Below, piece after piece: positions 1 to 64,000 of a DNA stretch of 64,000 nt. Each line of letters starts with the position of its first letter. Position 1 is the stretch's first letter. The notes under the pieces were generated by a model. It saw only the letters and a list, made by a program, of their open reading frames with translations. It was not told where the DNA came from and did not search any database. Source of the DNA: Calothrix sp. PCC 7716 (GTDB lineage: Bacteria > Cyanobacteriota > Cyanobacteriia > Cyanobacteriales > Nostocaceae); the NCBI RefSeq assembly GCF_019977735.1, contig NZ_AP025022.1, positions 1 through 64,000 of the forward strand. The letters run 5' to 3'. A program made the position numbers and the translations under genes.

Positions 1-411
1 AAAAGAACAGAATTAATTAGGCGAGAAATAGCTAAGTATGTTGGAGAAGATGTAGCTAACCAAATTCCGTCTGTTGCAGTAGATAATCACAATGAAACGA
101 CTCCAGATGGTAAGCAATGGCTTGGAGAATTCTTCACAAAAGTTTTTGTAAGAGCATCTGAAGCTGGTTCCTTGCCATTTGCAGCAGCAATGACAGAAAG
201 TTTAAGTTCGTCTTCAGGAGAACCACGAATTAAACTTAATGAGCAGCAAAAAACTGAGGTTAAAAAGAAGATAGATAAAGCTTTAATTGGAGGACTTGCT
301 GCTGGTGGAGCAAGTGTTGGTCTATTCTTTGGACCAGGAGGAGCTATTGTTGGTGGCTTACTTGGTACTGTAGTAGGACTGAGACTAGAATTAGGGCGGA
401 AAAATGCGTAA
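1..411 (+). CDS. C-terminal part of a GTPase with glycine-zipper tail (gene truncated by window edge)
   Basis: The reading frame is open from base 1 to a TAA at 409-411, so the start lies outside the window. The visible 136 residues begin with a stretch (PSVAVDN, then TPDGKQWL) that resembles the end of a TRAFAC-type GTPase domain in bacterial membrane-associated GTPases. After a lysine-rich linker comes a glycine-zipper hydrophobic segment (GGLAAGGASVGLFFGPGG and onward, about residues 98-126) that would insert into a membrane. The stop overlaps the start of the next GTPase gene by 8 nt, so the two are translationally coupled. I infer a membrane-tethered GTPase; the P-loop itself is not in view. 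Confidence 0.6.
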   Translation, partial: KRTELIRREIAKYVGEDVANQIPSVAVDNHNETTPDGKQWLGEFFTKVFVRASEAGSLPFAAAMTESLSSSSGEPRIKLNEQQKTEVKKKIDKALIGGLAAGGASVGLFFGPGGAIVGGLLGTVVGLRLELGRKNA

Positions 412-1009
412 ATTTCTCCTTGTTGGACGTACTGGTGTTGGTAAATCAAGTTTTGTAAATTCAGTTTTTGGCAAGTATATTACTGAAGTTTCAAGGTATG
501 AAGCTTGTACAAAAATTATTAACCATCATGTGTATAATAGCCCTCTTGGTGATGTTTGCTTTATTGATACACCAGGGCTAGCAGAAGACGATATACAATG
601 TGACTACAACTATCTAGAGTTAATTAATAAGAGCGTTGACTTAGCTAAAATTGATGTATTAATTTATATGTCTCGTTTAGACGAAACACGATTTCGTGCT
701 GAAGAAAAGCAAACAATACGTCTTTTGACAGAAAAATTAGGAGCATTTATTTGGAATAAAGCTTGGTTAGTCTTCACTTTTGCCGCATCTGTACCTAATG
801 AAAGGCGCCCAAGAGCTACAGTCAACAGAAAGAAGCAAATTGAGGAGTTCATCAAAGTAATTACATTACAGCAAAACCTAAATCCACCCTTTGAAGGATT
901 CCAGGTAAAACTACGAGTTGATAATACAGTAAGCGGTTGGACTTCAAGCACTACTCCAATCATGTCAGTATTAACAAATGAGAACAAGGATAGCGAAGAG
1001 AAACCCTAG
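404..1009 (+). CDS. Small GTPase (AIG1/TRAFAC-like P-loop protein)
   Basis: The 201-residue protein starts with a complete G1 loop (GRTGVGKSS, residues 8-16) and has a G3 motif DTPG near residue 56. The G4 position, where NKxD is expected, reads TFAA, as in divergent AIG1-type or bacterial conflict GTPases, so guanine specificity cannot be read off directly. There is no membrane segment; the upstream partner, overlapping by 8 nt, carries the hydrophobic tail. Two coupled GTPases suggest heterodimerisation at a membrane. The ATG at 404 is chosen because the P-loop follows at once. Function unknown. Confidence 0.75.
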   Translation: MRKFLLVGRTGVGKSSFVNSVFGKYITEVSRYEACTKIINHHVYNSPLGDVCFIDTPGLAEDDIQCDYNYLELINKSVDLAKIDVLIYMSRLDETRFRAEEKQTIRLLTEKLGAFIWNKAWLVFTFAASVPNERRPRATVNRKKQIEEFIKVITLQQNLNPPFEGFQVKLRVDNTVSGWTSSTTPIMSVLTNENKDSEEKP

Positions 1010-1163
1010 ACAAGCAATTTCTTCTTTGATTGGAATGCGTCCAGCTTTTCTCCACAATGTGAGTTTCCTATATCGCCATCATTATCGCGCAACAAAACCG
1101 AAGTGCCCCTCTCTCCCCCCAAAACGGCGCCCCTCTTCACGAGCGCTTATAAAGCGGCTAATT

Positions 1164-1183
1164 TTCCAATAACGTTATTGGAA
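1164..1183. repeat. 20-bp palindrome, parS-like site 1
   Basis: TTCCAATAACGTTATTGGAA is a perfect palindrome, extended by flanking T and A to 24 bp (1162-1185). Identical copies lie at 3253, 4000 and 11641 and a variant at 3379. The clustering around parA-parB suggests a ParB-binding centromere site; this is inference. Confidence 0.75.
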
Positions 1184-1258
1184 AAAAGCAGTTAGATTCT
1201 TCTTTATAACCAAGTTCAACAATTTAGTACGTCTGCTGCACAAATTTCATTACTTTCT

Positions 1259-1549
1259 CTATCTACGACTTTTCCAGTATCCAGGTTCTCGACTGCAATG
1301 CATTACTGCTAAGATAAGAATATAGTCTTGCTCAATTGTGTAAAGGATTCCATACGGAAAACGACGTGCCATACATCGGCGCACATCCTCATCTATCACA
1401 GCGTAACGTGTAGGCGCCTCTCTAATTCGGTAGATTGCATCCTCTATAGCATCAACGAATGCTTGTGCCACCTCAACCCGCTGCTCTGTGTAATATTTAA
1501 CACCTTCAGCATATTCTGCGAGAGCTTCAGGATGAAATACATATTTCAT
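1259..1549 (-). CDS. RelE/ParE-family toxin
   Basis: A 96-residue protein with the typical RelE/ParE fold signature: an N-terminal HPEALAEYAEGVKYY helix, a central arginine-rich RRCMARRFPYGILY strand pair and a C-terminal HCSREPGYW end. Family members either cleave mRNA on the ribosome (RelE) or inhibit gyrase (ParE); sequence alone does not decide which. The start codon overlaps the stop of the antitoxin gene by 4 nt, the usual arrangement of an addiction module, with antitoxin first. It sits just upstream of the partition genes, which fits plasmid stabilisation. The length is normal and no frameshift is visible. Confidence 0.88.
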   Translation of the reverse strand: MKYVFHPEALAEYAEGVKYYTEQRVEVAQAFVDAIEDAIYRIREAPTRYAVIDEDVRRCMARRFPYGILYTIEQDYILILAVMHCSREPGYWKSRR

Positions 1550-1776
1550 GACTCTAGCAACCGTCTTACAGTAGCAAGAGCTTCTTCTCCCGGAATTGCT
1601 TGCACAGAACCATCGCGAATTTCTGAACGCCGTTTTTTTGCTTCAGTTATCCAGGCTGCTTGGATTGTTGGTTCAGTATCAAACTCCAAGCTTTCAACTA
1701 GCTTTTCCGCTAATAACGCCCTGGATGCACTAGGAAGTGCTAGGAGTTCTTCTGTTATTTGCTCAATTGATTTCAT
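1546..1776 (-). CDS. Addiction-module antitoxin (unstable antitoxin, PF09720-like)
   Basis: The 76-residue protein has the pattern of the small 'putative addiction module component' family: an N-terminal helix ending in LPSASRALLAEKLVESLE, a middle segment AAWITEAKKRRSEIRDG, and a C-terminal helix with the PGEEAL motif. It precedes and overlaps the RelE/ParE toxin by 4 nt, so it is the partner that neutralises the toxin and probably represses the shared promoter upstream of 1776. The ATG at 1774-1776 gives the family's usual length. Confidence 0.85.
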   Translation of the reverse strand: MKSIEQITEELLALPSASRALLAEKLVESLEFDTEPTIQAAWITEAKKRRSEIRDGSVQAIPGEEALATVRRLLES

Positions 1777-1966
1777 GAAACCTCACATTGCTCTAAGTCC
1801 TATTAATACAGGATAGCAGTTTCTACTTAAATGAAGTATGCAAGGGCAGGCAAGGATGCCTGCTCCACAAGAAGGTCATTTGTATCTGCTTGGTTAATAA
1901 ATGCTGGATATAAAACACAGTCCCCCTCTCCAAAAAAACGGCGCCAATTGTCCCCTAACCAGTTAT

Positions 1967-1980
1967 CGTTATTTATAACG
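1967..1980. promoter_or_regulatory. Possible parAB operator (inverted CGTTAT/ATAACG)
   Basis: CGTTAT and ATAACG face each other across a 2-bp spacer and end 23 bp before the parA start. These are the same half-sites as in the 20-bp palindromes but in swapped order. This could be an operator for autoregulation by ParA or ParB; only the symmetry and position support it. Confidence 0.4.
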
Positions 1981-2003
1981 GGGCAGGTAAACAAAACTCA
2001 CAT

Positions 2004-2759
2004 ATGAGCCGAATCATCGCAGTCTTTAACCAGGCGGGAGGTGTTGCCAAAACCACGCTTACTCAGAACCTGGGCTACCAACTAGGGCAACTGGGACATC
2101 GTGTCCTGCTTATTGACATAGACCCCCAAGCCAGTTTAACTATATTTATGGGCTTGGTTCCGAGGGATTTAGAACAAACTGTCCACAATGCCATTGTGGA
2201 GGAACAACCCCTGCCTATTGTTGAGAAAATTCATGGTATGGATTTAGCACCTGCTAACATTTCTCTGAGTACGGCGGAAATGCAATTGGTTAATGCTTCC
2301 ATGCGGGATTTCCGCCTTAAAGAAGCTATCGAACCAATTCAAGAAGATTATGATTTTATATTAGTAGATTGCCCTCCCAGTTTGGGGCTGCTTTCTTACA
2401 TCTCGCTTGTAGCTGCCACTCATGTTCTTGTGCCTCTGGAAACCCATTTCAAAGCTTTTGAGGGCACTGGTGAACTGTTAAAAACGGTGGCTACTGTTCG
2501 TAACAAACCCAACCGCAAATTGCAAATAGCCGGATTTGTGCCGACAAAATATGACGCGCGCAATTCCCAGGACACTCGTACTTTAGCAGCCATCACGGAA
2601 CAACTAGCAGGCGCCGGAACTGTCTTTGCCCCCATTCCTCGCTCCACTGCTTTCGTTGATGCATCAGAAGAGCGAATGCCCCTTGCGGTGTATGAACCAA
2701 AGCATCCATCTGTTGCAATTTTGAAAAAAATAGCCGTTAGCTTAGAATCATTACCATGA
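2004..2759 (+). CDS. parA: ParA partition ATPase
   Basis: A 251-residue deviant Walker A ATPase of the ParA/MinD family, which moves plasmid copies apart by dynamic binding to nucleoid DNA with ParB. The Walker A loop is NQAGGVAKTT (residues 9-18), where the family consensus is KGGVGKTT: the signature lysine is alanine and the second glycine is alanine. Switch I carries DIDPQAS (about residues 38-44) and Walker B is ILVDCPPSLG (about 117-126). There is no N-terminal HTH, so it is of the short type Ib or chromosomal type. It overlaps parB by 4 nt. An inverted repeat 23 bp upstream may be its operator. Confidence 0.93.
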   Translation: MSRIIAVFNQAGGVAKTTLTQNLGYQLGQLGHRVLLIDIDPQASLTIFMGLVPRDLEQTVHNAIVEEQPLPIVEKIHGMDLAPANISLSTAEMQLVNASMRDFRLKEAIEPIQEDYDFILVDCPPSLGLLSYISLVAATHVLVPLETHFKAFEGTGELLKTVATVRNKPNRKLQIAGFVPTKYDARNSQDTRTLAAITEQLAGAGTVFAPIPRSTAFVDASEERMPLAVYEPKHPSVAILKKIAVSLESLP

Positions 2760-3856
2760 GACGCACTAAAACCAGCCAACCCCTTAAAAGCAAAATTGAA
2801 GTACCTTGGGACACTACAGGCGCCCCTAATTCCAATTCTCAAGTATCCATCCCGTTAGACCAGATTACCCTGCCACCCAATCAACCGCGCCGTTATTTTG
2901 ACTCTGAGGCATTAAAGCAGTTAACTGAGTCTATAAAACAGCATGGCATCCTGCAACCCCTGTTGGTACGCCTTGTTGATGAAGGTAAACACGAATTAGT
3001 AGCAGGAGAGCGCCGCTACCGTGCTGCTACTGAAATTGGATTAAAAGAAGTCCCTGTTGTTATTAGAGAGTTAGACGATAACGCAGCTTATCAACTGGCA
3101 CTGATAGAAAACTTACTTCGAGAAGACCTTAACCCAGTGGAGGAAACCGAAGGCATTTTGCAACTGCTGGCTCTCAAACTCGGTCGAAATATTGAGGAAA
3201 TTCCGCCATTACTACGGCGCCTGCAACACGAGCGCAAAGAAGCTGCTAAGTCTTCCAATAACGTTATTGGAAAAAAGAAATTCGACTCATTACTATCTGA
3301 AGAGGACGTTGCTGAGTCGGCGCCGGAAAAGTTAGATGATGAGAATATAGAGTCAAATGTTTTAGACTCCTCAGAAACTTCCAATAACGTTATTGTCAAA
3401 GAAGGAGACGAAAAAACTTCTGATTCCACTCAAGTAAATCCAGACCTGAAAATTGTTGAAGAAGTGTTTGATGGCTTAGGGTTAATGACTTGGGAATCGT
3501 TTGCTAATAACCGCTTGCCGTTGTTAAACCTTCCAGAAGATATTCTTGAGGCACTACGAAAAGGCGCCGTTGAGTACACTAAAGCCAAAGCCATTGCCCA
3601 GATTCAAGATAAGGATGAACGCACTGCCTTTTTAGAACAAGCTATTGCCCAAAACTGGTCATTAAGCGAAATCAAGCAATATATCAGTGAGAATAAAACC
3701 CCAAATACCCAGAAAACTGAGCCAAACAATTACAAAGAGCGCTTTACTGCTGCGACTGCCAAGTTAAGAAAGTCGCGTATTTGGTCAGACCCATCTAAGC
3801 GCAAACAGGTAGAAAAATTACTTGACCAATTGGAAATGCTGGGAAATGTGGGGTAA
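2756..3856 (+). CDS. parB: ParB partition protein with palindrome-encoded insert
   Basis: A 366-residue ParB/Spo0J-type protein. The N-terminal CTPase domain (residues 30-130) has the GERRYRAA motif and the ENLLREDLNPVEE motif. A helix-turn-helix region starts at ILQLLALKLGR, and the C-terminal part (about 230-366) contains LPEDILEALRKGAVEYTKA. Between them lies a polar, low-complexity stretch (about residues 160-230) that is partly encoded by two copies of the 20-bp palindrome, read as SNNVIG and SNNVIV. ParB binds parS, slides as a CTP clamp and recruits ParA. The start overlaps parA. Having putative parS sites inside its own gene is the unusual part. Confidence 0.92.
   Translation: MRRTKTSQPLKSKIEVPWDTTGAPNSNSQVSIPLDQITLPPNQPRRYFDSEALKQLTESIKQHGILQPLLVRLVDEGKHELVAGERRYRAATEIGLKEVPVVIRELDDNAAYQLALIENLLREDLNPVEETEGILQLLALKLGRNIEEIPPLLRRLQHERKEAAKSSNNVIGKKKFDSLLSEEDVAESAPEKLDDENIESNVLDSSETSNNVIVKEGDEKTSDSTQVNPDLKIVEEVFDGLGLMTWESFANNRLPLLNLPEDILEALRKGAVEYTKAKAIAQIQDKDERTAFLEQAIAQNWSLSEIKQYISENKTPNTQKTEPNNYKERFTAATAKLRKSRIWSDPSKRKQVEKLLDQLEMLGNVG
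3253..3272. repeat. 20-bp palindrome inside parB, parS-like site 2
   Basis: An exact copy of the 20-bp palindrome, in frame within parB, translated as S-N-N-V-I-G. Confidence 0.75.
3379..3398. repeat. Variant palindrome inside parB, parS-like site 3
   Basis: The first 16 bases match the 20-bp palindrome; the right arm ends in GTCA instead of GGAA. It lies in frame within parB and gives S-N-N-V-I-V, 126 bp from site 2, in the same reading frame. Confidence 0.6.
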
Positions 3857-3905
3857 AAGGGTGGCGGTTAAACTCCTCGTTCTCTTATCTACCGTCACCC
3901 GCCAG

Positions 3906-3920
3906 CACCCTTCTAGGGTG
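3906..3920. terminator. Small hairpin after parB
   Basis: CACCC and GGGTG pair across a 5-nt loop about 50 bp past the parB stop, followed by a second AGCCC/GGGCT pair near 3936-3952. There is no T-run, so a terminator role is only possible. Confidence 0.3.
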
Positions 3921-3999
3921 TGGCTAATAGAACAAAGCCCACCAGCATGGGCTGAAGAGACTAGCCCACGTAATGCCTTTGGTTAGACTTATTACTATC

Positions 4000-4019
4000 T
4001 TCCAATAACGTTATTGGAA
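4000..4019. repeat. 20-bp palindrome, parS-like site 4
   Basis: An exact copy of the 20-bp palindrome lying in the gap between parB and the CcbP-like gene. Confidence 0.75.
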
Positions 4020-4137
4020 AAAACAATTAGACTCTTTATGTGCTGACTGCGGACTTCCCTGCGTGGTCTCTTCCTGATAATTTGGAGTTAGATGCATTCG
4101 TGCGTGTTCGTTAAAAATCGATGGAGCAAATAAGCTT

Positions 4138-4506
4138 ATGTCCAAAATAGAACGAGACAAAAATAGAGAAGAACGCATCGACACGGAAGTAATAGTTGAT
4201 GCATACGGCGAAGAAGAGCGTGCTATGGGTTGGTATTACTACCTTGCAGAAAACATGGATTTCCCTTTTAAAGCAAAATGGACAACCCGCAGGCGCCCAG
4301 AAGGAAGGGATGTTGAAGTTATAGAAATGTCACTTGGAGATGATTGCTCCCACGACATGTTTGTAGAAGTGCGATACCATGCGGGAACCGTTGACGATAT
4401 TTTTTCCGCGCGTCTATCTGAAATAAATCCCATTGATGTTGATGAGGAAACTGCTCAAGTTATAGCAGACTGGCATTATTGGGTGGCAATGGGATATGAG
4501 TTTTAG
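4138..4506 (+). CDS. CcbP-like calcium-binding protein
   Basis: The 122-residue acidic protein matches what I know of the CcbP family (Pfam Calci_bind_CcbP): an N-terminal EVIVDAYGEEERAMGWYYYL block, a FPFKAKW strand, a central VEVIEMSLGDDC and a C-terminal ADWHYWVAMGYEF end. In Anabaena PCC 7120, CcbP sequesters Ca2+ and its removal accompanies heterocyst differentiation. This copy is plasmid-borne and lies between two of the partition-type palindromes, so any role in heterocyst control is uncertain; related proteins also occur in non-heterocystous bacteria. The ATG at 4138 directly precedes the conserved part. The acidic surface is consistent with metal binding. Confidence 0.75.
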   Translation: MSKIERDKNREERIDTEVIVDAYGEEERAMGWYYYLAENMDFPFKAKWTTRRRPEGRDVEVIEMSLGDDCSHDMFVEVRYHAGTVDDIFSARLSEINPIDVDEETAQVIADWHYWVAMGYEF

Positions 4507-4558
4507 CTGAAGATGGAACTTTAACAGCGCATGGCTTACCTTTTTATACAGGGATTTT

Positions 4559-4580
4559 TTGCCTATAACGTTATAGGCAA
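4559..4580. repeat. Related 22-bp palindrome with the ATAACGTTAT core
   Basis: TTGCCTATAACGTTATAGGC plus AA forms a perfect 22-bp palindrome. It shares the 10-bp core ATAACGTTAT with the parS-like sites but has different arms (GCCT/AGGC), so it may be bound more weakly or by another protein. Confidence 0.6.
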
Positions 4581-4699
4581 CTAGAATTGTTAAAATTCTT
4601 GTCGAAAACTATTTATGACTCTGGTAGGTTGGCGCCGAGCTAGAAAAAGGATTAACTTATATTTAATACCAGTAAGTACAGTTGCTCCCTTTTAATCTC

Positions 4700-7579
4700 A
4701 TGCTAGAGCCAGAAAAACTTATCCAGATAGTACAAGCTTGGTTATCCTATATCCGGTTAGAGGAACTGACCCAAGCTGAGGTTGAACGTTCTTCGGATGT
4801 TTACTCGAAAGTAATAGATAAGGGAGTGCAGCTTGTTGGTAATAAGCTAATGTTGGATGTCGAAGTATTTAAGCAGTTCCAGCAACAGCAACAAGCAGCA
4901 GCTAAGAGGGGTAGACCCAATGATTTTCAAATGGCTGTTGCCTTCCCGCAAATTTATTTGATACAGGGGAAGGGGAAAGAGCAAAAGCTGAAATATCTGC
5001 CTCTCTTCACGGTTGATGTTTCATCTATATTCAAAGGTAATTATCGCAAGACTGGCTGGGATTTGACGGAATACGAGTTTCAGCCTGTTGTTGTTAATTT
5101 GATGCGATTGTATGGGTTAGAGGAGGAGCAAGCTGAATCATTGATTGTTGCGTCAGGAATTTTGAAATTCTTGGAAGATACTTTTAAAGGGAGATTCCCC
5201 TCACTGCGAGATTTTCTTGACCAGGTGGACTTGCCAGAAGGGAAATATAAAACTTTTCGACAACCTTATTTACTGCGCTGCGACTTTACGCCCTATAATG
5301 CTCTGCTTAAGCTTGACCTGCAACTCATTTTACAGCAACTTCAACAAACACCCCATAGCGACTGGCTAGCTGAAACTCACCCTGCTATGCAGTACCTTTG
5401 GTCGGCGCCACAATTACCAAGACATGAGGTAATGTTTTGGGGCGCCTTCCCCTCCCATGCTCCCGATGAATATCAAGCGTCTGTTCTTAAACACACTCAA
5501 GAGAATTTGCTCACTGCTGTTTGTGGTCCTCCGGGAACTGGGAAAACAGAAGTGTTTCTGCACTTGGTGGCACAGCAAGTAGTGACAAGGGCATTACGAC
5601 TTGTTCACGGCGAAGAGGATGAGAATAATTTAATACTATTTGCCAGCACCAATAACGGCGCCATCCAAAAATTCCTTTCTCGGTTGACAGATAACTTTCC
5701 TACAGAACAGTTTTATCTCCCTGGTGGGAACCAAAGCATTATCCGTAGGGAAACGTTACCAAAACTACAATCAAGCCAAGACTGGCTGCGAAATACTGAA
5801 TTTCACCAGGAGTCTTGGGAACAAGCCAAACTCGAACTTATAAGAGCAGAAAGTGAAATTCGGCAATTAATAGAGCAAGACCGCTTTAATACTAGCCAAC
5901 AAGCAACCGATGCCGAACGGAGAAATCAACTGGATGTAGAAATCCAATCTCTCAATGATGATATTGCCGCAAAGGATTCCGAGTTACAAGCACTTCAAGA
6001 ACAGCTATCAAGTTTGAGAGATTACGTAAATTTTCCTCTCAATGCTTACCAGCAAATACAAGAAGCTTTATCCCAAGCAGAACGCGAACTACCAAAACAG
6101 TCTGACTCTATCACTAAACGCGCGTTGGACTGGCTTAATTTTACTACTGATAAGCTAATTTTTAAGCGTCTGGCAAATCGTATAAACGCTGCTGTTTTAA
6201 ATACTTTGGCATCGTCGCATCCCTTTCAGATGCCCCTTGACCGTTCTAGTTTAACCACAGCCCAGACTGAAGTTAACCAAAAACTAAATTTATCACAGCA
6301 ATGGCAGCGTCTTAACCAAAAAGTTACGTCTATTCAAACCCAACTAACATCTTTAAACAAGCAATTAGAGTTAAAGCTTTCCAGTTATCAACTTTTCACT
6401 GAACAACTTAATAGTTACCCACAAGGAGACTTCTATAGTCGTTTTTACCGCGACTACCACTCATTACAGGTAGAACTATTTCAAGGCGCCTGGGCGTTTC
6501 TGTTGCAAGAAGTTCTCCGACGTAAGGATAGCGTTATGCGGGCATTAGAAACTTATGGCAGCGTCTTAGAGGGAGATGGAGATGCATTGCTCAAACTGGA
6601 AACTGACAGTGATACCATCTACAGAGACTTGAGTTTGATTTTCCCCGTCATTAGCTCCAGCCTGCAATCAATACGCTATGTGCTGCCAATTCTTCATCCC
6701 AATATCGTGAAGCTGGCACTGGTGGATGAAGCGGGTACTACACTTATACATCAATTATTCCCACTTTTAGTGCGTTCGCAACGAGCAGTAGTAGCAGGCG
6801 ACCCCCAACAAATTGAGCCAATTATTAACCTTTGCGACGATACCATCAAACAATATCTGAAAACTGCTTTTGTGGATATGGGAATGGGGAATGAAGACTA
6901 CTATCGCTATGCCCCCACCGCCAAATACACAGCTACCGCTTATCATCGCGCGGCTGGCGCCAGTGGTACAGAAGCCGACTTGGGCAACGGCATTATCCTT
7001 AGAAATCATTACCGCTGCACCCCACCTATTATCCAGTTTTGCAGCCCCAACTATCCTGGTGGTTTACAAATCCTTTCAGATTATGACGCTTATGCAACAG
7101 TTAAACACCTGCTGGCTTACCATGTTGAGGGAAGCCACTTAAATCACACTAATCCCGAAGAAATCGATGCCATAGAAAATGTAATTGCGTCTTTGCTAAC
7201 TAACGGCTATGACCTTGGTGGCGCCGATAAATCAAAGACAATTGGGGTAATGTCCCCGTTTTCGCAGCAAGCCAGTGCCCTGAGATATCGACTCTCTAAC
7301 CGTTGGCGAAACTTTTCTTGGGATGATATTGGCACAGTTCACACCTTCCAAGGGGGAGAAAAAACAGCCATTATCTTTTCACCTTACCAGTGCCAAAAAG
7401 AGCATAGCTTTTGGTTCCTTAATCGCAAACCTAACTTACTAAATACTGCCGTTAGTAGGGCAAGGGAATTGTTTGTTTTGGTGGGCAATCTTAGGGAACT
7501 GGAATTAGCTGGTGGTGAAACTAAGCGGTTAGTTGAACATATTCGGCAGCATGGAGAAATTCGCTCGCGGCTTGAATGA
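4700..7579 (+). CDS. UPF1-like superfamily 1 helicase
   Basis: A large (959-residue) AAA_11/AAA_12-type SF1 helicase. Motif I is GPPGTGKT near residue 276; a coiled-coil insert rich in Q/E/L fills about 370-620; motif II is LVDEAG near 673, with G in place of Q/H; motif III is AGDPQQ near 697; motif IV is RNHYRCTPP near 766; motif V is HTFQGGEKTAII near 880; motif VI is NTAVSRAR near 914. It would translocate on nucleic acid using ATP. The in-frame ATG at 4700 is preferred to a TTG 18 nt upstream. Such helicases are frequent on mobile elements and in defence loci, but no nuclease partner is adjacent. A long inverted repeat follows its stop. Confidence 0.85.
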   Translation: MLEPEKLIQIVQAWLSYIRLEELTQAEVERSSDVYSKVIDKGVQLVGNKLMLDVEVFKQFQQQQQAAAKRGRPNDFQMAVAFPQIYLIQGKGKEQKLKYLPLFTVDVSSIFKGNYRKTGWDLTEYEFQPVVVNLMRLYGLEEEQAESLIVASGILKFLEDTFKGRFPSLRDFLDQVDLPEGKYKTFRQPYLLRCDFTPYNALLKLDLQLILQQLQQTPHSDWLAETHPAMQYLWSAPQLPRHEVMFWGAFPSHAPDEYQASVLKHTQENLLTAVCGPPGTGKTEVFLHLVAQQVVTRALRLVHGEEDENNLILFASTNNGAIQKFLSRLTDNFPTEQFYLPGGNQSIIRRETLPKLQSSQDWLRNTEFHQESWEQAKLELIRAESEIRQLIEQDRFNTSQQATDAERRNQLDVEIQSLNDDIAAKDSELQALQEQLSSLRDYVNFPLNAYQQIQEALSQAERELPKQSDSITKRALDWLNFTTDKLIFKRLANRINAAVLNTLASSHPFQMPLDRSSLTTAQTEVNQKLNLSQQWQRLNQKVTSIQTQLTSLNKQLELKLSSYQLFTEQLNSYPQGDFYSRFYRDYHSLQVELFQGAWAFLLQEVLRRKDSVMRALETYGSVLEGDGDALLKLETDSDTIYRDLSLIFPVISSSLQSIRYVLPILHPNIVKLALVDEAGTTLIHQLFPLLVRSQRAVVAGDPQQIEPIINLCDDTIKQYLKTAFVDMGMGNEDYYRYAPTAKYTATAYHRAAGASGTEADLGNGIILRNHYRCTPPIIQFCSPNYPGGLQILSDYDAYATVKHLLAYHVEGSHLNHTNPEEIDAIENVIASLLTNGYDLGGADKSKTIGVMSPFSQQASALRYRLSNRWRNFSWDDIGTVHTFQGGEKTAIIFSPYQCQKEHSFWFLNRKPNLLNTAVSRARELFVLVGNLRELELAGGETKRLVEHIRQHGEIRSRLE

Positions 7580-7605
7580 ACTCGTTTCAGTATAGGTATA
7601 TGCTA

Positions 7606-7730
7606 GCAACTGGAAAAAATCGGGCGGCGCCAGCGGAGGGGCAGGCGCTGCCATGAATAGATATGTTGTCCATGAGGATTTATTGGCAGTGCCTGCCCCC
7701 GCCCGATTTAGCGTAGCGGTTTCCAGTTGC
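7606..7730. repeat. 125-bp composite inverted repeat between convergent genes
   Basis: Three nested arm pairs are seen: GCAACTGGAAA (7606-7616) with TTTCCAGTTGC (7720-7730); AAATCGGGCG (7617-7626) with CGCCCGATTT (7700-7709); and a GC-rich 15-mer at 7638-7652 with its complement at 7685-7699 (one mismatch). The whole could fold into one long stem. It separates the convergent helicase and vapC genes. It may be a bidirectional terminator or a small palindromic mobile unit. Confidence 0.75.
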
Positions 7731-7785
7731 GTCGGGGCTTGTTACTCGTTCATTGTTAAATGATCTTCTTATTCGGTTAACCATC

Positions 7786-8250
7786 TCAGGAATAATGATT
7801 AGGATTATCGGTTAGTAACCCAAGAGCTTGAGCAATAGTGCTTAGGCGGTCGTCAGATGTAAGAAAAATCAAAGGGATGGATTGCTCAGTAGAGAAAGCG
7901 GGTTGAATTTTTAGCACTGATGCCAGCTGTACAGCATCATAAGCGCGTAGAGGATATTGCCCAACCAGTTGACCCGCAGTTTCCGCTAGTTTGGCATCGA
8001 ATTCAATGACTTGGTACTGATTATTTAGATCAAAGCGAAACCTTTGAATAATCAAGGCTCTATCGCTGGGAGTCAAAGTACCTTCCCGTTCTCTTCTCGC
8101 CAGCGCACTCAAGACTTCTACCCAAGTAATTCGGGTAATAAATAATAAGTTGCTCTCTTGCGGAGCCGAGAGCGCTCGTATCCAAGCACTACCAGTTTCC
8201 GGCACGTACCGTTTCACAAGGGCACTGCTATCTACAAAGTAGGCGGTCAC
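7786..8250 (-). CDS. vapC: VapC-type PIN-domain toxin
   Basis: A 154-residue PIN-domain RNase. The acidic catalytic set is complete: D near the start in FVDSSALVKRY, E in WVEVLSA (about residue 47), D in YDAVQLAS (about 100) and D in TSDDRL (about 132). VapC toxins cleave tRNA or rRNA when freed from their antitoxin. Its start overlaps the antitoxin stop by 4 nt. It is convergent with the helicase gene, separated by the long inverted repeat. Confidence 0.88.
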   Translation of the reverse strand: MTAYFVDSSALVKRYVPETGSAWIRALSAPQESNLLFITRITWVEVLSALARREREGTLTPSDRALIIQRFRFDLNNQYQVIEFDAKLAETAGQLVGQYPLRAYDAVQLASVLKIQPAFSTEQSIPLIFLTSDDRLSTIAQALGLLTDNPNHYS

Positions 8251-8540
8251 ATCAAACCTCGTTCTTCAATAATGATTTCGGAGAGCGGCTTGCCTCCTGA
8301 TGCCTCCAGTCTTTGGGTCAGTTCACGCCACGCTTCTTCTGATACTGGCTCAACATCGCTCTTGTGCTGAGGAGGAGTGACAAGTCCCGCTGCCACTAGG
8401 GACTGAATTATTTTTTCGGCATCCTTGGATGATTCTTCCGTCAAAACTTGCAGCCGCACAATTTGCCCATCAGCTAGAGACAAAGGATTTTGGGGGCGCA
8501 GCATCCCGTTAGAGTAAACAGCAGTAATAATTTCTGACAT
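8247..8540 (-). CDS. DUF104/AF2212-like antitoxin of the VapC pair
   Basis: Starting from the ATG at 8538-8540, the 97-residue protein begins MSEIITAVYSNGMLRPQNPL, the signature beginning of the DUF104 antitoxin family (a small beta-barrel that reads I-x-A-V-Y-x-N-G-x-L-x-P). An upstream in-frame ATG at 8561 would add seven residues but breaks the family's usual start. The C-terminal half is polar and would block the PIN active site. It is encoded just ahead of, and overlaps, vapC. Confidence 0.82.
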   Translation of the reverse strand: MSEIITAVYSNGMLRPQNPLSLADGQIVRLQVLTEESSKDAEKIIQSLVAAGLVTPPQHKSDVEPVSEEAWRELTQRLEASGGKPLSEIIIEERGLM

Positions 8541-8618
8541 AGTTGGCACGCTATTAGACAAAGCGTTTTGACGAGGCTGTATTTAACTTAGCGTACCACC
8601 AATTTACTCGTCAATTTA

Positions 8619-10460
8619 CTAGTATTCCAGTCCCCGATTCTTTTTCTTTTCTGCTTCGGGGCGCCCTGTACTTTCTTGCCGCGAATACTCCAAAAGTTCC
8701 GTATTCCAATCAGCAGTTTTTGGTCGTGCTATAGTTGTTTGCGGCAGTAATTCTTTAATAGCTTGTGCCATCGAGCGTCCCGTTTCATCGTTATCGCAGG
8801 CAACAGTAATAGCAGGAATGTCTTTAAGAAAATCCAACGGTAAGCTTTTGGGGCTATCGACAGCTAAAAACATTGTCCTTGTTGGGGGCATACCAGAATT
8901 TGCAGTAATAGATAGTGCAGCACATGAAAGCGCATCGATGGGAGACTTACAGATAACTACTTTTTGTATTTCATCAGTTGGCTTACCGCCTAAGTGAAAG
9001 TAAAACCATCCTTCTGTTCGTTTTGTACCAAGCGCATATCCCATAAACGAATTGTCTTCTCCCCTTGTTCCTCGTAAAAATGCGCCTGTGGTTTCTGTTT
9101 TAAGTGATGGCGCCTCGTTTGGAAGCTCGCGCATTGTAAACACAGCATTTTGCTGGTCGTCAGCATAGAGCCATCCGTTAGAGCGAAGGGCAGTGAGAAA
9201 ATTTTCTGGCAGTCCCCTAGCTTTGGTCAAATAATTCTGTACCGCTTGCCACTTCTCTTCATCCTTTTTTGGAGGTACAAACTGCGGTGCAGGTTCTTCT
9301 GCAACAATTTTAGTGGCTTGTGTTTCTACGTAAGCCTTGGTAGCACGCAGCATTCCAAGAGACCCAAAACGGTCATGCAACCAGGCAACCGAAGACCGAA
9401 AATTACACCCCGAAACATGCATCACCAAATCAATTGCCCCACCACCACCTTTTTCTGCTGTAAAGTCGTACCATTTAGAATCATTAATATTGATAACTTG
9501 CCCTAATCCCTTCCAACGGTTCTCTCCCTTGTCAGCTTTATCTAACCCTAAATGCCACGCTACGTCTTCTAGGGGCAAGTCCCTTAATTGGTCGGCTTGC
9601 TGTTTCCAGTAAAAATTCTCTTCTTCCAATTCATCTACACGGTTTTCTAACTCCGAGCGTAGTTTCTCAGAAGCATTTGCTTTTTGGGATGCCCGTTTTT
9701 CAAGCTCTATAATTCGACGGTGGTCAGCTAGTTGGTGATTGATGGTTTGAATTGTTGGGTCTGATTTTATACGCTTAAACAATTGCTGTGCCGTCTCTCC
9801 CTGTTTTGGCGCCAGTCTATCTAATTCCAGGGTGAGGGGTTCGGAGTTTACTGCTTGATAATATTCTTTAACTTTGGTGTGGGTGGCTTTACTGCCCTTT
9901 ACCCCGCGTTCAATACCCAAAGGCGCCAGTGCTTGGGCATAAGAATCTTGAAACTTGGACAATTTTATACTAGCTTGGCGCCCATCACCCCCAAACATCT
10001 CTTTGTGGCTTAATTGTTTGGTTTTATCGTTGATGGGAACTATATAAGCGTGGATGTGGGGGGTTGCTTCATCTAAATGCAATTCCGCGCGGACGCATTT
10101 ATCACCAAAGTTTTCTTGTAACCATTTGGACGAAGCATTGGCAAAGTCCCACATCAATTCTTCATCCCATTCCCCCGCCCTTGATGGGTCATGGGGACGA
10201 AAAAATTCTGGAGAAGCGCTCAAAAATATTTCGCTGCACAGTACTGCATCTTTACGCGGCTTGTGTTTAGTATGGTCATCTATTTTAGATAAAACTATTT
10301 CTTCTAAAGATGGGTCATCGTCCAAACCCATTAGCCGAATATTTTCTTTATAGGGGTCAGCATTTGGTGTATCTTGGAGACGGGCAGTATGTTTTTCACT
10401 GCCGCCCACACTACCCAAACTTTTTAATTTCCCAACGCGCATGATGGCTTTCGCGGTCAT
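8619..10460 (-). CDS. MobV-type relaxase fused to a CHC2/TOPRIM primase-like module
   Basis: The start is set at 10460, where the protein begins MTAKAIMRVGKLKSLGSVGG, a MobV/Pre-type N-terminus; a longer frame to 10574 is not family-like. Residues 1-200 form the relaxase (Mob_Pre): HLDEATPHIHAYIVPI at about 127-142 supplies the metal-binding histidines. A coiled coil at about 245-290 follows. Then comes a DUF3991-like CHC2 segment (about 305-365, with WYDFTAEKGGGGAIDLV) and a TOPRIM domain (about 490-590, with ICKSPIDALS and ACDNDETGRS). It would nick oriT and bring its own primase-like domain for copying the transferred strand. It points away from a 1.3-kb repeat-rich region that probably holds its oriT. 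Confidence 0.88.
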   Translation of the reverse strand: MTAKAIMRVGKLKSLGSVGGSEKHTARLQDTPNADPYKENIRLMGLDDDPSLEEIVLSKIDDHTKHKPRKDAVLCSEIFLSASPEFFRPHDPSRAGEWDEELMWDFANASSKWLQENFGDKCVRAELHLDEATPHIHAYIVPINDKTKQLSHKEMFGGDGRQASIKLSKFQDSYAQALAPLGIERGVKGSKATHTKVKEYYQAVNSEPLTLELDRLAPKQGETAQQLFKRIKSDPTIQTINHQLADHRRIIELEKRASQKANASEKLRSELENRVDELEEENFYWKQQADQLRDLPLEDVAWHLGLDKADKGENRWKGLGQVININDSKWYDFTAEKGGGGAIDLVMHVSGCNFRSSVAWLHDRFGSLGMLRATKAYVETQATKIVAEEPAPQFVPPKKDEEKWQAVQNYLTKARGLPENFLTALRSNGWLYADDQQNAVFTMRELPNEAPSLKTETTGAFLRGTRGEDNSFMGYALGTKRTEGWFYFHLGGKPTDEIQKVVICKSPIDALSCAALSITANSGMPPTRTMFLAVDSPKSLPLDFLKDIPAITVACDNDETGRSMAQAIKELLPQTTIARPKTADWNTELLEYSRQESTGRPEAEKKKNRGLEY

Positions 10461-10592
10461 TGAAAAAACCCCCACTAATAATCTAGGAACACGACCCGAA
10501 GGGCGAACGTACTTCTGTGTCCGAGAGAGCCGTTTAGGCGAGCGATGGATGGGCGGCGCCCACCCGCAGGGCACAGAAGTGAAGTGAGTACA

Positions 10593-10743
10593 CTTCGATT
10601 ATATCGAAGCCGCCCGAAACCGCTTTGGAGGAGACGAAGGGCGCGCGGCACAGTAGGAAAATGGCAGGAAAATGCCAGGATTGGTGTGTACCACGAGCTT
10701 GATATCAACATGCTTGTGGACACAAAATTCCTGCCATTTTCCT
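10593..10743. other. Candidate oriT/control region of the MobV relaxase
   Basis: This gene-free stretch starts about 130 bp upstream of the relaxase start. It holds a hairpin CTTCGAT-TAT-ATCGAAG (10593-10609) and a perfect 14-bp inverted repeat, AGGAAAATGGCAGG (10655-10668) with CCTGCCATTTTCCT (10730-10743), whose loop contains a second imperfect repeat. MobV relaxases usually act at hairpins close to their own gene, which is why I propose oriT here. Confidence 0.45.
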
Positions 10744-10956
10744 GGTAGATAAATCTATGCCTTTTGACATATAAGCCAAGTTATGACACATTGATGCTGC
10801 GACGAAAACCACAATTTGTTTTAGTTGGCACGGGAAATTTCAAACCAATTATTTTTACACATAAATTTAACTCAGGCGCCCGAAATTGTTTTTGAAAGGA
10901 GACGAGACGCGCTTCGATTGGGTAAATATAATTCATGAGCATCAAGTAATAAAAGG

Positions 10957-11089
10957 GGGACTAAATCGGGACTAAATCGGGAGTCACCATCACTGACGAT
11001 TAGTATTAATATACTGAAAAGCCATGTTTTATCCCGATTTACTCCCGAAAGACTCCCGATTAGTCCCTTTTTTATCCCTATTTACTCCC
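10957..11089. repeat. Direct and inverted repeats of a GGGACTAAATCGGGA-type unit
   Basis: GGGACTAAATC (10957-10967) is followed head-to-tail by GGGACTAAATCGGGAGTC (10968-10985). The complement GACTCCCGATTAGTCCC (11051-11067) lies about 65 bp on, differing by one deleted base. Two further units, TCCCGATTTACTCCC (11032-11046) and TCCCTATTTACTCCC (11075-11089), are also present. Iteron-like spacing beside an AT-rich stretch suggests a replication or transfer origin. The remainder of 10,744-11,640 shows no gene. Confidence 0.6.
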
Positions 11090-11640
11090 TCACCCCATTA
11101 TTGAGTATTTATACTGTAAAAATATTCCAAAATGTATTATAAATGTAGCTGAAATGTAGTTGATTCAGATGGGGCAACGCGCGCGCTCCTATCCCGGTTG
11201 AAGCTCTCTTAAAAGGAATTAATTGGTTTTCATGTAGAGATAATTCCAGTTGCTGTATTTCAACCAAGGTTTAACCTAACTGTCACCTTACTTATTATTA
11301 ATCAGGTGATTTTAAATGAAAAAAGTAATTCGAGTCGCAGCTCTTGACTGTTTTGCTTAAGTTTAGTGTTACCTGGGTTAAATTAGGCTGTCACCATAGT
11401 TGTAGTTAGGTTATATCAGTATAGGGCGCGTTTGATAGTTGACTAATTTTGTACTGATAAATACGATTTGTTTATCGATATAAGGAGGAATAAATTCAAG
11501 TCCTTGCCGAGTCAGGCGCCGTTCCTAGGGGACGCGAACAAGTATTATTTAAATTTATCTATGTAAATATTTGTTTCGCGCACGTTGGTGATTAATAGTG
11601 GGAGCAGCACTAACGCGCCGAGGAAACTGCTGCATTCGTC

Positions 11641-11660
11641 TTCCAATAACGTTATTGGAA
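11641..11660. repeat. 20-bp palindrome, parS-like distal site
   Basis: An exact copy of the 20-bp palindrome, 7.6 kb from the copy after parB and 96 bp upstream of the next gene. It marks the border between plasmid-backbone genes and the accessory island. Confidence 0.7.
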
Positions 11661-11755
11661 AATTTGGGGGTATAGTTACAGTGTTTGCCACCATGTCAAA
11701 TTTTATATGTTATAGATATAACAAGTAATCCTGATGATTAGGGCACTTACCAAGA

Positions 11756-12550
11756 ATGGGCGAAGCTATAAAGAAAATCCAAAGACTTAAAGAAGCCAAA
11801 AAACAGCTTGCTGATATAATTAATGACTCAAAAGATGTAATTATTATTCACTATTCTTGTGAAAGTTTTTATGATAGAACTGATGGCTCTTCACCCAGAA
11901 TCACATCTATTGCTGTAAGAAACCTGTACTCAGGTCAAACAACTTCTTTTTCCATACACCAAATTGCTGAAATTAAAGCGTATTCCAAAGATGATATAGA
12001 GATTAATTATAATTCTCTGGAAAAATTGATGTTAGATGATTTTTATCAATATGTCTCTAGCCATCAGCATTTTACCTGGGTGCATTGGAATATGAGAGAC
12101 ATAAATTATGGCTTCCCTGCTATAGCTCATCGCTACAAAGTTTTAGGCGGAAACCCCTTAGAAATCAACGAAAGTAATTTAGTAGATTTGGCAAGACTAC
12201 TCGTGGCTATTTATGGTACTAAATACATAGAACATCCACGTTTGCAAAAACTAATGGAGAAAAATAAGATTACTAACAAAGATTTTCTAAATGGAGCTGA
12301 TGAAGCAACCGCCTTTCAAAAAAAAGAATACGTTAAACTTCATCAGTCTACCCTAAGAAAAGTTGACGTTATTGCTAACATTACTGAGCGACTTGGCAAC
12401 GGTGTTCTCAAAACCAATGCAGATTGGAAAGATATTTACGGAAGCTACCCAGCAGCTTTGGGAGAGTTTCTCAAGGAACACTGGATAGTCAGCCTTATTG
12501 GTTTTATTAGCGCTATTGTTGGAATAGTAGTTTTGTTCTTGCCTAAATAG
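11756..12550 (+). CDS. Membrane-anchored protein of unknown function with exonuclease-like motifs
   Basis: A 264-residue protein whose last 24 residues (WIVSLIGFISAIVGIVVLFLPK) form a C-terminal membrane anchor. The N-terminal 220 residues read like a family found in many bacteria with no assigned function: IIIHYSCESFYD, SPRITSIAVRNL, FTWVHWNMRDINYGF and KLHQSTLRKVDV. The HWNMRDxNYGF block and the downstream H/D pair recall the ExoII and ExoIII regions of DnaQ-like exonucleases, but the first acidic motif is altered, so activity is doubtful. It stands first in the GGCGCC-poor island next to a HEPN-type gene. A defence or stress role is inference only. Confidence 0.6.
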   Translation: MGEAIKKIQRLKEAKKQLADIINDSKDVIIIHYSCESFYDRTDGSSPRITSIAVRNLYSGQTTSFSIHQIAEIKAYSKDDIEINYNSLEKLMLDDFYQYVSSHQHFTWVHWNMRDINYGFPAIAHRYKVLGGNPLEINESNLVDLARLLVAIYGTKYIEHPRLQKLMEKNKITNKDFLNGADEATAFQKKEYVKLHQSTLRKVDVIANITERLGNGVLKTNADWKDIYGSYPAALGEFLKEHWIVSLIGFISAIVGIVVLFLPK

Positions 12551-12780
12551 TATCTTGAAGACCATTTGTTTACTGTTCTAAAAAATTAAAAAATTGAGAC
12601 AGTAACTGCGGCGCCTGTTCTAACTTAAATAAAACTCGATGTAGTATAAAGAATGTAAATACAATACGTAGAAAACCGAACCAGAAGGTAGTTGTATGAG
12701 TGTTCTTAACTAGTACTTGTACTTTAGGTGATAGTTGTATTTCATCATCCTAGTTGATATCTCATAAAAGGAAATATTAA

Positions 12781-14034
12781 ATGATGTTCAGTATTGGCAT
12801 TGACAATCGAGAAGAAGCTAACAAGTTTTTGAGAAGATTATGGGCAGAATTTAGGAATGAATTTGGTAAATGCGTCTGGCACTATACACCTTACAGAATG
12901 GGTGAAAATAATGCGATTATTTTTGGAATGATGGACATAGGAATTCCGGAAGGAGCGCTTCAAGTAGATGTTTTTTATATAAGGAAAGGAACTATACAAA
13001 CCATTAACTTTGATTTTGTCCAGTGTAAGCCCCCTTTAGATAGAATTCTAGAACTCAACCAAAAAATAGGAAGAATTATTGACAATAGTAAAAGTAATTT
13101 TAATCAAACCTTAAAATTTTTCTATAGGGTTGGTATATATAGTGTTGTCTTGCCTTTGGGGTACTACAAAGGTAATGAGTTTTGTATTGATTCAAGTCAG
13201 GAAAATAGATTTAATCTTGGAATTGCAACATTAGGGTATGATGAAATAGATGCACAAACAAAGTGTAAGAGTAAGATTTTACAGTGCTTAGATTTACTAT
13301 CGGTTGAAACAAACTCTCCCTTTTGGTCTGATGAACCTGTGGATGAAATAGAACAGGATTTTGAGAAAGAAGTTTTTATGGAAAATTTAGAATGGATTGA
13401 TGATTATCCTATTATAGAAGATAAGCTAAGGTTATCAAAATCCGGAAAAAAGTTTCTTGATTTAATAGCCGGAGATGAATTGAATAAAGAACAAAAACTA
13501 TTTTTAAGAGCTTGTAACCACTTTCATACAGCCAGAAAATATGATGCTCAAGTCAATAATCTCTTGAAACATACCTTAACGGAGGAAATTGAATCTGGGC
13601 ATTATGAAATTACCCTTGAGGAAAGAGATGAGCGCTTAACAATGGCTGCAAAAATGGGTGCTACTCATATGGAAATTGCTAGCGTACTTTATATATCGGC
13701 GTTAGAGGTTGTTTCCTCAATTGGTATTGAAGAACCTAAAAATTGTCCTCAATGTAAGCAGAAGGTTTACAGTATTGGTAGCCGTGTTGTTAATATGGTA
13801 GAAAAATACCATAGTCCTCACTTAGGGAAAGAGTTCAGAGGATATTATAGTAAGCGCTCCAAATACCTACATGCAGGAGAGTTGCTATCTAACTATAGCT
13901 ATATAGGTACGACTATTCCACAACTCGATCCTTCAGACCCAACGGGATGTGAGGTTCACTCTGGCATCCCTCTCCCAAATCTTAGGGAATACACCAGCTT
14001 CTGCTTGAGAAAGGTTTTACAGTCGTTAATTTGA
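12781..14034 (+). CDS. HEPN-domain-like protein (possible abortive-infection RNase)
   Basis: A 417-residue protein. The C-terminal third has features of the ApeA/HEPN class: helices around ATHMEIASVLYISALEVVSS, a C-P-Q-C pair (about residues 320-323), and YYSKRSKYLHAGEL (about 354-367), where R-SKYL-H fits the HEPN R-x4-6-H catalytic motif. The N-terminal 200 residues are a mixed alpha/beta sensor-like region I do not recognise. HEPN proteins of this kind cleave RNA during phage infection or act as toxins. The ATG at 12781 follows AAAGGAAATATTAA, a good ribosome-binding site. No antitoxin-like partner touches it. Confidence 0.62.
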   Translation: MMFSIGIDNREEANKFLRRLWAEFRNEFGKCVWHYTPYRMGENNAIIFGMMDIGIPEGALQVDVFYIRKGTIQTINFDFVQCKPPLDRILELNQKIGRIIDNSKSNFNQTLKFFYRVGIYSVVLPLGYYKGNEFCIDSSQENRFNLGIATLGYDEIDAQTKCKSKILQCLDLLSVETNSPFWSDEPVDEIEQDFEKEVFMENLEWIDDYPIIEDKLRLSKSGKKFLDLIAGDELNKEQKLFLRACNHFHTARKYDAQVNNLLKHTLTEEIESGHYEITLEERDERLTMAAKMGATHMEIASVLYISALEVVSSIGIEEPKNCPQCKQKVYSIGSRVVNMVEKYHSPHLGKEFRGYYSKRSKYLHAGELLSNYSYIGTTIPQLDPSDPTGCEVHSGIPLPNLREYTSFCLRKVLQSLI

Positions 14035-14140
14035 TAGCAGATTTTTACTTTCCCGTTGCGGTGCCTTGTAGTTTCCAAGAACATTAGATACTTAAGGCAT
14101 TGAGTATACTAAGTATTGATAGTTTTATTTTGCTTCTCAG

Positions 14141-16834
14141 ATGCCAAGGCGCAAAACACAAGAGGAATTTATCAAAGAAGCTCAAACTAAGCATGGGATG
14201 TTTTACGACTACAGCAAAGTTCTGTACACTAACTCCGCTACCAAAGTTAGTTTGATCTGCCTGCTTCATGGGGAATTTAAAATTACTCCCAGTCATCATC
14301 TTCAAGGTGTTGGTTGTCGCAAATGTTTTAATGATCAAATAAGGAATGATCAGAACACTATCCTTGCTAAGTTTCGTCGGACTCACGGTAATCATTACAA
14401 TTATGAGAAAGTGATTTATGAACGTATAGATATAAAAGTTACGATTGGGTGCCCAATTCATGGTGATTTTGAACAAGCTCCAGCAGCCCATATAGCTGGC
14501 TCAGGCTGCCCTAAGTGTGCGGTTGAGAAACAAGCTTTGTCGAAAGAGGAATTTATTATAAAAGCTCAAGCTAAACATAGAGATAGATATGATTACAGTC
14601 AAATCGTCTATGTTAATAACTCAACTAAAGTAACAATTATCTGCCCACAGCACGGGGCTTTTGAGCAACTACCTGGGAACCATATTCGAGGAAGTAAATG
14701 TCCTGAATGTTCTAAAGAAAATATAAGTGAAGCCAAATTTGGCTTTCAATATAACGATGTTCGTTATCGCAGTATTAAACACGCTTGTCAAATGCTAGGC
14801 AAGGATTACTGGGTTGTTCTCAAGCGGCTAGATGCAGGTTGGACTTTAAAGCAAGCTTTTGATGAAGAACCTCATAACCCTCGACATCCTTTTGAAGTTA
14901 ATGGAATTATTTATAACGGTATAGAAGATGCTGTTCGTCGGCTAAATGCTCCTGTTAGCTCTGCAACTGTTAGAAGGCGACTTGCGGAAGGAATGGATGT
15001 AGATCAAGCTCTGTTTACCCCTCCTAAACTTGGTTACGGTAATGGGGTTGTTTACGCAATTACTAACCTTTTAAATGGTAAGCAATACGTAGGATTAACT
15101 ACAACATCTGTAGAAGAGCGATGGGAGAGGCACTTAGAACAGACATTAAGGAAAGAGGCTTCTCTAATTCACAAAGCGATCGTTGAATTTGGCGAGGATA
15201 ACTTTACACTTGAAGTGATTGATCAAGCCTCTAGTATAGAGGAATTACGGACTAAAGAGCGTGAATGGATTCAAAAATTAAACACTCTTTTCCCGAAGGG
15301 TTATAACGTAACTTTAGGCGGAGAGGTTGGTGGCGCCCCAGGCAAACCTACAAAGCTTCCTGGAGATTCTACACTATATCCATCTGTTAAAACAGCGGCA
15401 CAAGCTTTAGCTGAACGAGAAGGAATTAGTTTAGAAGCTGCTGAGAAAAGAATTTATGTTAGTCGTATTAGCGTAGGAAAATCCTATTATCAGGTTGATG
15501 CCCATCGGGTTAATGTAAAGAAACCTCATGGAATGTCTAAAACCCGAATTTACAAATATTGGAGTAGATTAGTTCACCAAGCTGCTAACCCCAACTCTAA
15601 AGAATACAATGGCTCCGCTATTTGTGAACGTTGGAAGGATTTTCATAACTTCTACGAAGACATGGGTGAAGGATATCAAGAAGGTTTGTGCCTGAAGTTA
15701 ATCGAGAAAGCCCTTCCCTATTCTAAAGAGAATTGTTTATGGGTTACTACCAGTGAGTTACATCGAAGTCATGGAATGGTGAGAACCAGGCTTTATGGAG
15801 TCTGGGCTAATTTAGTTCAGAATATTGCTAACCCTGAATCGAATTTGTATAGAGGAGTACCTATTGATCCTCGCTGGCGAAACTTTATTTTGTTTAACGA
15901 GGATATGGGCGATAAATATGAAGAAGGAAAAATTCTCCAATTAATAAACACAAGCCAACCATACTGCAAAGACAACTGTCAGTGGGTCTGGCAACATGGA
16001 GAACAACAAGCACATCCGTTGTTTGGCACCCGTTTGTATAAACTTTGGAGACGGACTGTAAATGAGTATTGTAATCCAAACTCCAAGAATTACAACGGCT
16101 CCAAAATTTGCGACCGCTGGCATGATTTTGCGTTGTTTTGTGAAGACATGGCTTCGACATATCAGAAGGGATTTAAGATGATTCGACTTAATCCCAATAT
16201 GCCGTTCTCACCAGAAAACTGTGAATGGAAAAATCAGCGGGAAGCATCTCAAACACATGGAATGATGGGAACAAAATTTTATCAAATTTGGGCAAGGCTA
16301 AAGCATCATCGTACTAATTCAACAGCCAAAGCTTATGAAGGGACGGCTTTGTGTGAACGTTGGCTTCGGTTTGAGAACTTTAAAGCTGATATGTATGATT
16401 GTTATCAGGAAGGAATGGGTTTGAAGTTGATTGACCCAAGCGAGCCATATTCTAAGGAAAATTGTCAATGGATGACTGGTTCTGATCTGCGTAAAAAACA
16501 CCCCATGTCCGACTCTAGAATTTACCAAATATGGCGACGCTTGGTGAATGAACATGCTAACCCTAAAGCTAGAGGTTACTTAGGAGTTCAGGTCTGCAAC
16601 CGTTGGCACGACTTTAACAATTTTTACATTGATATGTGTTTGGGCTATGTTGATGGTCTTTGTTTAGCTGTTATTGACCCAGACCTTCCCTACGCTCACG
16701 GGAACTGTGAGTGGGTTACAAAAAATGAAGCTATTAGTCGAGGTCGGCTACGTAGATTTAAGAGGGCAAACAGCACGGAGTATACAAAATGTAGCTATCA
16801 AATGAAGGTAAATATTAATACTTCACTGCCATGA
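14141..16834 (+). CDS. GIY-YIG nuclease with three zinc modules and five 81-residue repeats
   Basis: An 897-residue modular protein. Residues about 8-194 hold three copies of a zinc-binding unit (YDYSKVxY, then C-x2-HG-x-F, then C-x2-C). Residues 200-290 contain two NUMOD1-like helical modules (YRSIKHACQML and YNGIEDAVRRL). The GIY-YIG nuclease core follows (VVYAITN at 302, KQYVGLT at 315, EERWERHL and a glutamate in TKEREW). After another helix module come five tandem repeats starting at 465, 546, 627, 708 and 789, each exactly 81 residues, with W-x2-L, NPNSKxYNG, ICERWxDF, DM, Y-x-EG, YSKENCxW. The repeat resembles the single AP2/HNH-associated domain of phage proteins. The zinc, NUMOD and repeat modules likely bind DNA. 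Confidence 0.85.
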   Translation: MPRRKTQEEFIKEAQTKHGMFYDYSKVLYTNSATKVSLICLLHGEFKITPSHHLQGVGCRKCFNDQIRNDQNTILAKFRRTHGNHYNYEKVIYERIDIKVTIGCPIHGDFEQAPAAHIAGSGCPKCAVEKQALSKEEFIIKAQAKHRDRYDYSQIVYVNNSTKVTIICPQHGAFEQLPGNHIRGSKCPECSKENISEAKFGFQYNDVRYRSIKHACQMLGKDYWVVLKRLDAGWTLKQAFDEEPHNPRHPFEVNGIIYNGIEDAVRRLNAPVSSATVRRRLAEGMDVDQALFTPPKLGYGNGVVYAITNLLNGKQYVGLTTTSVEERWERHLEQTLRKEASLIHKAIVEFGEDNFTLEVIDQASSIEELRTKEREWIQKLNTLFPKGYNVTLGGEVGGAPGKPTKLPGDSTLYPSVKTAAQALAEREGISLEAAEKRIYVSRISVGKSYYQVDAHRVNVKKPHGMSKTRIYKYWSRLVHQAANPNSKEYNGSAICERWKDFHNFYEDMGEGYQEGLCLKLIEKALPYSKENCLWVTTSELHRSHGMVRTRLYGVWANLVQNIANPESNLYRGVPIDPRWRNFILFNEDMGDKYEEGKILQLINTSQPYCKDNCQWVWQHGEQQAHPLFGTRLYKLWRRTVNEYCNPNSKNYNGSKICDRWHDFALFCEDMASTYQKGFKMIRLNPNMPFSPENCEWKNQREASQTHGMMGTKFYQIWARLKHHRTNSTAKAYEGTALCERWLRFENFKADMYDCYQEGMGLKLIDPSEPYSKENCQWMTGSDLRKKHPMSDSRIYQIWRRLVNEHANPKARGYLGVQVCNRWHDFNNFYIDMCLGYVDGLCLAVIDPDLPYAHGNCEWVTKNEAISRGRLRRFKRANSTEYTKCSYQMKVNINTSLP

Positions 16835-16973
16835 TAATCCTTCAGGGTATTAAAGGTTATAGTGGTATATTAATGCAGTGGTGCGTACCGAAACTCCTCC
16901 AAATATTTGCTCCTCTTAACCAAGGGGAAAGTTGAGTCAAAGAGATTGCTTCTTACTCAAAAAGGGATAACCA

Positions 16974-17549
16974 ATGAAAATCAACAAATATGTGATAAGT
17001 GGGCTAGCTGCCATTTTGTTTTCACCAGTTTTCTTTGAGATACCAGTGCTATGGCATTGGGCTGAGGTGAGAGCTTCAGAACGTTTCCTTGCCGACAACA
17101 TAACCCAAAAGTCTGCTGATGATTTACCTCAAACGCCAGGTATCCATGTTTGGGGGTCACCTAGTTGCGTTTATACCAAGTCATTAGTCGAGACATTGGA
17201 TAAGTGGGGGTTTAATTATGTTTATCACGATATAGGTTCTTGGCAGCAAAGCCACACGAAAGCTCCGGAAATGTGGGAGATAGTGAGACGTGTCAACCCA
17301 AATAAACAATGGAGTTTGCCTGTTGTAGATGTCAACGGAACTCCTGTAGTTGGTAACGGCACAAATATTGAGGACGTTGCTAAAGTTCTTGCTGAACAGG
17401 GTCAACTTCCATTGCAATACATACCAATTCGCGCTGGTACACGCATGATGTTTATATTTATTTTAGAGGTATTTTTAGTCTTAAATATACAATTGATTTA
17501 CATATCCTTTGGGATATCACGTAAATTGTCTTCTAAAAGAATTTCATAA
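16974..17549 (+). CDS. Membrane-anchored glutaredoxin/thioredoxin-fold protein
   Basis: The 191-residue protein has an N-terminal signal-anchor (ISGLAAILFSPVFFEIPVLW) and then a thioredoxin-fold domain (about residues 55-145). The active-site position reads SPSCVYT, a single cysteine where glutaredoxins have CPYC. Further landmarks are WSLPVVDVNGTPVVG, which contains the cis-proline loop, and a final hydrophobic helix (MMFIFILEVFLVLNIQLIYI). It probably faces the periplasm or lumen and handles thiols, though one cysteine limits it to monothiol chemistry. The 3' end overlaps the convergent open frame by 52 nt, and the hydrophobic C-terminus may be a junction product. A GGGATAA element precedes the ATG at 16974. 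Confidence 0.65.
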   Translation: MKINKYVISGLAAILFSPVFFEIPVLWHWAEVRASERFLADNITQKSADDLPQTPGIHVWGSPSCVYTKSLVETLDKWGFNYVYHDIGSWQQSHTKAPEMWEIVRRVNPNKQWSLPVVDVNGTPVVGNGTNIEDVAKVLAEQGQLPLQYIPIRAGTRMMFIFILEVFLVLNIQLIYISFGISRKLSSKRIS

Positions 17550-18538
17550 TAACCGTTTATCTTGAGCCTGACATTAGAAGAATTTATAGGAATTAAATCT
17601 TCTAGGTCAATCTCAATAGATTCTCCTTGGTGGAGAATTAAATATTCTCCATCTTGTTTTGCAAGTTTAGGAATTGGAGGTATTGCCTCTTGCGTTAGCT
17701 CTACGTCTGGCTTTGTGTACAGAATTGAGACAGAATCAATATAAGTTACTTCTGGCTCTCGCTCTTCTATCTTAATTTTCGATATGTCATGACCAAGGTT
17801 ACGAATTTCATAATCTTGTAATATTTTATTATTTCTACTATATAGAACTGTACCCAAATCAAGCCAATAATCATTTTTGCGATTATATATCAGTAAAAAA
17901 GGACAACTTCCTGACTGGTAGTTAGCTGACATTGTGTAACCAGTTGCTCGATTTCCCGGTAAGTCGGCAGCTATATCCTGTGCATTAACCTTGATAGAAA
18001 CAATTTGCATTGATGCCCCTACGGCAAATCTATCAGGGATAAGATATAATAATTCTTTTGTATTTTTTGTTTTAGATATAAAATTTTGAGATATAGTAAT
18101 TGGCTGAGTAACTAACTGATTTACGTCTCTACCAGGTTTGACTTTATTAATATCAATTTGGAAAGGTTTAGAGACATATATATTCTTCTCAGATATCTCA
18201 AATGGATTATTTTTTTTATTTAATTCACTCCAATCATTTTTGAAAGAATAATTATCAAATCCAAACTCAATTGGTATAATTATATAGTCTTGAGGACTTA
18301 GCTTAAACCCATCATTTTCAAAGATTTTACTCTTTGTAGGTTTTTCTGAAAAAAGACTGTTTCTACTATCAACTTCTGTTAATTTATAAGGGCTACTGTC
18401 TTCGCCAATAATTTTATAATTAATAGATTGTATATGTATTGGAAACTTACTAATATTTTGGATATAAGCAAATCTTACATATGGAGTAGGTGTTACTCTT
18501 TCCAGTATATCATTAATAGTACAATTACTTTCGGTTCT
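17498..18538 (-). pseudogene. Long coding-like frame lacking a start codon (third gene of the caspase operon, likely 5'-damaged)
   Basis: The minus-strand frame is open for 347 codons, from just after a TGA at 18539-18541 to 17498, but its first ATG is at 18010. The translation upstream of that ATG looks genuine: ERVTPTPYVRFAYIQNISK, then LSPQDYIIIPIEFGFDN and VSKPFQIDINKV, a beta-rich pattern that continues smoothly into MQIVSIKVNAQD. An ATG at about 18546 in another frame (M-K-N-R-K-stop) runs into this region, so a small indel near 18,540 may have separated start from body. It follows the membrane-effector gene on the same strand. Alternatively a non-ATG start (ATT) is used. Function unknown; no catalytic motif seen. 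Confidence 0.55.
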
Positions 18539-18714
18539 TCATTACTTTTTATGCTGAAGGAGTATAAAAAAAAGCTTCAAACCTTTACTAGGGAAGGATA
18601 ACAGCCGTTAGTCTTAACGTTCGAGCCTTCGCGTGAAATTTTAGACTCTAATTGCTTGGAAGCCTTGATTTTAAAGGAAAGCTCTGAATTTTATTTTTAA
18701 GTTCAGCATAACAC

Positions 18715-19938
18715 CTACGGAAGAGCCTTACTTTCAAAGAACATTTTATTTGATAAATCATTTATAAAAGAGTATCGATAACCTATAAAACCACGATTTT
18801 CAGGATTTTCTTCAATGATATTTTTTATCCACAAGTCTTTTATATTAGAATTCCTAATGAAGCTACTATAGTCTTTTTTTCCTATTTTTAGAATATCTGA
18901 TAATTTAGGATACTGAAGTATTTGACCTATATTATTATCTGCTTGTGAAGGAGTTTTTAAGAAAGATGTCCACTCTGCGCTTTCCAAATCAGATTGAAAT
19001 GGTAGTAGAAAAGGAAAGTATTGAAAATCCTCAATTTCCCCTTTGTTCGTGTAGTTCTTATTATTGATATTAAAATTATCTTGTCTCTGAATATGAACTG
19101 TTTCCCCATTGTTGAAATGTTTAGTATCTCCTTCATAAGTACGACCGCCTTGATTACGTTGATAATGATGTGAGTAGCCCTCTTCAATATGAATTATTTT
19201 TTGATTACCGCTTTCATTGGCAAATCTTTTTATATTTTTATAAATAGGATTATCTGTATCAACCAGCGGTTTACCATTTAAATTTTTCAGCGCACTTTCA
19301 GTTAGCTCTTTCGGAATACCTTCTTCTATTAAAGCCAAGACTGGATAGTGATTTATGCCTGTAATATAGTTTAAGTAAATTGGTCCTCTACGAATACCAG
19401 GTACAACTACTGATGGAATAAAAAACCACGATGATAAAGATACAATCAAAAAAGTTGTCAATCCACTAGTTAACCTTATTGCCCATTTATTTAAAGAAAT
19501 CTCTCTTTCTAAAGCAAGAGTATCTAACAAAAGAGAAACAGAAATTCCCATTGTCAAAGAAATTATCAGTATAAAAATTTTTAATATACTTTCTTCAGTA
19601 GGAGGATTAATACATAAAATTATAAAACAAACAATAACTGCAACTATTAAGATTAACCCAATTATCCGCTTACGGATAATAAGATTTTCATCTCGTAATT
19701 GACGAAAAACTTTTAAAATCGTCTCTGCATCTGTCCCTTGATAAATAACACGATTACCAATATTAACAGCCTCAGCTTTACCAATATCACCAAGATTTAC
19801 GTTGCCGTTACCAAGTTGTAAAACAGTCTGATCGCCACTAAAAATTAAGGCATCGCGTAGAGTATTAATATCAGCCTTGTTATGTTGATCTGCGGCAATC
19901 CTGTCTAGAATTGCTTTCAGTTCATCAAGATTGCTCAT
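18715..19938 (-). CDS. Multi-pass membrane effector with N-terminal amyloid/RHIM-like motif
   Basis: A 407-residue protein encoded 11 nt after the caspase gene. Residues 1-30 form a helix seen in cyanobacterial effector-associated modules (LKAILDRIAADQHNKADI). Residues 35-61 contain GDQTVLQLGNGNVNLGDIG and a second NIG, matching the C-terminal motif of the caspase and resembling the V-Q-L-G core of RHIM-type amyloid motifs. Three membrane segments follow (about 92-110, 119-140, 155-178). The remaining 230 residues are soluble and polar, with no enzyme motif seen. I infer a membrane-disrupting or signalling partner recruited by the caspase through matching motifs. ATG at 19938. Confidence 0.68.
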   Translation of the reverse strand: MSNLDELKAILDRIAADQHNKADINTLRDALIFSGDQTVLQLGNGNVNLGDIGKAEAVNIGNRVIYQGTDAETILKVFRQLRDENLIIRKRIIGLILIVAVIVCFIILCINPPTEESILKIFILIISLTMGISVSLLLDTLALEREISLNKWAIRLTSGLTTFLIVSLSSWFFIPSVVVPGIRRGPIYLNYITGINHYPVLALIEEGIPKELTESALKNLNGKPLVDTDNPIYKNIKRFANESGNQKIIHIEEGYSHHYQRNQGGRTYEGDTKHFNNGETVHIQRQDNFNINNKNYTNKGEIEDFQYFPFLLPFQSDLESAEWTSFLKTPSQADNNIGQILQYPKLSDILKIGKKDYSSFIRNSNIKDLWIKNIIEENPENRGFIGYRYSFINDLSNKMFFESKALP

Positions 19939-19949
19939 ATAAGTTATGA

Positions 19950-20969
19950 TTATTTTTCTGCTTGAGATTTGCTACCTAGAGTTATGTCTCTAGCTCTTCC
20001 TATTTGTCCAATGTTTATGTTGTCTGAGCCAGACTGCTCTACATTTTGGTCGCCAGAACTGATTGTAACATCCCTGCCTGCTGCCACTACCCTCCCTATT
20101 GTCTCCGCCGCTTCAGAATGCTGCACCTCATCCCATCCAGAGTTGGGTAAGCCTTTGCCCCCACGCAACACTGCTACAGCAAAATCCTCTGCTGCTAAGT
20201 CAAAATACGGTGTTTGCTCGGTTTGATAGTTACACTTAGTGCTTTCTGGCACAGCCTTACTAATATAGTTCATTAGGTTAGAAACTTTTACTACTGTCTC
20301 ACCTGGTTTGTTGCCAGCCCCTTGCAGCGCTTCAATTAAGTGGTAAGTGTATATGCTCATTGCACCATCACTGCGAATCCAAGACGCTTGCTTTCCACGA
20401 GATGATGTAAATACTGCCCTTCCTTCACCGTGCTTCAGGTCATCAATTAACTGTTTGGGCAAAGCCGTTTGCACAAAATTAGAGGGGAGTTTGATTGTAG
20501 CCTGTTCATTCTTAGCAGTCGCCATACCCTCAGCGTGGCAACTATCGATAATAACCAACAGTCGTTGCGCTTGTATCTGGCGTAACGCTTTAGTAAAGTC
20601 TTCGGCAGAGAGAGCAGAGTTGGCGATATCAAAGGGTTCAACGTCGTGTTGAATCAAATAGTATTTGCCTGTGGACTCATCAAGCCAGCCATGACCGGAG
20701 TAGTAGACCACAACTGTAGCTTCCGAGTCAGCGTCAGCTTGCTCTTTGAGCCAGGTTAGGCTATCCAAGATGGCATGACGTGTAGCAGCAGTGTCGTGCA
20801 GGATACGAAAGTTATGCTCACCACTGATATACCCACATAAGTTAGGGTCAGTGAGGATAGAGTGGAGCGCTTGAATGTCCTTAACCGTGGTAGGGAGCGA
20901 CCATTTTGGGTAAGCGGATTCGCCCACACCAATAAGCAGAGCGTAACCATGAGGAAATGTACTTGACAT
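19950..20969 (-). CDS. Caspase-family (C14) protease with C-terminal amyloid-like motif
   Basis: A 339-residue metacaspase/orthocaspase-type protease. The p20 core has VVVYYSGHGWLD with the catalytic His at about 93 and LVIIDSCHAEGM with the catalytic Cys at about 144. A FTSSRGKQASW segment and a p10-like part follow. After residue 300 the tail VTISSGDQNVEQSGSDNINI plus GQIG (306-324) is not part of the fold; it repeats the motif of the downstream membrane protein. Cyanobacterial caspases cut after basic residues and are linked to regulated cell death. This gene is first in its operon, so the tail probably couples protease activation to the membrane partner. The ATG at 20969 gives a full-length fold. 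Confidence 0.85.
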   Translation of the reverse strand: MSSTFPHGYALLIGVGESAYPKWSLPTTVKDIQALHSILTDPNLCGYISGEHNFRILHDTAATRHAILDSLTWLKEQADADSEATVVVYYSGHGWLDESTGKYYLIQHDVEPFDIANSALSAEDFTKALRQIQAQRLLVIIDSCHAEGMATAKNEQATIKLPSNFVQTALPKQLIDDLKHGEGRAVFTSSRGKQASWIRSDGAMSIYTYHLIEALQGAGNKPGETVVKVSNLMNYISKAVPESTKCNYQTEQTPYFDLAAEDFAVAVLRGGKGLPNSGWDEVQHSEAAETIGRVVAAGRDVTISSGDQNVEQSGSDNINIGQIGRARDITLGSKSQAEK

Positions 20970-21323
20970 GGGCGTTTTTCAACAATACTGCAACTTAGTT
21001 TAATAGACACACATATGCAAAAAAATATTTAATCTTTAATCTTGTTAATTATAGCACCTTAATTTCAGTATGAGTGTACGTGGTTTTCTTATAACACATG
21101 CCGATTGAAATGTTAAAATGCTTACCCCGTAATAATAATTTCAAAAACAATATTATCCTTGATGACACTTTCACTGCTTTACTCTTTCAGGGAGCAAGAA
21201 AATTTTAGTAGCTTGGTAAACGTCTTTACTAATCTAAGTCGTCACTCGTTCATGGTTAACATACGCTCGCTACCAAACCCGATTTAAACTAGCTAACACG
21301 AAAGCAGGTACCATGCACAGTGT
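20970..21323. other. Gap upstream of the caspase gene
   Basis: An AT-rich 354-bp gap with no gene on either strand. It should hold the caspase operon promoter near 20,990-21,060, but no box is clear enough to call. Confidence 0.4.
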
Positions 21324-21780
21324 TCATAAAGACTTACGTTTACCCACACGTTCAGCCAACTTGCGGCTAATTTCCGCCTGGTACTGTTTGCGGTTATCGT
21401 CGTAAATCATCACAGTTCTGGGGTCAGCATGGCGACTAAGGCTTTGCACTTTACGGTAGTCCCCATTAGAAATTTCAAGGCTGTCAGTAATGCCGCTGTG
21501 ACGGATTTTGTGAGGGGTCATACGCTTTTTGATCCCCGCGCGCGCGCAAGTTCTGGTAACAATATTGTAAACACCATCACCCGGAACGAGTCGTGCCCGC
21601 TGCGGGTGGAAATCTAAGGCAATAAATAAAGGGTCATCTGGTTTGAGCGAATGCCACGGCAATCAAGCCAATCCTGAATAGCTTCTGCTCTCCGGCGCCG
21701 GCACCGAAATCCATTCAAACTCAACACCCTTGCCCTTACCAAACACCAAGAGCGAGCTATTCAAGTCAAAATCCCCAACC
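21324..21780 (-). pseudogene. Broken tyrosine recombinase (C-terminal part)
   Basis: The intact 3' portion encodes the catalytic end of a phage-type integrase: MTPHKIRHSGITDSLE, LSRHADPRT and MIYDDN, including R, H and Y of the active site. Upstream, coding sense continues only by changing frame: AEAIQDWLDCRG in one frame and GDFDLNSSLLVFGKGKG plus EFEWISVPAP in another, so at least two frameshifts lie around 21,650-21,700. The N-terminal half is missing. It resembles the complete recombinase at 22,887 (SPHRVRHSAITE, LSRHSDPRT, IYDDN), so it is probably a decayed paralogue from an earlier integration. Confidence 0.82.
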
Positions 21781-21814
21781 AAAAGCTTGCAGAAAGCCTA
21801 CGTCTATACCTTTG

Positions 21815-22201
21815 TTAAGGACGTGAAGAGGCTTGAGGTGGGGAACCTGACGTGTTCGAGGGAGAAGAAGGTGGTTTTTTGTTGTTCTTTGAAGAGATTT
21901 TATTCCATAAAAAAATAATATCTTTTTGAACTTCACTATTTTCAAAGGAAGAAAAAATCTGAAGAAGTACGCCAATACCTAAACTGATGATATCTTCCTT
22001 CAAGAGGTCTGTTACTTTTGTGTCAAATAATCGAATAGCTAAACTAATCGCCAGAACAAATGTTCCGCTAGTCATTGTAATATTCTTTGGGTCGGAGTCA
22101 ATTCTCAGCCCATTACACCGACTCATGCGTACAACAAAAAGTATAAGTGATAAAGCAATAAATGATATTAACTTATTTCGAGTCCATGAATCACCAAGCA
22201 T
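21815..22201 (-). CDS. Small membrane protein of unknown function
   Basis: The 128-residue product has hydrophobic segments at about 11-25, 44-58 and 70-84 and a proline/serine-rich C-terminal tail (PPSSPSNTSGSPPQ). I do not recognise the family. It lies between a broken and an intact recombinase, so it is probably cargo of that region. The ATG at 22201 is the only plausible start. Confidence 0.45.
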   Translation of the reverse strand: MLGDSWTRNKLISFIALSLILFVVRMSRCNGLRIDSDPKNITMTSGTFVLAISLAIRLFDTKVTDLLKEDIISLGIGVLLQIFSSFENSEVQKDIIFLWNKISSKNNKKPPSSPSNTSGSPPQASSRP

Positions 22202-22285
22202 TATTACAGAAAATTATAAGTACAAAGTACATCATTATTAATTACCCCTCAGATGCACTATATATAAATGATTTATATTTAATGA

Positions 22286-22522
22286 TTAATTTTTATTAGA
22301 AGAAAATTTATCATACAAAACATCAATCACCACTACAATACAAACACCTGCTAAAGCACCAGATGTACCTGCGAGCGCAGCACCCAATATGGCGCCAACT
22401 GTTGCAAACTCAATATGCTTTTTACCTTCTTTTACAAATCCATTAAGGAGTTGTCTAGGCGAATCTGAGGCAGTACCGTTCATTGAATAATACCCTTCAT
22501 CCTTATTTTTACGAGTAGCCAT
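22286..22522 (-). CDS. Small glycine-zipper membrane protein
   Basis: A 78-residue protein with a charged N-terminus (MATRKNKDEGYYSMNG) and a glycine/alanine-rich hydrophobic segment (VGAILGAALAGTSGALAGVCIVVVI, about residues 42-67 in total). Glycine-zipper helices of this type oligomerise in membranes; some act as toxins or holin-like proteins. No partner antitoxin is seen. Same strand as the flanking recombinases. Confidence 0.5.
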   Translation of the reverse strand: MATRKNKDEGYYSMNGTASDSPRQLLNGFVKEGKKHIEFATVGAILGAALAGTSGALAGVCIVVVIDVLYDKFSSNKN

Positions 22523-22590
22523 CGAAATAAACCTATAGATTATAGGCTATTTTATAGCTACACTACTTATCTTAAAGTATACAGAAAACA

Positions 22591-22616
22591 GTGTGACGAA
22601 TCACACATTTTTTTTT
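22591..22616 (+). terminator. Hairpin with T-run, terminator-like for the plus strand
   Basis: GTGTGA-CGAA-TCACAC (22591-22606) is followed by an A and a T-run. This is a textbook intrinsic terminator reading left to right, yet both flanking genes read right to left. The rest of 22,523-22,886 is AT-rich with no gene. Confidence 0.55.
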
Positions 22617-22886
22617 AATAACTTAAATTCTTTAAATACAGAAAATTAATGACTATTTTTATTTTAAAAAATAATATTTAAATCTAAGTTATAGCTTTAT
22701 TTTTAGTCATAAAATTAAAATTTTTACGATAAAAAATAGTAGCTTTTTAATTTTAAAAAAGAAAAAACAAGGCATTTAATCAGACCTAAATGTCACCAGG
22801 GTATGGTCACACCAATAGTTTCAGCTTGGTAGACAAGCGATTTATTGTAAAATCACTCCAATCCAAAAGTTGTTAAAGATAAATTG

Positions 22887-23861
22887 TTAAATCAAATCAT
22901 CAAGCTGCCTAGTTAAGGCGCCTTGCAAATCAACGCGGTTATCATCATAAATAATTACAGTTCGGGGGTCAGAATGGCGACTTAACTTTTGAGTAGCCCG
23001 AATATTACCATTATTTTGGTTCAACGCCTCAGTAATAGCGCTATGCCTTACTCGGTGGGGACTCATCTGCTTTTCAATTCCCGCCAATTTGCAATATTTG
23101 ACAACAATTAAACGTATCGCTTCCCCACTTAACCTATTGCCAAACCGTACCGGGTCGAGGGAAATAAAAATTGGTTCGCTAGGTTTATCAGCAGCGTTAG
23201 ACGCTTGCAACCAATCAAAAATTGAAACAGCAGTTTTTTGAGAAATTGTCACCAACTCCCGTTCCCCATTGCGCCCCTTACCGCTTACCTCAATTTGACA
23301 ACTGGCATACTTAAAATTTTTCACATCCAAACTGGAAATCTCCGCGCGCCGCAGGGCATTACTCCAAAGCAACCGCATGATGGAATAATCGCGCTTCCCC
23401 GCAAGAGTCGAAGTATCAATTGCCTCAAATAACTTAATCACCTCCGGAACATCAATCCCCTTAGTATCCCGATAGGGTCTAACTTTCTCATTTTTAATTA
23501 CCTCCAGGTCATAATCGCAGATGCCAAAAATCTGCCCCATTTCCACCAAAGACCTAATCGCGCTAATTCTGCGGTTAATTGTCGCAGGCGCCAAACCCTG
23601 CTCGAAAAGATGATTTCGGTAGGCAACCACCACCGAGATTGCTTGAGTTTTAGACAGCGATAAAAATTCGCGCGCGAGGTCAGATGTTAATTCGCGACCG
23701 GGAGCAATGAGACTAAAGAAATTTCGCAAGTCATGAGAGTAAGCTCTGCGGGTGTGTTCGGAGCGTTTTTGCGTCAGTAACACTTCGATAATTTGTTTAC
23801 TCTCTTTCTGCGTAATTGTACTGGTAGAGGTGATAGAGCGGAGGGTTATGATACCAGACAT
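22887..23861 (-). CDS. Tyrosine recombinase/integrase (XerC-like)
   Basis: A complete 324-residue phage-type integrase. The N-terminal SAM-like core-binding domain spans about 20-125 (RRAYSHDLRNFFSL, AYRNHLFEQGLAPATINRRI). The catalytic domain has R in NALRRAEISSL (about 172), K in VSGKGRNGE, H-x-x-R in HRVRHSAI (about 272), H in LSRHSDPRT and the nucleophile Tyr in IIYDDN (about 306). It could resolve plasmid multimers or integrate a mobile segment; with a decayed relative 1.1 kb away, integration of a cassette is plausible. The start ATG at 23861 gives family length. No att core was identified. Confidence 0.9.
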   Translation of the reverse strand: MSGIITLRSITSTSTITQKESKQIIEVLLTQKRSEHTRRAYSHDLRNFFSLIAPGRELTSDLAREFLSLSKTQAISVVVAYRNHLFEQGLAPATINRRISAIRSLVEMGQIFGICDYDLEVIKNEKVRPYRDTKGIDVPEVIKLFEAIDTSTLAGKRDYSIMRLLWSNALRRAEISSLDVKNFKYASCQIEVSGKGRNGERELVTISQKTAVSIFDWLQASNAADKPSEPIFISLDPVRFGNRLSGEAIRLIVVKYCKLAGIEKQMSPHRVRHSAITEALNQNNGNIRATQKLSRHSDPRTVIIYDDNRVDLQGALTRQLDDLI

Positions 23862-24304
23862 AGAGGAAAAACTAAGATGAATAGGGGATTGTGCGCGTTA
23901 AGTGGTTGTTTAAACGTGCATTCTCACTATCACTTTACATTACAATCGACATCCATAATTAGAACAGAGCCGAAATTGCGCGTTAATTATTCGTAGTCGT
24001 TATGATTTTGATTTTTGCTGTCGCTTTATGTGCGAACCCATAGTGATAACCAAAAAAATTGTAAGCTGTCTTTAGCTTCGTGTATACGCAGTACAGACGC
24101 GGCAAAAATAGAACGTGAGTCTATTAATAGCGACAATGCCTTTTTTCAACAGATACCTATAATTTCCTGTATTCCAGGTCTCTTTCATCACAGAGGAATG
24201 TAGATAATCTTTATTATATCTTGATGATAATTGCAGTGAAAATAAGGAGGCGATAAGCATAATTTTACAAGTAAAATGGGATTAATATACAAGGATAAAA
24301 GTCA
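23862..24304. other. Gap between integrase and 24.3-kb gene
   Basis: A 443-bp stretch without a convincing gene on either strand. It would contain the integrase promoter and perhaps an attachment site; no repeat pair could be seen. Confidence 0.4.
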
Positions 24305-24679
24305 ATGTCTAACGCTTTACATGAAGCCGTAAAAAAAGGATTTGATTCTTATTTTCCTGGTTTGACTTTTGAAGAGAAAAAGTTACTAGAATTATGCTCT
24401 CTATATAATCAGACAGTTGAAGCATTGGTTAAAGATTTTGTCAAACATCCCAATGGTTATAATGTTAAAGAAAAAGACTATTCGATATCTCCAAAAAAAT
24501 TTATTGGTTGGGAGAAAAAAGGAAAATCTTATGATAGAACAACTGGACACATAACTTATTGGGTTTTTCGTCTTAAAAATTTTAAAAAACACCAAGAAAC
24601 GTTAGATTATATCTCTAAAGATAACTGGAAGATGCTGTTACAAGCTGAAAATATACTACACAAAATATCAGAAGCCTAA
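24305..24679 (+). CDS. Hypothetical protein, 124 residues
   Basis: A hydrophilic, lysine-rich protein beginning MSNALHEAVKKGFDSYFPGL, with a helical N-terminal half and a C-terminal FRLKNFKKHQETLDYI segment. No signal peptide, membrane helix or known motif is visible and I do not recognise the family. AAGGATAAAAGTCA upstream offers a ribosome-binding site. It stands alone, followed by an inverted repeat. Confidence 0.55.
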   Translation: MSNALHEAVKKGFDSYFPGLTFEEKKLLELCSLYNQTVEALVKDFVKHPNGYNVKEKDYSISPKKFIGWEKKGKSYDRTTGHITYWVFRLKNFKKHQETLDYISKDNWKMLLQAENILHKISEA

Positions 24680-24684
24680 TTAAA

Positions 24685-24733
24685 CGGGCGTTGCTAAAAA
24701 GAGCGAAATCGTCCCATGAATCAGCAACGCCCG
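24685..24733. terminator. Inverted repeat downstream of the 24.3-kb gene
   Basis: CGGGCGTTGCT (24685-24695) pairs perfectly with AGCAACGCCCG (24723-24733). There is no T-run, so this may be a factor-dependent terminator or a remnant insertion-sequence end. Confidence 0.45.
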
Positions 24734-24865
24734 CGAGAGTGTCAATCTTGAAATTCTTAATGTAGATTTGATCTGGTCACAGCGCTCTCAGTTGGCACCA
24801 ACTTGTAAACCACATGTGTACTCCTGCGTTGGCGCCGCACAGATTGCTATATATTGTATGAGTAT

Positions 24866-25160
24866 TTAATAAGGACGATTTTCTCTACCGTGATATACAC
24901 TTGTGATTATTACTGTGTCGTCGTCTTCTACATAGTAAATAATAACATAACCATATTTACCTTCATGTACTACTAACTTCCGGCGCCCAGAACCATCATT
25001 TAAAATGTTTCCTTTATAGGGAGTATCAGCAAGACTAAAACCTGCGTCTCTAATTTTTTGTGCAGCAAGAAATGCAGCATTTTCATCCCTTAACTTCAGG
25101 AAATCACGCAGGCCTTACAAGGTCTCTTAGTGCTTCTGGCAACCAAATTACTCTGGACAT
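24866..25160 (-). pseudogene. Frameshifted RelE/ParE-type toxin
   Basis: From an ATG at 25158-25160 the frame reads MSRVIWLPEALRDLVRPA and hits a TGA at 25104-25106. After a one-base shift near 25,112-25,116 it continues LRDFLKLRDENAAFLAAQ, then IRDAGFSLADTPYKG, GSGRRKLVVHEGKYGYVI and HGRENRPY to a TAA at 24866. The joined product is a full-length ParE-type toxin. The antitoxin gene upstream is intact and overlaps the start, so the antitoxin survives while the toxin is dead, or the two frames are joined by programmed frameshifting. Confidence 0.78.
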
Positions 25161-25492
25161 GGAAGTTCTCGGTCTGTACCAACACTATCTAACCAAGCAG
25201 CAACCTGTTCATGGGGAATACCATAACCTGTTTCTCGGTATCTCTGTAATCTACGCATATCTTCTTCTTTAGTTGCATCGTCATTGGTAAACATCAAACC
25301 CTGCTCATGAAGTTGTTGCCAATCTGATTCACTCTCGTTATAACCTTCATCATGGTGTGTTGAAAGGGCAGTTTTTAATGCATCTAAACTACCATCCGAT
25401 GTATCAACCCACTCTCTAACGGCAGTTTTTAAAGCATCCAAAGAATTATAAGCTTCAATCTGTGTAGCTATTTGCTGCTTAATATCTGTCAT
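25148..25492 (-). CDS. Antitoxin of the frameshifted toxin
   Basis: A 114-residue acidic protein. The C-terminal part, MRRLQRYRETGYGIPHEQVA followed by AWLDSVGTDRELPCPE, is the ParD-type antitoxin signature that wraps the ParE-type toxin. The N-terminal 50 residues contain two similar segments (SLDALKTAVREW and SLDALKTALSTH), an internal duplication that replaces the usual DNA-binding fold and is odd for this family. It overlaps the toxin start by 13 nt. Its frame is intact. Confidence 0.72.
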   Translation of the reverse strand: MTDIKQQIATQIEAYNSLDALKTAVREWVDTSDGSLDALKTALSTHHDEGYNESESDWQQLHEQGLMFTNDDATKEEDMRRLQRYRETGYGIPHEQVAAWLDSVGTDRELPCPE

Positions 25493-25713
25493 GGTGTGCT
25501 TCTCATAAATATAGTGGAAAATTATATCTATATAATTATAGATTAACTCAATACTGCACGGCGCGGGAGATGTTAATTTTTACGGCATTGTACCGAGAAA
25601 ACAACGGTGCAAGCGCGGCGCGTTTTGATATCTCTTGAAGTGGCGCCAACATTTTTGTTCAATTATTAATACGAAAAACAACACAATAGATGTCGTTTTC
25701 GCCTAAACTCCTA

Positions 25714-25850
25714 CACAACCCAGTCTGGGAGAGGATTTCAGGTCTACACAGGCGCCTACACTGGTCTACACTAGTCTACACTGCCAACACCAACATTCAC
25801 GCACAACCCAGTCACCGCAAGGCTTTCAGGTCTACACAGGGGGTCTACAC
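25714..25850. repeat. Iteron-like array of CTACAC units
   Basis: Six TCTACAC/CCTACAC units occur at 25743, 25755, 25765, 25775, 25831 and 25844, mostly 10 bp apart. A 39-bp imperfect direct repeat (25714-25752 and 25802-25840) starts CACAACCCAGTC and ends TTTCAGGTCTACACAGG. The 10-bp phasing puts the units on one face of the helix. It lies 0.4 kb upstream of a broken replication gene, so it could be an old origin, but similar 10-bp units flank the ribbon-helix-helix gene at 62.4 kb, which suggests a shared binding protein. The rest of 25,493-26,217 has no gene. Confidence 0.65.
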
Positions 25851-26217
25851 AGGTAAGAAAATACCCGAAAAGCAAATTGTTTAAAAGATTTACAAAAATA
25901 AATAATTAAAATTGCCACCCTTTGTGAAAGAGCGGCATTTTTGTTCGATAATGAAATTTGTAAAGTGTGCTGCTTTCCAAAAACTCGTTCAGTGTGACTA
26001 GTTGGAAGCTGGAACCACTGATTGGTTTGTGAGCGACACACCGCGACTGGTTTTGCCATTCGCTTCACCAATATCTTACCCCAATTTTGAGTACTTTTGG
26101 GTCATTTGTGCATGAAATTTTTTTATTGTAATTTTGCTCAAATGCTTTCTTGACACAGATTCCAGAGATATCGGTGAGGCGGAACACCTACTAATCAAGA
26201 ACATCAGAGGTTTTGCC

Positions 26218-26757
26218 ATGCTATCTCAATCTACCCTTAATACTCGCCACAACAACAAATGTACTATCAAACGTGGTTTAGCTCCTGAGTGGATAGAAGT
26301 GAACTGTCGAAGTGTATCAGCATCAGAAGCGAAGGAACTTCTAGGATATACAGCTTATTCTGATGGAATGTGGTTAGAAGGCGCCAATTTTCAGGGACAG
26401 TTCAAACCAGATAAACCTTGGGAAAGTCGGGATGAAAAAACTGGTAAAAAAAGTAGACCTAAATACCGTACTCCTTTAGAGGAATACGATGCTATGCTGC
26501 CCAAACATCCAGAAAACAAGCGTTATTGGGAAGATTTGGAAGCATTAAAGCTTTTATGCTACATAATCAACGGTATTCCCTGCTTAGTTATAACAGAAGG
26601 ATTTTTTAAAGCTATTTGCGGTTGCACCTCGCAATATGCAATTGGAATATACCGATAATTCCTTTGACTATCTATGTCCAACCATCAACCAACCTCATTA
26701 CAAGCATCCATCGGAAAATCGAGTAGTAATGAATATATCAGTTATTGATGAACCATA
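26218..26757 (+). pseudogene. Remnant of a DUF3854/CyRepA1-like plasmid replication protein
   Basis: From the ATG at 26218 the protein resembles the N-terminal part of cyanobacterial plasmid replication proteins with a DUF3854 TOPRIM-like domain: APEWIEVNCRSVSASEAKEL, then GQFKPDKPW, KYRTPLEEYDAML and LVITEGFFKA. It stops at 26658, where a TOPRIM domain should continue. A second frame then runs QLEYTDNSFDYLCPTINQ and MNISVIDEP to a stop at 26757, as if an internal deletion joined two parts out of frame. The C-terminal helicase half is absent. So this replicon's original initiator appears dead here, and replication must rely on another gene outside the window or unrecognised. Confidence 0.6.
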
Positions 26758-26908
26758 AAAAAATTACTCTCAAATTGACGGTAAAATTTAGGCGAAAATG
26801 ATATTTATTGATAATGAAAGCATTTGTTGAGAATCAAGGCACAATTTAACTATTAGGTATGTGATGTGATTTTTTCTTATACTGTACGTAAGTTTGGAGG
26901 AAAATTAA

Positions 26909-27445
26909 ATGAATGCAATTTCTATATGGATTGAGTATAAACTAGTAAATAATCCCGATACTTTAAAAATTCAAATGGCGCCTTTATATTATTTTGAGCC
27001 ACTGGATGAGGATGAAAATCCCGATTTGGATTATACAGGCGAAGAATATGAGTATGATTCTGTTCCAAAATATTTTCATGCTATAGAATACATAGGATGT
27101 GAAATTAGTAATGTCGAACATACAAAAATAACAATATTAGATGAACGCAATGGTATTGAGTACATTCAATCAGAAACATTTTGGAACAAGGGTGAGAATA
27201 GGATGATTATGACTCAGACTCTTTCTGGGAATATTAATAGATATGATATGTTGGTAGAAACGCTAATTAATAAAGAACGAAATACAATACAGCAGGTGAA
27301 ATTTATTATAGAAAATAACATTCCAAAATACCAGGAACAAATTATTATCCAAACAAATGAAGACGGGAGTGAAAGCATTTTGTTGGACAATGTGCAACAG
27401 CAAAAATCAAATGATATACTTGGAAAATTGGGGGTATCAGTTTAA
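26909..27445 (+). CDS. Hypothetical protein, 178 residues
   Basis: A soluble acidic protein beginning MNAISIWIEYKLVNNPDTL with strands and a very acidic loop (EPLDEDENPDLDYTGEEYEY). I do not recognise it. AGTTTGGAGGAAAATTAAATG supplies a strong ribosome-binding site and decides the start. It stands between the replication remnant and the convergent nuclease-transposase gene; no motif indicates function. Confidence 0.6.
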   Translation: MNAISIWIEYKLVNNPDTLKIQMAPLYYFEPLDEDENPDLDYTGEEYEYDSVPKYFHAIEYIGCEISNVEHTKITILDERNGIEYIQSETFWNKGENRMIMTQTLSGNINRYDMLVETLINKERNTIQQVKFIIENNIPKYQEQIIIQTNEDGSESILLDNVQQQKSNDILGKLGVSV

Positions 27446-27489
27446 TTTTACTCAAGAAGGATAGTATTTATAGATAAACGATACCGCTA

Positions 27490-30225
27490 CTACGTTCTCT
27501 TAAATTTATCAATATCCTTCTCTCCTGACATGAAGAATTTCAACAATGATTTATCTTGAAATCTACAGGTTTGCATAATTCCAAGTAAAACGAGATATGA
27601 GGTAGCACCAGATTCATAAAAAGACCCTGATATTTTGCGCTGTATAGCAAGATGTCTAATCGCACGCTCTGCTGTGTTATTATTCCAGGGTATAGTATCT
27701 TGTTCAAGGAAAGTGAATAAACTTTGCCTATAACGTTCAAAGCGTTTTTGATATTTAACTGCTAATTCAGAGCGGTAAACTTTATCAAGTATATTTTGAA
27801 AATAGAATTTTTCTACGACTTTATTAAACTTGCTTAAATGTCTTTTTTTTAAGCCATATTTTTCAACTGTTTCAAGTATTGGTATAATTAAGTTTCTTAC
27901 CTCAGAAACAAAACATTCAAACTCGGTATCAAATGGCGCCGACCATAAATCATCATTGATATCTCTAATTAAATGACTCCAGCATTTTTGCTGTTTACAG
28001 TTTACAGAGTCATAACCGCCATAAAAATCTGAAACTAATACACCCTTATATTCAGATAAAATTTCATGAACAATTTCTGCTTCTCTCGTCTTAGTTAGTC
28101 TGTATATTACATGTTTACCATCGGTAAATACCCAAACGTATTGATTTATTCCTCGGATGCTTATCTGAGTTTCATCAACGTGAATAAAAGGGCTTTCTAA
28201 AATTTTTTGAATAAGAATTAGTTCAGTTTCTGCATAGTGTTCAGAAAATTGTTTTAGGAAATAAGTAATTGTTCCTTCGGCTATGCTTTCACCAAATAAT
28301 TCCTCGGTTTCCTGCACAATAATTTGATATGGTAATCTAAGAAAAAGTCTTTGATAAACAACCCAAGCTTTAAATCCATGTCCATAAGAACAAGGGCGAC
28401 CCATTCCAAAAAAACTTGGTGGCGCCGAATATTTTTTGCATATTGGGCAGTAGTTCTTATAACCTATATACTTGATAATATTTTTCTTGCATCCAGTTTC
28501 TAAAAAAATCAGGTCAATAACTATTTTGTAAATTATCTTGTGTTTTTCTTGGAGAAGTTCATTATTACATTGTGGACATGCTTCTAAAGCTGGCACATGA
28601 ATTACTTTGTTTATTTTTGAATTAACTGCTCGATTGTAATTTTTATGCTGTCGTGCGCCTCTTTTTCTATTTTGGCTAGTATCATTATTATTTTCTTTAA
28701 TATTATCTTTGCTAATACTTATCTTTTTATTATCGTAGTCGGCATGAGCAAATTTAAGAATTGTGTCAAATTGGTTGTGAATTTTCTTGCCAGTTTCTGT
28801 AGATTCTTTTTTAGGTTGATTAGCGAAATCAATATTAGATTGCAATTCGGAATTTGTTATAATTTTACAATATTCATCTGCTAATAGTTTGAGCGCGCGA
28901 CAATCATCTTGATTGTATTGAATCAACTTTTGCTGATGTTCGACTTCTTGGCTGTCTTCCCATTGATATCGCCAAGCAATACTTTGTAATCCAGATGCAT
29001 TTGGAACTGTCCAATAAATTCCTAAAAAATCGCCAATTGCTTTTAGACTATTAGAATAAGTTGGAAAGTATACCTTGCCATAAATATATGAGTTAAGATT
29101 TATCAAACGCTGTTTTATTAACTCACAATCAGTTGAGTACCTTTTTGCTAATTCATTAATGGCTTTAACTTCATAACTGCCATAATGATAAATTACTGCT
29201 TCAGGATATGAGTTAATTTTTTCAATCAACTGCTTCCAAATGCTTTCTTCATCATCAGTTGTATCTGCCCAAAATGAATGATATGAAGCATTCTCTCCCG
29301 TGCATATCAAAAGACCAATTAGATAATGAAAATTCTCATCGGGAATACCCTCAATATCTAAAAAAAGCTCAACTGGTTTTCTAGATAATGAGGGTATTTC
29401 CTGGATATATATTTTCTGCTCTCTAATTGCTAAAGCTTGCAGTTCCAAGCTGTGTTTTACAGGTAATTTACTTTTTAGCTTTTTCTTATTTCGTCTGAGC
29501 CTAAATAAATACGAAAGTTGATGAATGGTAAATATTCCCTTTTTGTGATAATTTTGAATTGCTTTAGGTGTCATTCTATCGAGCAAGCTAAGATTATTCT
29601 CCTTAACCGCTTGTTCTCGACATAAATCCCGAAATTGACAGTATGGGCAATGCTTATTCAAAATCAAAGGTGGAGGTTCAATAGGCTTTTCTTCTACCCA
29701 TGCTTGTAGCATTTTAAGGGATGGAGTTATTGATTTATAACCACTTTCCAGTTTAACTCGATGAGCCTTTCCATCCATCCCCACAATTGTGCCTACAGCA
29801 GGTAACTGTTTTTGAATTTGTCCTAGAATTTTACCAATAAATAAAAGTTCTATTTTCTGTTCATTGGTGATGCTGCAAGTTCCAATAATAATTGTAGGTT
29901 CGTAGATTGAATTACGACGTGATGAGGGAGCATCAACTTTTGTTAAAACATCGCATTGAGCTTCCCAATACTCCGATTTAAGGCTTGCTTCAACGAAAAA
30001 ATCATTTCCCTTAAAGTTATTTTCATCATATTTTTTGGCGCCAAGATGTTCTTGCTTAAAAACCTCAAGATACTTAGCTTGGTGAGTCCTTTTACGTTCT
30101 TCGATAATGCGGAAGTAGTCATGGGGAGTTCCTTTATCATCAGAAAACAGCATTAAAAATGCTTTGCGAGGACACAGGGAATAGGCAACGAACACTTCTG
30201 ACGTAATGATAATTTCGGTACTCAT
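27490..30225 (-). CDS. RecB/Cas4-like nuclease + DEDD exonuclease + IS66 transposase fusion
   Basis: A 911-residue polypeptide with three enzyme cores. Residues 1-235 are a TM0106-family RecB/Cas4-like nuclease: LCPRKAFLM gives one cysteine (about 18) and HCPYCQFRDLC gives three more, the pattern of a Cas4-type Fe-S cluster; the usual D-x-K motif reads E-P-T, so cleavage may be lost. Residues about 280-465 are a DEDD RNase H-like domain (LFLDIEGIPDE, YHYGSYE, YNQDDCRAL). Residues about 545-900 are an IS66 transposase with the zinc region (ACPQCNNEL), HVDETQ (about 683), VSDFYGGYDS (about 731) and NNNTAERAIR (about 850), so DDE is complete. No IS66 helper genes TnpA/TnpB or clear terminal repeats were found. 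Confidence 0.88.
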   Translation of the reverse strand: MSTEIIITSEVFVAYSLCPRKAFLMLFSDDKGTPHDYFRIIEERKRTHQAKYLEVFKQEHLGAKKYDENNFKGNDFFVEASLKSEYWEAQCDVLTKVDAPSSRRNSIYEPTIIIGTCSITNEQKIELLFIGKILGQIQKQLPAVGTIVGMDGKAHRVKLESGYKSITPSLKMLQAWVEEKPIEPPPLILNKHCPYCQFRDLCREQAVKENNLSLLDRMTPKAIQNYHKKGIFTIHQLSYLFRLRRNKKKLKSKLPVKHSLELQALAIREQKIYIQEIPSLSRKPVELFLDIEGIPDENFHYLIGLLICTGENASYHSFWADTTDDEESIWKQLIEKINSYPEAVIYHYGSYEVKAINELAKRYSTDCELIKQRLINLNSYIYGKVYFPTYSNSLKAIGDFLGIYWTVPNASGLQSIAWRYQWEDSQEVEHQQKLIQYNQDDCRALKLLADEYCKIITNSELQSNIDFANQPKKESTETGKKIHNQFDTILKFAHADYDNKKISISKDNIKENNNDTSQNRKRGARQHKNYNRAVNSKINKVIHVPALEACPQCNNELLQEKHKIIYKIVIDLIFLETGCKKNIIKYIGYKNYCPICKKYSAPPSFFGMGRPCSYGHGFKAWVVYQRLFLRLPYQIIVQETEELFGESIAEGTITYFLKQFSEHYAETELILIQKILESPFIHVDETQISIRGINQYVWVFTDGKHVIYRLTKTREAEIVHEILSEYKGVLVSDFYGGYDSVNCKQQKCWSHLIRDINDDLWSAPFDTEFECFVSEVRNLIIPILETVEKYGLKKRHLSKFNKVVEKFYFQNILDKVYRSELAVKYQKRFERYRQSLFTFLEQDTIPWNNNTAERAIRHLAIQRKISGSFYESGATSYLVLLGIMQTCRFQDKSLLKFFMSGEKDIDKFKRT

Positions 30226-30240
30226 GACAAAATATTTTTA

Positions 30241-30780
30241 TTATTGCGATATTGGATGGTACAAACCATCTTTATCATTCCACTCCCACCCAAACGAACG
30301 CGGGTCTCGGTTGCGTGTATAACTAATAAATTCTTTGGTGCTGAGTTTTTCTCTTTCTGCTGACAGGGTTGCTGGGTTTAGTCCTAACCGTTGAGCTAAG
30401 TTCTCGTGGGGGAATGCTCCCAGTTCGACAGTTGGTTGCTGGAATGGGTTGTAAGAATTTGAGCGACTTCTTGAGTTTTGGTTGCTTCTGGTGGTGCGAA
30501 TTGCCGTTTCGATTTTTTCTAACTGTTGCAGCAGGGTTTGGCGATCGCTTTTTAGTTGGGTTTCGAGTTGGTCGAGTTTTTCCTCCAGGCGCTTGGTATT
30601 CGTGTTTGTAGGGATAAAATTGATAACAGTTTTGCTATCAATTTCAGCAATTACATCCTGAAGGCTTTGCAGGAGGGCAGTTGTGTGTCCTTCTCGATGT
30701 AACCGTGATAATTCGCGTACTGCTGGAATTAAGGCAGTAGGTACGCGAAGCATTTGGCTTTTGGGTGCAGGTTCGCTCAT
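30241..30780 (-). CDS. Small coiled-coil/DNA-associated protein upstream of the nuclease-transposase
   Basis: The 179-residue protein begins MSEPAPKSQMLRVPTALIPA with VRELSRLHREGHTTALLQ, a pattern I associate with a cyanobacterial family of unknown function (an RHH-like start). A coiled coil (TKRLEEKLDQLETQLKSD and on) spans about 60-95, and the C-terminal 60 residues look like a winged-helix or HTH (ENLAQRLGLNPATLSAER) ending FGWEWNDKDGLYHPI. Its stop is 15 nt before the fusion gene start, so they are co-transcribed. It could be the accessory or targeting protein of the transposase, in place of TnpA/TnpB, though this is inference. Confidence 0.6.
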   Translation of the reverse strand: MSEPAPKSQMLRVPTALIPAVRELSRLHREGHTTALLQSLQDVIAEIDSKTVINFIPTNTNTKRLEEKLDQLETQLKSDRQTLLQQLEKIETAIRTTRSNQNSRSRSNSYNPFQQPTVELGAFPHENLAQRLGLNPATLSAEREKLSTKEFISYTRNRDPRSFGWEWNDKDGLYHPISQ

Positions 30781-31171
30781 ACTGATATCAAAATTGCTAT
30801 CATTAAATTTTACCAGTTATGGAGCGGAAATAAAGCACAGAACCTGCAATAGCTGCTCTTCGGCTCTCCAACATTCGTTCGATTCTCAATAACCTGATGC
30901 TATCAGAGGTCATTGCTGTCTTGCTAAGATTTACTTAACTTTATAAACGACTTGTAAGGTCAAAACTTGTTCAAAAATATACTAGTACTTATCAACTATG
31001 TGGTGTTGCACTTTTGTGCAAGTAAGTTGGTTATTTCTCGCAATAGATTTAATCAAAAGCATCATATAGTAGTTATTGTACCGTCATTTATGGCTTTAAT
31101 CATTTATATTCGTCTGGCTTTTCAGCTTTCATCTACTTGCATTCAATAAAATTATTAACTAATATCCAATA
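30781..31171. other. Intergenic region between divergent units
   Basis: A 391-bp gap between the nuclease-transposase operon (minus) and the signalling cassette (plus). It must hold both promoters. A short hydrophobic frame at 30967-31149 has no ribosome-binding site or family resemblance, so I do not call it. Confidence 0.4.
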
Positions 31172-31909
31172 ATGATTTCCCTTACAGACAATGTAGTTAT
31201 AATTACTGATATACTAATTTTATCTATAATACTGTGGCTAATTGTCTGGCGCCAGCAAACACGACAGGCACTATATTGGTGGCATCATCGACAACATATA
31301 AAAATGCGCCAAGAAGCTGATTCAATTCGTAATAAAACATTACAGGAATTGTTTGTCTTACGCCGAAATATGGAGCTATCACAAGTAAATAATTCTAAAA
31401 CTTATTTTGACCAAAAATATCTTGACCATGTTCAAAATATTGATTCCTCTCTCAAAAAACTCAGTGAGTATCTTTATCCTGCACACTTAGATAATAATTT
31501 ACCATTAGCAATTTATTCTCTTTTGGAATCTTGGAAATCAAACTTCTCATCATTCAATTTTCATCTCAAGTTACCAGAAATATGGGATAACGAACCAGAA
31601 GAAAAAAATCGTATACTATTAATGATTATCAACGAATTATTAAATATAATTATTTTATCTCATGAAATTTTACCATTAATATTGGTAGCTACACTCGAAC
31701 AAAAAAATAATTACAATAAATTCAAACTAGAGTTAAAAAATTCTTGCACATCCAATCACACTCATTTCTATCGTCTACCAGAATTTGATTACCTGTGCCA
31801 TATTTTTAAAATTATTACGGGTGGTAAATGTTTCTATCAACAAAAGCATTCTACCCAAATTTGGCACTTTTGCTGGTATAATAACAAATCAGTGTTGCAC
31901 ACAAATTAG
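31172..31909 (+). CDS. Membrane protein resembling an incomplete histidine kinase
   Basis: A 245-residue protein with one N-terminal membrane helix (VVIITDILILSIILWLIVW), a basic juxtamembrane region and an alpha-helical part (IRNKTLQELFVLRRNMELS) reminiscent of a HisKA_3 dimerisation helix but without an obvious phospho-histidine. The expected ATP-binding G boxes are absent. It precedes a LuxR-type response regulator by 27 nt and a CHASE2 histidine kinase, so it may be a decoy or regulatory subunit of that system. Assignment by context. Confidence 0.5.
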   Translation: MISLTDNVVIITDILILSIILWLIVWRQQTRQALYWWHHRQHIKMRQEADSIRNKTLQELFVLRRNMELSQVNNSKTYFDQKYLDHVQNIDSSLKKLSEYLYPAHLDNNLPLAIYSLLESWKSNFSSFNFHLKLPEIWDNEPEEKNRILLMIINELLNIIILSHEILPLILVATLEQKNNYNKFKLELKNSCTSNHTHFYRLPEFDYLCHIFKIITGGKCFYQQKHSTQIWHFCWYNNKSVLHTN

Positions 31910-31936
31910 TAATTTAATATTTTTTAGGAGTTGAAA

Positions 31937-32608
31937 ATGAGCCAAACCGTATCTCAATCAAATCGATATAAGTTTTTAGTCGTAGATGACCAAGAATTAG
32001 TTTTATTTGCAACTATTAATACTCTTAAACAAGAATATCCTGAAGCTGAAATTTTAAGAGCAAAAACTGCTCAAGATGCTTTAGCTATAGCATCAAAGCA
32101 AAATTTAGATTTAGCTGTGGTTGATTTATCTATGCCTGAAAATAGCGGAGAATCAGCAAAAACTGATGCAGGTATTGAATTACTCAAAAAATTAATGGAT
32201 AAGTATCGTACATTAAATATTGTAGTTCAAAGTGCTTATTCGCGTTCCCTAATTCGCTTAAAACCAACAATAAATATTCATGAAGGTGGTTTTACTGTTG
32301 CAGATAAAAGCTTGCCGATGCAAGATATGTTGACTAAAGTTGATTGGGCACTTAAAGGTTTAAATTATACACCAAAAGAAATGCGTTTTGGATTAGAATT
32401 AAAACCAGAATGGTTACAGATGTTGCAATTAGCATTTAAAGAAGGTTTAACCGATAAAGCAATTGCTGAGAAAATGGTCATAGCTGAACGAACAGTAAGA
32501 CACTATTGGACAAAAATTCAGGATGCATTATCTGTTTACCCAGAACCAAATAAAAATTTGCGAATTCAAACTGAAAATCGAGCTAGAGAAGAAGGTTTAA
32601 TTGATTAA
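31937..32608 (+). CDS. LuxR/NarL-type response regulator
   Basis: A 223-residue two-component regulator. The receiver domain (residues about 8-135) has VVDDQE, the phospho-acceptor D in VVDLSMPE, S in VVQSAYS and K in VADKSLP. The C-terminal HTH (about 170-205) reads GLTDKAIAEKMVIAERTVRHYW, a LuxR-type recognition helix. The ATG at 31937 follows AGGAG at a good distance; a TTG two codons earlier is not needed. It is followed 17 nt later by its likely kinase. Its targets may be the secretion island further on. Confidence 0.88.
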   Translation: MSQTVSQSNRYKFLVVDDQELVLFATINTLKQEYPEAEILRAKTAQDALAIASKQNLDLAVVDLSMPENSGESAKTDAGIELLKKLMDKYRTLNIVVQSAYSRSLIRLKPTINIHEGGFTVADKSLPMQDMLTKVDWALKGLNYTPKEMRFGLELKPEWLQMLQLAFKEGLTDKAIAEKMVIAERTVRHYWTKIQDALSVYPEPNKNLRIQTENRAREEGLID

Positions 32609-32625
32609 TATATTACAAAAATAGT

Positions 32626-34533
32626 ATGCTACGAAATTTTTGGAGAAAATATCATTCAAATCCTCAGTTTACACATGCTGATATTATTGCAGCAATTACT
32701 GCTATCGGCTTTATTATAGCAGTTCGCTTGCTAGGAGGATTGCAATTTCTCGAACTATCTGCCTTTGATACGTTTATGCGGTTGCGTCCCAAGGAAAGTC
32801 CAGACGAAAGGATTTTAGTAGTGGGTATAAATGAAGATGATATACGTAATATTGGTCAATACCCAATTCCTGATGGTAAAATTGCATCACTATTACAGGA
32901 ACTGCAAATTCATCAACCTGCTGCAATTGGTTTAGATATATATCGAGATTTAGCTGTTCCACCTGGAACTGATGAATTGACTAATACTTTCAAACAAACC
33001 AAAAATGTAATTGGAGTAGAAAAAATTGTTCCCGATATTAGCGGTAAAACTGTAAACTCCCCTCCAACACTACCATCCGAGCAGTTAGGGTTTGCAGATG
33101 CGGTTTCCGATAAAGATGGTAAACAAAGACGAGCTTTATTAGGCGCCTCTAACACAAACGACGAATGGCGCCTATCTTTTCCGTTACAATTGACTAGGAT
33201 ATATTTGGAAAATCAGGGTATTAAATTAGATAACGTTGAGGGTGATGAATATGGAATGAAATTTGGCTCGGTCAAATTAGAGCGTTTTCTATCTAACTCA
33301 GGTGGTTATATTCGAGCCGATGCAAAGGGTAGTCAAATATTAATCAACTTTCGTAGTCACCCTCAACCTTTTAACACTGTTTCTCTAACAGACGTTCTGA
33401 ATAAAAAAATTGCACCAGAAAAAATCCGCAATAAAATAGTTTTAATTGGAATTACCAGTCCTAGCGCTAAAGATTATGTAGTTTCCGAAGCTATAAAATT
33501 AAAAGATGATACCAAAGACTCATTAATTTATGGTGTTGTAGTTCAAGCACATGTTACTAGTCAAATAATTAGCGCTGTCGAAAATGGCAGAACTTTTTTA
33601 AAGGTATTGCCTGATTTTGTTGAGTATTTGGGAATTGTGATTATTGGGTTGACCGGAATTGTTTTAGGACGCAGGATTAAATCCTCTATTAAATTAGTAT
33701 TATTCATTAGTCTCATCAGCTTTTTTTTACTAGGCACTTCTTATATACTACTAATTTTTGGTTGGTGGATACCAATTGTTCCATTTCTTACAGCTTTTTT
33801 ATGTAATGGTTTAGTCATATCTATTTTTTATAAATATGATGCAGCAGTAAAAGAAACTTTACATGGTCGTCAAATAGTTATTGACCAAGTATTTGAAACA
33901 ATTCATGGTGGACCATTACAAAGTTTGAGTATGATTTTAAGAAATCTTGATGGAGAAGATAACTTTCATAAACCAACATTATCAATGCAGTTAAAACATC
34001 TGAATCAAGAACTTAGAGAAGTACATCAGCTATTAAAAAAAGAGATATCTAGCAATGATGATTCTTTCTATTTAAGAATCGAACAAAAATTAAATTTAAA
34101 ACAACCTATTCATGAGATTTTACATCAAGTTTATACCGATGTCATGGAACGAATTAATCCAGAGTTCACTACTCTTAAAATTAAACTAGTTGATTTTCTG
34201 CAACTTGATGAACAGAATTTGACTGTCGAACAAAAGCGCGCGTTATGTCGTTTTTTAGAAGAGGGGTTAACAAATGCTGGTAAATATGCTAAAGGTATCA
34301 CAATATTAGAGGTCATTTGTAAGCAAGAACAAGGTGCTAATTTAATTCGAGTTAGTGATAATGGTTGTGGAATTGAAGATTATAACCGAGAATCTCAAGG
34401 TTTGGGAACAAAGCAAGCAATTAATTTAGCCAAACAACTTAGGGGCAAATTTGAGCGTTCCGCAAATTCTCCGAAAGGTACAGTTTATCAACTGACTTGG
34501 ACTGCTAAAAAATCAGGTATTTGGCGATTTTAA
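32626..34533 (+). CDS. CHASE2-domain sensor histidine kinase
   Basis: A 635-residue membrane kinase. A membrane helix at about 17-40 leads to an extracytoplasmic CHASE2 sensor (about 40-320: FDTFMRLRPKESPDERILVV, then PAAIGLDIYRDL). Three more helices follow (about 325-405). The HisKA_3-like segment has ETIHGGPLQSL, with the likely phospho-His, and the ATP-binding domain carries EGLTNAGKYAKG (N box) and VSDNGCGIED (G1) followed by GLGTKQAINLA (G2). It should phosphorylate the regulator just upstream. Such CHASE2 kinases accompany CHAT and exoprotein genes in filamentous cyanobacteria. Confidence 0.88.
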   Translation: MLRNFWRKYHSNPQFTHADIIAAITAIGFIIAVRLLGGLQFLELSAFDTFMRLRPKESPDERILVVGINEDDIRNIGQYPIPDGKIASLLQELQIHQPAAIGLDIYRDLAVPPGTDELTNTFKQTKNVIGVEKIVPDISGKTVNSPPTLPSEQLGFADAVSDKDGKQRRALLGASNTNDEWRLSFPLQLTRIYLENQGIKLDNVEGDEYGMKFGSVKLERFLSNSGGYIRADAKGSQILINFRSHPQPFNTVSLTDVLNKKIAPEKIRNKIVLIGITSPSAKDYVVSEAIKLKDDTKDSLIYGVVVQAHVTSQIISAVENGRTFLKVLPDFVEYLGIVIIGLTGIVLGRRIKSSIKLVLFISLISFFLLGTSYILLIFGWWIPIVPFLTAFLCNGLVISIFYKYDAAVKETLHGRQIVIDQVFETIHGGPLQSLSMILRNLDGEDNFHKPTLSMQLKHLNQELREVHQLLKKEISSNDDSFYLRIEQKLNLKQPIHEILHQVYTDVMERINPEFTTLKIKLVDFLQLDEQNLTVEQKRALCRFLEEGLTNAGKYAKGITILEVICKQEQGANLIRVSDNGCGIEDYNRESQGLGTKQAINLAKQLRGKFERSANSPKGTVYQLTWTAKKSGIWRF

Positions 34534-34587
34534 CTTGATTTTGACATATTTATGTAACCAAATTGGCGCCAACTATTAAAGTCTTTT

Positions 34588-35010
34588 ATGAGTAATCAAG
34601 ATATTCTCGTATATAGAATACCAATCAGAGACTTATTTTTTATGCTCAAACAAAGATTTTTAATAGTTTGTATAGCTAGTTTCCTTAGCTTACCTTTTGC
34701 ATCTTTAACAGCTAATGCAGATGGCATATCAAATTCTTATACATCTCGACAAAAACAATTAGCAACAGCAATAGCACAAATTGTCTACAACTATTATCAA
34801 AATACTGGACAACCCATTCCCATTACCAATCAATCTATTATAATTATCATGAGCGCTGTCGGCGCCACTCCACAAGAAGCTGCTTTTATTCAAGACAGAA
34901 TCGTTGCAAATAGTAATACACTTGCTACACCAAAAGTCGATACAATTATTAATCGCGCGCAAAATATTCTCAATTGTCTAAATACTGTTACAATCGATTG
35001 TATTCGTTGA
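34588..35010 (+). CDS. Small secreted protein
   Basis: A 140-residue protein with a signal peptide (LIVCIASFLSLPFASLTANADG) that would fit better if translation began at the in-frame ATG at 34642 (MLKQRF) than at 34588. The mature part is about 90 residues, helical, with one C-terminal cysteine pair (NCLNTVTIDC). I do not recognise the family. It lies between the CHASE2 kinase and the DUF928 gene, reading the same way, so it is likely part of the same unit. Confidence 0.55.
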   Translation: MSNQDILVYRIPIRDLFFMLKQRFLIVCIASFLSLPFASLTANADGISNSYTSRQKQLATAIAQIVYNYYQNTGQPIPITNQSIIIIMSAVGATPQEAAFIQDRIVANSNTLATPKVDTIINRAQNILNCLNTVTIDCIR

Positions 35011-35025
35011 ATTAAAAATACTCAA

Positions 35026-35769
35026 ATGAATAAATATTTTACTAAAAATATACTAATAGTAGCTCTGTCTAGCTTGTTTCTTACTGACATTGCATTCGCT
35101 TATAAAGCACCCAGAAACCCATCTCGTCCCAAAACGACTACTTCCAACGCAACCAGAAATGATATATGTTTTAACGATACAAAGTCACATTTAACTTTGC
35201 TAGCTCCCGTTGGTCATATCGGACAAAGCGTATCTCAGCAACCGACATTTTCCTGGTTTTTACCAGATAGCAAACCTCGCAAAATGACGTTTAGCATTTT
35301 TGAATACGTTAACAACAAGAGGGGAAATAAAATTAAAAGCTTTGAGTTTGATAGTAAACCTGGAAGCTTAATGAAATTTTCCCCATCTCAACAAGACTTT
35401 ACCTTCCAAACAGGAAAAACTTATCTTTGGCAAATATCATACATATGTGACCGTAATAACCCTATCAATGATGTGTTTAGAGAAGCTGTAATCGAAATTA
35501 TCCCAAAATCTCCTATTTTAACCAGGCAAATTAGTCAAGCAACTACTCCTATGCAACGCGCGCAAGTTTATGCAGATGCAGGATTATGGTATGATGCTTT
35601 TGCTGAAGTCTATGAAAACCCTCAAGCTAAACAATTGCGAGCAAAACTGCTAGCGACTCTGAGTAAATTAGAGACAGAATCTGCTAATAACACCTCAGAA
35701 ATAAAGTTGAAAGACTCTTTAGAACTGCAAGCGTTAGAACTACAAAGAATATCTGTACAAAAACAGTAA
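35026..35769 (+). CDS. DUF928-family exported protein
   Basis: A 247-residue protein with a signal peptide (NILIVALSSLFLTDIAFA). The mature part has the DUF928 pattern: LTLLAPVGHIGQSVSQQPTF followed by SWFLPD, a beta-sandwich-like middle and a helical C-terminus (RAQVYADAGLWYDAFAEVYEN). DUF928 proteins are common next to CHASE2 kinases and CHAT-TPR proteins in cyanobacteria; their role is not known. It starts 15 nt after the previous gene and ends close to the convergent CHAT gene. Confidence 0.82.
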   Translation: MNKYFTKNILIVALSSLFLTDIAFAYKAPRNPSRPKTTTSNATRNDICFNDTKSHLTLLAPVGHIGQSVSQQPTFSWFLPDSKPRKMTFSIFEYVNNKRGNKIKSFEFDSKPGSLMKFSPSQQDFTFQTGKTYLWQISYICDRNNPINDVFREAVIEIIPKSPILTRQISQATTPMQRAQVYADAGLWYDAFAEVYENPQAKQLRAKLLATLSKLETESANNTSEIKLKDSLELQALELQRISVQKQ

Positions 35770-35799
35770 ATGTAAGGTGGGTGTTTCCCACCCTACTAT

Positions 35800-38481
35800 T
35801 TACATCCAGTTTCCAATTAAAATTAAAGGCGCCCAATATCCGGGATGATTATATTGACTGGCAGTTGTACCTTCTTGGAGAAAAGTTTTTTGTACAGCTT
35901 GTAATGCTTCAGCTTTAGAGATTTTTGGTTCAGATAGTAACTTTGTATAAAAATCTACTGAGAATATAGTCGCAACCTCATCATCCAAAGACCATAACGA
36001 TGCTATCGCAGTTTTGGCGCCTGCTTGTACTGCAATACCAGCTAACCCCAATGCAGAACGGTTATTTCCTACCGCAGTTTCGCAAGCAGTTAACGTTAAT
36101 ATCTCTAATGGTTCCCTGTTACGAGAAATTTGACGAATTAACTGGTCTAATTCATTAAACTTTAGTATCTGATTACTACCTTTATTGTCTTTACCCATAA
36201 CAATAAACGTATTTTGCGGTTCCGTGCCAAATTTCCCATGAGTAGCAATATGTAAAATAGAATACACTTCTTGACTAAGTGTACGTTTCAAATTTTCTTT
36301 CGTCAAATTATCATCCAACAACTTCCTGCCAGGAATTTTATTTATAACCTCGGTAATTTCTCGTTCTACACCATCAAGCTTTCTAAATTGTCTACCATTT
36401 ACTTCTGCTTGTTGACTTAAACCTAAAGCAAGTACACGTAAATTGTTTCTATTCAAACTATTTGAGTTAGTTAACCTCAAACTTGGGGTAGTGGCAATTG
36501 CATATTTTTCCACCAAAAACTGTTTACCATTGTGGAGTGCGGACATTGGTACACTGCGTAATATACCATCGTGGATAAATACTAACTTACTAATTCCAGC
36601 AGCATCCAACTCAGCTTGAAAAGGAGCAATCATCCAACTATAGATATTTTGGCTAATTTTTACATCATAATTCTCACTAACCCTTTGTAAACTTCTCCGG
36701 AAATTATTTACTTCTTCTGTCAAATCAGTGCGAGACTTTTCGTACCACTTATATTTATTCCTCTGTCCTGGTAAACTTAAAATTATTGCCGTTTTATCTT
36801 TTAAAATTACCGTACTAATAACAGCAGTTTTATCATCCTTGACTTCATTAATCTCAATTTTATCCCGAATAAACTCATTAATATTACAATCATTCCCAAA
36901 ATAGTTTTGCAACTCCGCTAATCTTAGAGAATCAATAGTATTCAAAGCACTACCAAAATTATTACCTTTACTACTCTTTACCGAAACCAAAGATTTACTC
37001 GATACCTGTAACGGAGTCTCTAAACTCAACCTCATTTCTACCAAATCACGATAAATTGGTTCAATCGTATCTCGAAAATCGAATTGAATATCTCGATTAG
37101 CTGTTAAAATATCTTGACGAATACTCTCTAAAGTATTCAAAGACTTATCATAAGCATCAATTGCTTGCAATATATTACCTTGTTTTCTAAAAATACGTCC
37201 AGCTTGCCATTCCCATAAATATAAACTATCGGCGCCATTCAAATCTTGTTCAGCTGCTAACCGTGCTTTACGAGTAAACTCCAGTGCTTGAAAATCTCCA
37301 CCGTAACACTCATAAAGATGTCCTAATTGTCCTTGTGCAAACGATTCAGCACGATAATCTTTTATTTTTTGAGCAATAGTAACAGCTTGGTTGAGTAAAT
37401 TTTCAGCTTGGGGTGATTTTTGCGAGCTATAGCACTCATATTTACCTCCCAGTTTTCCATCTGAACCCGTACTATGAAGGAACCGTGCTAAATTGACAGA
37501 CGCATAAACTCTAGTTTGATTTTCTGGCAATTTTTCTAACAAGTTAGTAGCTGCCTGTAAACTATTTGCGGCTTCAGTAACATTATTAATGCGATAATAA
37601 ATAGGGATAAGCGTTTGCAAAGCCTCTATTTCTCGTTGAAAATCTTTCTGACCCTTGGCAAATTCTCGACTTTTTTGTAAAGACACAATCGCAGCATTAT
37701 CTTCTGCGCGCGCTTGCTGTAAAAATCTTGCCTCTGCTTCTTCAGTATCAGCACCTTCTGAAGCTAATTCAGCACGACTGTAATTCAACAAAGCCAAACT
37801 ATTATGAGCATTGCCTAAACTATGATTAATAGCAGCAAAATAATTAGATTTATTTCGTCTTTCAGCTAAATTAGAACTTTGCTTGAGTATCTTAACCGCT
37901 TCTTCATAACTTCCTCGTAACCTATAAGTATCGCCCAAAATTCCTAAAGCTGTAATCTCTCCCTCTACGTCTTTACTATTGCGAGCAATTTGTACAGCAC
38001 TATCACCAGCACAACCTGTGATATCAATATTAGGACTGCACAAAAGCGTCAAAGCCTTTTGTGATTGCCCAATATTATTGTAAACTTGCGCTAGTTCAGC
38101 TTTTGACCGTCCCAACATTTTTACATTACCAACCTGGAGATAATAAGCAATTACCTTCTCCCAATTTTCTTTCGACTGCTGCATCCTCCCTATATATTGA
38201 TAAGTCCTCGCCAAATTTTCCCTCACAACCACCGCATCCTCTGGGTTTTTTATCTTCCCTTGCAAAGCTTTCTCCCAAAGTCCTACTGCTCCGATAAAAT
38301 CTCCGACTCGATAACGCTCTACACCCTCTTGCACCAACTGGTTAATTGTTTGAGCTACGACTTTCTCCGTTACCACAGAATTGTTAACGTTTGTCAGCCA
38401 TATACAGCACGTGAGACTGCATAGAAAGAGAATTCCAAACAGGCGCCGGATTTTGGGTTTACGATATGTACTTGGTATCAT
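35800..38481 (-). CDS. CHAT-domain protein with TPR repeats
   Basis: An 893-residue protein with an N-terminal signal or membrane segment (ILFLCSLTCCIWLTNV), about 10 TPR-like helical repeats (45-460, e.g. LARTYQYIGRMQQSKENWE) and a C-terminal CHAT domain (about 590-893). The caspase-like dyad is intact: His in LHIATHGKFG and Cys in LTLTACETAVG. Known CHAT proteases such as TPR-CHAT are activated by partner proteins and cleave specific substrates. The gene is convergent with the DUF928 gene. Whether it is active outside the cell or anchored in the membrane cannot be told. Confidence 0.88.
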   Translation of the reverse strand: MIPSTYRKPKIRRLFGILFLCSLTCCIWLTNVNNSVVTEKVVAQTINQLVQEGVERYRVGDFIGAVGLWEKALQGKIKNPEDAVVVRENLARTYQYIGRMQQSKENWEKVIAYYLQVGNVKMLGRSKAELAQVYNNIGQSQKALTLLCSPNIDITGCAGDSAVQIARNSKDVEGEITALGILGDTYRLRGSYEEAVKILKQSSNLAERRNKSNYFAAINHSLGNAHNSLALLNYSRAELASEGADTEEAEARFLQQARAEDNAAIVSLQKSREFAKGQKDFQREIEALQTLIPIYYRINNVTEAANSLQAATNLLEKLPENQTRVYASVNLARFLHSTGSDGKLGGKYECYSSQKSPQAENLLNQAVTIAQKIKDYRAESFAQGQLGHLYECYGGDFQALEFTRKARLAAEQDLNGADSLYLWEWQAGRIFRKQGNILQAIDAYDKSLNTLESIRQDILTANRDIQFDFRDTIEPIYRDLVEMRLSLETPLQVSSKSLVSVKSSKGNNFGSALNTIDSLRLAELQNYFGNDCNINEFIRDKIEINEVKDDKTAVISTVILKDKTAIILSLPGQRNKYKWYEKSRTDLTEEVNNFRRSLQRVSENYDVKISQNIYSWMIAPFQAELDAAGISKLVFIHDGILRSVPMSALHNGKQFLVEKYAIATTPSLRLTNSNSLNRNNLRVLALGLSQQAEVNGRQFRKLDGVEREITEVINKIPGRKLLDDNLTKENLKRTLSQEVYSILHIATHGKFGTEPQNTFIVMGKDNKGSNQILKFNELDQLIRQISRNREPLEILTLTACETAVGNNRSALGLAGIAVQAGAKTAIASLWSLDDEVATIFSVDFYTKLLSEPKISKAEALQAVQKTFLQEGTTASQYNHPGYWAPLILIGNWM

Positions 38482-38847
38482 ATATTTATAAAGTTAGTAT
38501 GAACTATTCTCATTCTTATTTAAAATAATTGTAAAAAAATATACTTAATTTTCCACCCTACGATTTACTTATATATCGCTTTTTCACAGTTTTAGCAAGT
38601 TTTTCCCCGTAGGATAGGCGTCTCGCCTGTCTGACTTCAGTAAATAAATACATGTAGTTTTATGCAAACTACTTATGTACAAGCGTGTATAGCAATTCAC
38701 ACAAGCATGTATTGAAACATCCTTTTTAATTTCCTATTCTATAAATAACAACGCAGACAAAGCATCAAGCTTCTCACAAATTGTGAAAAATTGATTGTGT
38801 TGTTACCAACCGAAGTAGAACAATTAATCAAGTAAGGAACAATCTTT
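38482..38847. other. Intergenic gap, divergent promoters
   Basis: A 366-bp gap between the CHAT gene (minus) and the GTPase cluster (plus). It contains AT-rich promoter-like sequence and no gene. AAGTAAGGAACAATCTTTATG at its end provides the ribosome-binding site of the next gene. Confidence 0.4.
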
Positions 38848-39378
38848 ATGGTTTTCAATGAACTAAAAACTGCAGTCACATCTGTGAAAAATACGATTAA
38901 TTCTTTAATCGATGAGGTGATTGATTTAAAGTCTCAAATTATAAATATATCTTTCGTTAATAAATCTGAAGGTCTAAGAATACTTAGCCGCTTGCAAAAT
39001 ATGGTCAAACAAATCTCAACATGTCAAAGTAAAGCTGAAGTCGTGACACAAAGAATTAACGCAATGCAAAATAGAATTCAATTTATTTCAAGTAATGAGG
39101 CAAACGAATTAGAAGCAGACAAAGTTTTAATTACACAGGATTTTAGAACATTACTGAACAATTATGACACAACTTATTCAGAATTAGTACGAAAAAATCT
39201 TTGGGCTAATTTACAAGATACTTGGCAGCAATTCAAAAATGGTGTTAACGATGTAGCTGGAAAAGTTATATATTGGTCGTTTACGAACATAGCTCGACCT
39301 CTGCTTAATGGTAAGAGAAGTTCGATAAATGATAAACTTTTACCATCTTCTAATCCTTGGTGGAAAAGCATTTTTTAG
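38848..39378 (+). CDS. Helical protein, first gene of the dynamin cluster
   Basis: A 176-residue, largely alpha-helical protein (LKTAVTSVKNTINSLIDEVI, LSRLQNMVKQISTCQSKAEV) with a coiled-coil middle. The C-terminal part has an amphipathic stretch (LWANLQDTWQQFKNGVNDVA) that may touch membranes. No known family. It opens a four-gene unit ending in a dynamin-like GTPase, so it is a candidate partner or adaptor. Confidence 0.6.
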   Translation: MVFNELKTAVTSVKNTINSLIDEVIDLKSQIINISFVNKSEGLRILSRLQNMVKQISTCQSKAEVVTQRINAMQNRIQFISSNEANELEADKVLITQDFRTLLNNYDTTYSELVRKNLWANLQDTWQQFKNGVNDVAGKVIYWSFTNIARPLLNGKRSSINDKLLPSSNPWWKSIF

Positions 39379-39418
39379 ATTAATACTTTGTGTTGTTATA
39401 ACAAGTAACTCAAAAATC

Positions 39419-39853
39419 ATGGAACAAATTAAAGCTTACGATAAGTTGATAGGTGATATCCAAAAAGACCTCAATCAACTAGAAATTGAGATTAATGCTA
39501 TACCAGAAATCAATCCGCTAAATCTACTGCTAAATCTTTTGCAGCAAAACATATTCAAATCCTCTCAAATTCCAGAGCTTTATTCTCGACTAGATAGGCT
39601 TAAAGCTAAAACACAAAATGGACTTGAATATTACGAAATTGCAGCAATGAAGCCAAGCATTAAAACAGAATCTGAAGCAAAAAGTAATAACGAACAGGAG
39701 AACGATAAAACTGATAACAGCATAAAAGCAAGTCAAAATCAAGAAGTTAACGGCAATAATTATTTTTCACAGCTAATTGATTTGTTAGCAGAAGTTAACC
39801 TTCTCGAAAAGCGTTTACGCCAAAAAGATACTCAAAAATTATCTTTTAGATAG
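39419..39853 (+). CDS. Coiled-coil protein of the dynamin cluster
   Basis: Beginning at the ATG at 39419 (MEQIKAYDKLIGDIQKDLNQ), the 144-residue protein is helical with heptad-like leucines, a polar low-complexity centre (SEAKSNNEQENDKTDN) and a C-terminal helix (LLAEVNLLEKRLRQKD). A longer frame from 39329 overlaps the previous gene and looks unlike protein. Unknown family; the position suggests a partner of the GTPase. Confidence 0.58.
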   Translation: MEQIKAYDKLIGDIQKDLNQLEIEINAIPEINPLNLLLNLLQQNIFKSSQIPELYSRLDRLKAKTQNGLEYYEIAAMKPSIKTESEAKSNNEQENDKTDNSIKASQNQEVNGNNYFSQLIDLLAEVNLLEKRLRQKDTQKLSFR

Positions 39854-39951
39854 AGTCAACACGCTTCTAATTATAATTTAAAACTCATCAGGGATGATTT
39901 ACCAATTCAATATCAACAACCAATTATTACTTCAATTGTGGAGATAAAATT

Positions 39952-40407
39952 ATGTCTTGGTCACAAAATATTCACATGATGGATGAAAAAGCCGATGAAA
40001 TTATTGCAGGATGGACTTTTGGTGCCTTAGCAGCTAACTTATTACCTCCTCCCTTAGATACAATTGCAGTTGGAGCAGTTTTTGCTAGACTAGGCGCCGC
40101 AATAGGAGAAGTGTACGGTGTCACCTTAAATTGGGATACGCTGATCGACATGAGTAAAGCAATTGCATCTGGAGTTGGAAGCGTAGCTACTGCATCTTAT
40201 ATCGGAACTGGTTTACTGAAATATGTTCCTGGTTTAAATGTCTGGGTTGCATTGTTAGTTCAGCCACCAATGGTAGCAGCAGTTGCTTATGCAGCAGGCA
40301 ATTCTTTCAAAGATTACTATAGATTACAGATTACTGAAGGATGCGATTTAACTATCGAGCAACTTCAAGAAATGGCAAAGTCCCACTTTAGACATAAAAT
40401 AGGCTAA
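39952..40407 (+). CDS. DUF697/YcjF-like membrane protein
   Basis: The 151-residue protein has two to three hydrophobic segments rich in small residues (AGWTFGALAANLLPPPLDTI, ASGVGSVATASYIGTGLLKY, WVALLVQPPMVAAVAYAAG) arranged as in DUF697 domains that accompany membrane GTPases. The PPPLDTI and KYVPGLNVW landmarks fit that family. It precedes the dynamin-like gene and may anchor it to the membrane. GGAGATAAAATT gives the ribosome-binding site. Confidence 0.68.
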   Translation: MSWSQNIHMMDEKADEIIAGWTFGALAANLLPPPLDTIAVGAVFARLGAAIGEVYGVTLNWDTLIDMSKAIASGVGSVATASYIGTGLLKYVPGLNVWVALLVQPPMVAAVAYAAGNSFKDYYRLQITEGCDLTIEQLQEMAKSHFRHKIG

Positions 40408-40490
40408 TACGGGAGCAAAGCATTATATAGACAAAACTCAAACAAACGGTAAATCTAATTATGTTTATGCTTGTAATTAGATACTCACAC

Positions 40491-40523
40491 AAAAGGCATC
40501 TTTTAAATAATTTGATGCCTTTT
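40491..40523 (+). terminator. Hairpin AAAAGGCATC/GATGCCTTTT
   Basis: AAAAGGCATC (40491-40500) pairs with GATGCCTTTT (40514-40523) and ends in a short T-run. It lies between the DUF697-like gene and the dynamin-like gene, so it may attenuate expression of the latter. Confidence 0.55.
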
Positions 40524-40569
40524 ATGAAATAATTTGGTGAAAAAAACTAGTAATAATAAAGCCTCAATT

Positions 40570-42978
40570 ATGGACAACACTGAATCAAATGAAAGTAATT
40601 TGCACCACGACGAAACAATAAATATCGATAAAGTTATCAACCATGTTGATGATAAAAAAATTAGTCGCAACATTAGTCAAATTATTCAAAGGCGCCAGCA
40701 TTTAGCAAACAGAGTTCAACCAGTTTATCAAAACTTACGAGCATTACTAACAGAAATTCAACATCTTAACCAACATCGTCAAGAAATCAAAACGACACTA
40801 GATAATTTTGAAGCTAAAGAAAGCTTAGACGAAATTAACTTATTATCAATCGAAAAAAGTATTTGTCAAGAAATATTTCACTTAGAACAACTTCAACAGC
40901 GTTTCTCTCGTTCTACCCTTAATATTGGTGTTGTTGGTTGGACAGGACAAGGTAAAAGCACTTTCTTGAAAAGTTTCAGTGGGTTAACAGATAATGAAAT
41001 ACCAGCACTTCCAGGAGGAGCATGTACCGCAGTCCGCAGTACAATCCAGCATTCTGATGGCGATACTCATGCAATTGTTACTTTTCACTCAGAAACTTCT
41101 TTTCTCCAAGAAGTTATCGCACCCTATTACGAAAAATTAAGTTTAGGAAATCCCCCTGCTAATTTAGATGAGTTTGCAAACTTACCATTTCCTAACCTTC
41201 CTAACGATGAGACAACCACTAAGCAAACCATGTACAACCATCTTCGCAATGATTATTATTTACCTTTAAATAATTATCGTAATCTCTTGCAAGCTGGTAA
41301 ACCACGGCAAGTCAAAATTTCTAAAGATGCAATTAAAAATTATGTAATCCAGCAACGGAATGAAAAAAATCTTCTTACCACTTTCAATCACTTAGCAGTT
41401 CGTGAAGTCAAAATTTTATGTAGATTTGTGAAAACAGAAGTAAGTCTTTTAGGATTGGTCGATGTTCCTGGTTTAGGGGATACTCGGTTAGGAGACGAAG
41501 ACTTAATGCTCGAAACTTTGGGAAGAGAAGTAGATATTGTCATGTTTTTACGAAGACCAGACTCAGTACGTTATTTCTGGGAAAAGCGGGATAATGACCT
41601 TTATGATATTGTAAGCAAAGCATTACCTAATTTTTCTAATCGTGCTTTTCTAGTTCTCAATCATAAAACCACTTCTAGCAACTTCAAAGCTTGTCAGTCG
41701 CTAAGAAAGAATCTTGGAGAAATGAAATTTGTTATGAGCGAAATTGCTGACTGCAACAACCCCGATGAAGCTCACCGAATTTTGGAATTAATTTTACAGT
41801 ATTTAGATAAGCATATTGAGGAGTTAGAACTGCGGTATGCAAAGTCATGCCAAGACAGCTTAATTCGTTTATATTACACCATTGAATCTGATTTGGGTAA
41901 AGCGCAAAATGCAATGAAGCAGTTTACCCAAGAGAATAAACTGTTTCGGCGCCTATTTGATGACTTCAAGCGAAACTTATCTAATGGTTTGAGAGATTTA
42001 GTAGAAGAATTAGCACAAGAGCAAAATCTACCCGACCCTGACTTTGAAGCAGTAGTCACAAAAGCATTAGAAGCTTGTGAAAATGAAACAGTAATTCCTT
42101 CAGAAGAAGAAATTCGTAATCGCGCTCGTAGTTTAGGTTTACATAATTCCTATAAAGCTACTTACTGTGTTTTAATTGCAGAACTTCGCGCTCACCTATC
42201 AAAAAACTTTCTTAGTCTTGATAATGGTTTACAACAAGCTGCCAATCAATTAAAAGTAAGAATAGCAAAAGTATTAATTGAGCAAAGTGGTTTAAGTAAT
42301 TTAACTGATGCAACAGGCGCCGCTTTTCTAGAACGTGTCACCGAAATGCTTGTAGAACAAGGAAAATATTCAGAATTAGAATTAGGTTTTCGGACACTAG
42401 TTGAATTTAACATCTCTTACGGAGCATTGATACTGCAATCAATTCGTCAAAACTTAATGAGTGTTCTTCAACCAGATGAAATTATAAAAAATCATGAGTT
42501 GACTGAAGCTACTGCCCAAACACCCAAATTATTGGCTAAAGCTGCTATTGTTGCCGGAGTTTCTTCTGCTATAAATATTAATCCTCAAATGGCAGGAGAA
42601 GTAATCAACGTAACAGATAAATTTGCAAATGCAGTGTTAGATTCTGCCTTTGATTTTAATCCCGAAACAGTTCGTGCTAATCTACAACAACTGCACCAAC
42701 AAGCTCTTAGTAAATGTCAGGAAACTTTAAAGGGCTGGGTCAAAGCACCAAGTAAAATTAGATACTATATGGCTACTGAATTTGTAGATCGGGTTCTTGA
42801 TGCAGAAGAAATGGAAGCAGAGTGGGATGAGTTTTTGCGCGAACCAGAAATTCGCTCTAAAGTCTGGGTAGAATTTAGTCGTATTGAAAAAATGAAACAA
42901 GTACACCAGAGTTGGCAAGATGCATTACGCAAAGTTTTATCTATGAGTCAGCGCAAGCAGTTTGAGTTCTTGCGTTAA
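40570..42978 (+). CDS. Bacterial dynamin-like GTPase
   Basis: An 803-residue large GTPase. After a helical N-terminus the G domain shows G1 GWTGQGKST (about residue 120), G3 DVPGLGD (about 298) and a G4-like NHKT (about 364). The rest is long and helical (about 410-800), as in dynamin-like proteins that bend or tether membranes. The G4 is not the standard NKxD. The ATG at 40570 is preferred; GTG at 40537 or TTG at 40534 would add low-complexity residues directly after the hairpin. Bacterial dynamins act in membrane repair, cytokinesis or phage resistance. The cluster includes a DUF697-like membrane partner and two coiled-coil proteins. Confidence 0.8.
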   Translation: MDNTESNESNLHHDETINIDKVINHVDDKKISRNISQIIQRRQHLANRVQPVYQNLRALLTEIQHLNQHRQEIKTTLDNFEAKESLDEINLLSIEKSICQEIFHLEQLQQRFSRSTLNIGVVGWTGQGKSTFLKSFSGLTDNEIPALPGGACTAVRSTIQHSDGDTHAIVTFHSETSFLQEVIAPYYEKLSLGNPPANLDEFANLPFPNLPNDETTTKQTMYNHLRNDYYLPLNNYRNLLQAGKPRQVKISKDAIKNYVIQQRNEKNLLTTFNHLAVREVKILCRFVKTEVSLLGLVDVPGLGDTRLGDEDLMLETLGREVDIVMFLRRPDSVRYFWEKRDNDLYDIVSKALPNFSNRAFLVLNHKTTSSNFKACQSLRKNLGEMKFVMSEIADCNNPDEAHRILELILQYLDKHIEELELRYAKSCQDSLIRLYYTIESDLGKAQNAMKQFTQENKLFRRLFDDFKRNLSNGLRDLVEELAQEQNLPDPDFEAVVTKALEACENETVIPSEEEIRNRARSLGLHNSYKATYCVLIAELRAHLSKNFLSLDNGLQQAANQLKVRIAKVLIEQSGLSNLTDATGAAFLERVTEMLVEQGKYSELELGFRTLVEFNISYGALILQSIRQNLMSVLQPDEIIKNHELTEATAQTPKLLAKAAIVAGVSSAININPQMAGEVINVTDKFANAVLDSAFDFNPETVRANLQQLHQQALSKCQETLKGWVKAPSKIRYYMATEFVDRVLDAEEMEAEWDEFLREPEIRSKVWVEFSRIEKMKQVHQSWQDALRKVLSMSQRKQFEFLR

Positions 42979-43190
42979 CTTTACTCTTCCATACTCACCA
43001 GCGTATTATCACTGAATGACTTGAAGAAAAATTACAACTGCGCTATAAGTGGTAGTAATTATCACTATCAATACCACAAACAACAGAACTGCATCTCCCT
43101 ACCCCCTTACCAAAACAACCTATAAACCCTCTTTCCCCCTTCCACGTGAGGGTTAGGGGGAATCTATATAGCTTATCACCATGAGTTCAA

Positions 43191-46100
43191 ATGACAGGAG
43201 AAATAGTACGAGTGAAAAGTCTTTATAAATTAGGATTTATTATTACAGCTTCATTTCAAGCATTTTTAATCAACCCATGTTTTGCTCAAAGTAGTAACAT
43301 AGTTCCCGATAACTCCCTTGGCGCCGAATCTTCCCAAGTTCTTAGAAATGTTTTTGGCTTGCCCATAGAAGTAATTACAGGTGGCGCGCCACGAGGAATT
43401 AACTTATTCCACAGTTTTCGAGAATTTAACGTTAGTGAAGGGCGGAGCGCCTTTTTTTTTAGTCCAAGTACACAAATACAAAACATTTTAGCGCGCGTTA
43501 CAGGAAATAACCGTTCAGACATATTAGGAACTTTGGGTGTTTTTAGTAGTACCCAAACAAATTTATTTTTAATTAATCCTTCGGGGTTTGTATTTGGCGA
43601 AAATGCAGCTTTAAATGTCAACGGTTCATTCGTAGCAACAACTGCGAACGGAGTTAGCTTAGGAGAAACAGGATTGTTTAGTGCAAATGAACCAGCAAGA
43701 AGTAATTTACTTTCAGTTAATCCATCTGCGCTTTTTTATAACGCTGTCAACAACCAAGCGCAAATAAGAGTCAACCGTTCTCTTAGCGGTTTACAAGTGC
43801 CAAATGGTAAAAGTTTATCATTAGTTGGTGGTGACATTAGCATTGATGGTGGCAGATTAAATGCTCCTGGTGGACGAGTTGAACTAGGAGGTTTAGCAGG
43901 GGTCGGAACTGTAGGAATAGCAATAAATAATGGTAATGTCAGCCTTAATTTTGCTTCCAACACTCCACTATCAAACGTTGAACTTAAAAACGATGCGCGA
44001 GTCAACACACGCGGTACAGGAGGAGGAGATATTTTTGTTCGTGCAAATAATTTTACTGCCACAAGTGGAGGGCGCCTAGCTTCAGGTACAGAAGGAGCAG
44101 GTAATGGAGGAAATATTACCGTTAATGCAAACAACGTTAATTTTTCTGGTGAAGGAATAATTTTTGGCAGTGGTATTTACAATGTTGTAGCACCCGGTAG
44201 TTTGGGAAATGCTGGTAATATCTTTATTAATAGTCGTGCTTTTAGTGCTACTAATGGCGGTACTATCAGAGCTAATACTGGTGGTATTGGTAATGGTGGT
44301 AATGTCGAAATTATTTCCACAGATTCATTCAAATTAATCGATGGAAATATTGACACTAGAAGCGTTGATGTTTCTACAGGAAACGCTGGTAATATTTCAA
44401 TTACAACAGGCGCCTACATAGCATCAGGTAGTAATGCCTATCTCAATTCTGGAACACTCCTAACTGGTCAAAACGCTGGTAATATTATACTAAATGCAGA
44501 TTCTATAATTTTAGAAAATGGTAGTGAAATTAATTCATCGAATATCTTTGGTTTTGGTAATGCAGGAAAAATAGACATTAATGCAAAAAAAGATATTAAC
44601 CTCTCAGGCGATAGTTCTATTCTAGCCCAATCTGCTGGTCAAGGTTCGGGTGGCGCCGTTACAATTAAAACCAACGGTTCAATTTCTTTTATAAATAGTG
44701 ACATCTTTACTAATGTATCGTTAGGTTCTAATGGTCAAGCAGGTGACATTAATATCCAAGCTAGCTCACTTTCTATGTCTGATAACTCTGATTTTCTAGC
44801 ATCAGCATTTCAAGAAGGTAATGCTGGAAATATAGCAATACAAACCACAGATTTTATAAATTTGAATAACAACAGTCAAATAGCAGCGAATAACAGCACG
44901 AAAGCAGGAGGAAATATCTCACTCTTAACCAGACAGCTAAAACTGAATAATTCAAGTATATCAGGCGCCGCATTGGGAAGTGGAGCAGCAGGTAGTTTAA
45001 TTATTAAAGCAACTGACGAAGTAGAAGTCAGCGGTTTGAGTAAATTGACAATGGATACAATAGGAAATGGAAATGCAGGGAATTTGAGAATTGATACCAA
45101 AAAGCTAACTATTCAAGATGGTTCAAGGGTGTCATCTTCTGCACTAGGAGATAATGGAGCCGGCGGAAATATAGAAATTAATGCTTCAGATGATGTTGAA
45201 ATTACTGGTACAACACCAGATGGTTTAACGAGCAGTAGTATTGGAACTGATACAGCAGGAGCAGGCGCCGCTGGCAATGTTAAGATTAACACAAGTAGAT
45301 TAATTGTTCGTGATGGCTCTACAGTTTCATCTTTTGCTGTACCAGGTAGTAGTGGTAAAGGTGGGAATATAGAAATAAACGCTTCTGAGTCAGTAGAAGT
45401 TAGCGGTATGCGTCCTAGGTCATCAAGTTCTAGTAGGATAGATACCGAAAGTAGTGGAACAGGAAATGCGGGAAATATCAAAATTTCTACAGGTAAATTA
45501 ATGCTTTTAGATGCAGGTCAAATATCTGCTTCGACATTCGCATCAGGTTTAGGCGGAAAAGTGGATATAAATGCGAGTAACTCTATTCAGATTGATGGAC
45601 AACGCCTGAACGGATTTTCTGCAAGTGGAATATTTTCTAAAAGTCAGCCTGCTTTGACAGAAGCACTAGGTAAGGGAGGAGACATTGAAATTAAAACTCC
45701 TTCTTTAAATATCAGCAATGGAGGTCAAATTAATGCCACAGCTTTGGGTACTGGAGATGCTGGCAGCATTCGCATTAATGTTGATAATTTTTTAAACATG
45801 AGAACAGGAGATATTGCCACCAGTTCCGCCCGTTCTTCTGGAGGTAATATTCAAATTCAAGCCGGAAATATTCGCTTATTCGATGATAGTGATATTACGA
45901 CCTTTGTTAATAGCGGCGCCGGTGGTGGTGGAGATATTAACCTAACAGCTAATACTATTATTGCCCTTGGCGACAGCGATATCCTTTCTTTTGCACGTGA
46001 TGGCAAAGGTGGAAACATTAATTTCAACACCACAGGCTTTTTCAACGCACCCCTATATCGTCCTGGTTCAGCACTTACAACTATCGCAACTCGTAATCAA

Positions 46101-46478
46101 CTAGAACGTAACAACCGCGCCGATGTCAACGCCTCTGGTGCAATTAGCGGCGCCGTCACTGGAGTCCCAGATATTACATTTATCGAAGAAAGCTTAACAG
46201 ATTTGCCCAACAACCAAGTAGACACAAATGCCCTCATCGCCAACAGTTGCATTGCCCGTACAGCTAATCAAAACAGCACATTTTTTGTAGTAGGTAAAGG
46301 TGGTATTCCCCTACGTCCCGACGATGCATCACTACCCAACTATTCTACAGGTGCAATTCGCTCTTTAGAAACCGCTTCCAGGCGCCAAGCTTGGAAAAGT
46401 GGCGACGCAGTAGTAGAAGCAACAGGAGTTTATGAATTATCAAATGGCAAACTCATGTTAAGTCGAGAATGTAATTAA
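43191..46478 (+). CDS. Filamentous-haemagglutinin-type exoprotein (TpsA) 1
   Basis: A 1,095-residue exported protein. The signal peptide ends near NPCFAQ. Residues about 35-170 form the two-partner-secretion domain (HSFREFNVSEGRSAFFFSPS, TNLFLINPSGFVFGENAALN, FVATTANGV). A long repetitive beta-helix follows, rich in GNAGNI/NAGNI turns (200-980). The C-terminal 90 residues (SCIARTANQNSTFFVVGKGG) are nearly identical in the second exoprotein. It would be passed through the outer membrane by the FhaC-like protein encoded at 52.5 kb. The start at 43191 or the GTG at 43212 are both possible. Confidence 0.88.
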   Translation: MTGEIVRVKSLYKLGFIITASFQAFLINPCFAQSSNIVPDNSLGAESSQVLRNVFGLPIEVITGGAPRGINLFHSFREFNVSEGRSAFFFSPSTQIQNILARVTGNNRSDILGTLGVFSSTQTNLFLINPSGFVFGENAALNVNGSFVATTANGVSLGETGLFSANEPARSNLLSVNPSALFYNAVNNQAQIRVNRSLSGLQVPNGKSLSLVGGDISIDGGRLNAPGGRVELGGLAGVGTVGIAINNGNVSLNFASNTPLSNVELKNDARVNTRGTGGGDIFVRANNFTATSGGRLASGTEGAGNGGNITVNANNVNFSGEGIIFGSGIYNVVAPGSLGNAGNIFINSRAFSATNGGTIRANTGGIGNGGNVEIISTDSFKLIDGNIDTRSVDVSTGNAGNISITTGAYIASGSNAYLNSGTLLTGQNAGNIILNADSIILENGSEINSSNIFGFGNAGKIDINAKKDINLSGDSSILAQSAGQGSGGAVTIKTNGSISFINSDIFTNVSLGSNGQAGDINIQASSLSMSDNSDFLASAFQEGNAGNIAIQTTDFINLNNNSQIAANNSTKAGGNISLLTRQLKLNNSSISGAALGSGAAGSLIIKATDEVEVSGLSKLTMDTIGNGNAGNLRIDTKKLTIQDGSRVSSSALGDNGAGGNIEINASDDVEITGTTPDGLTSSSIGTDTAGAGAAGNVKINTSRLIVRDGSTVSSFAVPGSSGKGGNIEINASESVEVSGMRPRSSSSSRIDTESSGTGNAGNIKISTGKLMLLDAGQISASTFASGLGGKVDINASNSIQIDGQRLNGFSASGIFSKSQPALTEALGKGGDIEIKTPSLNISNGGQINATALGTGDAGSIRINVDNFLNMRTGDIATSSARSSGGNIQIQAGNIRLFDDSDITTFVNSGAGGGGDINLTANTIIALGDSDILSFARDGKGGNINFNTTGFFNAPLYRPGSALTTIATRNQLERNNRADVNASGAISGAVTGVPDITFIEESLTDLPNNQVDTNALIANSCIARTANQNSTFFVVGKGGIPLRPDDASLPNYSTGAIRSLETASRRQAWKSGDAVVEATGVYELSNGKLMLSRECN

Positions 46479-46489
46479 AAAAAACTAAA

Positions 46490-46519
46490 TACCCCGACTG
46501 CTTGAAACAAATCGGGGTA
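46490..46519. terminator. Hairpin between convergent genes (ACCCCGA/TCGGGGT)
   Basis: TACCCCGA and TCGGGGTA pair across a 14-nt loop with adjoining A and T residues. It serves the exoprotein gene on one side and the small secreted-protein gene on the other. Copies follow the second exoprotein (51261-51288) and at 51644-51669. Confidence 0.7.
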
Positions 46520-46985
46520 ATCACTATTGGTATCCTCTTCTGAGATTTCTTATACGTTGCTGTTGAATCAAATGATTTTGCCAACGTAGCTGCTGACGCA
46601 TTCTCAACCGATATTCTTGGCAGGCGCCTCCATGTCCCCTTGAGCAAGCTTGAGCCAACTGGTTAAGATATCTTTGATAACGCTGTCCTTCTGGGATTGC
46701 AACGTTATTAACAAAACTGTTAGCCTCATTCACTAACTGATTAGTCTCTTGTAAAATTTGATTAACTTCTGGGTTGCTACTTTGAGCATTCACGGGATTT
46801 AATAATACTAATGTGCTGCCCAAGGTTAATAAAGAAGTAATAACTAGTTTGCGTATCATATTTTTAATCCTGCTTTCTTAGAATAATTGTTGTGTGTGCT
46901 GGGTGTTTGTTTCCCTCACACTTCTAAGAATAGAGAATCTTTTTTACAAACACACTCACCATTTCTACCATCTTCTTTGCACAAA
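46511..46985. repeat. Copy A of a segmental duplication (small secreted gene with flanks)
   Basis: The segment spanning the small secreted-protein gene and about 120 bp upstream of it is nearly the same as 51663-52140. Flank sequences such as TTAGAATAATTGTTGTGTGT and TGCTGGGTGTTTGTTTCCCT are identical. The rest of the gap to 47,207 is AT-rich without a gene. Confidence 0.8.
46524..46859 (-). CDS. Small secreted Gln/Arg-rich protein, copy 1
   Basis: A 111-residue protein with a clear signal peptide (LVITSLLTLGSTLVLLNPVN then AQ). The mature part carries NPEVNQILQETNQLVNEA, LNQLAQACSRGHGGAC and a C-terminal arginine/glutamine stretch (RQQLRWQNHLIQQQRIRNLR). Two cysteines may form a disulphide. 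It is convergent with exoprotein 1 and nearly identical to the copy at 51,679. Family unknown; possibly a periplasmic or extracellular partner of the exoproteins. Confidence 0.65.
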   Translation of the reverse strand: MIRKLVITSLLTLGSTLVLLNPVNAQSSNPEVNQILQETNQLVNEANSFVNNVAIPEGQRYQRYLNQLAQACSRGHGGACQEYRLRMRQQLRWQNHLIQQQRIRNLRRGYQ

Positions 46986-47207
46986 ACTACAACTATGCTG
47001 GCAGTAACACATAGTCAAGCTGGTATAAATCGCAGAAATTAGCAGATTTGTAGTGTCAATATCAAATTTTGCATAGTAAGCATAAGAAGGCTTTAACAAA
47101 TCATTACATTTCTATTTGTATGTAAATTTACTATTAAAATATTATGAAAATAATACAACACATGATAAACTACTGAAATTTCAAGTAATTGTAAATACTT
47201 AAATAAC

Positions 47208-50200
47208 ATGACTATGATATATAGACACATGATTTATAAACATAGAAATATAAAGATACTTATACTGCTGAAACTTGTTATCTTAAAGCTGATATTTACC
47301 GTAAATCCTGTTGGTGCCCAACAAATTCCTGTTCCTGATAATACTTTAGGAAATGAAAACTCAGAAGTTATACCTTTTGGTTTAATAGATATAGTTACTG
47401 GTGGAGCAACCAGAGGTTCCAACCTTTTCCATAGCTTTAAGGAATTTAACGTCGGTGTGGGAAGGGGGGTATATTTTTTTAGTCCTAATGCAAATATTCA
47501 GCATATTTTAGCACGAGTGACAGGGGGAAATAAATCTGAGATTTTAGGTGTATTAGGTACTCGCACGTTTGATGGTAGTAATATAAGCGCTTCTAATGCT
47601 AATTTATTTTTAATTAATCCGAATGGAATTGTTTTTGGCGAAAATGCACGTTTAGATATCGGTGGTTCATTTGTAGCGACAACTGCTAATGCTTTGCAGT
47701 TCGGTGAGCAAGGAGTTTTTAGTGCAACTAGTCCGCAAGTTCCAAGACTGCTAAATGTCAATCCTTCGGCTTTTTTATTTAATCAGATAGCTGCTCAAGC
47801 GATTATTAATCAATCTAGAGTTCCGAATACGATAAATCCCTCTTTTTTTGATGGTTTACGAGTTTCTAATGGGAAAAATTTACTATTAATAGGTGGTGAT
47901 ATCTCTTTAAATGGAGGAATTTTAAGCGCTTCTGGGGGAAAAATTAAATTAGGAGGTTTAGCGGCGCCAGGAACAATTAACTTGAATGTAGATGGGCATA
48001 ATTTCAATGTGAGTTTTCCTGAAAATATAGCAAAAGCAGATGTATCACTAAATAATAGGGCAGCTATAAATGTAAGCGGTGAGCGCGCGGGTAATATCAG
48101 TATAGAAGCTGGCAATGTCAGTTTTAGTGGAGTTTCACAGATAAACTCAGCAACTGGAAATGAAGACAGTGGTGATATTTTCATTCGCGCTGAGAAATTA
48201 GAGCTTTCGGGCAATTCCAGTATTTCTTCTATGACTACTGGTAGTGGTCAAAGTGGAAATATTAGAATCAATACAGATATCTTTACAGTTCGAGAAGATT
48301 CTTCGGTTTTAACTAGTTCTTTACTTACATCAGGGAAAGCAGGAGAAATTAGTTTACAAGCAAAAAATTCTGTTAATATATTTGACAATTCTGCGTTATC
48401 TACGGTAGCTATTGGAACAGGCAATGGAACGACTACAGGTTCTGGTGGTAATATTTCTATTGAAACGAAAGACTTAAATATTCAAAATAGTAATCTATTA
48501 GTTAGTACTTTTTTAGGTCAAGGAAATGCTGGAGACCTAAAAATCAAAGCAACCAATTCTGTCAATTCAAATAATAGTATTATAGCGACATCATCTCTTG
48601 GTGGTGGAACTGGAGGCTCTACTCTGATTGAAACAAAAAATTTGAGCCTTCAAAATGGAGCATCTATAACTACAATTGTTCTTAACCCTAACACTGTTGA
48701 TCTTAACGCTATTCTTGACCCTCAAGTTTATAGTGCTGATGGAATTTCCTTCTTTAACGCTTTAATAAGTACGATTAAACCACAAAATGTTGGTAATGCC
48801 AACTCAGGTGATTTAACAATTATTGCATCTGACTCCATAAGAATTAGTGGAGAATCTAAAAATGGTATTAGTAGCTTTTTGTCTACAGACACTTCAGGTA
48901 CTGGAAATGCTGGAAATATAAAAATTGAAACTGGAAAATTAAGTATTCAAGATGGAGGATATATTTTTGCCGGAACTCGTCCAAATAGTCAGGGGAAAGG
49001 AGGAAACTTAAGTGTAACCGCTCGTGACTCCATTGAATTAATTGGAACCAGTAAAAACGAAATTTTTTTTAGTGGTTTGTTTGCTTATACACGAGGAAGC
49101 GGTGATGCTGGAGAAATTCAAGTTACTACGGATAAGTTAATTGTTAGCGATGGGGCAAAAATATCAGCAGATACATTTAACCAAGGTAAAGGTGGCAGTT
49201 TAACAGTAACAGCTTCTGATTTTGTAGAAATTAGAGGTGCTTCAAAAAATAATTTATTATTGAGTAACTTAAGTACTAATACCTTTGCTTCTGGAAATGC
49301 TGGAAGCTTAAAAATTGATACTGGACGTTTAATTTTGCAAGATGGAGGTTATATTTCTGCCAGTACTGGTTTAAACAGTCAGGGTAGGGGGGGAAACCTA
49401 ACCGTCAATGCTCGTAACTCCGTAGAAATAATTGGAGTCAGTACAAATAAAGAGTCAACTAGTGGTTTATTTGCCGGAACTGAGGGAACTGGGGATGCTG
49501 GTAACTTGAAAATTGAAACGAGCAAGTTATATATTCAAGATAGAGCAAGAATATCAGCAAGTAATGTTAATCAGGGTAATGCTGGTAAAATCGATATTCT
49601 CACTAATTCGCTTGTTCTCACAAATGGCGCCGAAATTCTAAATGAAACAAGTGGTAATGGCAATGCTGGTGATATCAATATTAACACCGAATTATTATCC
49701 ATGAACAATATCTCTAGTATATTTACCTTCACCCGTGGAGAAGGAAATGCTGGTTTGATAACTATTAATGCTCGTGATATTCAAATGAACAATTTTAGTT
49801 TTATGAATAGTGGTATTAGGGCAGGAGGTATCGGAAAAGGCGCCGATATTAATATCCAAACTAATTCTCTATCATTGTTCAATGGGTCTCAAATAAGTTC
49901 TTCTATTTTTCGGCAAGAAGTAGATGACCAAGGGAATATAATTCCTGCAGGGAATGGAAATGCAGGAAATCTCAAAATAACAGCCTCCGATAGTATCACG
50001 CTTGCGGGAATGGGCGACAATGCCTTTAAGAGCGCATTTTTCACTTCCGCAGAAAGAGGCACAACTGGCGCCGCAGGAGATATTTTTGTTGAAACTGCAA
50101 ACCTGCAAATAAAAGATGGTTCAATTATTGGTGCTAGCACCTCTAATGCTAGTAACGGTGGTGATATCTTTATCAATACAAAAAACTTTGAAGCTCTAAA

Positions 50201-51248
50201 TGGTGGACAAGTTGTGTCTGCTACTCGTAGTAGTGGTAATGCTGGAACGATAAATTTTATTAACCCCATAGGAAATATAACAATTTCTGGTGTTGACCCA
50301 AACTTTCAGCGAGAGCTAGATCAAGCTATGATGTTTATCTCAAATACTCCCATAGCAAGATTTGACGAAGTAAGCGATATTATTAACAATGAAGCAGCTG
50401 CAAGTGGTATATTTGCAAATACTGCCTTGAATTCGACAGGAAATGGAGGCATAATTAATCTTCAAGGAAATTCAATCTCTCTAAACAATAAAGCTCAAAT
50501 TTCTGCACAAAGTCGAGGGACAGGCAAAGCAGGCGACATCAATATTAATGCTAGTCAAGGTTTCAACCTAAATAACGGTCAAATAATAACTACAGCCCAA
50601 CAAGCAGACGGAGGTAACATTAATATTACTTCTGAAAATATTCGCCTTCGCAACAACAGTGATATCAGGACTGATCTTTCCAGAGGTCAAGGTAGTGGTG
50701 GCAACATTACCCTCACTGCGAACAGTATTATTGCTGCAGAAGATAGCGACATTTTCGCCTTTGCACCTGAAGGACAAGGTGGAAATATCATATTTAACAC
50801 CCGCGCGTTTTTTAGTAATCCTCCCTACCGTCCAACCCCTTCTACCACAGACGCAACAACTCTCAACAATCTTAATGGAAATAACCGGGTTGATGTAAAT
50901 GCATCGGGTAGAGTATCAGGAAGCATCATCGGAATACCCGAAACAACCTTTATTCAAAACAGCCTAGCTGATCTACCCAACAATCAAATTGATACTAATG
51001 CTTTAATTGCTAATAGCTGCATTGCCCGTACAGCTAATCAGAACAGCACCTTTTTTGTAGTAGGTAAAGGAGGCATTCCCCTACGTCCCGACTCGGCATC
51101 ACTGCCCAACTACTCTACAGGTGCAATTCGCTCATTAGAAACCGCTTCCAGGCGCCAACCTTGGAAAAGTGGCGACGCAGTAGTAGAACCAACAGGAGCT
51201 TATGAATTACCAAATGGTAAACTAATATTAAGTCGAGAATGTAACTAA
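47208..51248 (+). CDS. Filamentous-haemagglutinin-type exoprotein (TpsA) 2
   Basis: A 1,346-residue exoprotein paralogous to the first. A signal peptide (LKLVILKLIFTVNPVGAQ) is followed by the secretion domain (HSFKEFNVGVGRGVYFFSPN, ANLFLINPNGIVFGENARLD, FVATTANAL), a longer beta-helix built of GNAGxI/SGNI repeats and a C-terminal segment (SCIARTANQNSTFFVVGKGG) nearly the same as exoprotein 1, while the middles diverge. The ATG at 47208 is used, with alternatives at 47217 and 47229. It should use the same FhaC-like transporter. Likely surface adhesin or matrix protein. Confidence 0.88.
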   Translation: MTMIYRHMIYKHRNIKILILLKLVILKLIFTVNPVGAQQIPVPDNTLGNENSEVIPFGLIDIVTGGATRGSNLFHSFKEFNVGVGRGVYFFSPNANIQHILARVTGGNKSEILGVLGTRTFDGSNISASNANLFLINPNGIVFGENARLDIGGSFVATTANALQFGEQGVFSATSPQVPRLLNVNPSAFLFNQIAAQAIINQSRVPNTINPSFFDGLRVSNGKNLLLIGGDISLNGGILSASGGKIKLGGLAAPGTINLNVDGHNFNVSFPENIAKADVSLNNRAAINVSGERAGNISIEAGNVSFSGVSQINSATGNEDSGDIFIRAEKLELSGNSSISSMTTGSGQSGNIRINTDIFTVREDSSVLTSSLLTSGKAGEISLQAKNSVNIFDNSALSTVAIGTGNGTTTGSGGNISIETKDLNIQNSNLLVSTFLGQGNAGDLKIKATNSVNSNNSIIATSSLGGGTGGSTLIETKNLSLQNGASITTIVLNPNTVDLNAILDPQVYSADGISFFNALISTIKPQNVGNANSGDLTIIASDSIRISGESKNGISSFLSTDTSGTGNAGNIKIETGKLSIQDGGYIFAGTRPNSQGKGGNLSVTARDSIELIGTSKNEIFFSGLFAYTRGSGDAGEIQVTTDKLIVSDGAKISADTFNQGKGGSLTVTASDFVEIRGASKNNLLLSNLSTNTFASGNAGSLKIDTGRLILQDGGYISASTGLNSQGRGGNLTVNARNSVEIIGVSTNKESTSGLFAGTEGTGDAGNLKIETSKLYIQDRARISASNVNQGNAGKIDILTNSLVLTNGAEILNETSGNGNAGDININTELLSMNNISSIFTFTRGEGNAGLITINARDIQMNNFSFMNSGIRAGGIGKGADINIQTNSLSLFNGSQISSSIFRQEVDDQGNIIPAGNGNAGNLKITASDSITLAGMGDNAFKSAFFTSAERGTTGAAGDIFVETANLQIKDGSIIGASTSNASNGGDIFINTKNFEALNGGQVVSATRSSGNAGTINFINPIGNITISGVDPNFQRELDQAMMFISNTPIARFDEVSDIINNEAAASGIFANTALNSTGNGGIINLQGNSISLNNKAQISAQSRGTGKAGDININASQGFNLNNGQIITTAQQADGGNINITSENIRLRNNSDIRTDLSRGQGSGGNITLTANSIIAAEDSDIFAFAPEGQGGNIIFNTRAFFSNPPYRPTPSTTDATTLNNLNGNNRVDVNASGRVSGSIIGIPETTFIQNSLADLPNNQIDTNALIANSCIARTANQNSTFFVVGKGGIPLRPDSASLPNYSTGAIRSLETASRRQPWKSGDAVVEPTGAYELPNGKLILSRECN

Positions 51249-51260
51249 ATCAACTAAATA

Positions 51261-51288
51261 ACCCCGACTGTTAGAAACAAATCGGGGT
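51261..51288. terminator. Hairpin between convergent genes, second copy
   Basis: ACCCCGA and TCGGGGT pair across a 14-nt loop, matching the hairpin after exoprotein 1. It lies between exoprotein 2 and the second small secreted-protein gene. Confidence 0.7.
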
Positions 51289-51293
51289 ATTTA

Positions 51294-51590
51294 TTAATAT
51301 CCTCTATTCATAAGCTTTTTTACACGCTCATATTCCGCGCGCATTAGCTTATCATATTTTTTACAAGCACTTATATCTCCACTTAAACAAACTTGAGCTA
51401 AATAATTGAAATATCTTTGATAGCTCCGTTGATTTTGAATTGTAACATTGTTAGTTCTACCTGTTTGCTCATTAGTATCTCGTCGAATTTGATTAACTTC
51501 AGAATTGCTACTTTGGGCATTCACAGGACTTAGCAAAACTAGTATACTGCCCAAGGTTAATAAAGAAGTAACAAGTAATTTGTGTACCAT
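51294..51590 (-). CDS. Small secreted protein, divergent copy 2
   Basis: A 98-residue paralogue with the same type of signal peptide (LLVTSLLTLGSILVLLSPVN then AQ). The mature part is related (NSEVNQIRRDTNEQ, YFNYLAQVCLSGDISAC) but much diverged from the other two copies and lacks the Gln/Arg-rich tail. The cysteine pair is kept, supporting a structural disulphide. It sits where copy 1 sits relative to its exoprotein. Confidence 0.6.
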   Translation of the reverse strand: MVHKLLVTSLLTLGSILVLLSPVNAQSSNSEVNQIRRDTNEQTGRTNNVTIQNQRSYQRYFNYLAQVCLSGDISACKKYDKLMRAEYERVKKLMNRGY

Positions 51591-51662
51591 TATTTTTTCT
51601 TCTACTTTATGAAAATAATTTTGTGTATAGTAGTTGCTTGTTTCCCCGACTATTTAAAATAA

Positions 51663-52140
51663 ATCGGGGTAGTTACTATTAATATCCTCTTCTGAGATTT
51701 CTTATACGTTGCTGCTGAATTAAATGATTTTGCCAACGTTGCTGCTGATAATTTCTTAACCGCCATTCTTGGCAGGCGCCTCCATGTCCCCTTGAGCAAG
51801 CTTGAGCCAACTGGTTAAGATATCTTTGATAACGCTGTCCTTCTGGGATTGCAACGTTATTAACAAAACTGTTAGCTTCATTCACTAACTGATTAGTCTC
51901 TTGTAAAATTTGATTAACTTCAGGGTTGCTACTTTGAGCATTCACGGGATTCAATAATACTAATGTGCTGCCCAAGGTTAATAAAGAAGTAACAACTAGT
52001 TTGCGTATCATACATTTAATCCTGTTTTCTTAGAATAATTGTTGTGTGTGCTGGGTGTTTGTTTCCCTCACACTTCTAAGAATAGAGAATCTTTTTTACA
52101 AGCACACCCACCATTTCTACCTTCTTGCTTGCATAAAACT
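51663..52140. repeat. Copy B of the segmental duplication
   Basis: This repeats 46511-46985 in the same orientation with few differences, including the signal-peptide region and the upstream flank through GAATAGAGAATCTTTTTTAC. The remaining gap to 52,537 is AT-rich, without a gene, and should hold the transporter promoter. Confidence 0.8.
51679..52011 (-). CDS. Small secreted Gln/Arg-rich protein, copy 3
   Basis: A 110-residue protein differing from copy 1 at only a few positions (VVTSLL for VITSLL; EWRLRNYQQQRWQ for EYRLRMRQQLRWQ). It keeps the signal peptide, both cysteines and the basic tail. It lies upstream of the FhaC-like transporter gene in opposite orientation. The few changes cluster in the tail, which suggests recent duplication or gene conversion. 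Confidence 0.65.
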   Translation of the reverse strand: MIRKLVVTSLLTLGSTLVLLNPVNAQSSNPEVNQILQETNQLVNEANSFVNNVAIPEGQRYQRYLNQLAQACSRGHGGACQEWRLRNYQQQRWQNHLIQQQRIRNLRRGY

Positions 52141-52537
52141 ACAAACCCGCTGGTAGCAACCTACAGACAAACAGGTATATATCAGAAACAATTATTTTGT
52201 TATTTCCTTTAATTTGATAAATGTCAGAAGCAATAAAAAATTTAAAAATCCTTAAATACTTGCATTTACACCATAAAATACACCAGCATTTTCTTATCTA
52301 GTAGATGCTTGTTTCTCTTATACCAATCATACGTAAAATGTATATATAACTACTTATATCTTAATTCTTAGCTTGTACCGGAACAAATTTGTATACATCT
52401 ATGACTATCTACAATGATAAGCATAAGGCTATTTTAGAAATCATTACATTTTTAAAGTCTATGTAAATTTTCTGTGTAACTATAGATAAAAATGATACTT
52501 TGTCTGATAAAATACTTCGCAGCCCTAGATTAAAATT

Positions 52538-54265
52538 ATGTCACAACCTATAATAATAGTAAAAATTATTACCTTCACACTTATTACTATCACCGGATTT
52601 ACCCGTATAGCAATAGCGCAGTCTCCCCCACCTCCTGGAGTCAACATCCCTAACAACACACCACAACGTGTAGAAGAAACTATCCCGAAACCAGAAGAAA
52701 CACCCTTACCTCCTTCTATTCCCTCTACACCAACACCTCCACCATTACAAACATCTCCCCCTACCCCACCCACTCAACCCAATCCCAGTAATATCAAGTT
52801 TGAAGTCAAAAAAATAGAGCTTATTGGTAATACGGTTCTGCGTCGTGAAATAAACGAGATAGTTAGTAAATATGAAAATCAGAAAAAGCTTTCTTTTGAA
52901 CAACTAATTCAGTTGCGAACAGAAATTACCCAACTATATATAAACAACGGTTACGAAACCTCTGGTGCATTTATACTCAATAACCAACCCCTCGACAGTG
53001 GAATTGTGCAAATTCAAGTCGTCGAGGGAGAATTAGAAAATATAGAAATTAGCGGCTTAAATAGATTAGAGAAAAGTTATGTTCGTAGTCGTCTACAATT
53101 AGCAACAAGGCGCCCATTAAACCGCAGACGCTTAGAAGAAGCATTGCAACTGTTACAGTTAGACCCACTTTTGCAACAAGTCAACGCCGAATTAACCGCA
53201 GGAGGCGCCCCAGGTCGTAACATCTTGCGAGTACAATTAAAAGAGGCGCCAGCATTTCATGCAGGTATTTCGGTAGCCAATAATCAATCACCAAGTATTG
53301 GGTCAGTACAAGGTAGTGTATTTGTACGTCATAATAATTTTACAGGATTTGGCGATAATTTATCAGCAGAATACGGACTTACCGATGGACTAAACATATA
53401 TAGCATCGCCTACAGCTTACCAGTCAATGCCCAAAATGGTACTTTCAACGTTCGTTACAGCAATAATAACAGTAAAATTATCGAAGAACCCTTTAATGAT
53501 TTAGGAATTCGTAGTGACTCAGAGACACTATCATTTAGTTTTCGTCAACCCTTAATAAGAAAACCAACAACAGAATTTGCCGTAGGTTTAGGTTTAGATG
53601 TACGTCGCAGTCAAACATATATCCTCGATGATATTCCTTTCTCCTTTTCCTCTGGACCAGAAAACGGTAGGTCAAAAGTTAGCGTCATTCGTTTTTCTCA
53701 GGACTGGGTAAAGCGGGATGCCAAAAAAGTATTAGCCGCGCGCTCACAATTTAGTATAGGAATTGACGCATTTGACGCAACAGTAAACAATTCGGGAACA
53801 GATGGATTATTCTTTGCGTGGTTAGGGCAATTTCAATGGGTACAACAAATTTCTCCAAGAACCATATTTTTAACAAGCATAAACGCTCAATTAACCCCCG
53901 ACTCCTTACTATCATTAGAACGATTTAGTATAGGAGGTGTAGACACAGTAAGGGGTTATCGGCAAAATCAAATTGTTTCAGACAACGGAATATTAGCAAC
54001 AGCAGAACTACGAATACCCCTAACTGAAAACCCTCGAAAATTACAACTCAATCCTTTTGTAGAAATGGGTACAGGTTGGAACAATAGTGGCGATAACCCC
54101 GACCCTGGTTTTATAATTGGTGTTGGTTTGGGTGTACAATGGCAACCAATTCGAGGTTTAGACCTGCGCGTAGATTACGGTATTCCTCTAGTATCAGTCA
54201 AAGATAAAGGAAATTCATTACAAGAAAACGGCTTGTATTTCTCATTGCGATATCAACCTTTTTGA
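52538..54265 (+). CDS. FhaC/ShlB-type two-partner secretion transporter (TpsB)
   Basis: A 575-residue outer-membrane protein. A signal peptide (IITFTLITITGFTRIAIAQ) is followed by a proline-rich linker (about 28-85), a POTRA pair (FEVKKIELIGNTVLRREI at about 88, and VVEGELENIEISG) and a 16-strand beta-barrel with the family motif VRGYRQNQ (about 470) and a final strand ending FSLRYQPF. It exports the two FHA-type exoproteins upstream. One transporter for two exoproteins implies shared recognition of the secretion domain. Confidence 0.9.
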   Translation: MSQPIIIVKIITFTLITITGFTRIAIAQSPPPPGVNIPNNTPQRVEETIPKPEETPLPPSIPSTPTPPPLQTSPPTPPTQPNPSNIKFEVKKIELIGNTVLRREINEIVSKYENQKKLSFEQLIQLRTEITQLYINNGYETSGAFILNNQPLDSGIVQIQVVEGELENIEISGLNRLEKSYVRSRLQLATRRPLNRRRLEEALQLLQLDPLLQQVNAELTAGGAPGRNILRVQLKEAPAFHAGISVANNQSPSIGSVQGSVFVRHNNFTGFGDNLSAEYGLTDGLNIYSIAYSLPVNAQNGTFNVRYSNNNSKIIEEPFNDLGIRSDSETLSFSFRQPLIRKPTTEFAVGLGLDVRRSQTYILDDIPFSFSSGPENGRSKVSVIRFSQDWVKRDAKKVLAARSQFSIGIDAFDATVNNSGTDGLFFAWLGQFQWVQQISPRTIFLTSINAQLTPDSLLSLERFSIGGVDTVRGYRQNQIVSDNGILATAELRIPLTENPRKLQLNPFVEMGTGWNNSGDNPDPGFIIGVGLGVQWQPIRGLDLRVDYGIPLVSVKDKGNSLQENGLYFSLRYQPF

Positions 54266-54293
54266 AAACCACCTTCTACGTAAATATTTTTAC

Positions 54294-54325
54294 ATGTAGA
54301 GACTGTACATGTACAGTCTCTACAT
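54294..54325. repeat. Perfect 32-bp palindrome
   Basis: The arm ATGTAGAGACTGTACA is followed at once by its exact complement, with no spacer. It lies 28 bp after the transporter stop. It may act as a terminator when transcribed or as a small palindromic element. The rest of the gap to 54,617 holds no gene. Confidence 0.8.
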
Positions 54326-54617
54326 TATGGACAAACAGCCGGACGGACATAATATCGCGAAGCCCTTCATAATATGAACACCTACCTGACGCTTTCGGTT
54401 GGTGCGAGCGCGAGTTAAAGAATTACTTCTTAATTGTACCCTACTAGACACTGGCTTCCGGAGTGTATCTAGTTACAATGCGTGAAAAATTTTGGTAGAG
54501 TTACCTACCATCGCTGCTTTACTCTCTTAATTTTTGAAAAATTTAGGGTAGTAACTCTCTCGCTCCAAAAATTATTCCTGAACATGGCTCTTGAGAGCGC
54601 TGCTACCCAACTTAAGC

Positions 54618-55397
54618 TCAAGCAGATGGTGGATTTGAAGCTAGTGTTGCAACTTCCTCGACCGATAAATCAACTGCCTGCGCCACATCGGAGATGCTGT
54701 AGCCCATGTTAATTAGGCGTGTTGCTGCTTTTAATTTGGTTTGACGCTCCAAATCTTGGTAAATTCGTGTTTCTTCAATGTTTAGTCCCAGCATAGCCTC
54801 CACATCCTCTCTACTTAAAGATGAAAATTTGTAAACTGCAATAGTGGTAATAATGTCTATTATTTTGTTTTTTGCTTCTGTGTCCGTTTCTTCTAATTGT
54901 ACTCGTTCAATTAACTGCTTTGCACTTCTAGACATAGCTTTCTTTGAGGCAATTGTCAACTGTATCAAATTTATACCTATTGGCTGTCGTTCGGGGGCGC
55001 CTAACTCCTTCAAATAAATGCGCTGCACTTGGTCGCTGTCCAAAAATATTCGGTGAGTTTTTTTATCTTTTGGTTCCAAGCTCCGTGATGGAAAAATTAC
55101 CACACAGTACCAATCATCATATTGACCTTGATTCTGATTCAAATACATCATTGATTCAGTAAAGAATCGATGGTAGAGAGATTCATCTTTCTGAAATTGA
55201 ACCTCTGCGAAAAAAATGATTCTGGGTGTTACACCCTCTGGAGGTAAAAAGACCCCATCAATACGAAAAGCGGTTTCTTTTACCTCAACAGATTCAAATC
55301 TATAATTCGGCGCCTGTTCAGGAGGTTCATCAACTAGTTCAAAAAGTAACTCAGGAAAGCGCTGAAATATTTTGTAATAAATTGAGTCTCTTTTCAC
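54618..55397 (-). CDS. Rpn/DUF2887-type PD-(D/E)XK nuclease
   Basis: A 259-residue protein typical of the cyanobacterial Rpn/DUF2887 group: MKRDSIYYKIFQRFPELLFE at the start, a PD-(D/E)XK core with RIDGVF (the D), FFAEVQFQKDE (the E-x-Q) and a long helical C-terminus. The last 40 residues (RLINMGYSISDVAQAVDLSV) look like an HTH. Rpn nucleases are linked to recombination and to phage defence, and multiply in cyanobacterial genomes. Alone on its strand. The complete length suggests it is functional. Confidence 0.82.
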   Translation of the reverse strand: MKRDSIYYKIFQRFPELLFELVDEPPEQAPNYRFESVEVKETAFRIDGVFLPPEGVTPRIIFFAEVQFQKDESLYHRFFTESMMYLNQNQGQYDDWYCVVIFPSRSLEPKDKKTHRIFLDSDQVQRIYLKELGAPERQPIGINLIQLTIASKKAMSRSAKQLIERVQLEETDTEAKNKIIDIITTIAVYKFSSLSREDVEAMLGLNIEETRIYQDLERQTKLKAATRLINMGYSISDVAQAVDLSVEEVATLASNPPSA

Positions 55398-55580
55398 GCC
55401 TCACATCCTCAAATAAAGGGATTATATTCACTATTAATTTTATCGTTAAAGTTACACAATAAAATTGTAATTTAGTTATTAGTTATTTTGAGATTTTTAT
55501 ATCTTTGGTCAGTAGCAAGATATTTTTTAATAAAGCTATAAATCAGTGTTGGTCAATCTGACTTTTCACGTTATATGGAA

Positions 55581-55668
55581 AACCTAACCCCCGACCCCCT
55601 TCCCTACGAGGGAAGGGGAGCAAATATAATTCCCCTCTCCTCGTAGGAGAGGGGTTAGGGGAGAGGTT
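55581..55668. repeat. GC-rich double-hairpin element with inverted ends
   Basis: Two hairpins, CCCCTTCCC/GGGAAGGGG (55596-55618) and CCCCTCTCC/GGAGAGGGG (55632-55654), lie inside outer arms AACCTAACCCC and GGGGTTAGG...AGGTT. This looks like the intergenic palindromic elements common in filamentous cyanobacteria; a decayed relative occurs near 43,115-43,165. Possibly a MITE-like or transcription-stopping unit. Confidence 0.65.
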
Positions 55669-55778
55669 ATTAACATAGTGTTAAAAGTTAGATAGTCGGG
55701 AGTACTCATTGCTTCTGTGCAGATTATTAAATTAACAATAATTAACTATTTATAGATAGTAGTGAATTATTTTTAACA

Positions 55779-55927
55779 GCCGGGAGGTTGCCGGGAGCCG
55801 GGATAAAGCCGGAGAAATGCCGGGAGGCTTCCGGCATTGCTATATATAGCTTTCCGGCATTGTTAGGTAGACTCCAGCGCCAACGCGCGTTGACGGTTTA
55901 ACTGGATATCCGGCTAAAAAGCCGGGA
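55779..55927. repeat. GCCGGGA repeat cluster
   Basis: GCCGGGA occurs at 55779, 55790, 55797, 55819 and 55921, and TTCCGGCATTG occurs twice (about 55829 and 55853), giving hairpin potential TGCCGG/CCGGCA. It lies just past the end of the ATPase operon. Iteron-like; could be a replication or transfer origin. Confidence 0.55.
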
Positions 55928-55942
55928 ACCAGGCGCCGGAGA

Positions 55943-57916
55943 TTATGTTAAGAAATAAAATCTACCTTCCGAATCAACTTCTCCTATTCCCGTGCTGATT
56001 AGCTCCTCAAAAGCAGCCTGAATTTCATCGGCATTTATCCATCTACAATTCTTGTTTATTTCATCTTTGGTAACAAACTGAACGCCTGTTTTGGCAATTC
56101 TTTTTTGGATATACTCAATCAGCCTTTGAGACTTTTCTGATAAGTTGACTCCATATGAGGCTGAGGGTGCTGGGGTATCTTGTTTGATTAAACTATTGAA
56201 TCTCTCGATAAAAGCCCGCAGCATATTAGCGGGGATATCTGGGTCTGTTGGCGATGTTTCTGTCTTGCTATCTGCTGCTTTTTTCGCATCGATATTGCGT
56301 TTAGCTTCCGTCTCAATATCTGCCCAAATCAGCTTAGGATTAAACCATTTGGGAACGCTGATTGGCATCGCCTCTACTTCCGTTCCCTCTGCGTCTTTGT
56401 AGCCGTGCAAGCTGCCTTTATAGGTGGGTGTCATGTCGTTAGTAGATTTTAGTTTTACCCTGATAAACGCCTCTTTTTTAGATTCGGAGAAACCGCTACT
56501 ACCACCAGTTCCAGAGTTAGTATCTGAGTGAGTGAGAAGTATAATAGCGTCGTGTGCTTTGCGAGGATTACCAACGATTCCTTGCATTAGTTTGGGTGCA
56601 TTTTTAGCGCATTCCTCATGGGCGGAATATTCTGTTAGTTCATCAAGAATTAAAGTCTCCCAAGCGTCTTTCTCTGTGCGATACTTCCAGCGCTCAAAAA
56701 TGTCCTCAATACCTTGATTCATTTCTTCCCAATTATCATTGGAACCATACAAACTAGCTTTTAGTTTGGTTAGAAATTCCCATTTACCAGCCATATTTTG
56801 ATGTCCATCGGGGTCAAGGATTAAGGCTGGCTTCATGCTCCAGACGATGAACCGCACCAAGGCGAGGGCGGCAGAAAAACTGGTTTTACCACTGCCCATC
56901 CCGCCAACCAGCATCACTGGTTTGTACCGTAATGCCAGCATCCAGCCGCCCTCATGGTCGGTCATGAGTTTTAAATACTTGTCCCGCAGTTGCTGCACGG
57001 CGCCAATTTTGTCTTTGGGGTTATTTATCTCATCCATCGACTTCCCTGGCAGTGCTTTAGGCGCCTGTGCTTCGTAAAGCATCTGTGCCTGTTTTTCTGC
57101 TGATTCTCGTATCTCAGTATACTCAGCCTCGGTGATATCCCCTGCCCAAAGCGCATCGGCAAAGGCTCTACCTGCGTTCACGCGCGCTTGAACTTGCCCG
57201 TAATCTACCCAAGCTTCAAGGTTTAAACGCTGCTGAATAATACCCTTTGCCCAAAATTCGTTAATCTTGGCACGGAACAAGGGGATAGCAAAAGCCAACT
57301 TCCGTACCCTATCATTTGCTTGTACTGAAACATACCCGAAACACACCGCCGCACCGAAACCTAGAAGGGCTTTGTAAGGGTTGTAAGGTGCGTCATTGAC
57401 TGTTTTTAGGTAGGGCTTGCCATAACCATCCTTCTCAGCAATTTCTCGCGGTAATTTTGGTAACTTACCTTTACGGAACTCAGGATTGGTCGGTAAACTT
57501 TCGCCTTCTGCTTCTACTGCCCAAGTGGGAACTAGGTAGTAGTTTGATTTATCGTTTTTAAGCTGGTTTAAAGCTTCTTCTGGAGTTGGGACGTGGTATT
57601 TAGGTTTTACGGGTTTGGGGGTAAACCAACCCATTTTTTTAGCTTGCTGCCAGTTGGTTAGCTGCTTTTTATACTCTTGCTCTAGCCTGAAAGCCTCGTC
57701 TCGGTGCTTCTGGATGTGGCTGCGTAGTTCAAAGGGTGTAGGTTGATACGAGTATTCGTAGTATCTGATGTCAGTACCGTAGAAGGCGCCTGCCAGTAGT
57801 AAAGTACCAATGCCCATGCAGCTTATATTTAATAGATTTTGGCGTGATTGCTTTGGGTTGGGCAGTACCGTGTCAATCACATCTTGTTCGAGTTGAAACT
57901 GTTCATTTTGTGACAT
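55943..57916 (-). CDS. Membrane-anchored P-loop ATPase, plasmid transfer/segregation type
   Basis: A 657-residue protein with N-terminal membrane segments (about 29-47 and 185-200), a coiled-coil region (about 215-300) and a C-terminal ATPase. Walker A is GGMGSGKTS (about 342) and Walker B is LILDELTEYS (about 420). The C-terminus (about 580-657) has a winged-helix look (IAKTGVQFVTKDEINKN). The layout recalls VirD4/FtsK-type DNA pumps but lacks their full signature. It starts 2 nt after the preceding gene stops, as the last gene of the operon led by the ParM-like gene. It may move DNA or remodel membranes in plasmid transfer. Function not proven. Confidence 0.62.
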   Translation of the reverse strand: MSQNEQFQLEQDVIDTVLPNPKQSRQNLLNISCMGIGTLLLAGAFYGTDIRYYEYSYQPTPFELRSHIQKHRDEAFRLEQEYKKQLTNWQQAKKMGWFTPKPVKPKYHVPTPEEALNQLKNDKSNYYLVPTWAVEAEGESLPTNPEFRKGKLPKLPREIAEKDGYGKPYLKTVNDAPYNPYKALLGFGAAVCFGYVSVQANDRVRKLAFAIPLFRAKINEFWAKGIIQQRLNLEAWVDYGQVQARVNAGRAFADALWAGDITEAEYTEIRESAEKQAQMLYEAQAPKALPGKSMDEINNPKDKIGAVQQLRDKYLKLMTDHEGGWMLALRYKPVMLVGGMGSGKTSFSAALALVRFIVWSMKPALILDPDGHQNMAGKWEFLTKLKASLYGSNDNWEEMNQGIEDIFERWKYRTEKDAWETLILDELTEYSAHEECAKNAPKLMQGIVGNPRKAHDAIILLTHSDTNSGTGGSSGFSESKKEAFIRVKLKSTNDMTPTYKGSLHGYKDAEGTEVEAMPISVPKWFNPKLIWADIETEAKRNIDAKKAADSKTETSPTDPDIPANMLRAFIERFNSLIKQDTPAPSASYGVNLSEKSQRLIEYIQKRIAKTGVQFVTKDEINKNCRWINADEIQAAFEELISTGIGEVDSEGRFYFLT

Positions 57917-57918
57917 GG

Positions 57919-58509
57919 TTACTTTCTGCGTCTAAGTAAGAAAACAAGTATTGCGGTGATTGCTACTGCAACCCCATAACCCATGTAATCAGGTGCGTTT
58001 TGCTGCACAGGGTTGGTAAATTCCTGTTGTTGGCTGTAGTAACGCTCGTTCCCTTTGATGGCGCGGTCTTCAGCTTCCCAATGGGGACGCAGGGCAAAAA
58101 ATCCTACACTGGCGATGGTTGTGGCACGACTTATAGATTTCCAGAAGTCCGGATTTAACTCAATGCTGAAACCTTTCTCTGATACGGCGCCACTAAACTG
58201 CTCAAATGCTGCAATGGCGCCAGTCATCACCGCGACGGCATAGCCAATGGTACAAACGTAGGCAGGGATGGCGATAATCCGTGCGACCGCGAAACTCCCT
58301 GCCATAATTGAGCCAACTGTACACGTACTAGACGCTACGGCGAGGGTATTGGCATTTTTAAAAAGGGCATCTAGGAAACCCTCAACCCGTGCATTATCTT
58401 TGGGGGTAACTTCTGTAAAGCTTTCCGGCGCCCCCTTCTCTGTTGGACTCTCCGGGGACTGTTGCTGCTGAAATAGCTGCAATAGGATGTCATCTTGTGG
58501 GTTCTGCAT
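57919..58509 (-). CDS. Multi-pass membrane protein of the ParM-like operon
   Basis: A 196-residue protein with a glutamine/proline-rich N-terminus (QLFQQQQSPESP) and hydrophobic segments at about 54-100 (two helices, GSIMAGSFAVARIIAI and YVCTIGYAVAVMTGAIA), 130-142 and 174-192. The final RRRK is a stop-transfer tail. Unknown family. It is tightly coupled to the ATPase, so it is probably its membrane partner. Confidence 0.6.
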   Translation of the reverse strand: MQNPQDDILLQLFQQQQSPESPTEKGAPESFTEVTPKDNARVEGFLDALFKNANTLAVASSTCTVGSIMAGSFAVARIIAIPAYVCTIGYAVAVMTGAIAAFEQFSGAVSEKGFSIELNPDFWKSISRATTIASVGFFALRPHWEAEDRAIKGNERYYSQQQEFTNPVQQNAPDYMGYGVAVAITAILVFLLRRRK

Positions 58510-58520
58510 AAAGCAGGAAG

Positions 58521-58841
58521 TTAAGGGTTGAACTTGTTAAACGTGCTTGTATCGATTAAATCCGCCTCGTAAAGAACGGAGAGAATGGAGTCTTCTATGC
58601 TTTCGCCACTTGAGGTAAACGATAAATAGGAATCTTCTACCGATAATTTGCTGCGTGGGTAAAATTCAACGTCTTCATACGTTAAATCATCCTCTGGAAT
58701 CGAATCATCAATCGCTATCCAGTCCTCTTCGACTTCAAGTAGCCATTTATTAAAATCGTCATCAATAAAAGAGAGGGACTGCCCAAGCTCAATGTCAGAC
58801 AACGAGCCAAGTAAATCATTCAAATTTTCAAATCGTTTCAT
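58521..58841 (-). CDS. Small acidic protein of the ParM-like operon
   Basis: A 106-residue very acidic protein (LLEVEEDWIAIDDSIPEDDL, YEDVEFYPRSKL). No motif, no membrane helix. It starts after AGGGAGGTG, a strong ribosome-binding site. Possibly a nucleic-acid mimic or chaperone; unknown. Confidence 0.6.
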   Translation of the reverse strand: MKRFENLNDLLGSLSDIELGQSLSFIDDDFNKWLLEVEEDWIAIDDSIPEDDLTYEDVEFYPRSKLSVEDSYLSFTSSGESIEDSILSVLYEADLIDTSTFNKFNP

Positions 58842-58919
58842 CGAACACCTCCCTTTATGGGTGGTAAGAATTCACTTTCTTGCCCCTGGCAGGTATTGAG
58901 CTACCAGGGGGAATTGTTT

Positions 58920-59648
58920 TTATAGCGAGCGAATTAGGTGCCCGAAGAAGTTACCGACACCTCGGAAGAAACCACCAATTGCGCCAGTGATACCCGACAA
59001 GTTAAACCCACCGCTAACACCACCAACCGAACCAGGTAAAGTGCGTTGGGGGATGGCGCCCAGGTTGGCTTGGCTACCATCGCGCTGAATTGCTGCAAGT
59101 CTCGCGGCTTCGTACTCTCTATCAGCCTGGGATTGCATCGCAGATAGTTTTTGCTGTGCGGAGTTGCCCATTTTGGTTAACTTATCGCGGTAAGCGATGT
59201 CCCCCAGCCGCAGGTTAACTTGATGCTGGGCAGTTAAAAGGTTCATTTGTTGAGCGTGTTTGACATCAACTTCGGTCAGGTCGTTGGCTACTTTCTGCTT
59301 TTGCTGCTCCAGAAAGTTCATCCACTGCTTGTTTAGAACCAGCCCCTGCCCTTTCATTTGGACAATTTGACCCCCGTTTTTCGCTGCCGATTTGAGCAGG
59401 TACAACACCGCTTGGTTAATATCCTTTGTGCCGTCGTAGATTGTTGCAGCCTGTTTCAGCACGGGTTTGATGTTCTTCCGTGCCTTCATAGTCATGTTGG
59501 CGTAGTCGGCTAAGTAGGTAGTAGCCGACTCATCGCCCATCATGGCTTTAATAATCACATCGGTATCTAACCCAAAGATGGTTTGAGAAGCACGGGAAAC
59601 ATCAGGCGCCGCTACGTGAATTTTGATTTTAGGGTCTTGATAAGTCAT
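58920..59648 (-). CDS. Coiled-coil protein with glycine-rich amphipathic tail
   Basis: A 242-residue protein, helical (about 40-180, with QQKQKVANDLTEVDVKHAQQ), ending in a glycine-rich, possibly membrane-binding tail (GFNLSGITGAIGGFFRGVGN). Unknown family. It lies in the middle of the ParM-like operon, 11 nt after the previous gene. Could be a structural component. Confidence 0.6.
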   Translation of the reverse strand: MTYQDPKIKIHVAAPDVSRASQTIFGLDTDVIIKAMMGDESATTYLADYANMTMKARKNIKPVLKQAATIYDGTKDINQAVLYLLKSAAKNGGQIVQMKGQGLVLNKQWMNFLEQQKQKVANDLTEVDVKHAQQMNLLTAQHQVNLRLGDIAYRDKLTKMGNSAQQKLSAMQSQADREYEAARLAAIQRDGSQANLGAIPQRTLPGSVGGVSGGFNLSGITGAIGGFFRGVGNFFGHLIRSL

Positions 59649-59659
59649 GATTTTCTCTC

Positions 59660-60130
59660 TCAGTTTTGGTCGATGTGAATATTGTTTTGTTGAACATATC
59701 CGGGCACTGCTTTTGGCTCAGAAAAATACCTATTAATGGCACTTGGTATACGCCGAGCATCCTTACAAAAGCGTGATTGTGAACTGTTACAAACTGGCGC
59801 CATCGCGTAACTTCCAAGTGTTGCTAGCAGCAGCAAACCAATTACACCGCGAGCAATTGCATCAAGTTGGTTAGGTAACGAGTGACGACGCGCGCGTTCG
59901 TCTTTAACTCGATTTGAAATCATTTCTATTACGGCACGTAAATCACTTGTATCTCTTCCAACATGGGCTTTTCGGTAAAGCTCCTGCGTAAGGACTCGAA
60001 TCTTGTCCTCATCGCTAATTAGCCCTAGTTGGTAGCTCTCGCGCTGCCAATCTATATCGTTTTGTTTGACACGCTCCAACGCCGAACCCAAGTTCGTTAA
60101 CCCAGTTTCAATGTGCTGCCCAAGTCTCAT
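59660..60130 (-). CDS. Single-pass membrane protein of the ParM-like operon
   Basis: A 156-residue protein: a basic helical N-terminal domain (LISDEDKIRVLTQELYRKAH), a membrane helix (GVIGLLLLATLGSYAMAPV, about 94-112) and an outer C-terminal region with two cysteines (CNSSQSRFCKDARRIPSAIN). Unknown family. The gene is 17 nt downstream of the next one in the operon. Confidence 0.6.
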   Translation of the reverse strand: MRLGQHIETGLTNLGSALERVKQNDIDWQRESYQLGLISDEDKIRVLTQELYRKAHVGRDTSDLRAVIEMISNRVKDERARRHSLPNQLDAIARGVIGLLLLATLGSYAMAPVCNSSQSRFCKDARRIPSAINRYFSEPKAVPGYVQQNNIHIDQN

Positions 60131-60147
60131 ACTTTTCCCCCTAGTTT

Positions 60148-60672
60148 TTACAGTTCTTCGAGCGTGAGCGTGTCTATTTCGATACCGGAGATACCGTCAG
60201 AGTCTTCCCATCTCCACGGCGCCTCGTCCCCAAATATTTCCCCACAACCCTCTTGCAGTAAGAACTCTGGCTCGTCCCATGCACCTGATTCAGTCAAAAG
60301 CTCAAAGATACGTTCGGCTTTGGAGCGGGCTGGCTCGTTGTCAATCGAATCAAGTGCGTCTTTGTCGCCCTGTGCTAAACTCCAGATGATTTCTGGCGCC
60401 ACATCTCCTGAGAGATTTGGTAATAGTTGACCGTGGGCTAATGGGAAAGGGGTATCATCAATCGTTGTAAAAAAGTCATAGGGGTTGGTTTCTTGCTCTA
60501 CCCACTCCTCACCGTCTTTGTGGTAGAGAGAAAATTCTGTAATACCCTCGCACAGCAGACCTTGAGCGAAACTCTCAACATCACTTTCGTCATCGAAGTG
60601 GTATGTCTGTAGGTCTTCGAGTTCGGGGTGGTTGTTGACTGTAATGCGCCAGTCAGGGTTATTGCATGTCAT
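60148..60672 (-). CDS. Acidic protein of the ParM-like operon
   Basis: A 174-residue acidic soluble protein (TVNNHPELEDLQTYHFDDES, WEDSDGISGIEIDTLTLEEL). No motif recognised. It starts 133 nt after the ParR-position gene, so a second promoter may lie in that space. Confidence 0.58.
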   Translation of the reverse strand: MTCNNPDWRITVNNHPELEDLQTYHFDDESDVESFAQGLLCEGITEFSLYHKDGEEWVEQETNPYDFFTTIDDTPFPLAHGQLLPNLSGDVAPEIIWSLAQGDKDALDSIDNEPARSKAERIFELLTESGAWDEPEFLLQEGCGEIFGDEAPWRWEDSDGISGIEIDTLTLEEL

Positions 60673-60805
60673 GAGATAATTTCCTTGTTGTCTATCGTTC
60701 CATTGCGGCGGTAGGTAGCTCCGTTATCGGGTTTTGAGGCGATTGCTTAGGTCGGCAAACTGGGGCAATCGTCCTCAAAACAAGCATTCCAGGTGGAATC
60801 GTCTC

Positions 60806-61054
60806 TTATTTGGCAGCATATCCCTTTACCATTGCGGCGAGTGCGTTTTTGTTTGCTTCTACCATCTGTGTTTTAGGCGGTTCGGCTTTTGGCTGGCTTG
60901 AGGGTTGTTTATCACTCTCAAACTGGAAAATTAGTTTTTCAACTGCCCCAGCTAACGCCTGTGGTGGAATATCCAGGGGCAAACCAGCAATTCTGCACGC
61001 TTCAATAGCTGCAAAGTAGCTAATAGTTATTCGGCGTGAAGAATAATTACTCAT
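60806..61054 (-). CDS. Small protein in the ParR position after the actin-like gene
   Basis: The 82-residue protein begins with SSRRITISYFAAIEACRIAG, a short strand plus helix that resembles ribbon-helix-helix adaptors, and continues with a proline/glutamine-rich tail. It overlaps the actin-like gene by 8 nt. In ParM systems the next gene encodes ParR, which binds the centromere; this could be such an adaptor, but it is short and I cannot confirm it. Confidence 0.55.
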   Translation of the reverse strand: MSNYSSRRITISYFAAIEACRIAGLPLDIPPQALAGAVEKLIFQFESDKQPSSQPKAEPPKTQMVEANKNALAAMVKGYAAK

Positions 61055-62171
61055 TTATTTCCTCCAAGGTAATTTCGGTTAGAAGTTTTAATCCTTGAGC
61101 GTTGATGAATTGGGGTTCTCTCAGGGTGACGAAACCTAAAGAAGCAAGCCTGTCCCCCACTCCAGAATTAGAGGCGCCGCCACCCCAACACACAAGATAT
61201 TGAGCTTTGTCCAAATACCCGCCATTAGTGACAAAATTGGCGAATTTCTCTATCCGGGTGTCCCACCAAGTTTGCAGGCATTGTTCATACTCGGTTTTAA
61301 ATGGTTTCCCAGTTAAATGGTTGCCCCCGTAGGTAAAGGTTCCGGCTAATATGCCTTGGTTTACCAAGTTGGGAGAATGTTTTACATCCTTACTCAAAAA
61401 ACTATCTGAGTCGTTACGCTTATCTAGCATCTCAGCAATCATTTGGTGTAATTCACCACATCCACCTTCTACTAAATGTCGGTCAATTACTGCACCACCA
61501 CCGTTAAAGATGGTTATCAGCCACGTGCTAGAACCAATATCCAAGGCTATAGCAATCTCCTCAGCATTCAGATGTAAAGACTGATTGCCAAACAAACAAT
61601 AAGCGATGCTGCCAAATCCTTCTGGATAAATGCCAGTAATGCCAATTTCTATAGTTTTAGTAACAATCTCACGACTAACCGGGTGTTTGTGTTGGAAAGT
61701 GTGAACTCCCTGAACTTTACGTTTGATTTCAACACCCCACCTGTCGGGGTTGTGGTTACTCAAGCTAATCCAGAGTTTCGACCCATCTGGCACGTTAAGA
61801 ATAGCTAAATCAGCCAAAATACTTTCTAGCGCCAGTTCTGCTTTTAAAGCTTTGTTTTCGTGCAATAAAGTGTGGTTGGATTGTGCTGTGGCTGCTGTTC
61901 CCCAAAAATACTGTTTTTCTTTAAGGTCTGAGCGAGAACCTTCCACGTAACAAACCCATGCTCCCGAACTAGAAATGGTTTCATGGTGGTTAACGTTACG
62001 ATTCCGCAATAGCGAGTACGCAGCGGGAACGACAACCATCATGTCGTCGTAAATCGCTTTTCCATAACCAGCACCCAGGTCTTTACCGCTGATTAGCGAT
62101 TTTGGCCGCAAACTGGCGCAGTGGCTAACGGTAGCCAGCCAGTTTTCTGAGTTGGAATATTCAACTGTCAT
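61047..62171 (-). CDS. ParM-like actin-family ATPase
   Basis: A 374-residue actin-fold protein of the plasmid ParM/StbA type. The phosphate-1 loop is DLGAGYGKAIYDD (about residues 31-43), the phosphate-2 loop is ALDIGSSTWLITIFNGGGAV (about 210-229), and the adenosine loop is YLVCWGGGASNSG (about 325-337). It would polymerise on ATP and push plasmid copies apart. It heads an operon of eight genes, and a divergent RHH gene with 10-bp repeats lies upstream. The presence of a second partition system beside ParAB is notable. The start is the ATG at 62169-62171. Confidence 0.82.
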   Translation of the reverse strand: MTVEYSNSENWLATVSHCASLRPKSLISGKDLGAGYGKAIYDDMMVVVPAAYSLLRNRNVNHHETISSSGAWVCYVEGSRSDLKEKQYFWGTAATAQSNHTLLHENKALKAELALESILADLAILNVPDGSKLWISLSNHNPDRWGVEIKRKVQGVHTFQHKHPVSREIVTKTIEIGITGIYPEGFGSIAYCLFGNQSLHLNAEEIAIALDIGSSTWLITIFNGGGAVIDRHLVEGGCGELHQMIAEMLDKRNDSDSFLSKDVKHSPNLVNQGILAGTFTYGGNHLTGKPFKTEYEQCLQTWWDTRIEKFANFVTNGGYLDKAQYLVCWGGGASNSGVGDRLASLGFVTLREPQFINAQGLKLLTEITLEEINE

Positions 62172-62485
62172 GGTTCAAATGTTTTGTAACAATTCTTTAG
62201 ATACTTGCGAGGGACCAACGTAAAACTGGCTGCAACGCGGTTGCAGTCCGCAATGTGGTAAATAATGAAAACTCCTCTTAAACAGGAACTCTCACCATAG
62301 AAGATTGTGATTGGGCGCCTTCCAAAAGCCACTTTCCGGCAATCAGGAGCTTTGTTGTGTGACTTTTTTAGGCTGTTAATGCTAATATAGCTGACAGTGG
62401 CAACACCAGTCAACACTAGTCAATACTTTTTCTAAAACTCTGTAAGAGGCGTAAGCTGATAGCAGAGTGTAGACAAGTGTTGAGG
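62172..62485. promoter_or_regulatory. Divergent promoter region with 10-bp repeats
   Basis: CAACACCAGT, CAACACTAGT and CAATACT follow head-to-tail at 62401-62427. On the opposite strand CAACACTTGTCTACACT (62466-62482) ends just before the ribbon-helix-helix gene. These units match those at 25.74-25.85 kb (CTACACTGGT, CTACACTAGT). They are probably operators or centromere sites bound by the ribbon-helix-helix protein. Confidence 0.6.
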
Positions 62486-62650
62486 ATGGCAACAAGAAGA
62501 CCAAGGATAATGTTTACTTGCTCTGAAGAAACGAAAGAAACTTTAGAAGCTTGGGCTGAAGAGGAGGGACGGACTGTCAGCAATATGGTAGAGCGCATTG
62601 TCCTTGAGGCAATTGCTACCAAGAGCAAAAGGCAGCAGGAAAAAAAATGA
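62486..62650 (+). CDS. 54-residue ribbon-helix-helix (CopG/ParR-like) protein
   Basis: The small gene encodes MATRRPRIMFTCSEETKETL, then EAWAEEEGRTVSNMVERIVL and a lysine-rich end. This is a full RHH fold: strand RIMFTCS, helix 1 EETKETLEAWAEEEG and helix 2 TVSNMVERIVLEAI. Its upstream region carries inverted 10-bp repeats, as expected for an autoregulator or centromere binder. It is divergent from the ParM-like gene. It is likely the plasmid copy-control, antitoxin or ParR-like protein. Confidence 0.75.
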   Translation: MATRRPRIMFTCSEETKETLEAWAEEEGRTVSNMVERIVLEAIATKSKRQQEKK

Positions 62651-62683
62651 GCTTAAAAACTGTCAATATTACTCTATGAAGCA

Positions 62684-62845
62684 ATGAGTACAAACGCTCG
62701 CAGTTCTTTCATCGCTGTGCAGCAATTCCGGTTTGTGCTTAATGGCAATAGCGTTCTGTATATTGGCAGAACAATTAATTTGGCTCAAAGGTGGGTTTCT
62801 CGTCATACTGTTGGTGGTCGGCTGGTAGCTTACCCCTCTTTTTGA
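62684..62845 (+). CDS. Truncated GIY-YIG nuclease fragment
   Basis: A 53-residue frame containing VLYIGRTINLAQRW, the N-terminal half of a GIY-YIG nuclease (Y-I-G and the catalytic arginine in QRW). It stops after RLVAYPSF, so the catalytic glutamate part is missing. It starts 34 nt after the RHH gene. Probably a decayed remnant. Confidence 0.55.
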   Translation: MSTNARSSFIAVQQFRFVLNGNSVLYIGRTINLAQRWVSRHTVGGRLVAYPSF

Positions 62846-62905
62846 GTAGCCGTAAAGCTTTATCGGCTTTTACTATATAGTTAGAGTGTTTAGGGCTTTA
62901 AAATT

Positions 62906-63319
62906 ATGAAATTTTACACATCACCAGAACTTATGGCTGAGTTGGATAATTTTAGCTTAGAACAATTATTAGAAGTCAAAGAGAAGGTTGATAAATTAAT
63001 ACAATCGAAAACCTCAAATACTTCTGAGCAAGAAAATACAACTCAGTCAGGTCGAATTATTTACCATACGGTAACTAGACATCCTGTTCCTAATAATTTC
63101 CAAGTAAGTATTAAGGGGTCTTACATAAAAGCAACCGAAGTTTCAGATTTAGCTCAAGATATTGACATTGTCGTTTCATCAAAAAAACAGGCTAATAACC
63201 AAAACGATATGCAAGCTTTAGATTCAATGATTGCGCTCGTTTCTGAGTGGCAACAAGATGAATCAGGATATGATGAGGAAGTTTATCCAAATATAGAAGC
63301 TGCTTTAAATCAAGATTAA
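62906..63319 (+). CDS. Putative antitoxin upstream of a PIN toxin
   Basis: A 137-residue protein with an N-terminal helix (FSLEQLLEVKEKVDKLIQSK) and an acidic C-terminus (EWQQDESGYDEEVYPNIEAA). It precedes the PIN-domain gene by 14 nt. I do not recognise the family, but size and acidity fit a VapB-type antitoxin. The ATG at 62906 is the first in frame. Confidence 0.6.
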   Translation: MKFYTSPELMAELDNFSLEQLLEVKEKVDKLIQSKTSNTSEQENTTQSGRIIYHTVTRHPVPNNFQVSIKGSYIKATEVSDLAQDIDIVVSSKKQANNQNDMQALDSMIALVSEWQQDESGYDEEVYPNIEAALNQD

Positions 63320-63333
63320 AATTTATCTTTTAC

Positions 63334-63801
63334 ATGCAACAAGTTGTTTTACTAGATGCCAATCCTTTATCACAGGTTACTCATCCTAAAATCAAGCCAG
63401 AAGTAAAAAATTGGATGCAATATTTGCGAGACAATAATATTGCTTTAAAAGCTCCAGAAATCTCTGTTTATGAGGTCAGGCGAGAGTTAATAAGGTTAGA
63501 TAATAACAAAAGCATTAATCGACTTAACCGATTTATAAGTCACAGTTTAATACCTATTGATTCAGAAACATTTGAACAAGCTGCTATATTTTGGGCAGAA
63601 GTGAGGAAGCAAGGAAAACCAACATCCGATGATAAAAGCTTAGATTGCGATGCCATTCTTGCAGCACAAGCACTACAGCAGTTTGAATACTATGACGAGG
63701 TTACTGTTATTACGACTAATGTTAAACATATAGAACGTTTTGCAGCAAACAACGAGTTAGAGGTAGTTGATTGGGAAACTACCTTGAGTAATTTTACCTA
63801 A
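63334..63801 (+). CDS. PIN-domain toxin (VapC-like)
   Basis: A 155-residue PIN-domain RNase. It has D in VLLDANPLS (about 8), E in ISVYEVRREL (about 47), D in DCDAILAAQAL (about 108) and the final TTNVKHIERF region. Catalytic acids are near complete. Paired with the gene upstream as a toxin-antitoxin module, the fourth in the window. Confidence 0.75.
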   Translation: MQQVVLLDANPLSQVTHPKIKPEVKNWMQYLRDNNIALKAPEISVYEVRRELIRLDNNKSINRLNRFISHSLIPIDSETFEQAAIFWAEVRKQGKPTSDDKSLDCDAILAAQALQQFEYYDEVTVITTNVKHIERFAANNELEVVDWETTLSNFT

Positions 63802-63820
63802 AATCGGGAGCATTACAACG

Positions 63821-63985
63821 ATGCAAACACCAAAATACAATAATCGCTATGCGCGCGCTTACAGAAAAGGACTTCTCAAACCATATTGCTGGAAAACACA
63901 CTGGATAACGGCGCCTCTCATAGCTTGTCTACCCTTCCTAAAATCACCTTACATTTTGTCTACTTGCTTCTCTAGAATCGGGTAA
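63821..63985 (+). CDS. Possible small protein downstream of the PIN toxin
   Basis: A 54-residue frame (MQTPKYNNRYARAYRKGLLK, then PYCWKTHWITAPLIACL) with a GGGAG ribosome-binding-like site 11 nt upstream. Basic N-terminus, hydrophobic middle. No family recognised, and chance cannot be excluded. Confidence 0.3.
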   Translation: MQTPKYNNRYARAYRKGLLKPYCWKTHWITAPLIACLPFLKSPYILSTCFSRIG

Positions 63986-64000
63986 TATTTTTTGTTCTTC

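What the first reader, a model, noticed from the sequence alone, without database searches (positions are those of the whole stretch)
14141..16834. GIY-YIG nuclease with an exact five-fold 81-residue repeat array
The sequence shows repeats starting at residues 465, 546, 627, 708 and 789, a period of 243 bp with no indels. Each unit resembles the AP2/HNH-associated domain that normally occurs once in small phage proteins (W, NPNS, ICERW, DM, YSKENCxW). With three zinc modules and NUMOD-like helices before the nuclease, this looks like a modular DNA-recognition array attached to a cutter. Tandem modules of fixed length in different sequence versions could read a long target, as TAL or zinc-finger arrays do, but that is inference.
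Basis: partly seen in the sequence, partly recalled or inferred. Interest (0 to 1): 0.9.

Follow-up and report, generated by a model that had tools for sequence, protein, structure and literature searches.

The report
Plasmid nuclease with five-unit module array
A DNA-cutting enzyme carried by a cyanobacterium ends in five copies of one small folded module that phages normally use singly, and its relatives carry one, two or four copies, which suggests a kit of interchangeable parts for recognising DNA, though no binding has been shown.

Summary
Confirmed. ORF 14141-16834(+), 897 aa, carries five ungapped 81-residue units at residues 465, 546, 627, 708 and 789, Zn modules (DUF723/DUF4379) and a GIY-YIG domain keeping the counterparts of I-TevI R27 and E75. 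AlphaFold2 folds each unit as a compact bead (two-unit pLDDT 93.5). The unit derives from a module present once in 171 of 179 fetched ORFs, without a Pfam model. Single modules resemble HNH_3 weakly; the array units mostly lost the residues aligned with the HNH site, so they look like dead scaffolds. The window and relatives with the same core carry 5, 4, 4, 2 and 1 units. DNA binding is untested. A search for unit-specific, orthologue-fixed positions (a TAL-like code) found no excess over simulation, and the array is only mildly basic. Repeated Zn modules of varying number on GIY-YIG homing nucleases are published (PMC10448857), so this is a new variant: a second, C-terminal array of another module. 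Best reading: a mobile homing-type nuclease whose bead arrays bind target DNA.

The parts
14141..16834 (+). Whole ORF: 897-aa GIY-YIG nuclease with N-terminal Zn modules and C-terminal five-unit array
14159..14326 (+). Zn module 1 (residues ~7-62; C40, H43, C59, C62 by eye)
   Evidence: same Cys/His pattern as modules 2 and 3 (by eye); AF2 helix + three strands + helix
14351..14518 (+). Zn module 2 (residues ~71-126; C104, H107, C123, C126 by eye)
   Evidence: DUF723 best stretch 93-127
14543..14710 (+). Zn module 3 (residues ~135-190; C168, H171, C187, C190 by eye)
   Evidence: DUF4379 best stretch 156-192
14738..15025 (+). Two NUMOD-like strand/helix-turn-helix elements (residues ~200-244 and 250-295)
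   Evidence: AF2 secondary structure only; PHROG 3190, unknown function, at 242-295; no Pfam NUMOD
15041..15325 (+). GIY-YIG catalytic domain (residues 301-395); R327 and E373 align with I-TevI R27 and E75
   Evidence: PF01541 38.5 bits vs cut-off 22.6; phmmer to 1mk0/1ln0; Foldseek TM 0.81-0.83 by target length
15344..15469 (+). Third NUMOD-like strand/helix element (residues ~402-443), followed by a low-confidence linker
   Evidence: AF2
15533..15775 (+). Unit 1 (residues 465-545)
15776..16018 (+). Unit 2 (residues 546-626)
16019..16261 (+). Unit 3 (residues 627-707)
16262..16504 (+). Unit 4 (residues 708-788)
16505..16747 (+). Unit 5 (residues 789-869); no counterpart in the relatives found
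16748..16831 (+). Basic C-terminal tail, predicted disordered (residues 870-897)
   Evidence: pLDDT < 50 at 871-897; K+R 6, D+E 1

Best explanation
This is a mobile, free-standing homing-type GIY-YIG endonuclease. One nuclease domain cuts, and two sets of beads on a string (three Zn modules in front, five 81-residue modules behind) place it on a long DNA target. The 81-residue modules derive from a single-copy phage module, probably an HNH-type beta-beta-alpha fold, whose conserved functional residues were mostly lost while the scaffold was kept. Their number changes by recombination at unit boundaries, so that target length or preference can change stepwise. Shown here by sequence: the array, its fold prediction, varying unit number, purifying selection, loss of most of the conserved site, intact GIY-YIG catalytic residues. 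Inferred: that the units touch DNA, that the protein cuts a specific site, that cutting serves mobility, and that unit number changes specificity.
For: GIY-YIG above cut-off, fold and catalytic residues match I-TevI. The Zn families above cut-off are those that Barth et al. describe as repeated DNA-binding beads in GIY-YIG-superfamily homing nucleases (PMC10448857, section 23 read). Units: AF2 pLDDT 93.5 for units 1-2 and the same elements in all five. Array units vs single modules E ~1e-33. R56, in 107 of 107 non-array modules, is L/V in 9 of 11 array units (the two unit-3 rows keep R); a loop of about five residues with YGGR is lost. Unit number: window 5; Lyngbya L013 4; G744 4; G785 2; phage contig L055 1; Tolypothrix plasmids 1 truncated; more distant G370 and G658 1. 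G785 keeps units 1 and 4 of G744; 224 diagnostic sites switch between array positions 242 and 254, with six exceptions; the unit boundary is 243. dN/dS of units 1-4 vs G744 0.14, like the N-terminal part, 0.15. Found on mobilizable plasmids, an IMG/VR contig and a chromosomal interval that holds other sequence in relatives.
Against: No binding or cleavage data. Array net charge only +7 over 405 residues; array units are not more basic than single modules (mean +2.6, n 11, vs +3.7, sd 3.0, n 105). No excess of unit-specific positions over neutral simulation. Full-length pTM 0.32, so bead arrangement is unknown. No clean empty site found, so homing is unproven. HNH ancestry is weak: P 2.3e-4 for single modules; array units alone give P 0.1 against HNH_3, worse than P 0.02 against a GIY-YIG control; Foldseek's best PDB match for the two-unit model has E 0.98. 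Unit dN/dS between the two closest relatives is higher (0.43, 0.41) than that of the N-terminal part (0.22), on few changes.
Confidence: 0.5

Rival explanations
1. The array does not read DNA: it is a spacer, an oligomerisation or a protein-contact arm, and the Zn modules plus the NUMOD-like helices carry all target specificity; unit number drifts.
For: Relatives with one unit, or one truncated unit, occur on plasmids and a phage contig; charge is near neutral; Arg16, Arg26 and Arg56, conserved in single modules, are mostly replaced; no excess of unit-specific fixed positions; higher dN/dS of units than of the N-terminal part between G744 and G785, on few changes.
Against: The four shared units together are under purifying selection like that of the N-terminal part between window and G744, and units 2-4 keep their order across window, Lyngbya and G744, which a mere spacer does not need. 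The module belongs to families that PHROGs calls HNH or restriction endonuclease.
Confidence: 0.3
2. The protein is an interference nuclease of mobile elements (as ICP1 Odn cuts the origin of a phage satellite) rather than a homing enzyme: it cuts rival plasmids or phages.
For: Resident on mobilizable plasmids, with mobilisation and partition genes nearby; a relaxase in the window; Odn is a precedent with a T5orf172 nuclease domain of the same superfamily (PMC8263062, passages seen).
Against: Also present in a chromosomal interval and on a phage contig. Linked immunity or methylase genes were not looked for. Homing and interference are hard to tell apart from sequence.
Confidence: 0.2
3. The 81-residue units are active nucleases themselves, so the protein has up to six cutting centres.
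For: PHROG families hitting the units are named HNH endonuclease or restriction endonuclease; single modules show weak HNH_3 similarity.
Against: The column aligned with the HNH histidine is Arg in all 107 non-array modules and Leu/Val in 9 of 11 array units; the column aligned with the last His is Asn in 89 of 107 and variable in the array. The units lost a conserved loop.
Confidence: 0.04

Closest known systems
T5orf172/GIY-YIG homing endonucleases with repeated Zn modules (CapR, DUF723, and a domain printed as DUF4397 in the text and DUF723/4379 in a figure legend; Barth et al. 2023, PMC10448857)
   Same: GIY-YIG-superfamily nuclease, repeated Zn modules of these families, repeat number changed by in-frame recombination, presumed beads-on-a-string DNA binding
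   Different: Our nuclease domain matches PF01541 with no PF10544 listed, and it carries a second, C-terminal array of a different 81-residue module, up to five copies; the section read does not mention such a module
I-TevI (GIY-YIG intron endonuclease)
   Same: Catalytic fold (TM 0.81-0.83 by target length), R27/E75 counterparts, nuclease followed by DNA-binding elements
   Different: I-TevI DNA-binding part is short (recalled); here Zn modules precede the nuclease and a 405-residue array follows it
PHROG 3377, 8790 and 374 (phage HNH endonuclease / restriction endonuclease families)
   Same: Their profiles match the units (five or six stretches each)
   Different: In the fetched loci the module is single in 171 of 179 ORFs, and non-array modules keep the D/E-R-I-D-N stretch and YGGR loop that the array mostly lost
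HNH_3 (PF13392)
   Same: Beta-hairpin plus helix pattern of the C-terminal half of the single modules (P 2.3e-4)
   Different: H-N-H residues are not in place in single modules or array units
TAL effector repeats
   Same: Tandem units of fixed length with varying number
   Different: 34-residue helical repeats with a two-residue code (recalled); here 81-residue alpha/beta beads and no code detected

Membership tests
GIY-YIG nuclease superfamily | Pfam GIY-YIG domain above curated cut-off | tested here: met
   38.5 bits vs 22.6, residues 302-389
GIY-YIG nuclease superfamily | Catalytic Arg and Glu (I-TevI R27, E75) | tested here: met
   R327 and E373 align with the two positions at which the 1ln0 and 1mk0 sequences differ from each other; 1mk0 is titled E75A; that 1ln0 is R27A is recalled
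GIY-YIG nuclease superfamily | I-TevI-like catalytic fold | tested here: met
   Foldseek 1mk0 E 9.6e-4, TM 0.81 by target length, 1.8 A
Homing endonuclease | Cuts the allele lacking its gene, and the gene is copied in | not testable with these tools
   needs biochemistry and crosses
Homing endonuclease | Identifiable empty site at the insertion point | tested here: inconclusive
   OKR decarboxylase-YchF interval holds the gene in G744 and G785; some relatives hold other ORFs there, L305 a short interval; no flanking DNA shared between window and Tolypothrix plasmids was found
T5orf172 homing nucleases with Zn beads | Repeated DUF723/DUF4379/CapR Zn modules | tested here: met
   DUF4379 28.4 vs 24.5 and DUF723 25.3 vs 20.9 bits, two stretches each; CapR 13.5 vs 24.2, below cut-off
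T5orf172 homing nucleases with Zn beads | T5orf172 (PF10544) nuclease domain | tested here: not met
   not among the 7 Pfam families listed at E<=10; the domain is PF01541
HNH nuclease (81-residue units) | His-Asn-His catalytic residues | tested here: not met
   columns aligned with the two His of HNH_3 are R/N in single modules and mostly L/variable in array units
HNH nuclease (81-residue units) | beta-beta-alpha metal fold | tested here: inconclusive
HNH nuclease (81-residue units) | Profile similarity to HNH_3 | tested here: inconclusive
   105 single modules: probability 44.5, P 2.3e-4, four control profiles P 0.17-0.43; 11 array units: P 0.1, with one control (GIY-YIG) at P 0.02; 3 of 118 members match HNH_3, best E 7.1e-4
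TAL-like code array | Variable number of fixed-length tandem units | tested here: met
   5, 4, 4, 2, 1 units in window and relatives
TAL-like code array | Hypervariable base-reading positions | tested here: inconclusive
   2 of 81 columns meet the criterion; 52 of 500 neutral simulations reach that
TAL-like code array | DNA binding of the array | not testable with these tools
   needs binding assay or complex structure

The most novel reading that the evidence does not exclude
A naturally occurring modular DNA-recognition array made of inactivated HNH-type beads: each bead contacts a fixed stretch of DNA, array length sets target length, and whole-bead gain or loss (as between G744 and G785) switches targets in one step, giving a reprogrammable nuclease scaffold independent of zinc fingers and TAL repeats.
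Probability: 0.13. Interest if true: 0.85.

Novelty: new variant of a known kind. Interest (0 to 1): 0.55.

Why it matters
Few protein arrays are known to bind DNA unit by unit. This family offers a ready natural series (1, 2, 4, 4 and 5 units on one nuclease core), including two close relatives that differ by exactly two units, so whether added beads lengthen or change the target can be tested with existing genes. It also exposes a common phage module with no Pfam model, and a likely case of a catalytic fold turned into a repeated scaffold.

Tried and rejected
AP2 domain: not among the 7 Pfam families listed for the protein, nor among the 25 of 29 shown for the 118 module sequences; in my calls the label is the annotation of one Klebsiella plasmid protein. 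PBDC1, a weak Pfam match of 7 of 118 modules (best E 0.0025), and single-member matches such as Tox-ART-HYE1 (1 of 118, E 1.9e-4) are treated as noise. NCBIfam: eight families, each matched by 1 of 118 members, best E 0.0049.

TAL-like code: columns fixed within orthologous units but different between units looked striking (16, 52, 53), but simulation on the fitted tree gives as many in 52 of 500 runs, the strict pattern in 70 of 500, and a mean contrast at least as large in 354 of 500. Rejected as evidence.

Phage unit L055 as a unit 1/unit 2 chimera: first third is nearer unit 1 (13-14 of 26 against 9-11) and last third nearer unit 2 (13-15 of 27 against 9-11), but unit 5 of the window also scores 13 of 26 in the first third; the tree joins it to unit 2. 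Too thin to claim.

Remnants of further units behind the truncated Tolypothrix gene: none found by tblastn at E<=1 in the 950 bases taken from the unit on. Rfam on six loci: no match at gathering score. Empty insertion site: no clean one; the chromosomal interval holds other ORFs in several relatives. The conserved ~300-bp stretch in that interval is a small ORF by eye, not an RNA gene known to Rfam.

Full report
OBSERVATION. The ORF at 14141-16834(+) encodes 897 residues. Five 81-residue units start at 465, 546, 627, 708 and 789, without indels; pairwise identity is 27-41 of 81, and within lags 40-259 only 81, 162 and 243 exceed 0.14 identity. DNA identity between units is 116-141 of 243, so the duplication is old. 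Pfam gives GIY-YIG (302-389), DUF4379 and DUF723 (two stretches each), all above cut-off; four further families, one of them (PBDC1) over unit 1, are below theirs. PHROGs 3377, 8790 and 374, named HNH or restriction endonuclease, match in six, five and five stretches, the best around unit 1.

GENOMIC SETTING. The window is part of an 81,719-bp contig of a 12.4-Mb genome in 10 contigs. A Mob_Pre relaxase with DUF3991/Toprim lies at 8619-10574, so the contig is probably a plasmid (inference). Close relatives lie on mobilizable MOBP plasmids of Tolypothrix/Microchaete between mobilisation and partition genes, on a Lyngbya contig (the neighbouring mobC/relaxase-like ORFs were read by eye), on a 73.7-kb IMG/VR contig beside a long ORF that looks like a tape-measure gene (by eye), and between an Orn/Lys/Arg decarboxylase and YchF in G744 and G785, with a further 1062-aa ORF before YchF in G744. 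DNA similarity between window and Tolypothrix begins 3 bases before the ATG, and a sister Tolypothrix plasmid carries other cargo in that interval. The gene moves among contexts.

UNIT NUMBER. Sharing the GIY-YIG core: window 5; Lyngbya HA4199-MV5 4; G744 4; G785 2; phage contig L055 1, without Zn modules; Tolypothrix/Microchaete plasmids 1, the protein ending at residue 72 of the unit in two records and running on into an unrelated tail in PCC 7601. A more distant clade has one unit each: G370, G658, G656 with an incomplete front, Cupriavidus necator C39, interrupted by another ORF. G634 has stops inside, and G672 is a fragment with a stop. Genome searches: 41 of 388 genomes of the class matched at 1e-6, of which 3 over the core (G000, G179 = Lyngbya, G370); 13 of 388 of the order at 1e-12, of which G000, G658 and G634 over most of the core and G656, G672 in part; 12 of 217 of the family at 1e-12, of which G000, G749 (coordinates of the Tolypothrix PCC 7712 plasmid), G744 and G785 over the core. 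The sets overlap in part; the other listed matches cover only a single module, the GIY-YIG domain or Zn modules. In the 343 sequences held (window and loci chosen by similarity, so not a population sample), 179 distinct ORFs carry the module: 171 once, 5 twice, 2 four times, 1 five times.

HOW THE NUMBER CHANGES. G785 and G744 are close (first 450 residues: 402 identical; DNA 1235 of 1350). G785 has G744's unit 1 (71 of 81) followed by G744's unit 4 (76 of 81). Of 224 diagnostic sites, the switch from left to right register falls between positions 242 and 254 of the array, where the unit boundary is 243; four sites before it and two after it disagree. Exactly 486 bp are missing. Units 2, 3 and 4 cluster by position across genomes; unit 1 rows do not form a supported group of their own, though window and Tolypothrix unit 1 pair at 83/74. 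So loss of units 2-3 in G785 is the simplest direction. Unit 5 of the window has no counterpart; its placement in the trees is weak.

SELECTION. Window versus G744: dN/dS 0.14 for units 1-4 together (0.085-0.193 singly) and 0.15 for residues 1-440. Window versus Lyngbya is near saturation at synonymous sites (dS about 1.5 or more). Between G744 and G785 the ratio of the two units is 0.43 and 0.41, on few changes (20 and 8), against 0.22 for the N-terminal part.

WHAT THE MODULE IS. The single-copy form reads, in consensus, YGGRGI.VC.RW..F.NF..DMG..P.G..LDRIDN.G.YSPENCRWAT..EQ..N.R. It has no Pfam model of its own in this library: 3 of 118 members touch HNH_3. hhalign of 105 single modules against 14 HNH_3 sequences gives probability 44.5 and P 2.3e-4 over the hairpin-helix part, with four controls at P 0.17-0.43; 11 array units alone give P 0.1 against HNH_3, and P 0.02-0.46 against the controls, so no signal. 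Array units and single modules are clearly homologous (E about 1e-33). Comparing 107 non-array modules with 11 array units: scaffold residues G27, N67, C68, W70 are kept; R56 (107 of 107) is L/V in 9 of 11, the two unit-3 rows keeping R; D/E55 (90 of 107) is K in 6 of 11 and D or E in none; N79 (89 of 107) becomes variable; a loop of about five residues with YGGR is lost. R56 and N79 fall near the first and last His of HNH in the alignment (read by eye). So the array units look like scaffolds without most of the conserved site, and even the single module lacks canonical H-N-H residues.

DOES IT READ DNA? Not shown. For: the parental context (nuclease families), position-specific conservation, the precedent of Zn beads. 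Against: array net charge +7 over 405 residues, mean unit net charge +2.6 (n 11) against +3.7 (sd 3.0, n 105) for single modules, and no statistical sign of a code. The code test compared four unit groups with three to five sequences each: 2 of 81 columns are fixed within orthologues (>=0.9) and differ between units (<=0.1); simulations on the fitted LG+G tree reach this in 52 of 500.

KNOWN OR NEW. Barth et al. 2023 (PMC10448857; section 23 read in full; other passages) already describe GIY-YIG-superfamily (T5orf172) homing nucleases with repeated CapR/DUF723 and related Zn modules, call them beads on a string, and report a predicted 228-bp in-frame loss by recombination. The GIY-YIG superfamily survey (PMC1564403; passages seen) describes C-terminal NUMODs. 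PMC8263062 (passages seen) describes Odn. Eight literature searches listed no title or abstract opening that describes an array of this module or tandem HNH-like modules behind a GIY-YIG domain; I opened three papers in part, and subscription papers are mostly not held. I therefore rate it a new variant of a known kind.

VERDICT. Real, conserved and evolving by whole-unit loss; most likely part of the target-binding arm of a mobile GIY-YIG nuclease; the TAL-like reading remains open and unsupported by the one statistical test made.

Noticed in passing
window 18715-20969: Adjacent minus-strand genes: a caspase/CHAT-type peptidase (19950-20969) and a protein with EAD10 effector-associated domain (18715-19938); by inference a bacterial conflict pair.
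   Followed up: no
window 8619-10574: Relaxase-like Mob_Pre domain in one ORF with DUF3991 and Toprim, suggesting a plasmid mobilisation/primase protein.
   Followed up: no
window 10957-10982: Short 11-bp tandem repeat GGGACTAAATC, 2.4 perfect copies, upstream of the relaxase gene.
   Followed up: no
L016 5754-5914: About 160-bp element just upstream of the Tolypothrix nuclease gene, 96% identical to a stretch of a Nostoc carneum plasmid and 85-86% to a Nostoc C057 plasmid: a possible small mobile repeat.
   Followed up: partly
L018 4890-6233: The Cupriavidus necator C39 relative is split by an ORF that looks like a transposase (by eye only); the record carries one annotated feature.
   Followed up: no
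L297 7942-15287 and L298 8922-11201: Interval between Orn/Lys/Arg decarboxylase and YchF GTPase holds different small ORFs in several related genomes: an apparent insertion hotspot.
   Followed up: partly
L022, L023, L014, L117: Four proteins with two single-type modules, whose first copies depart from the D/E-R-I-D consensus (by eye): a possible first step towards arrays.
   Followed up: partly
G000:C2:271560-271844 (L002): The same genome holds a 287-aa frame with one distant copy of the module; similar frames occur in other genomes of the genus and family.
   Followed up: no
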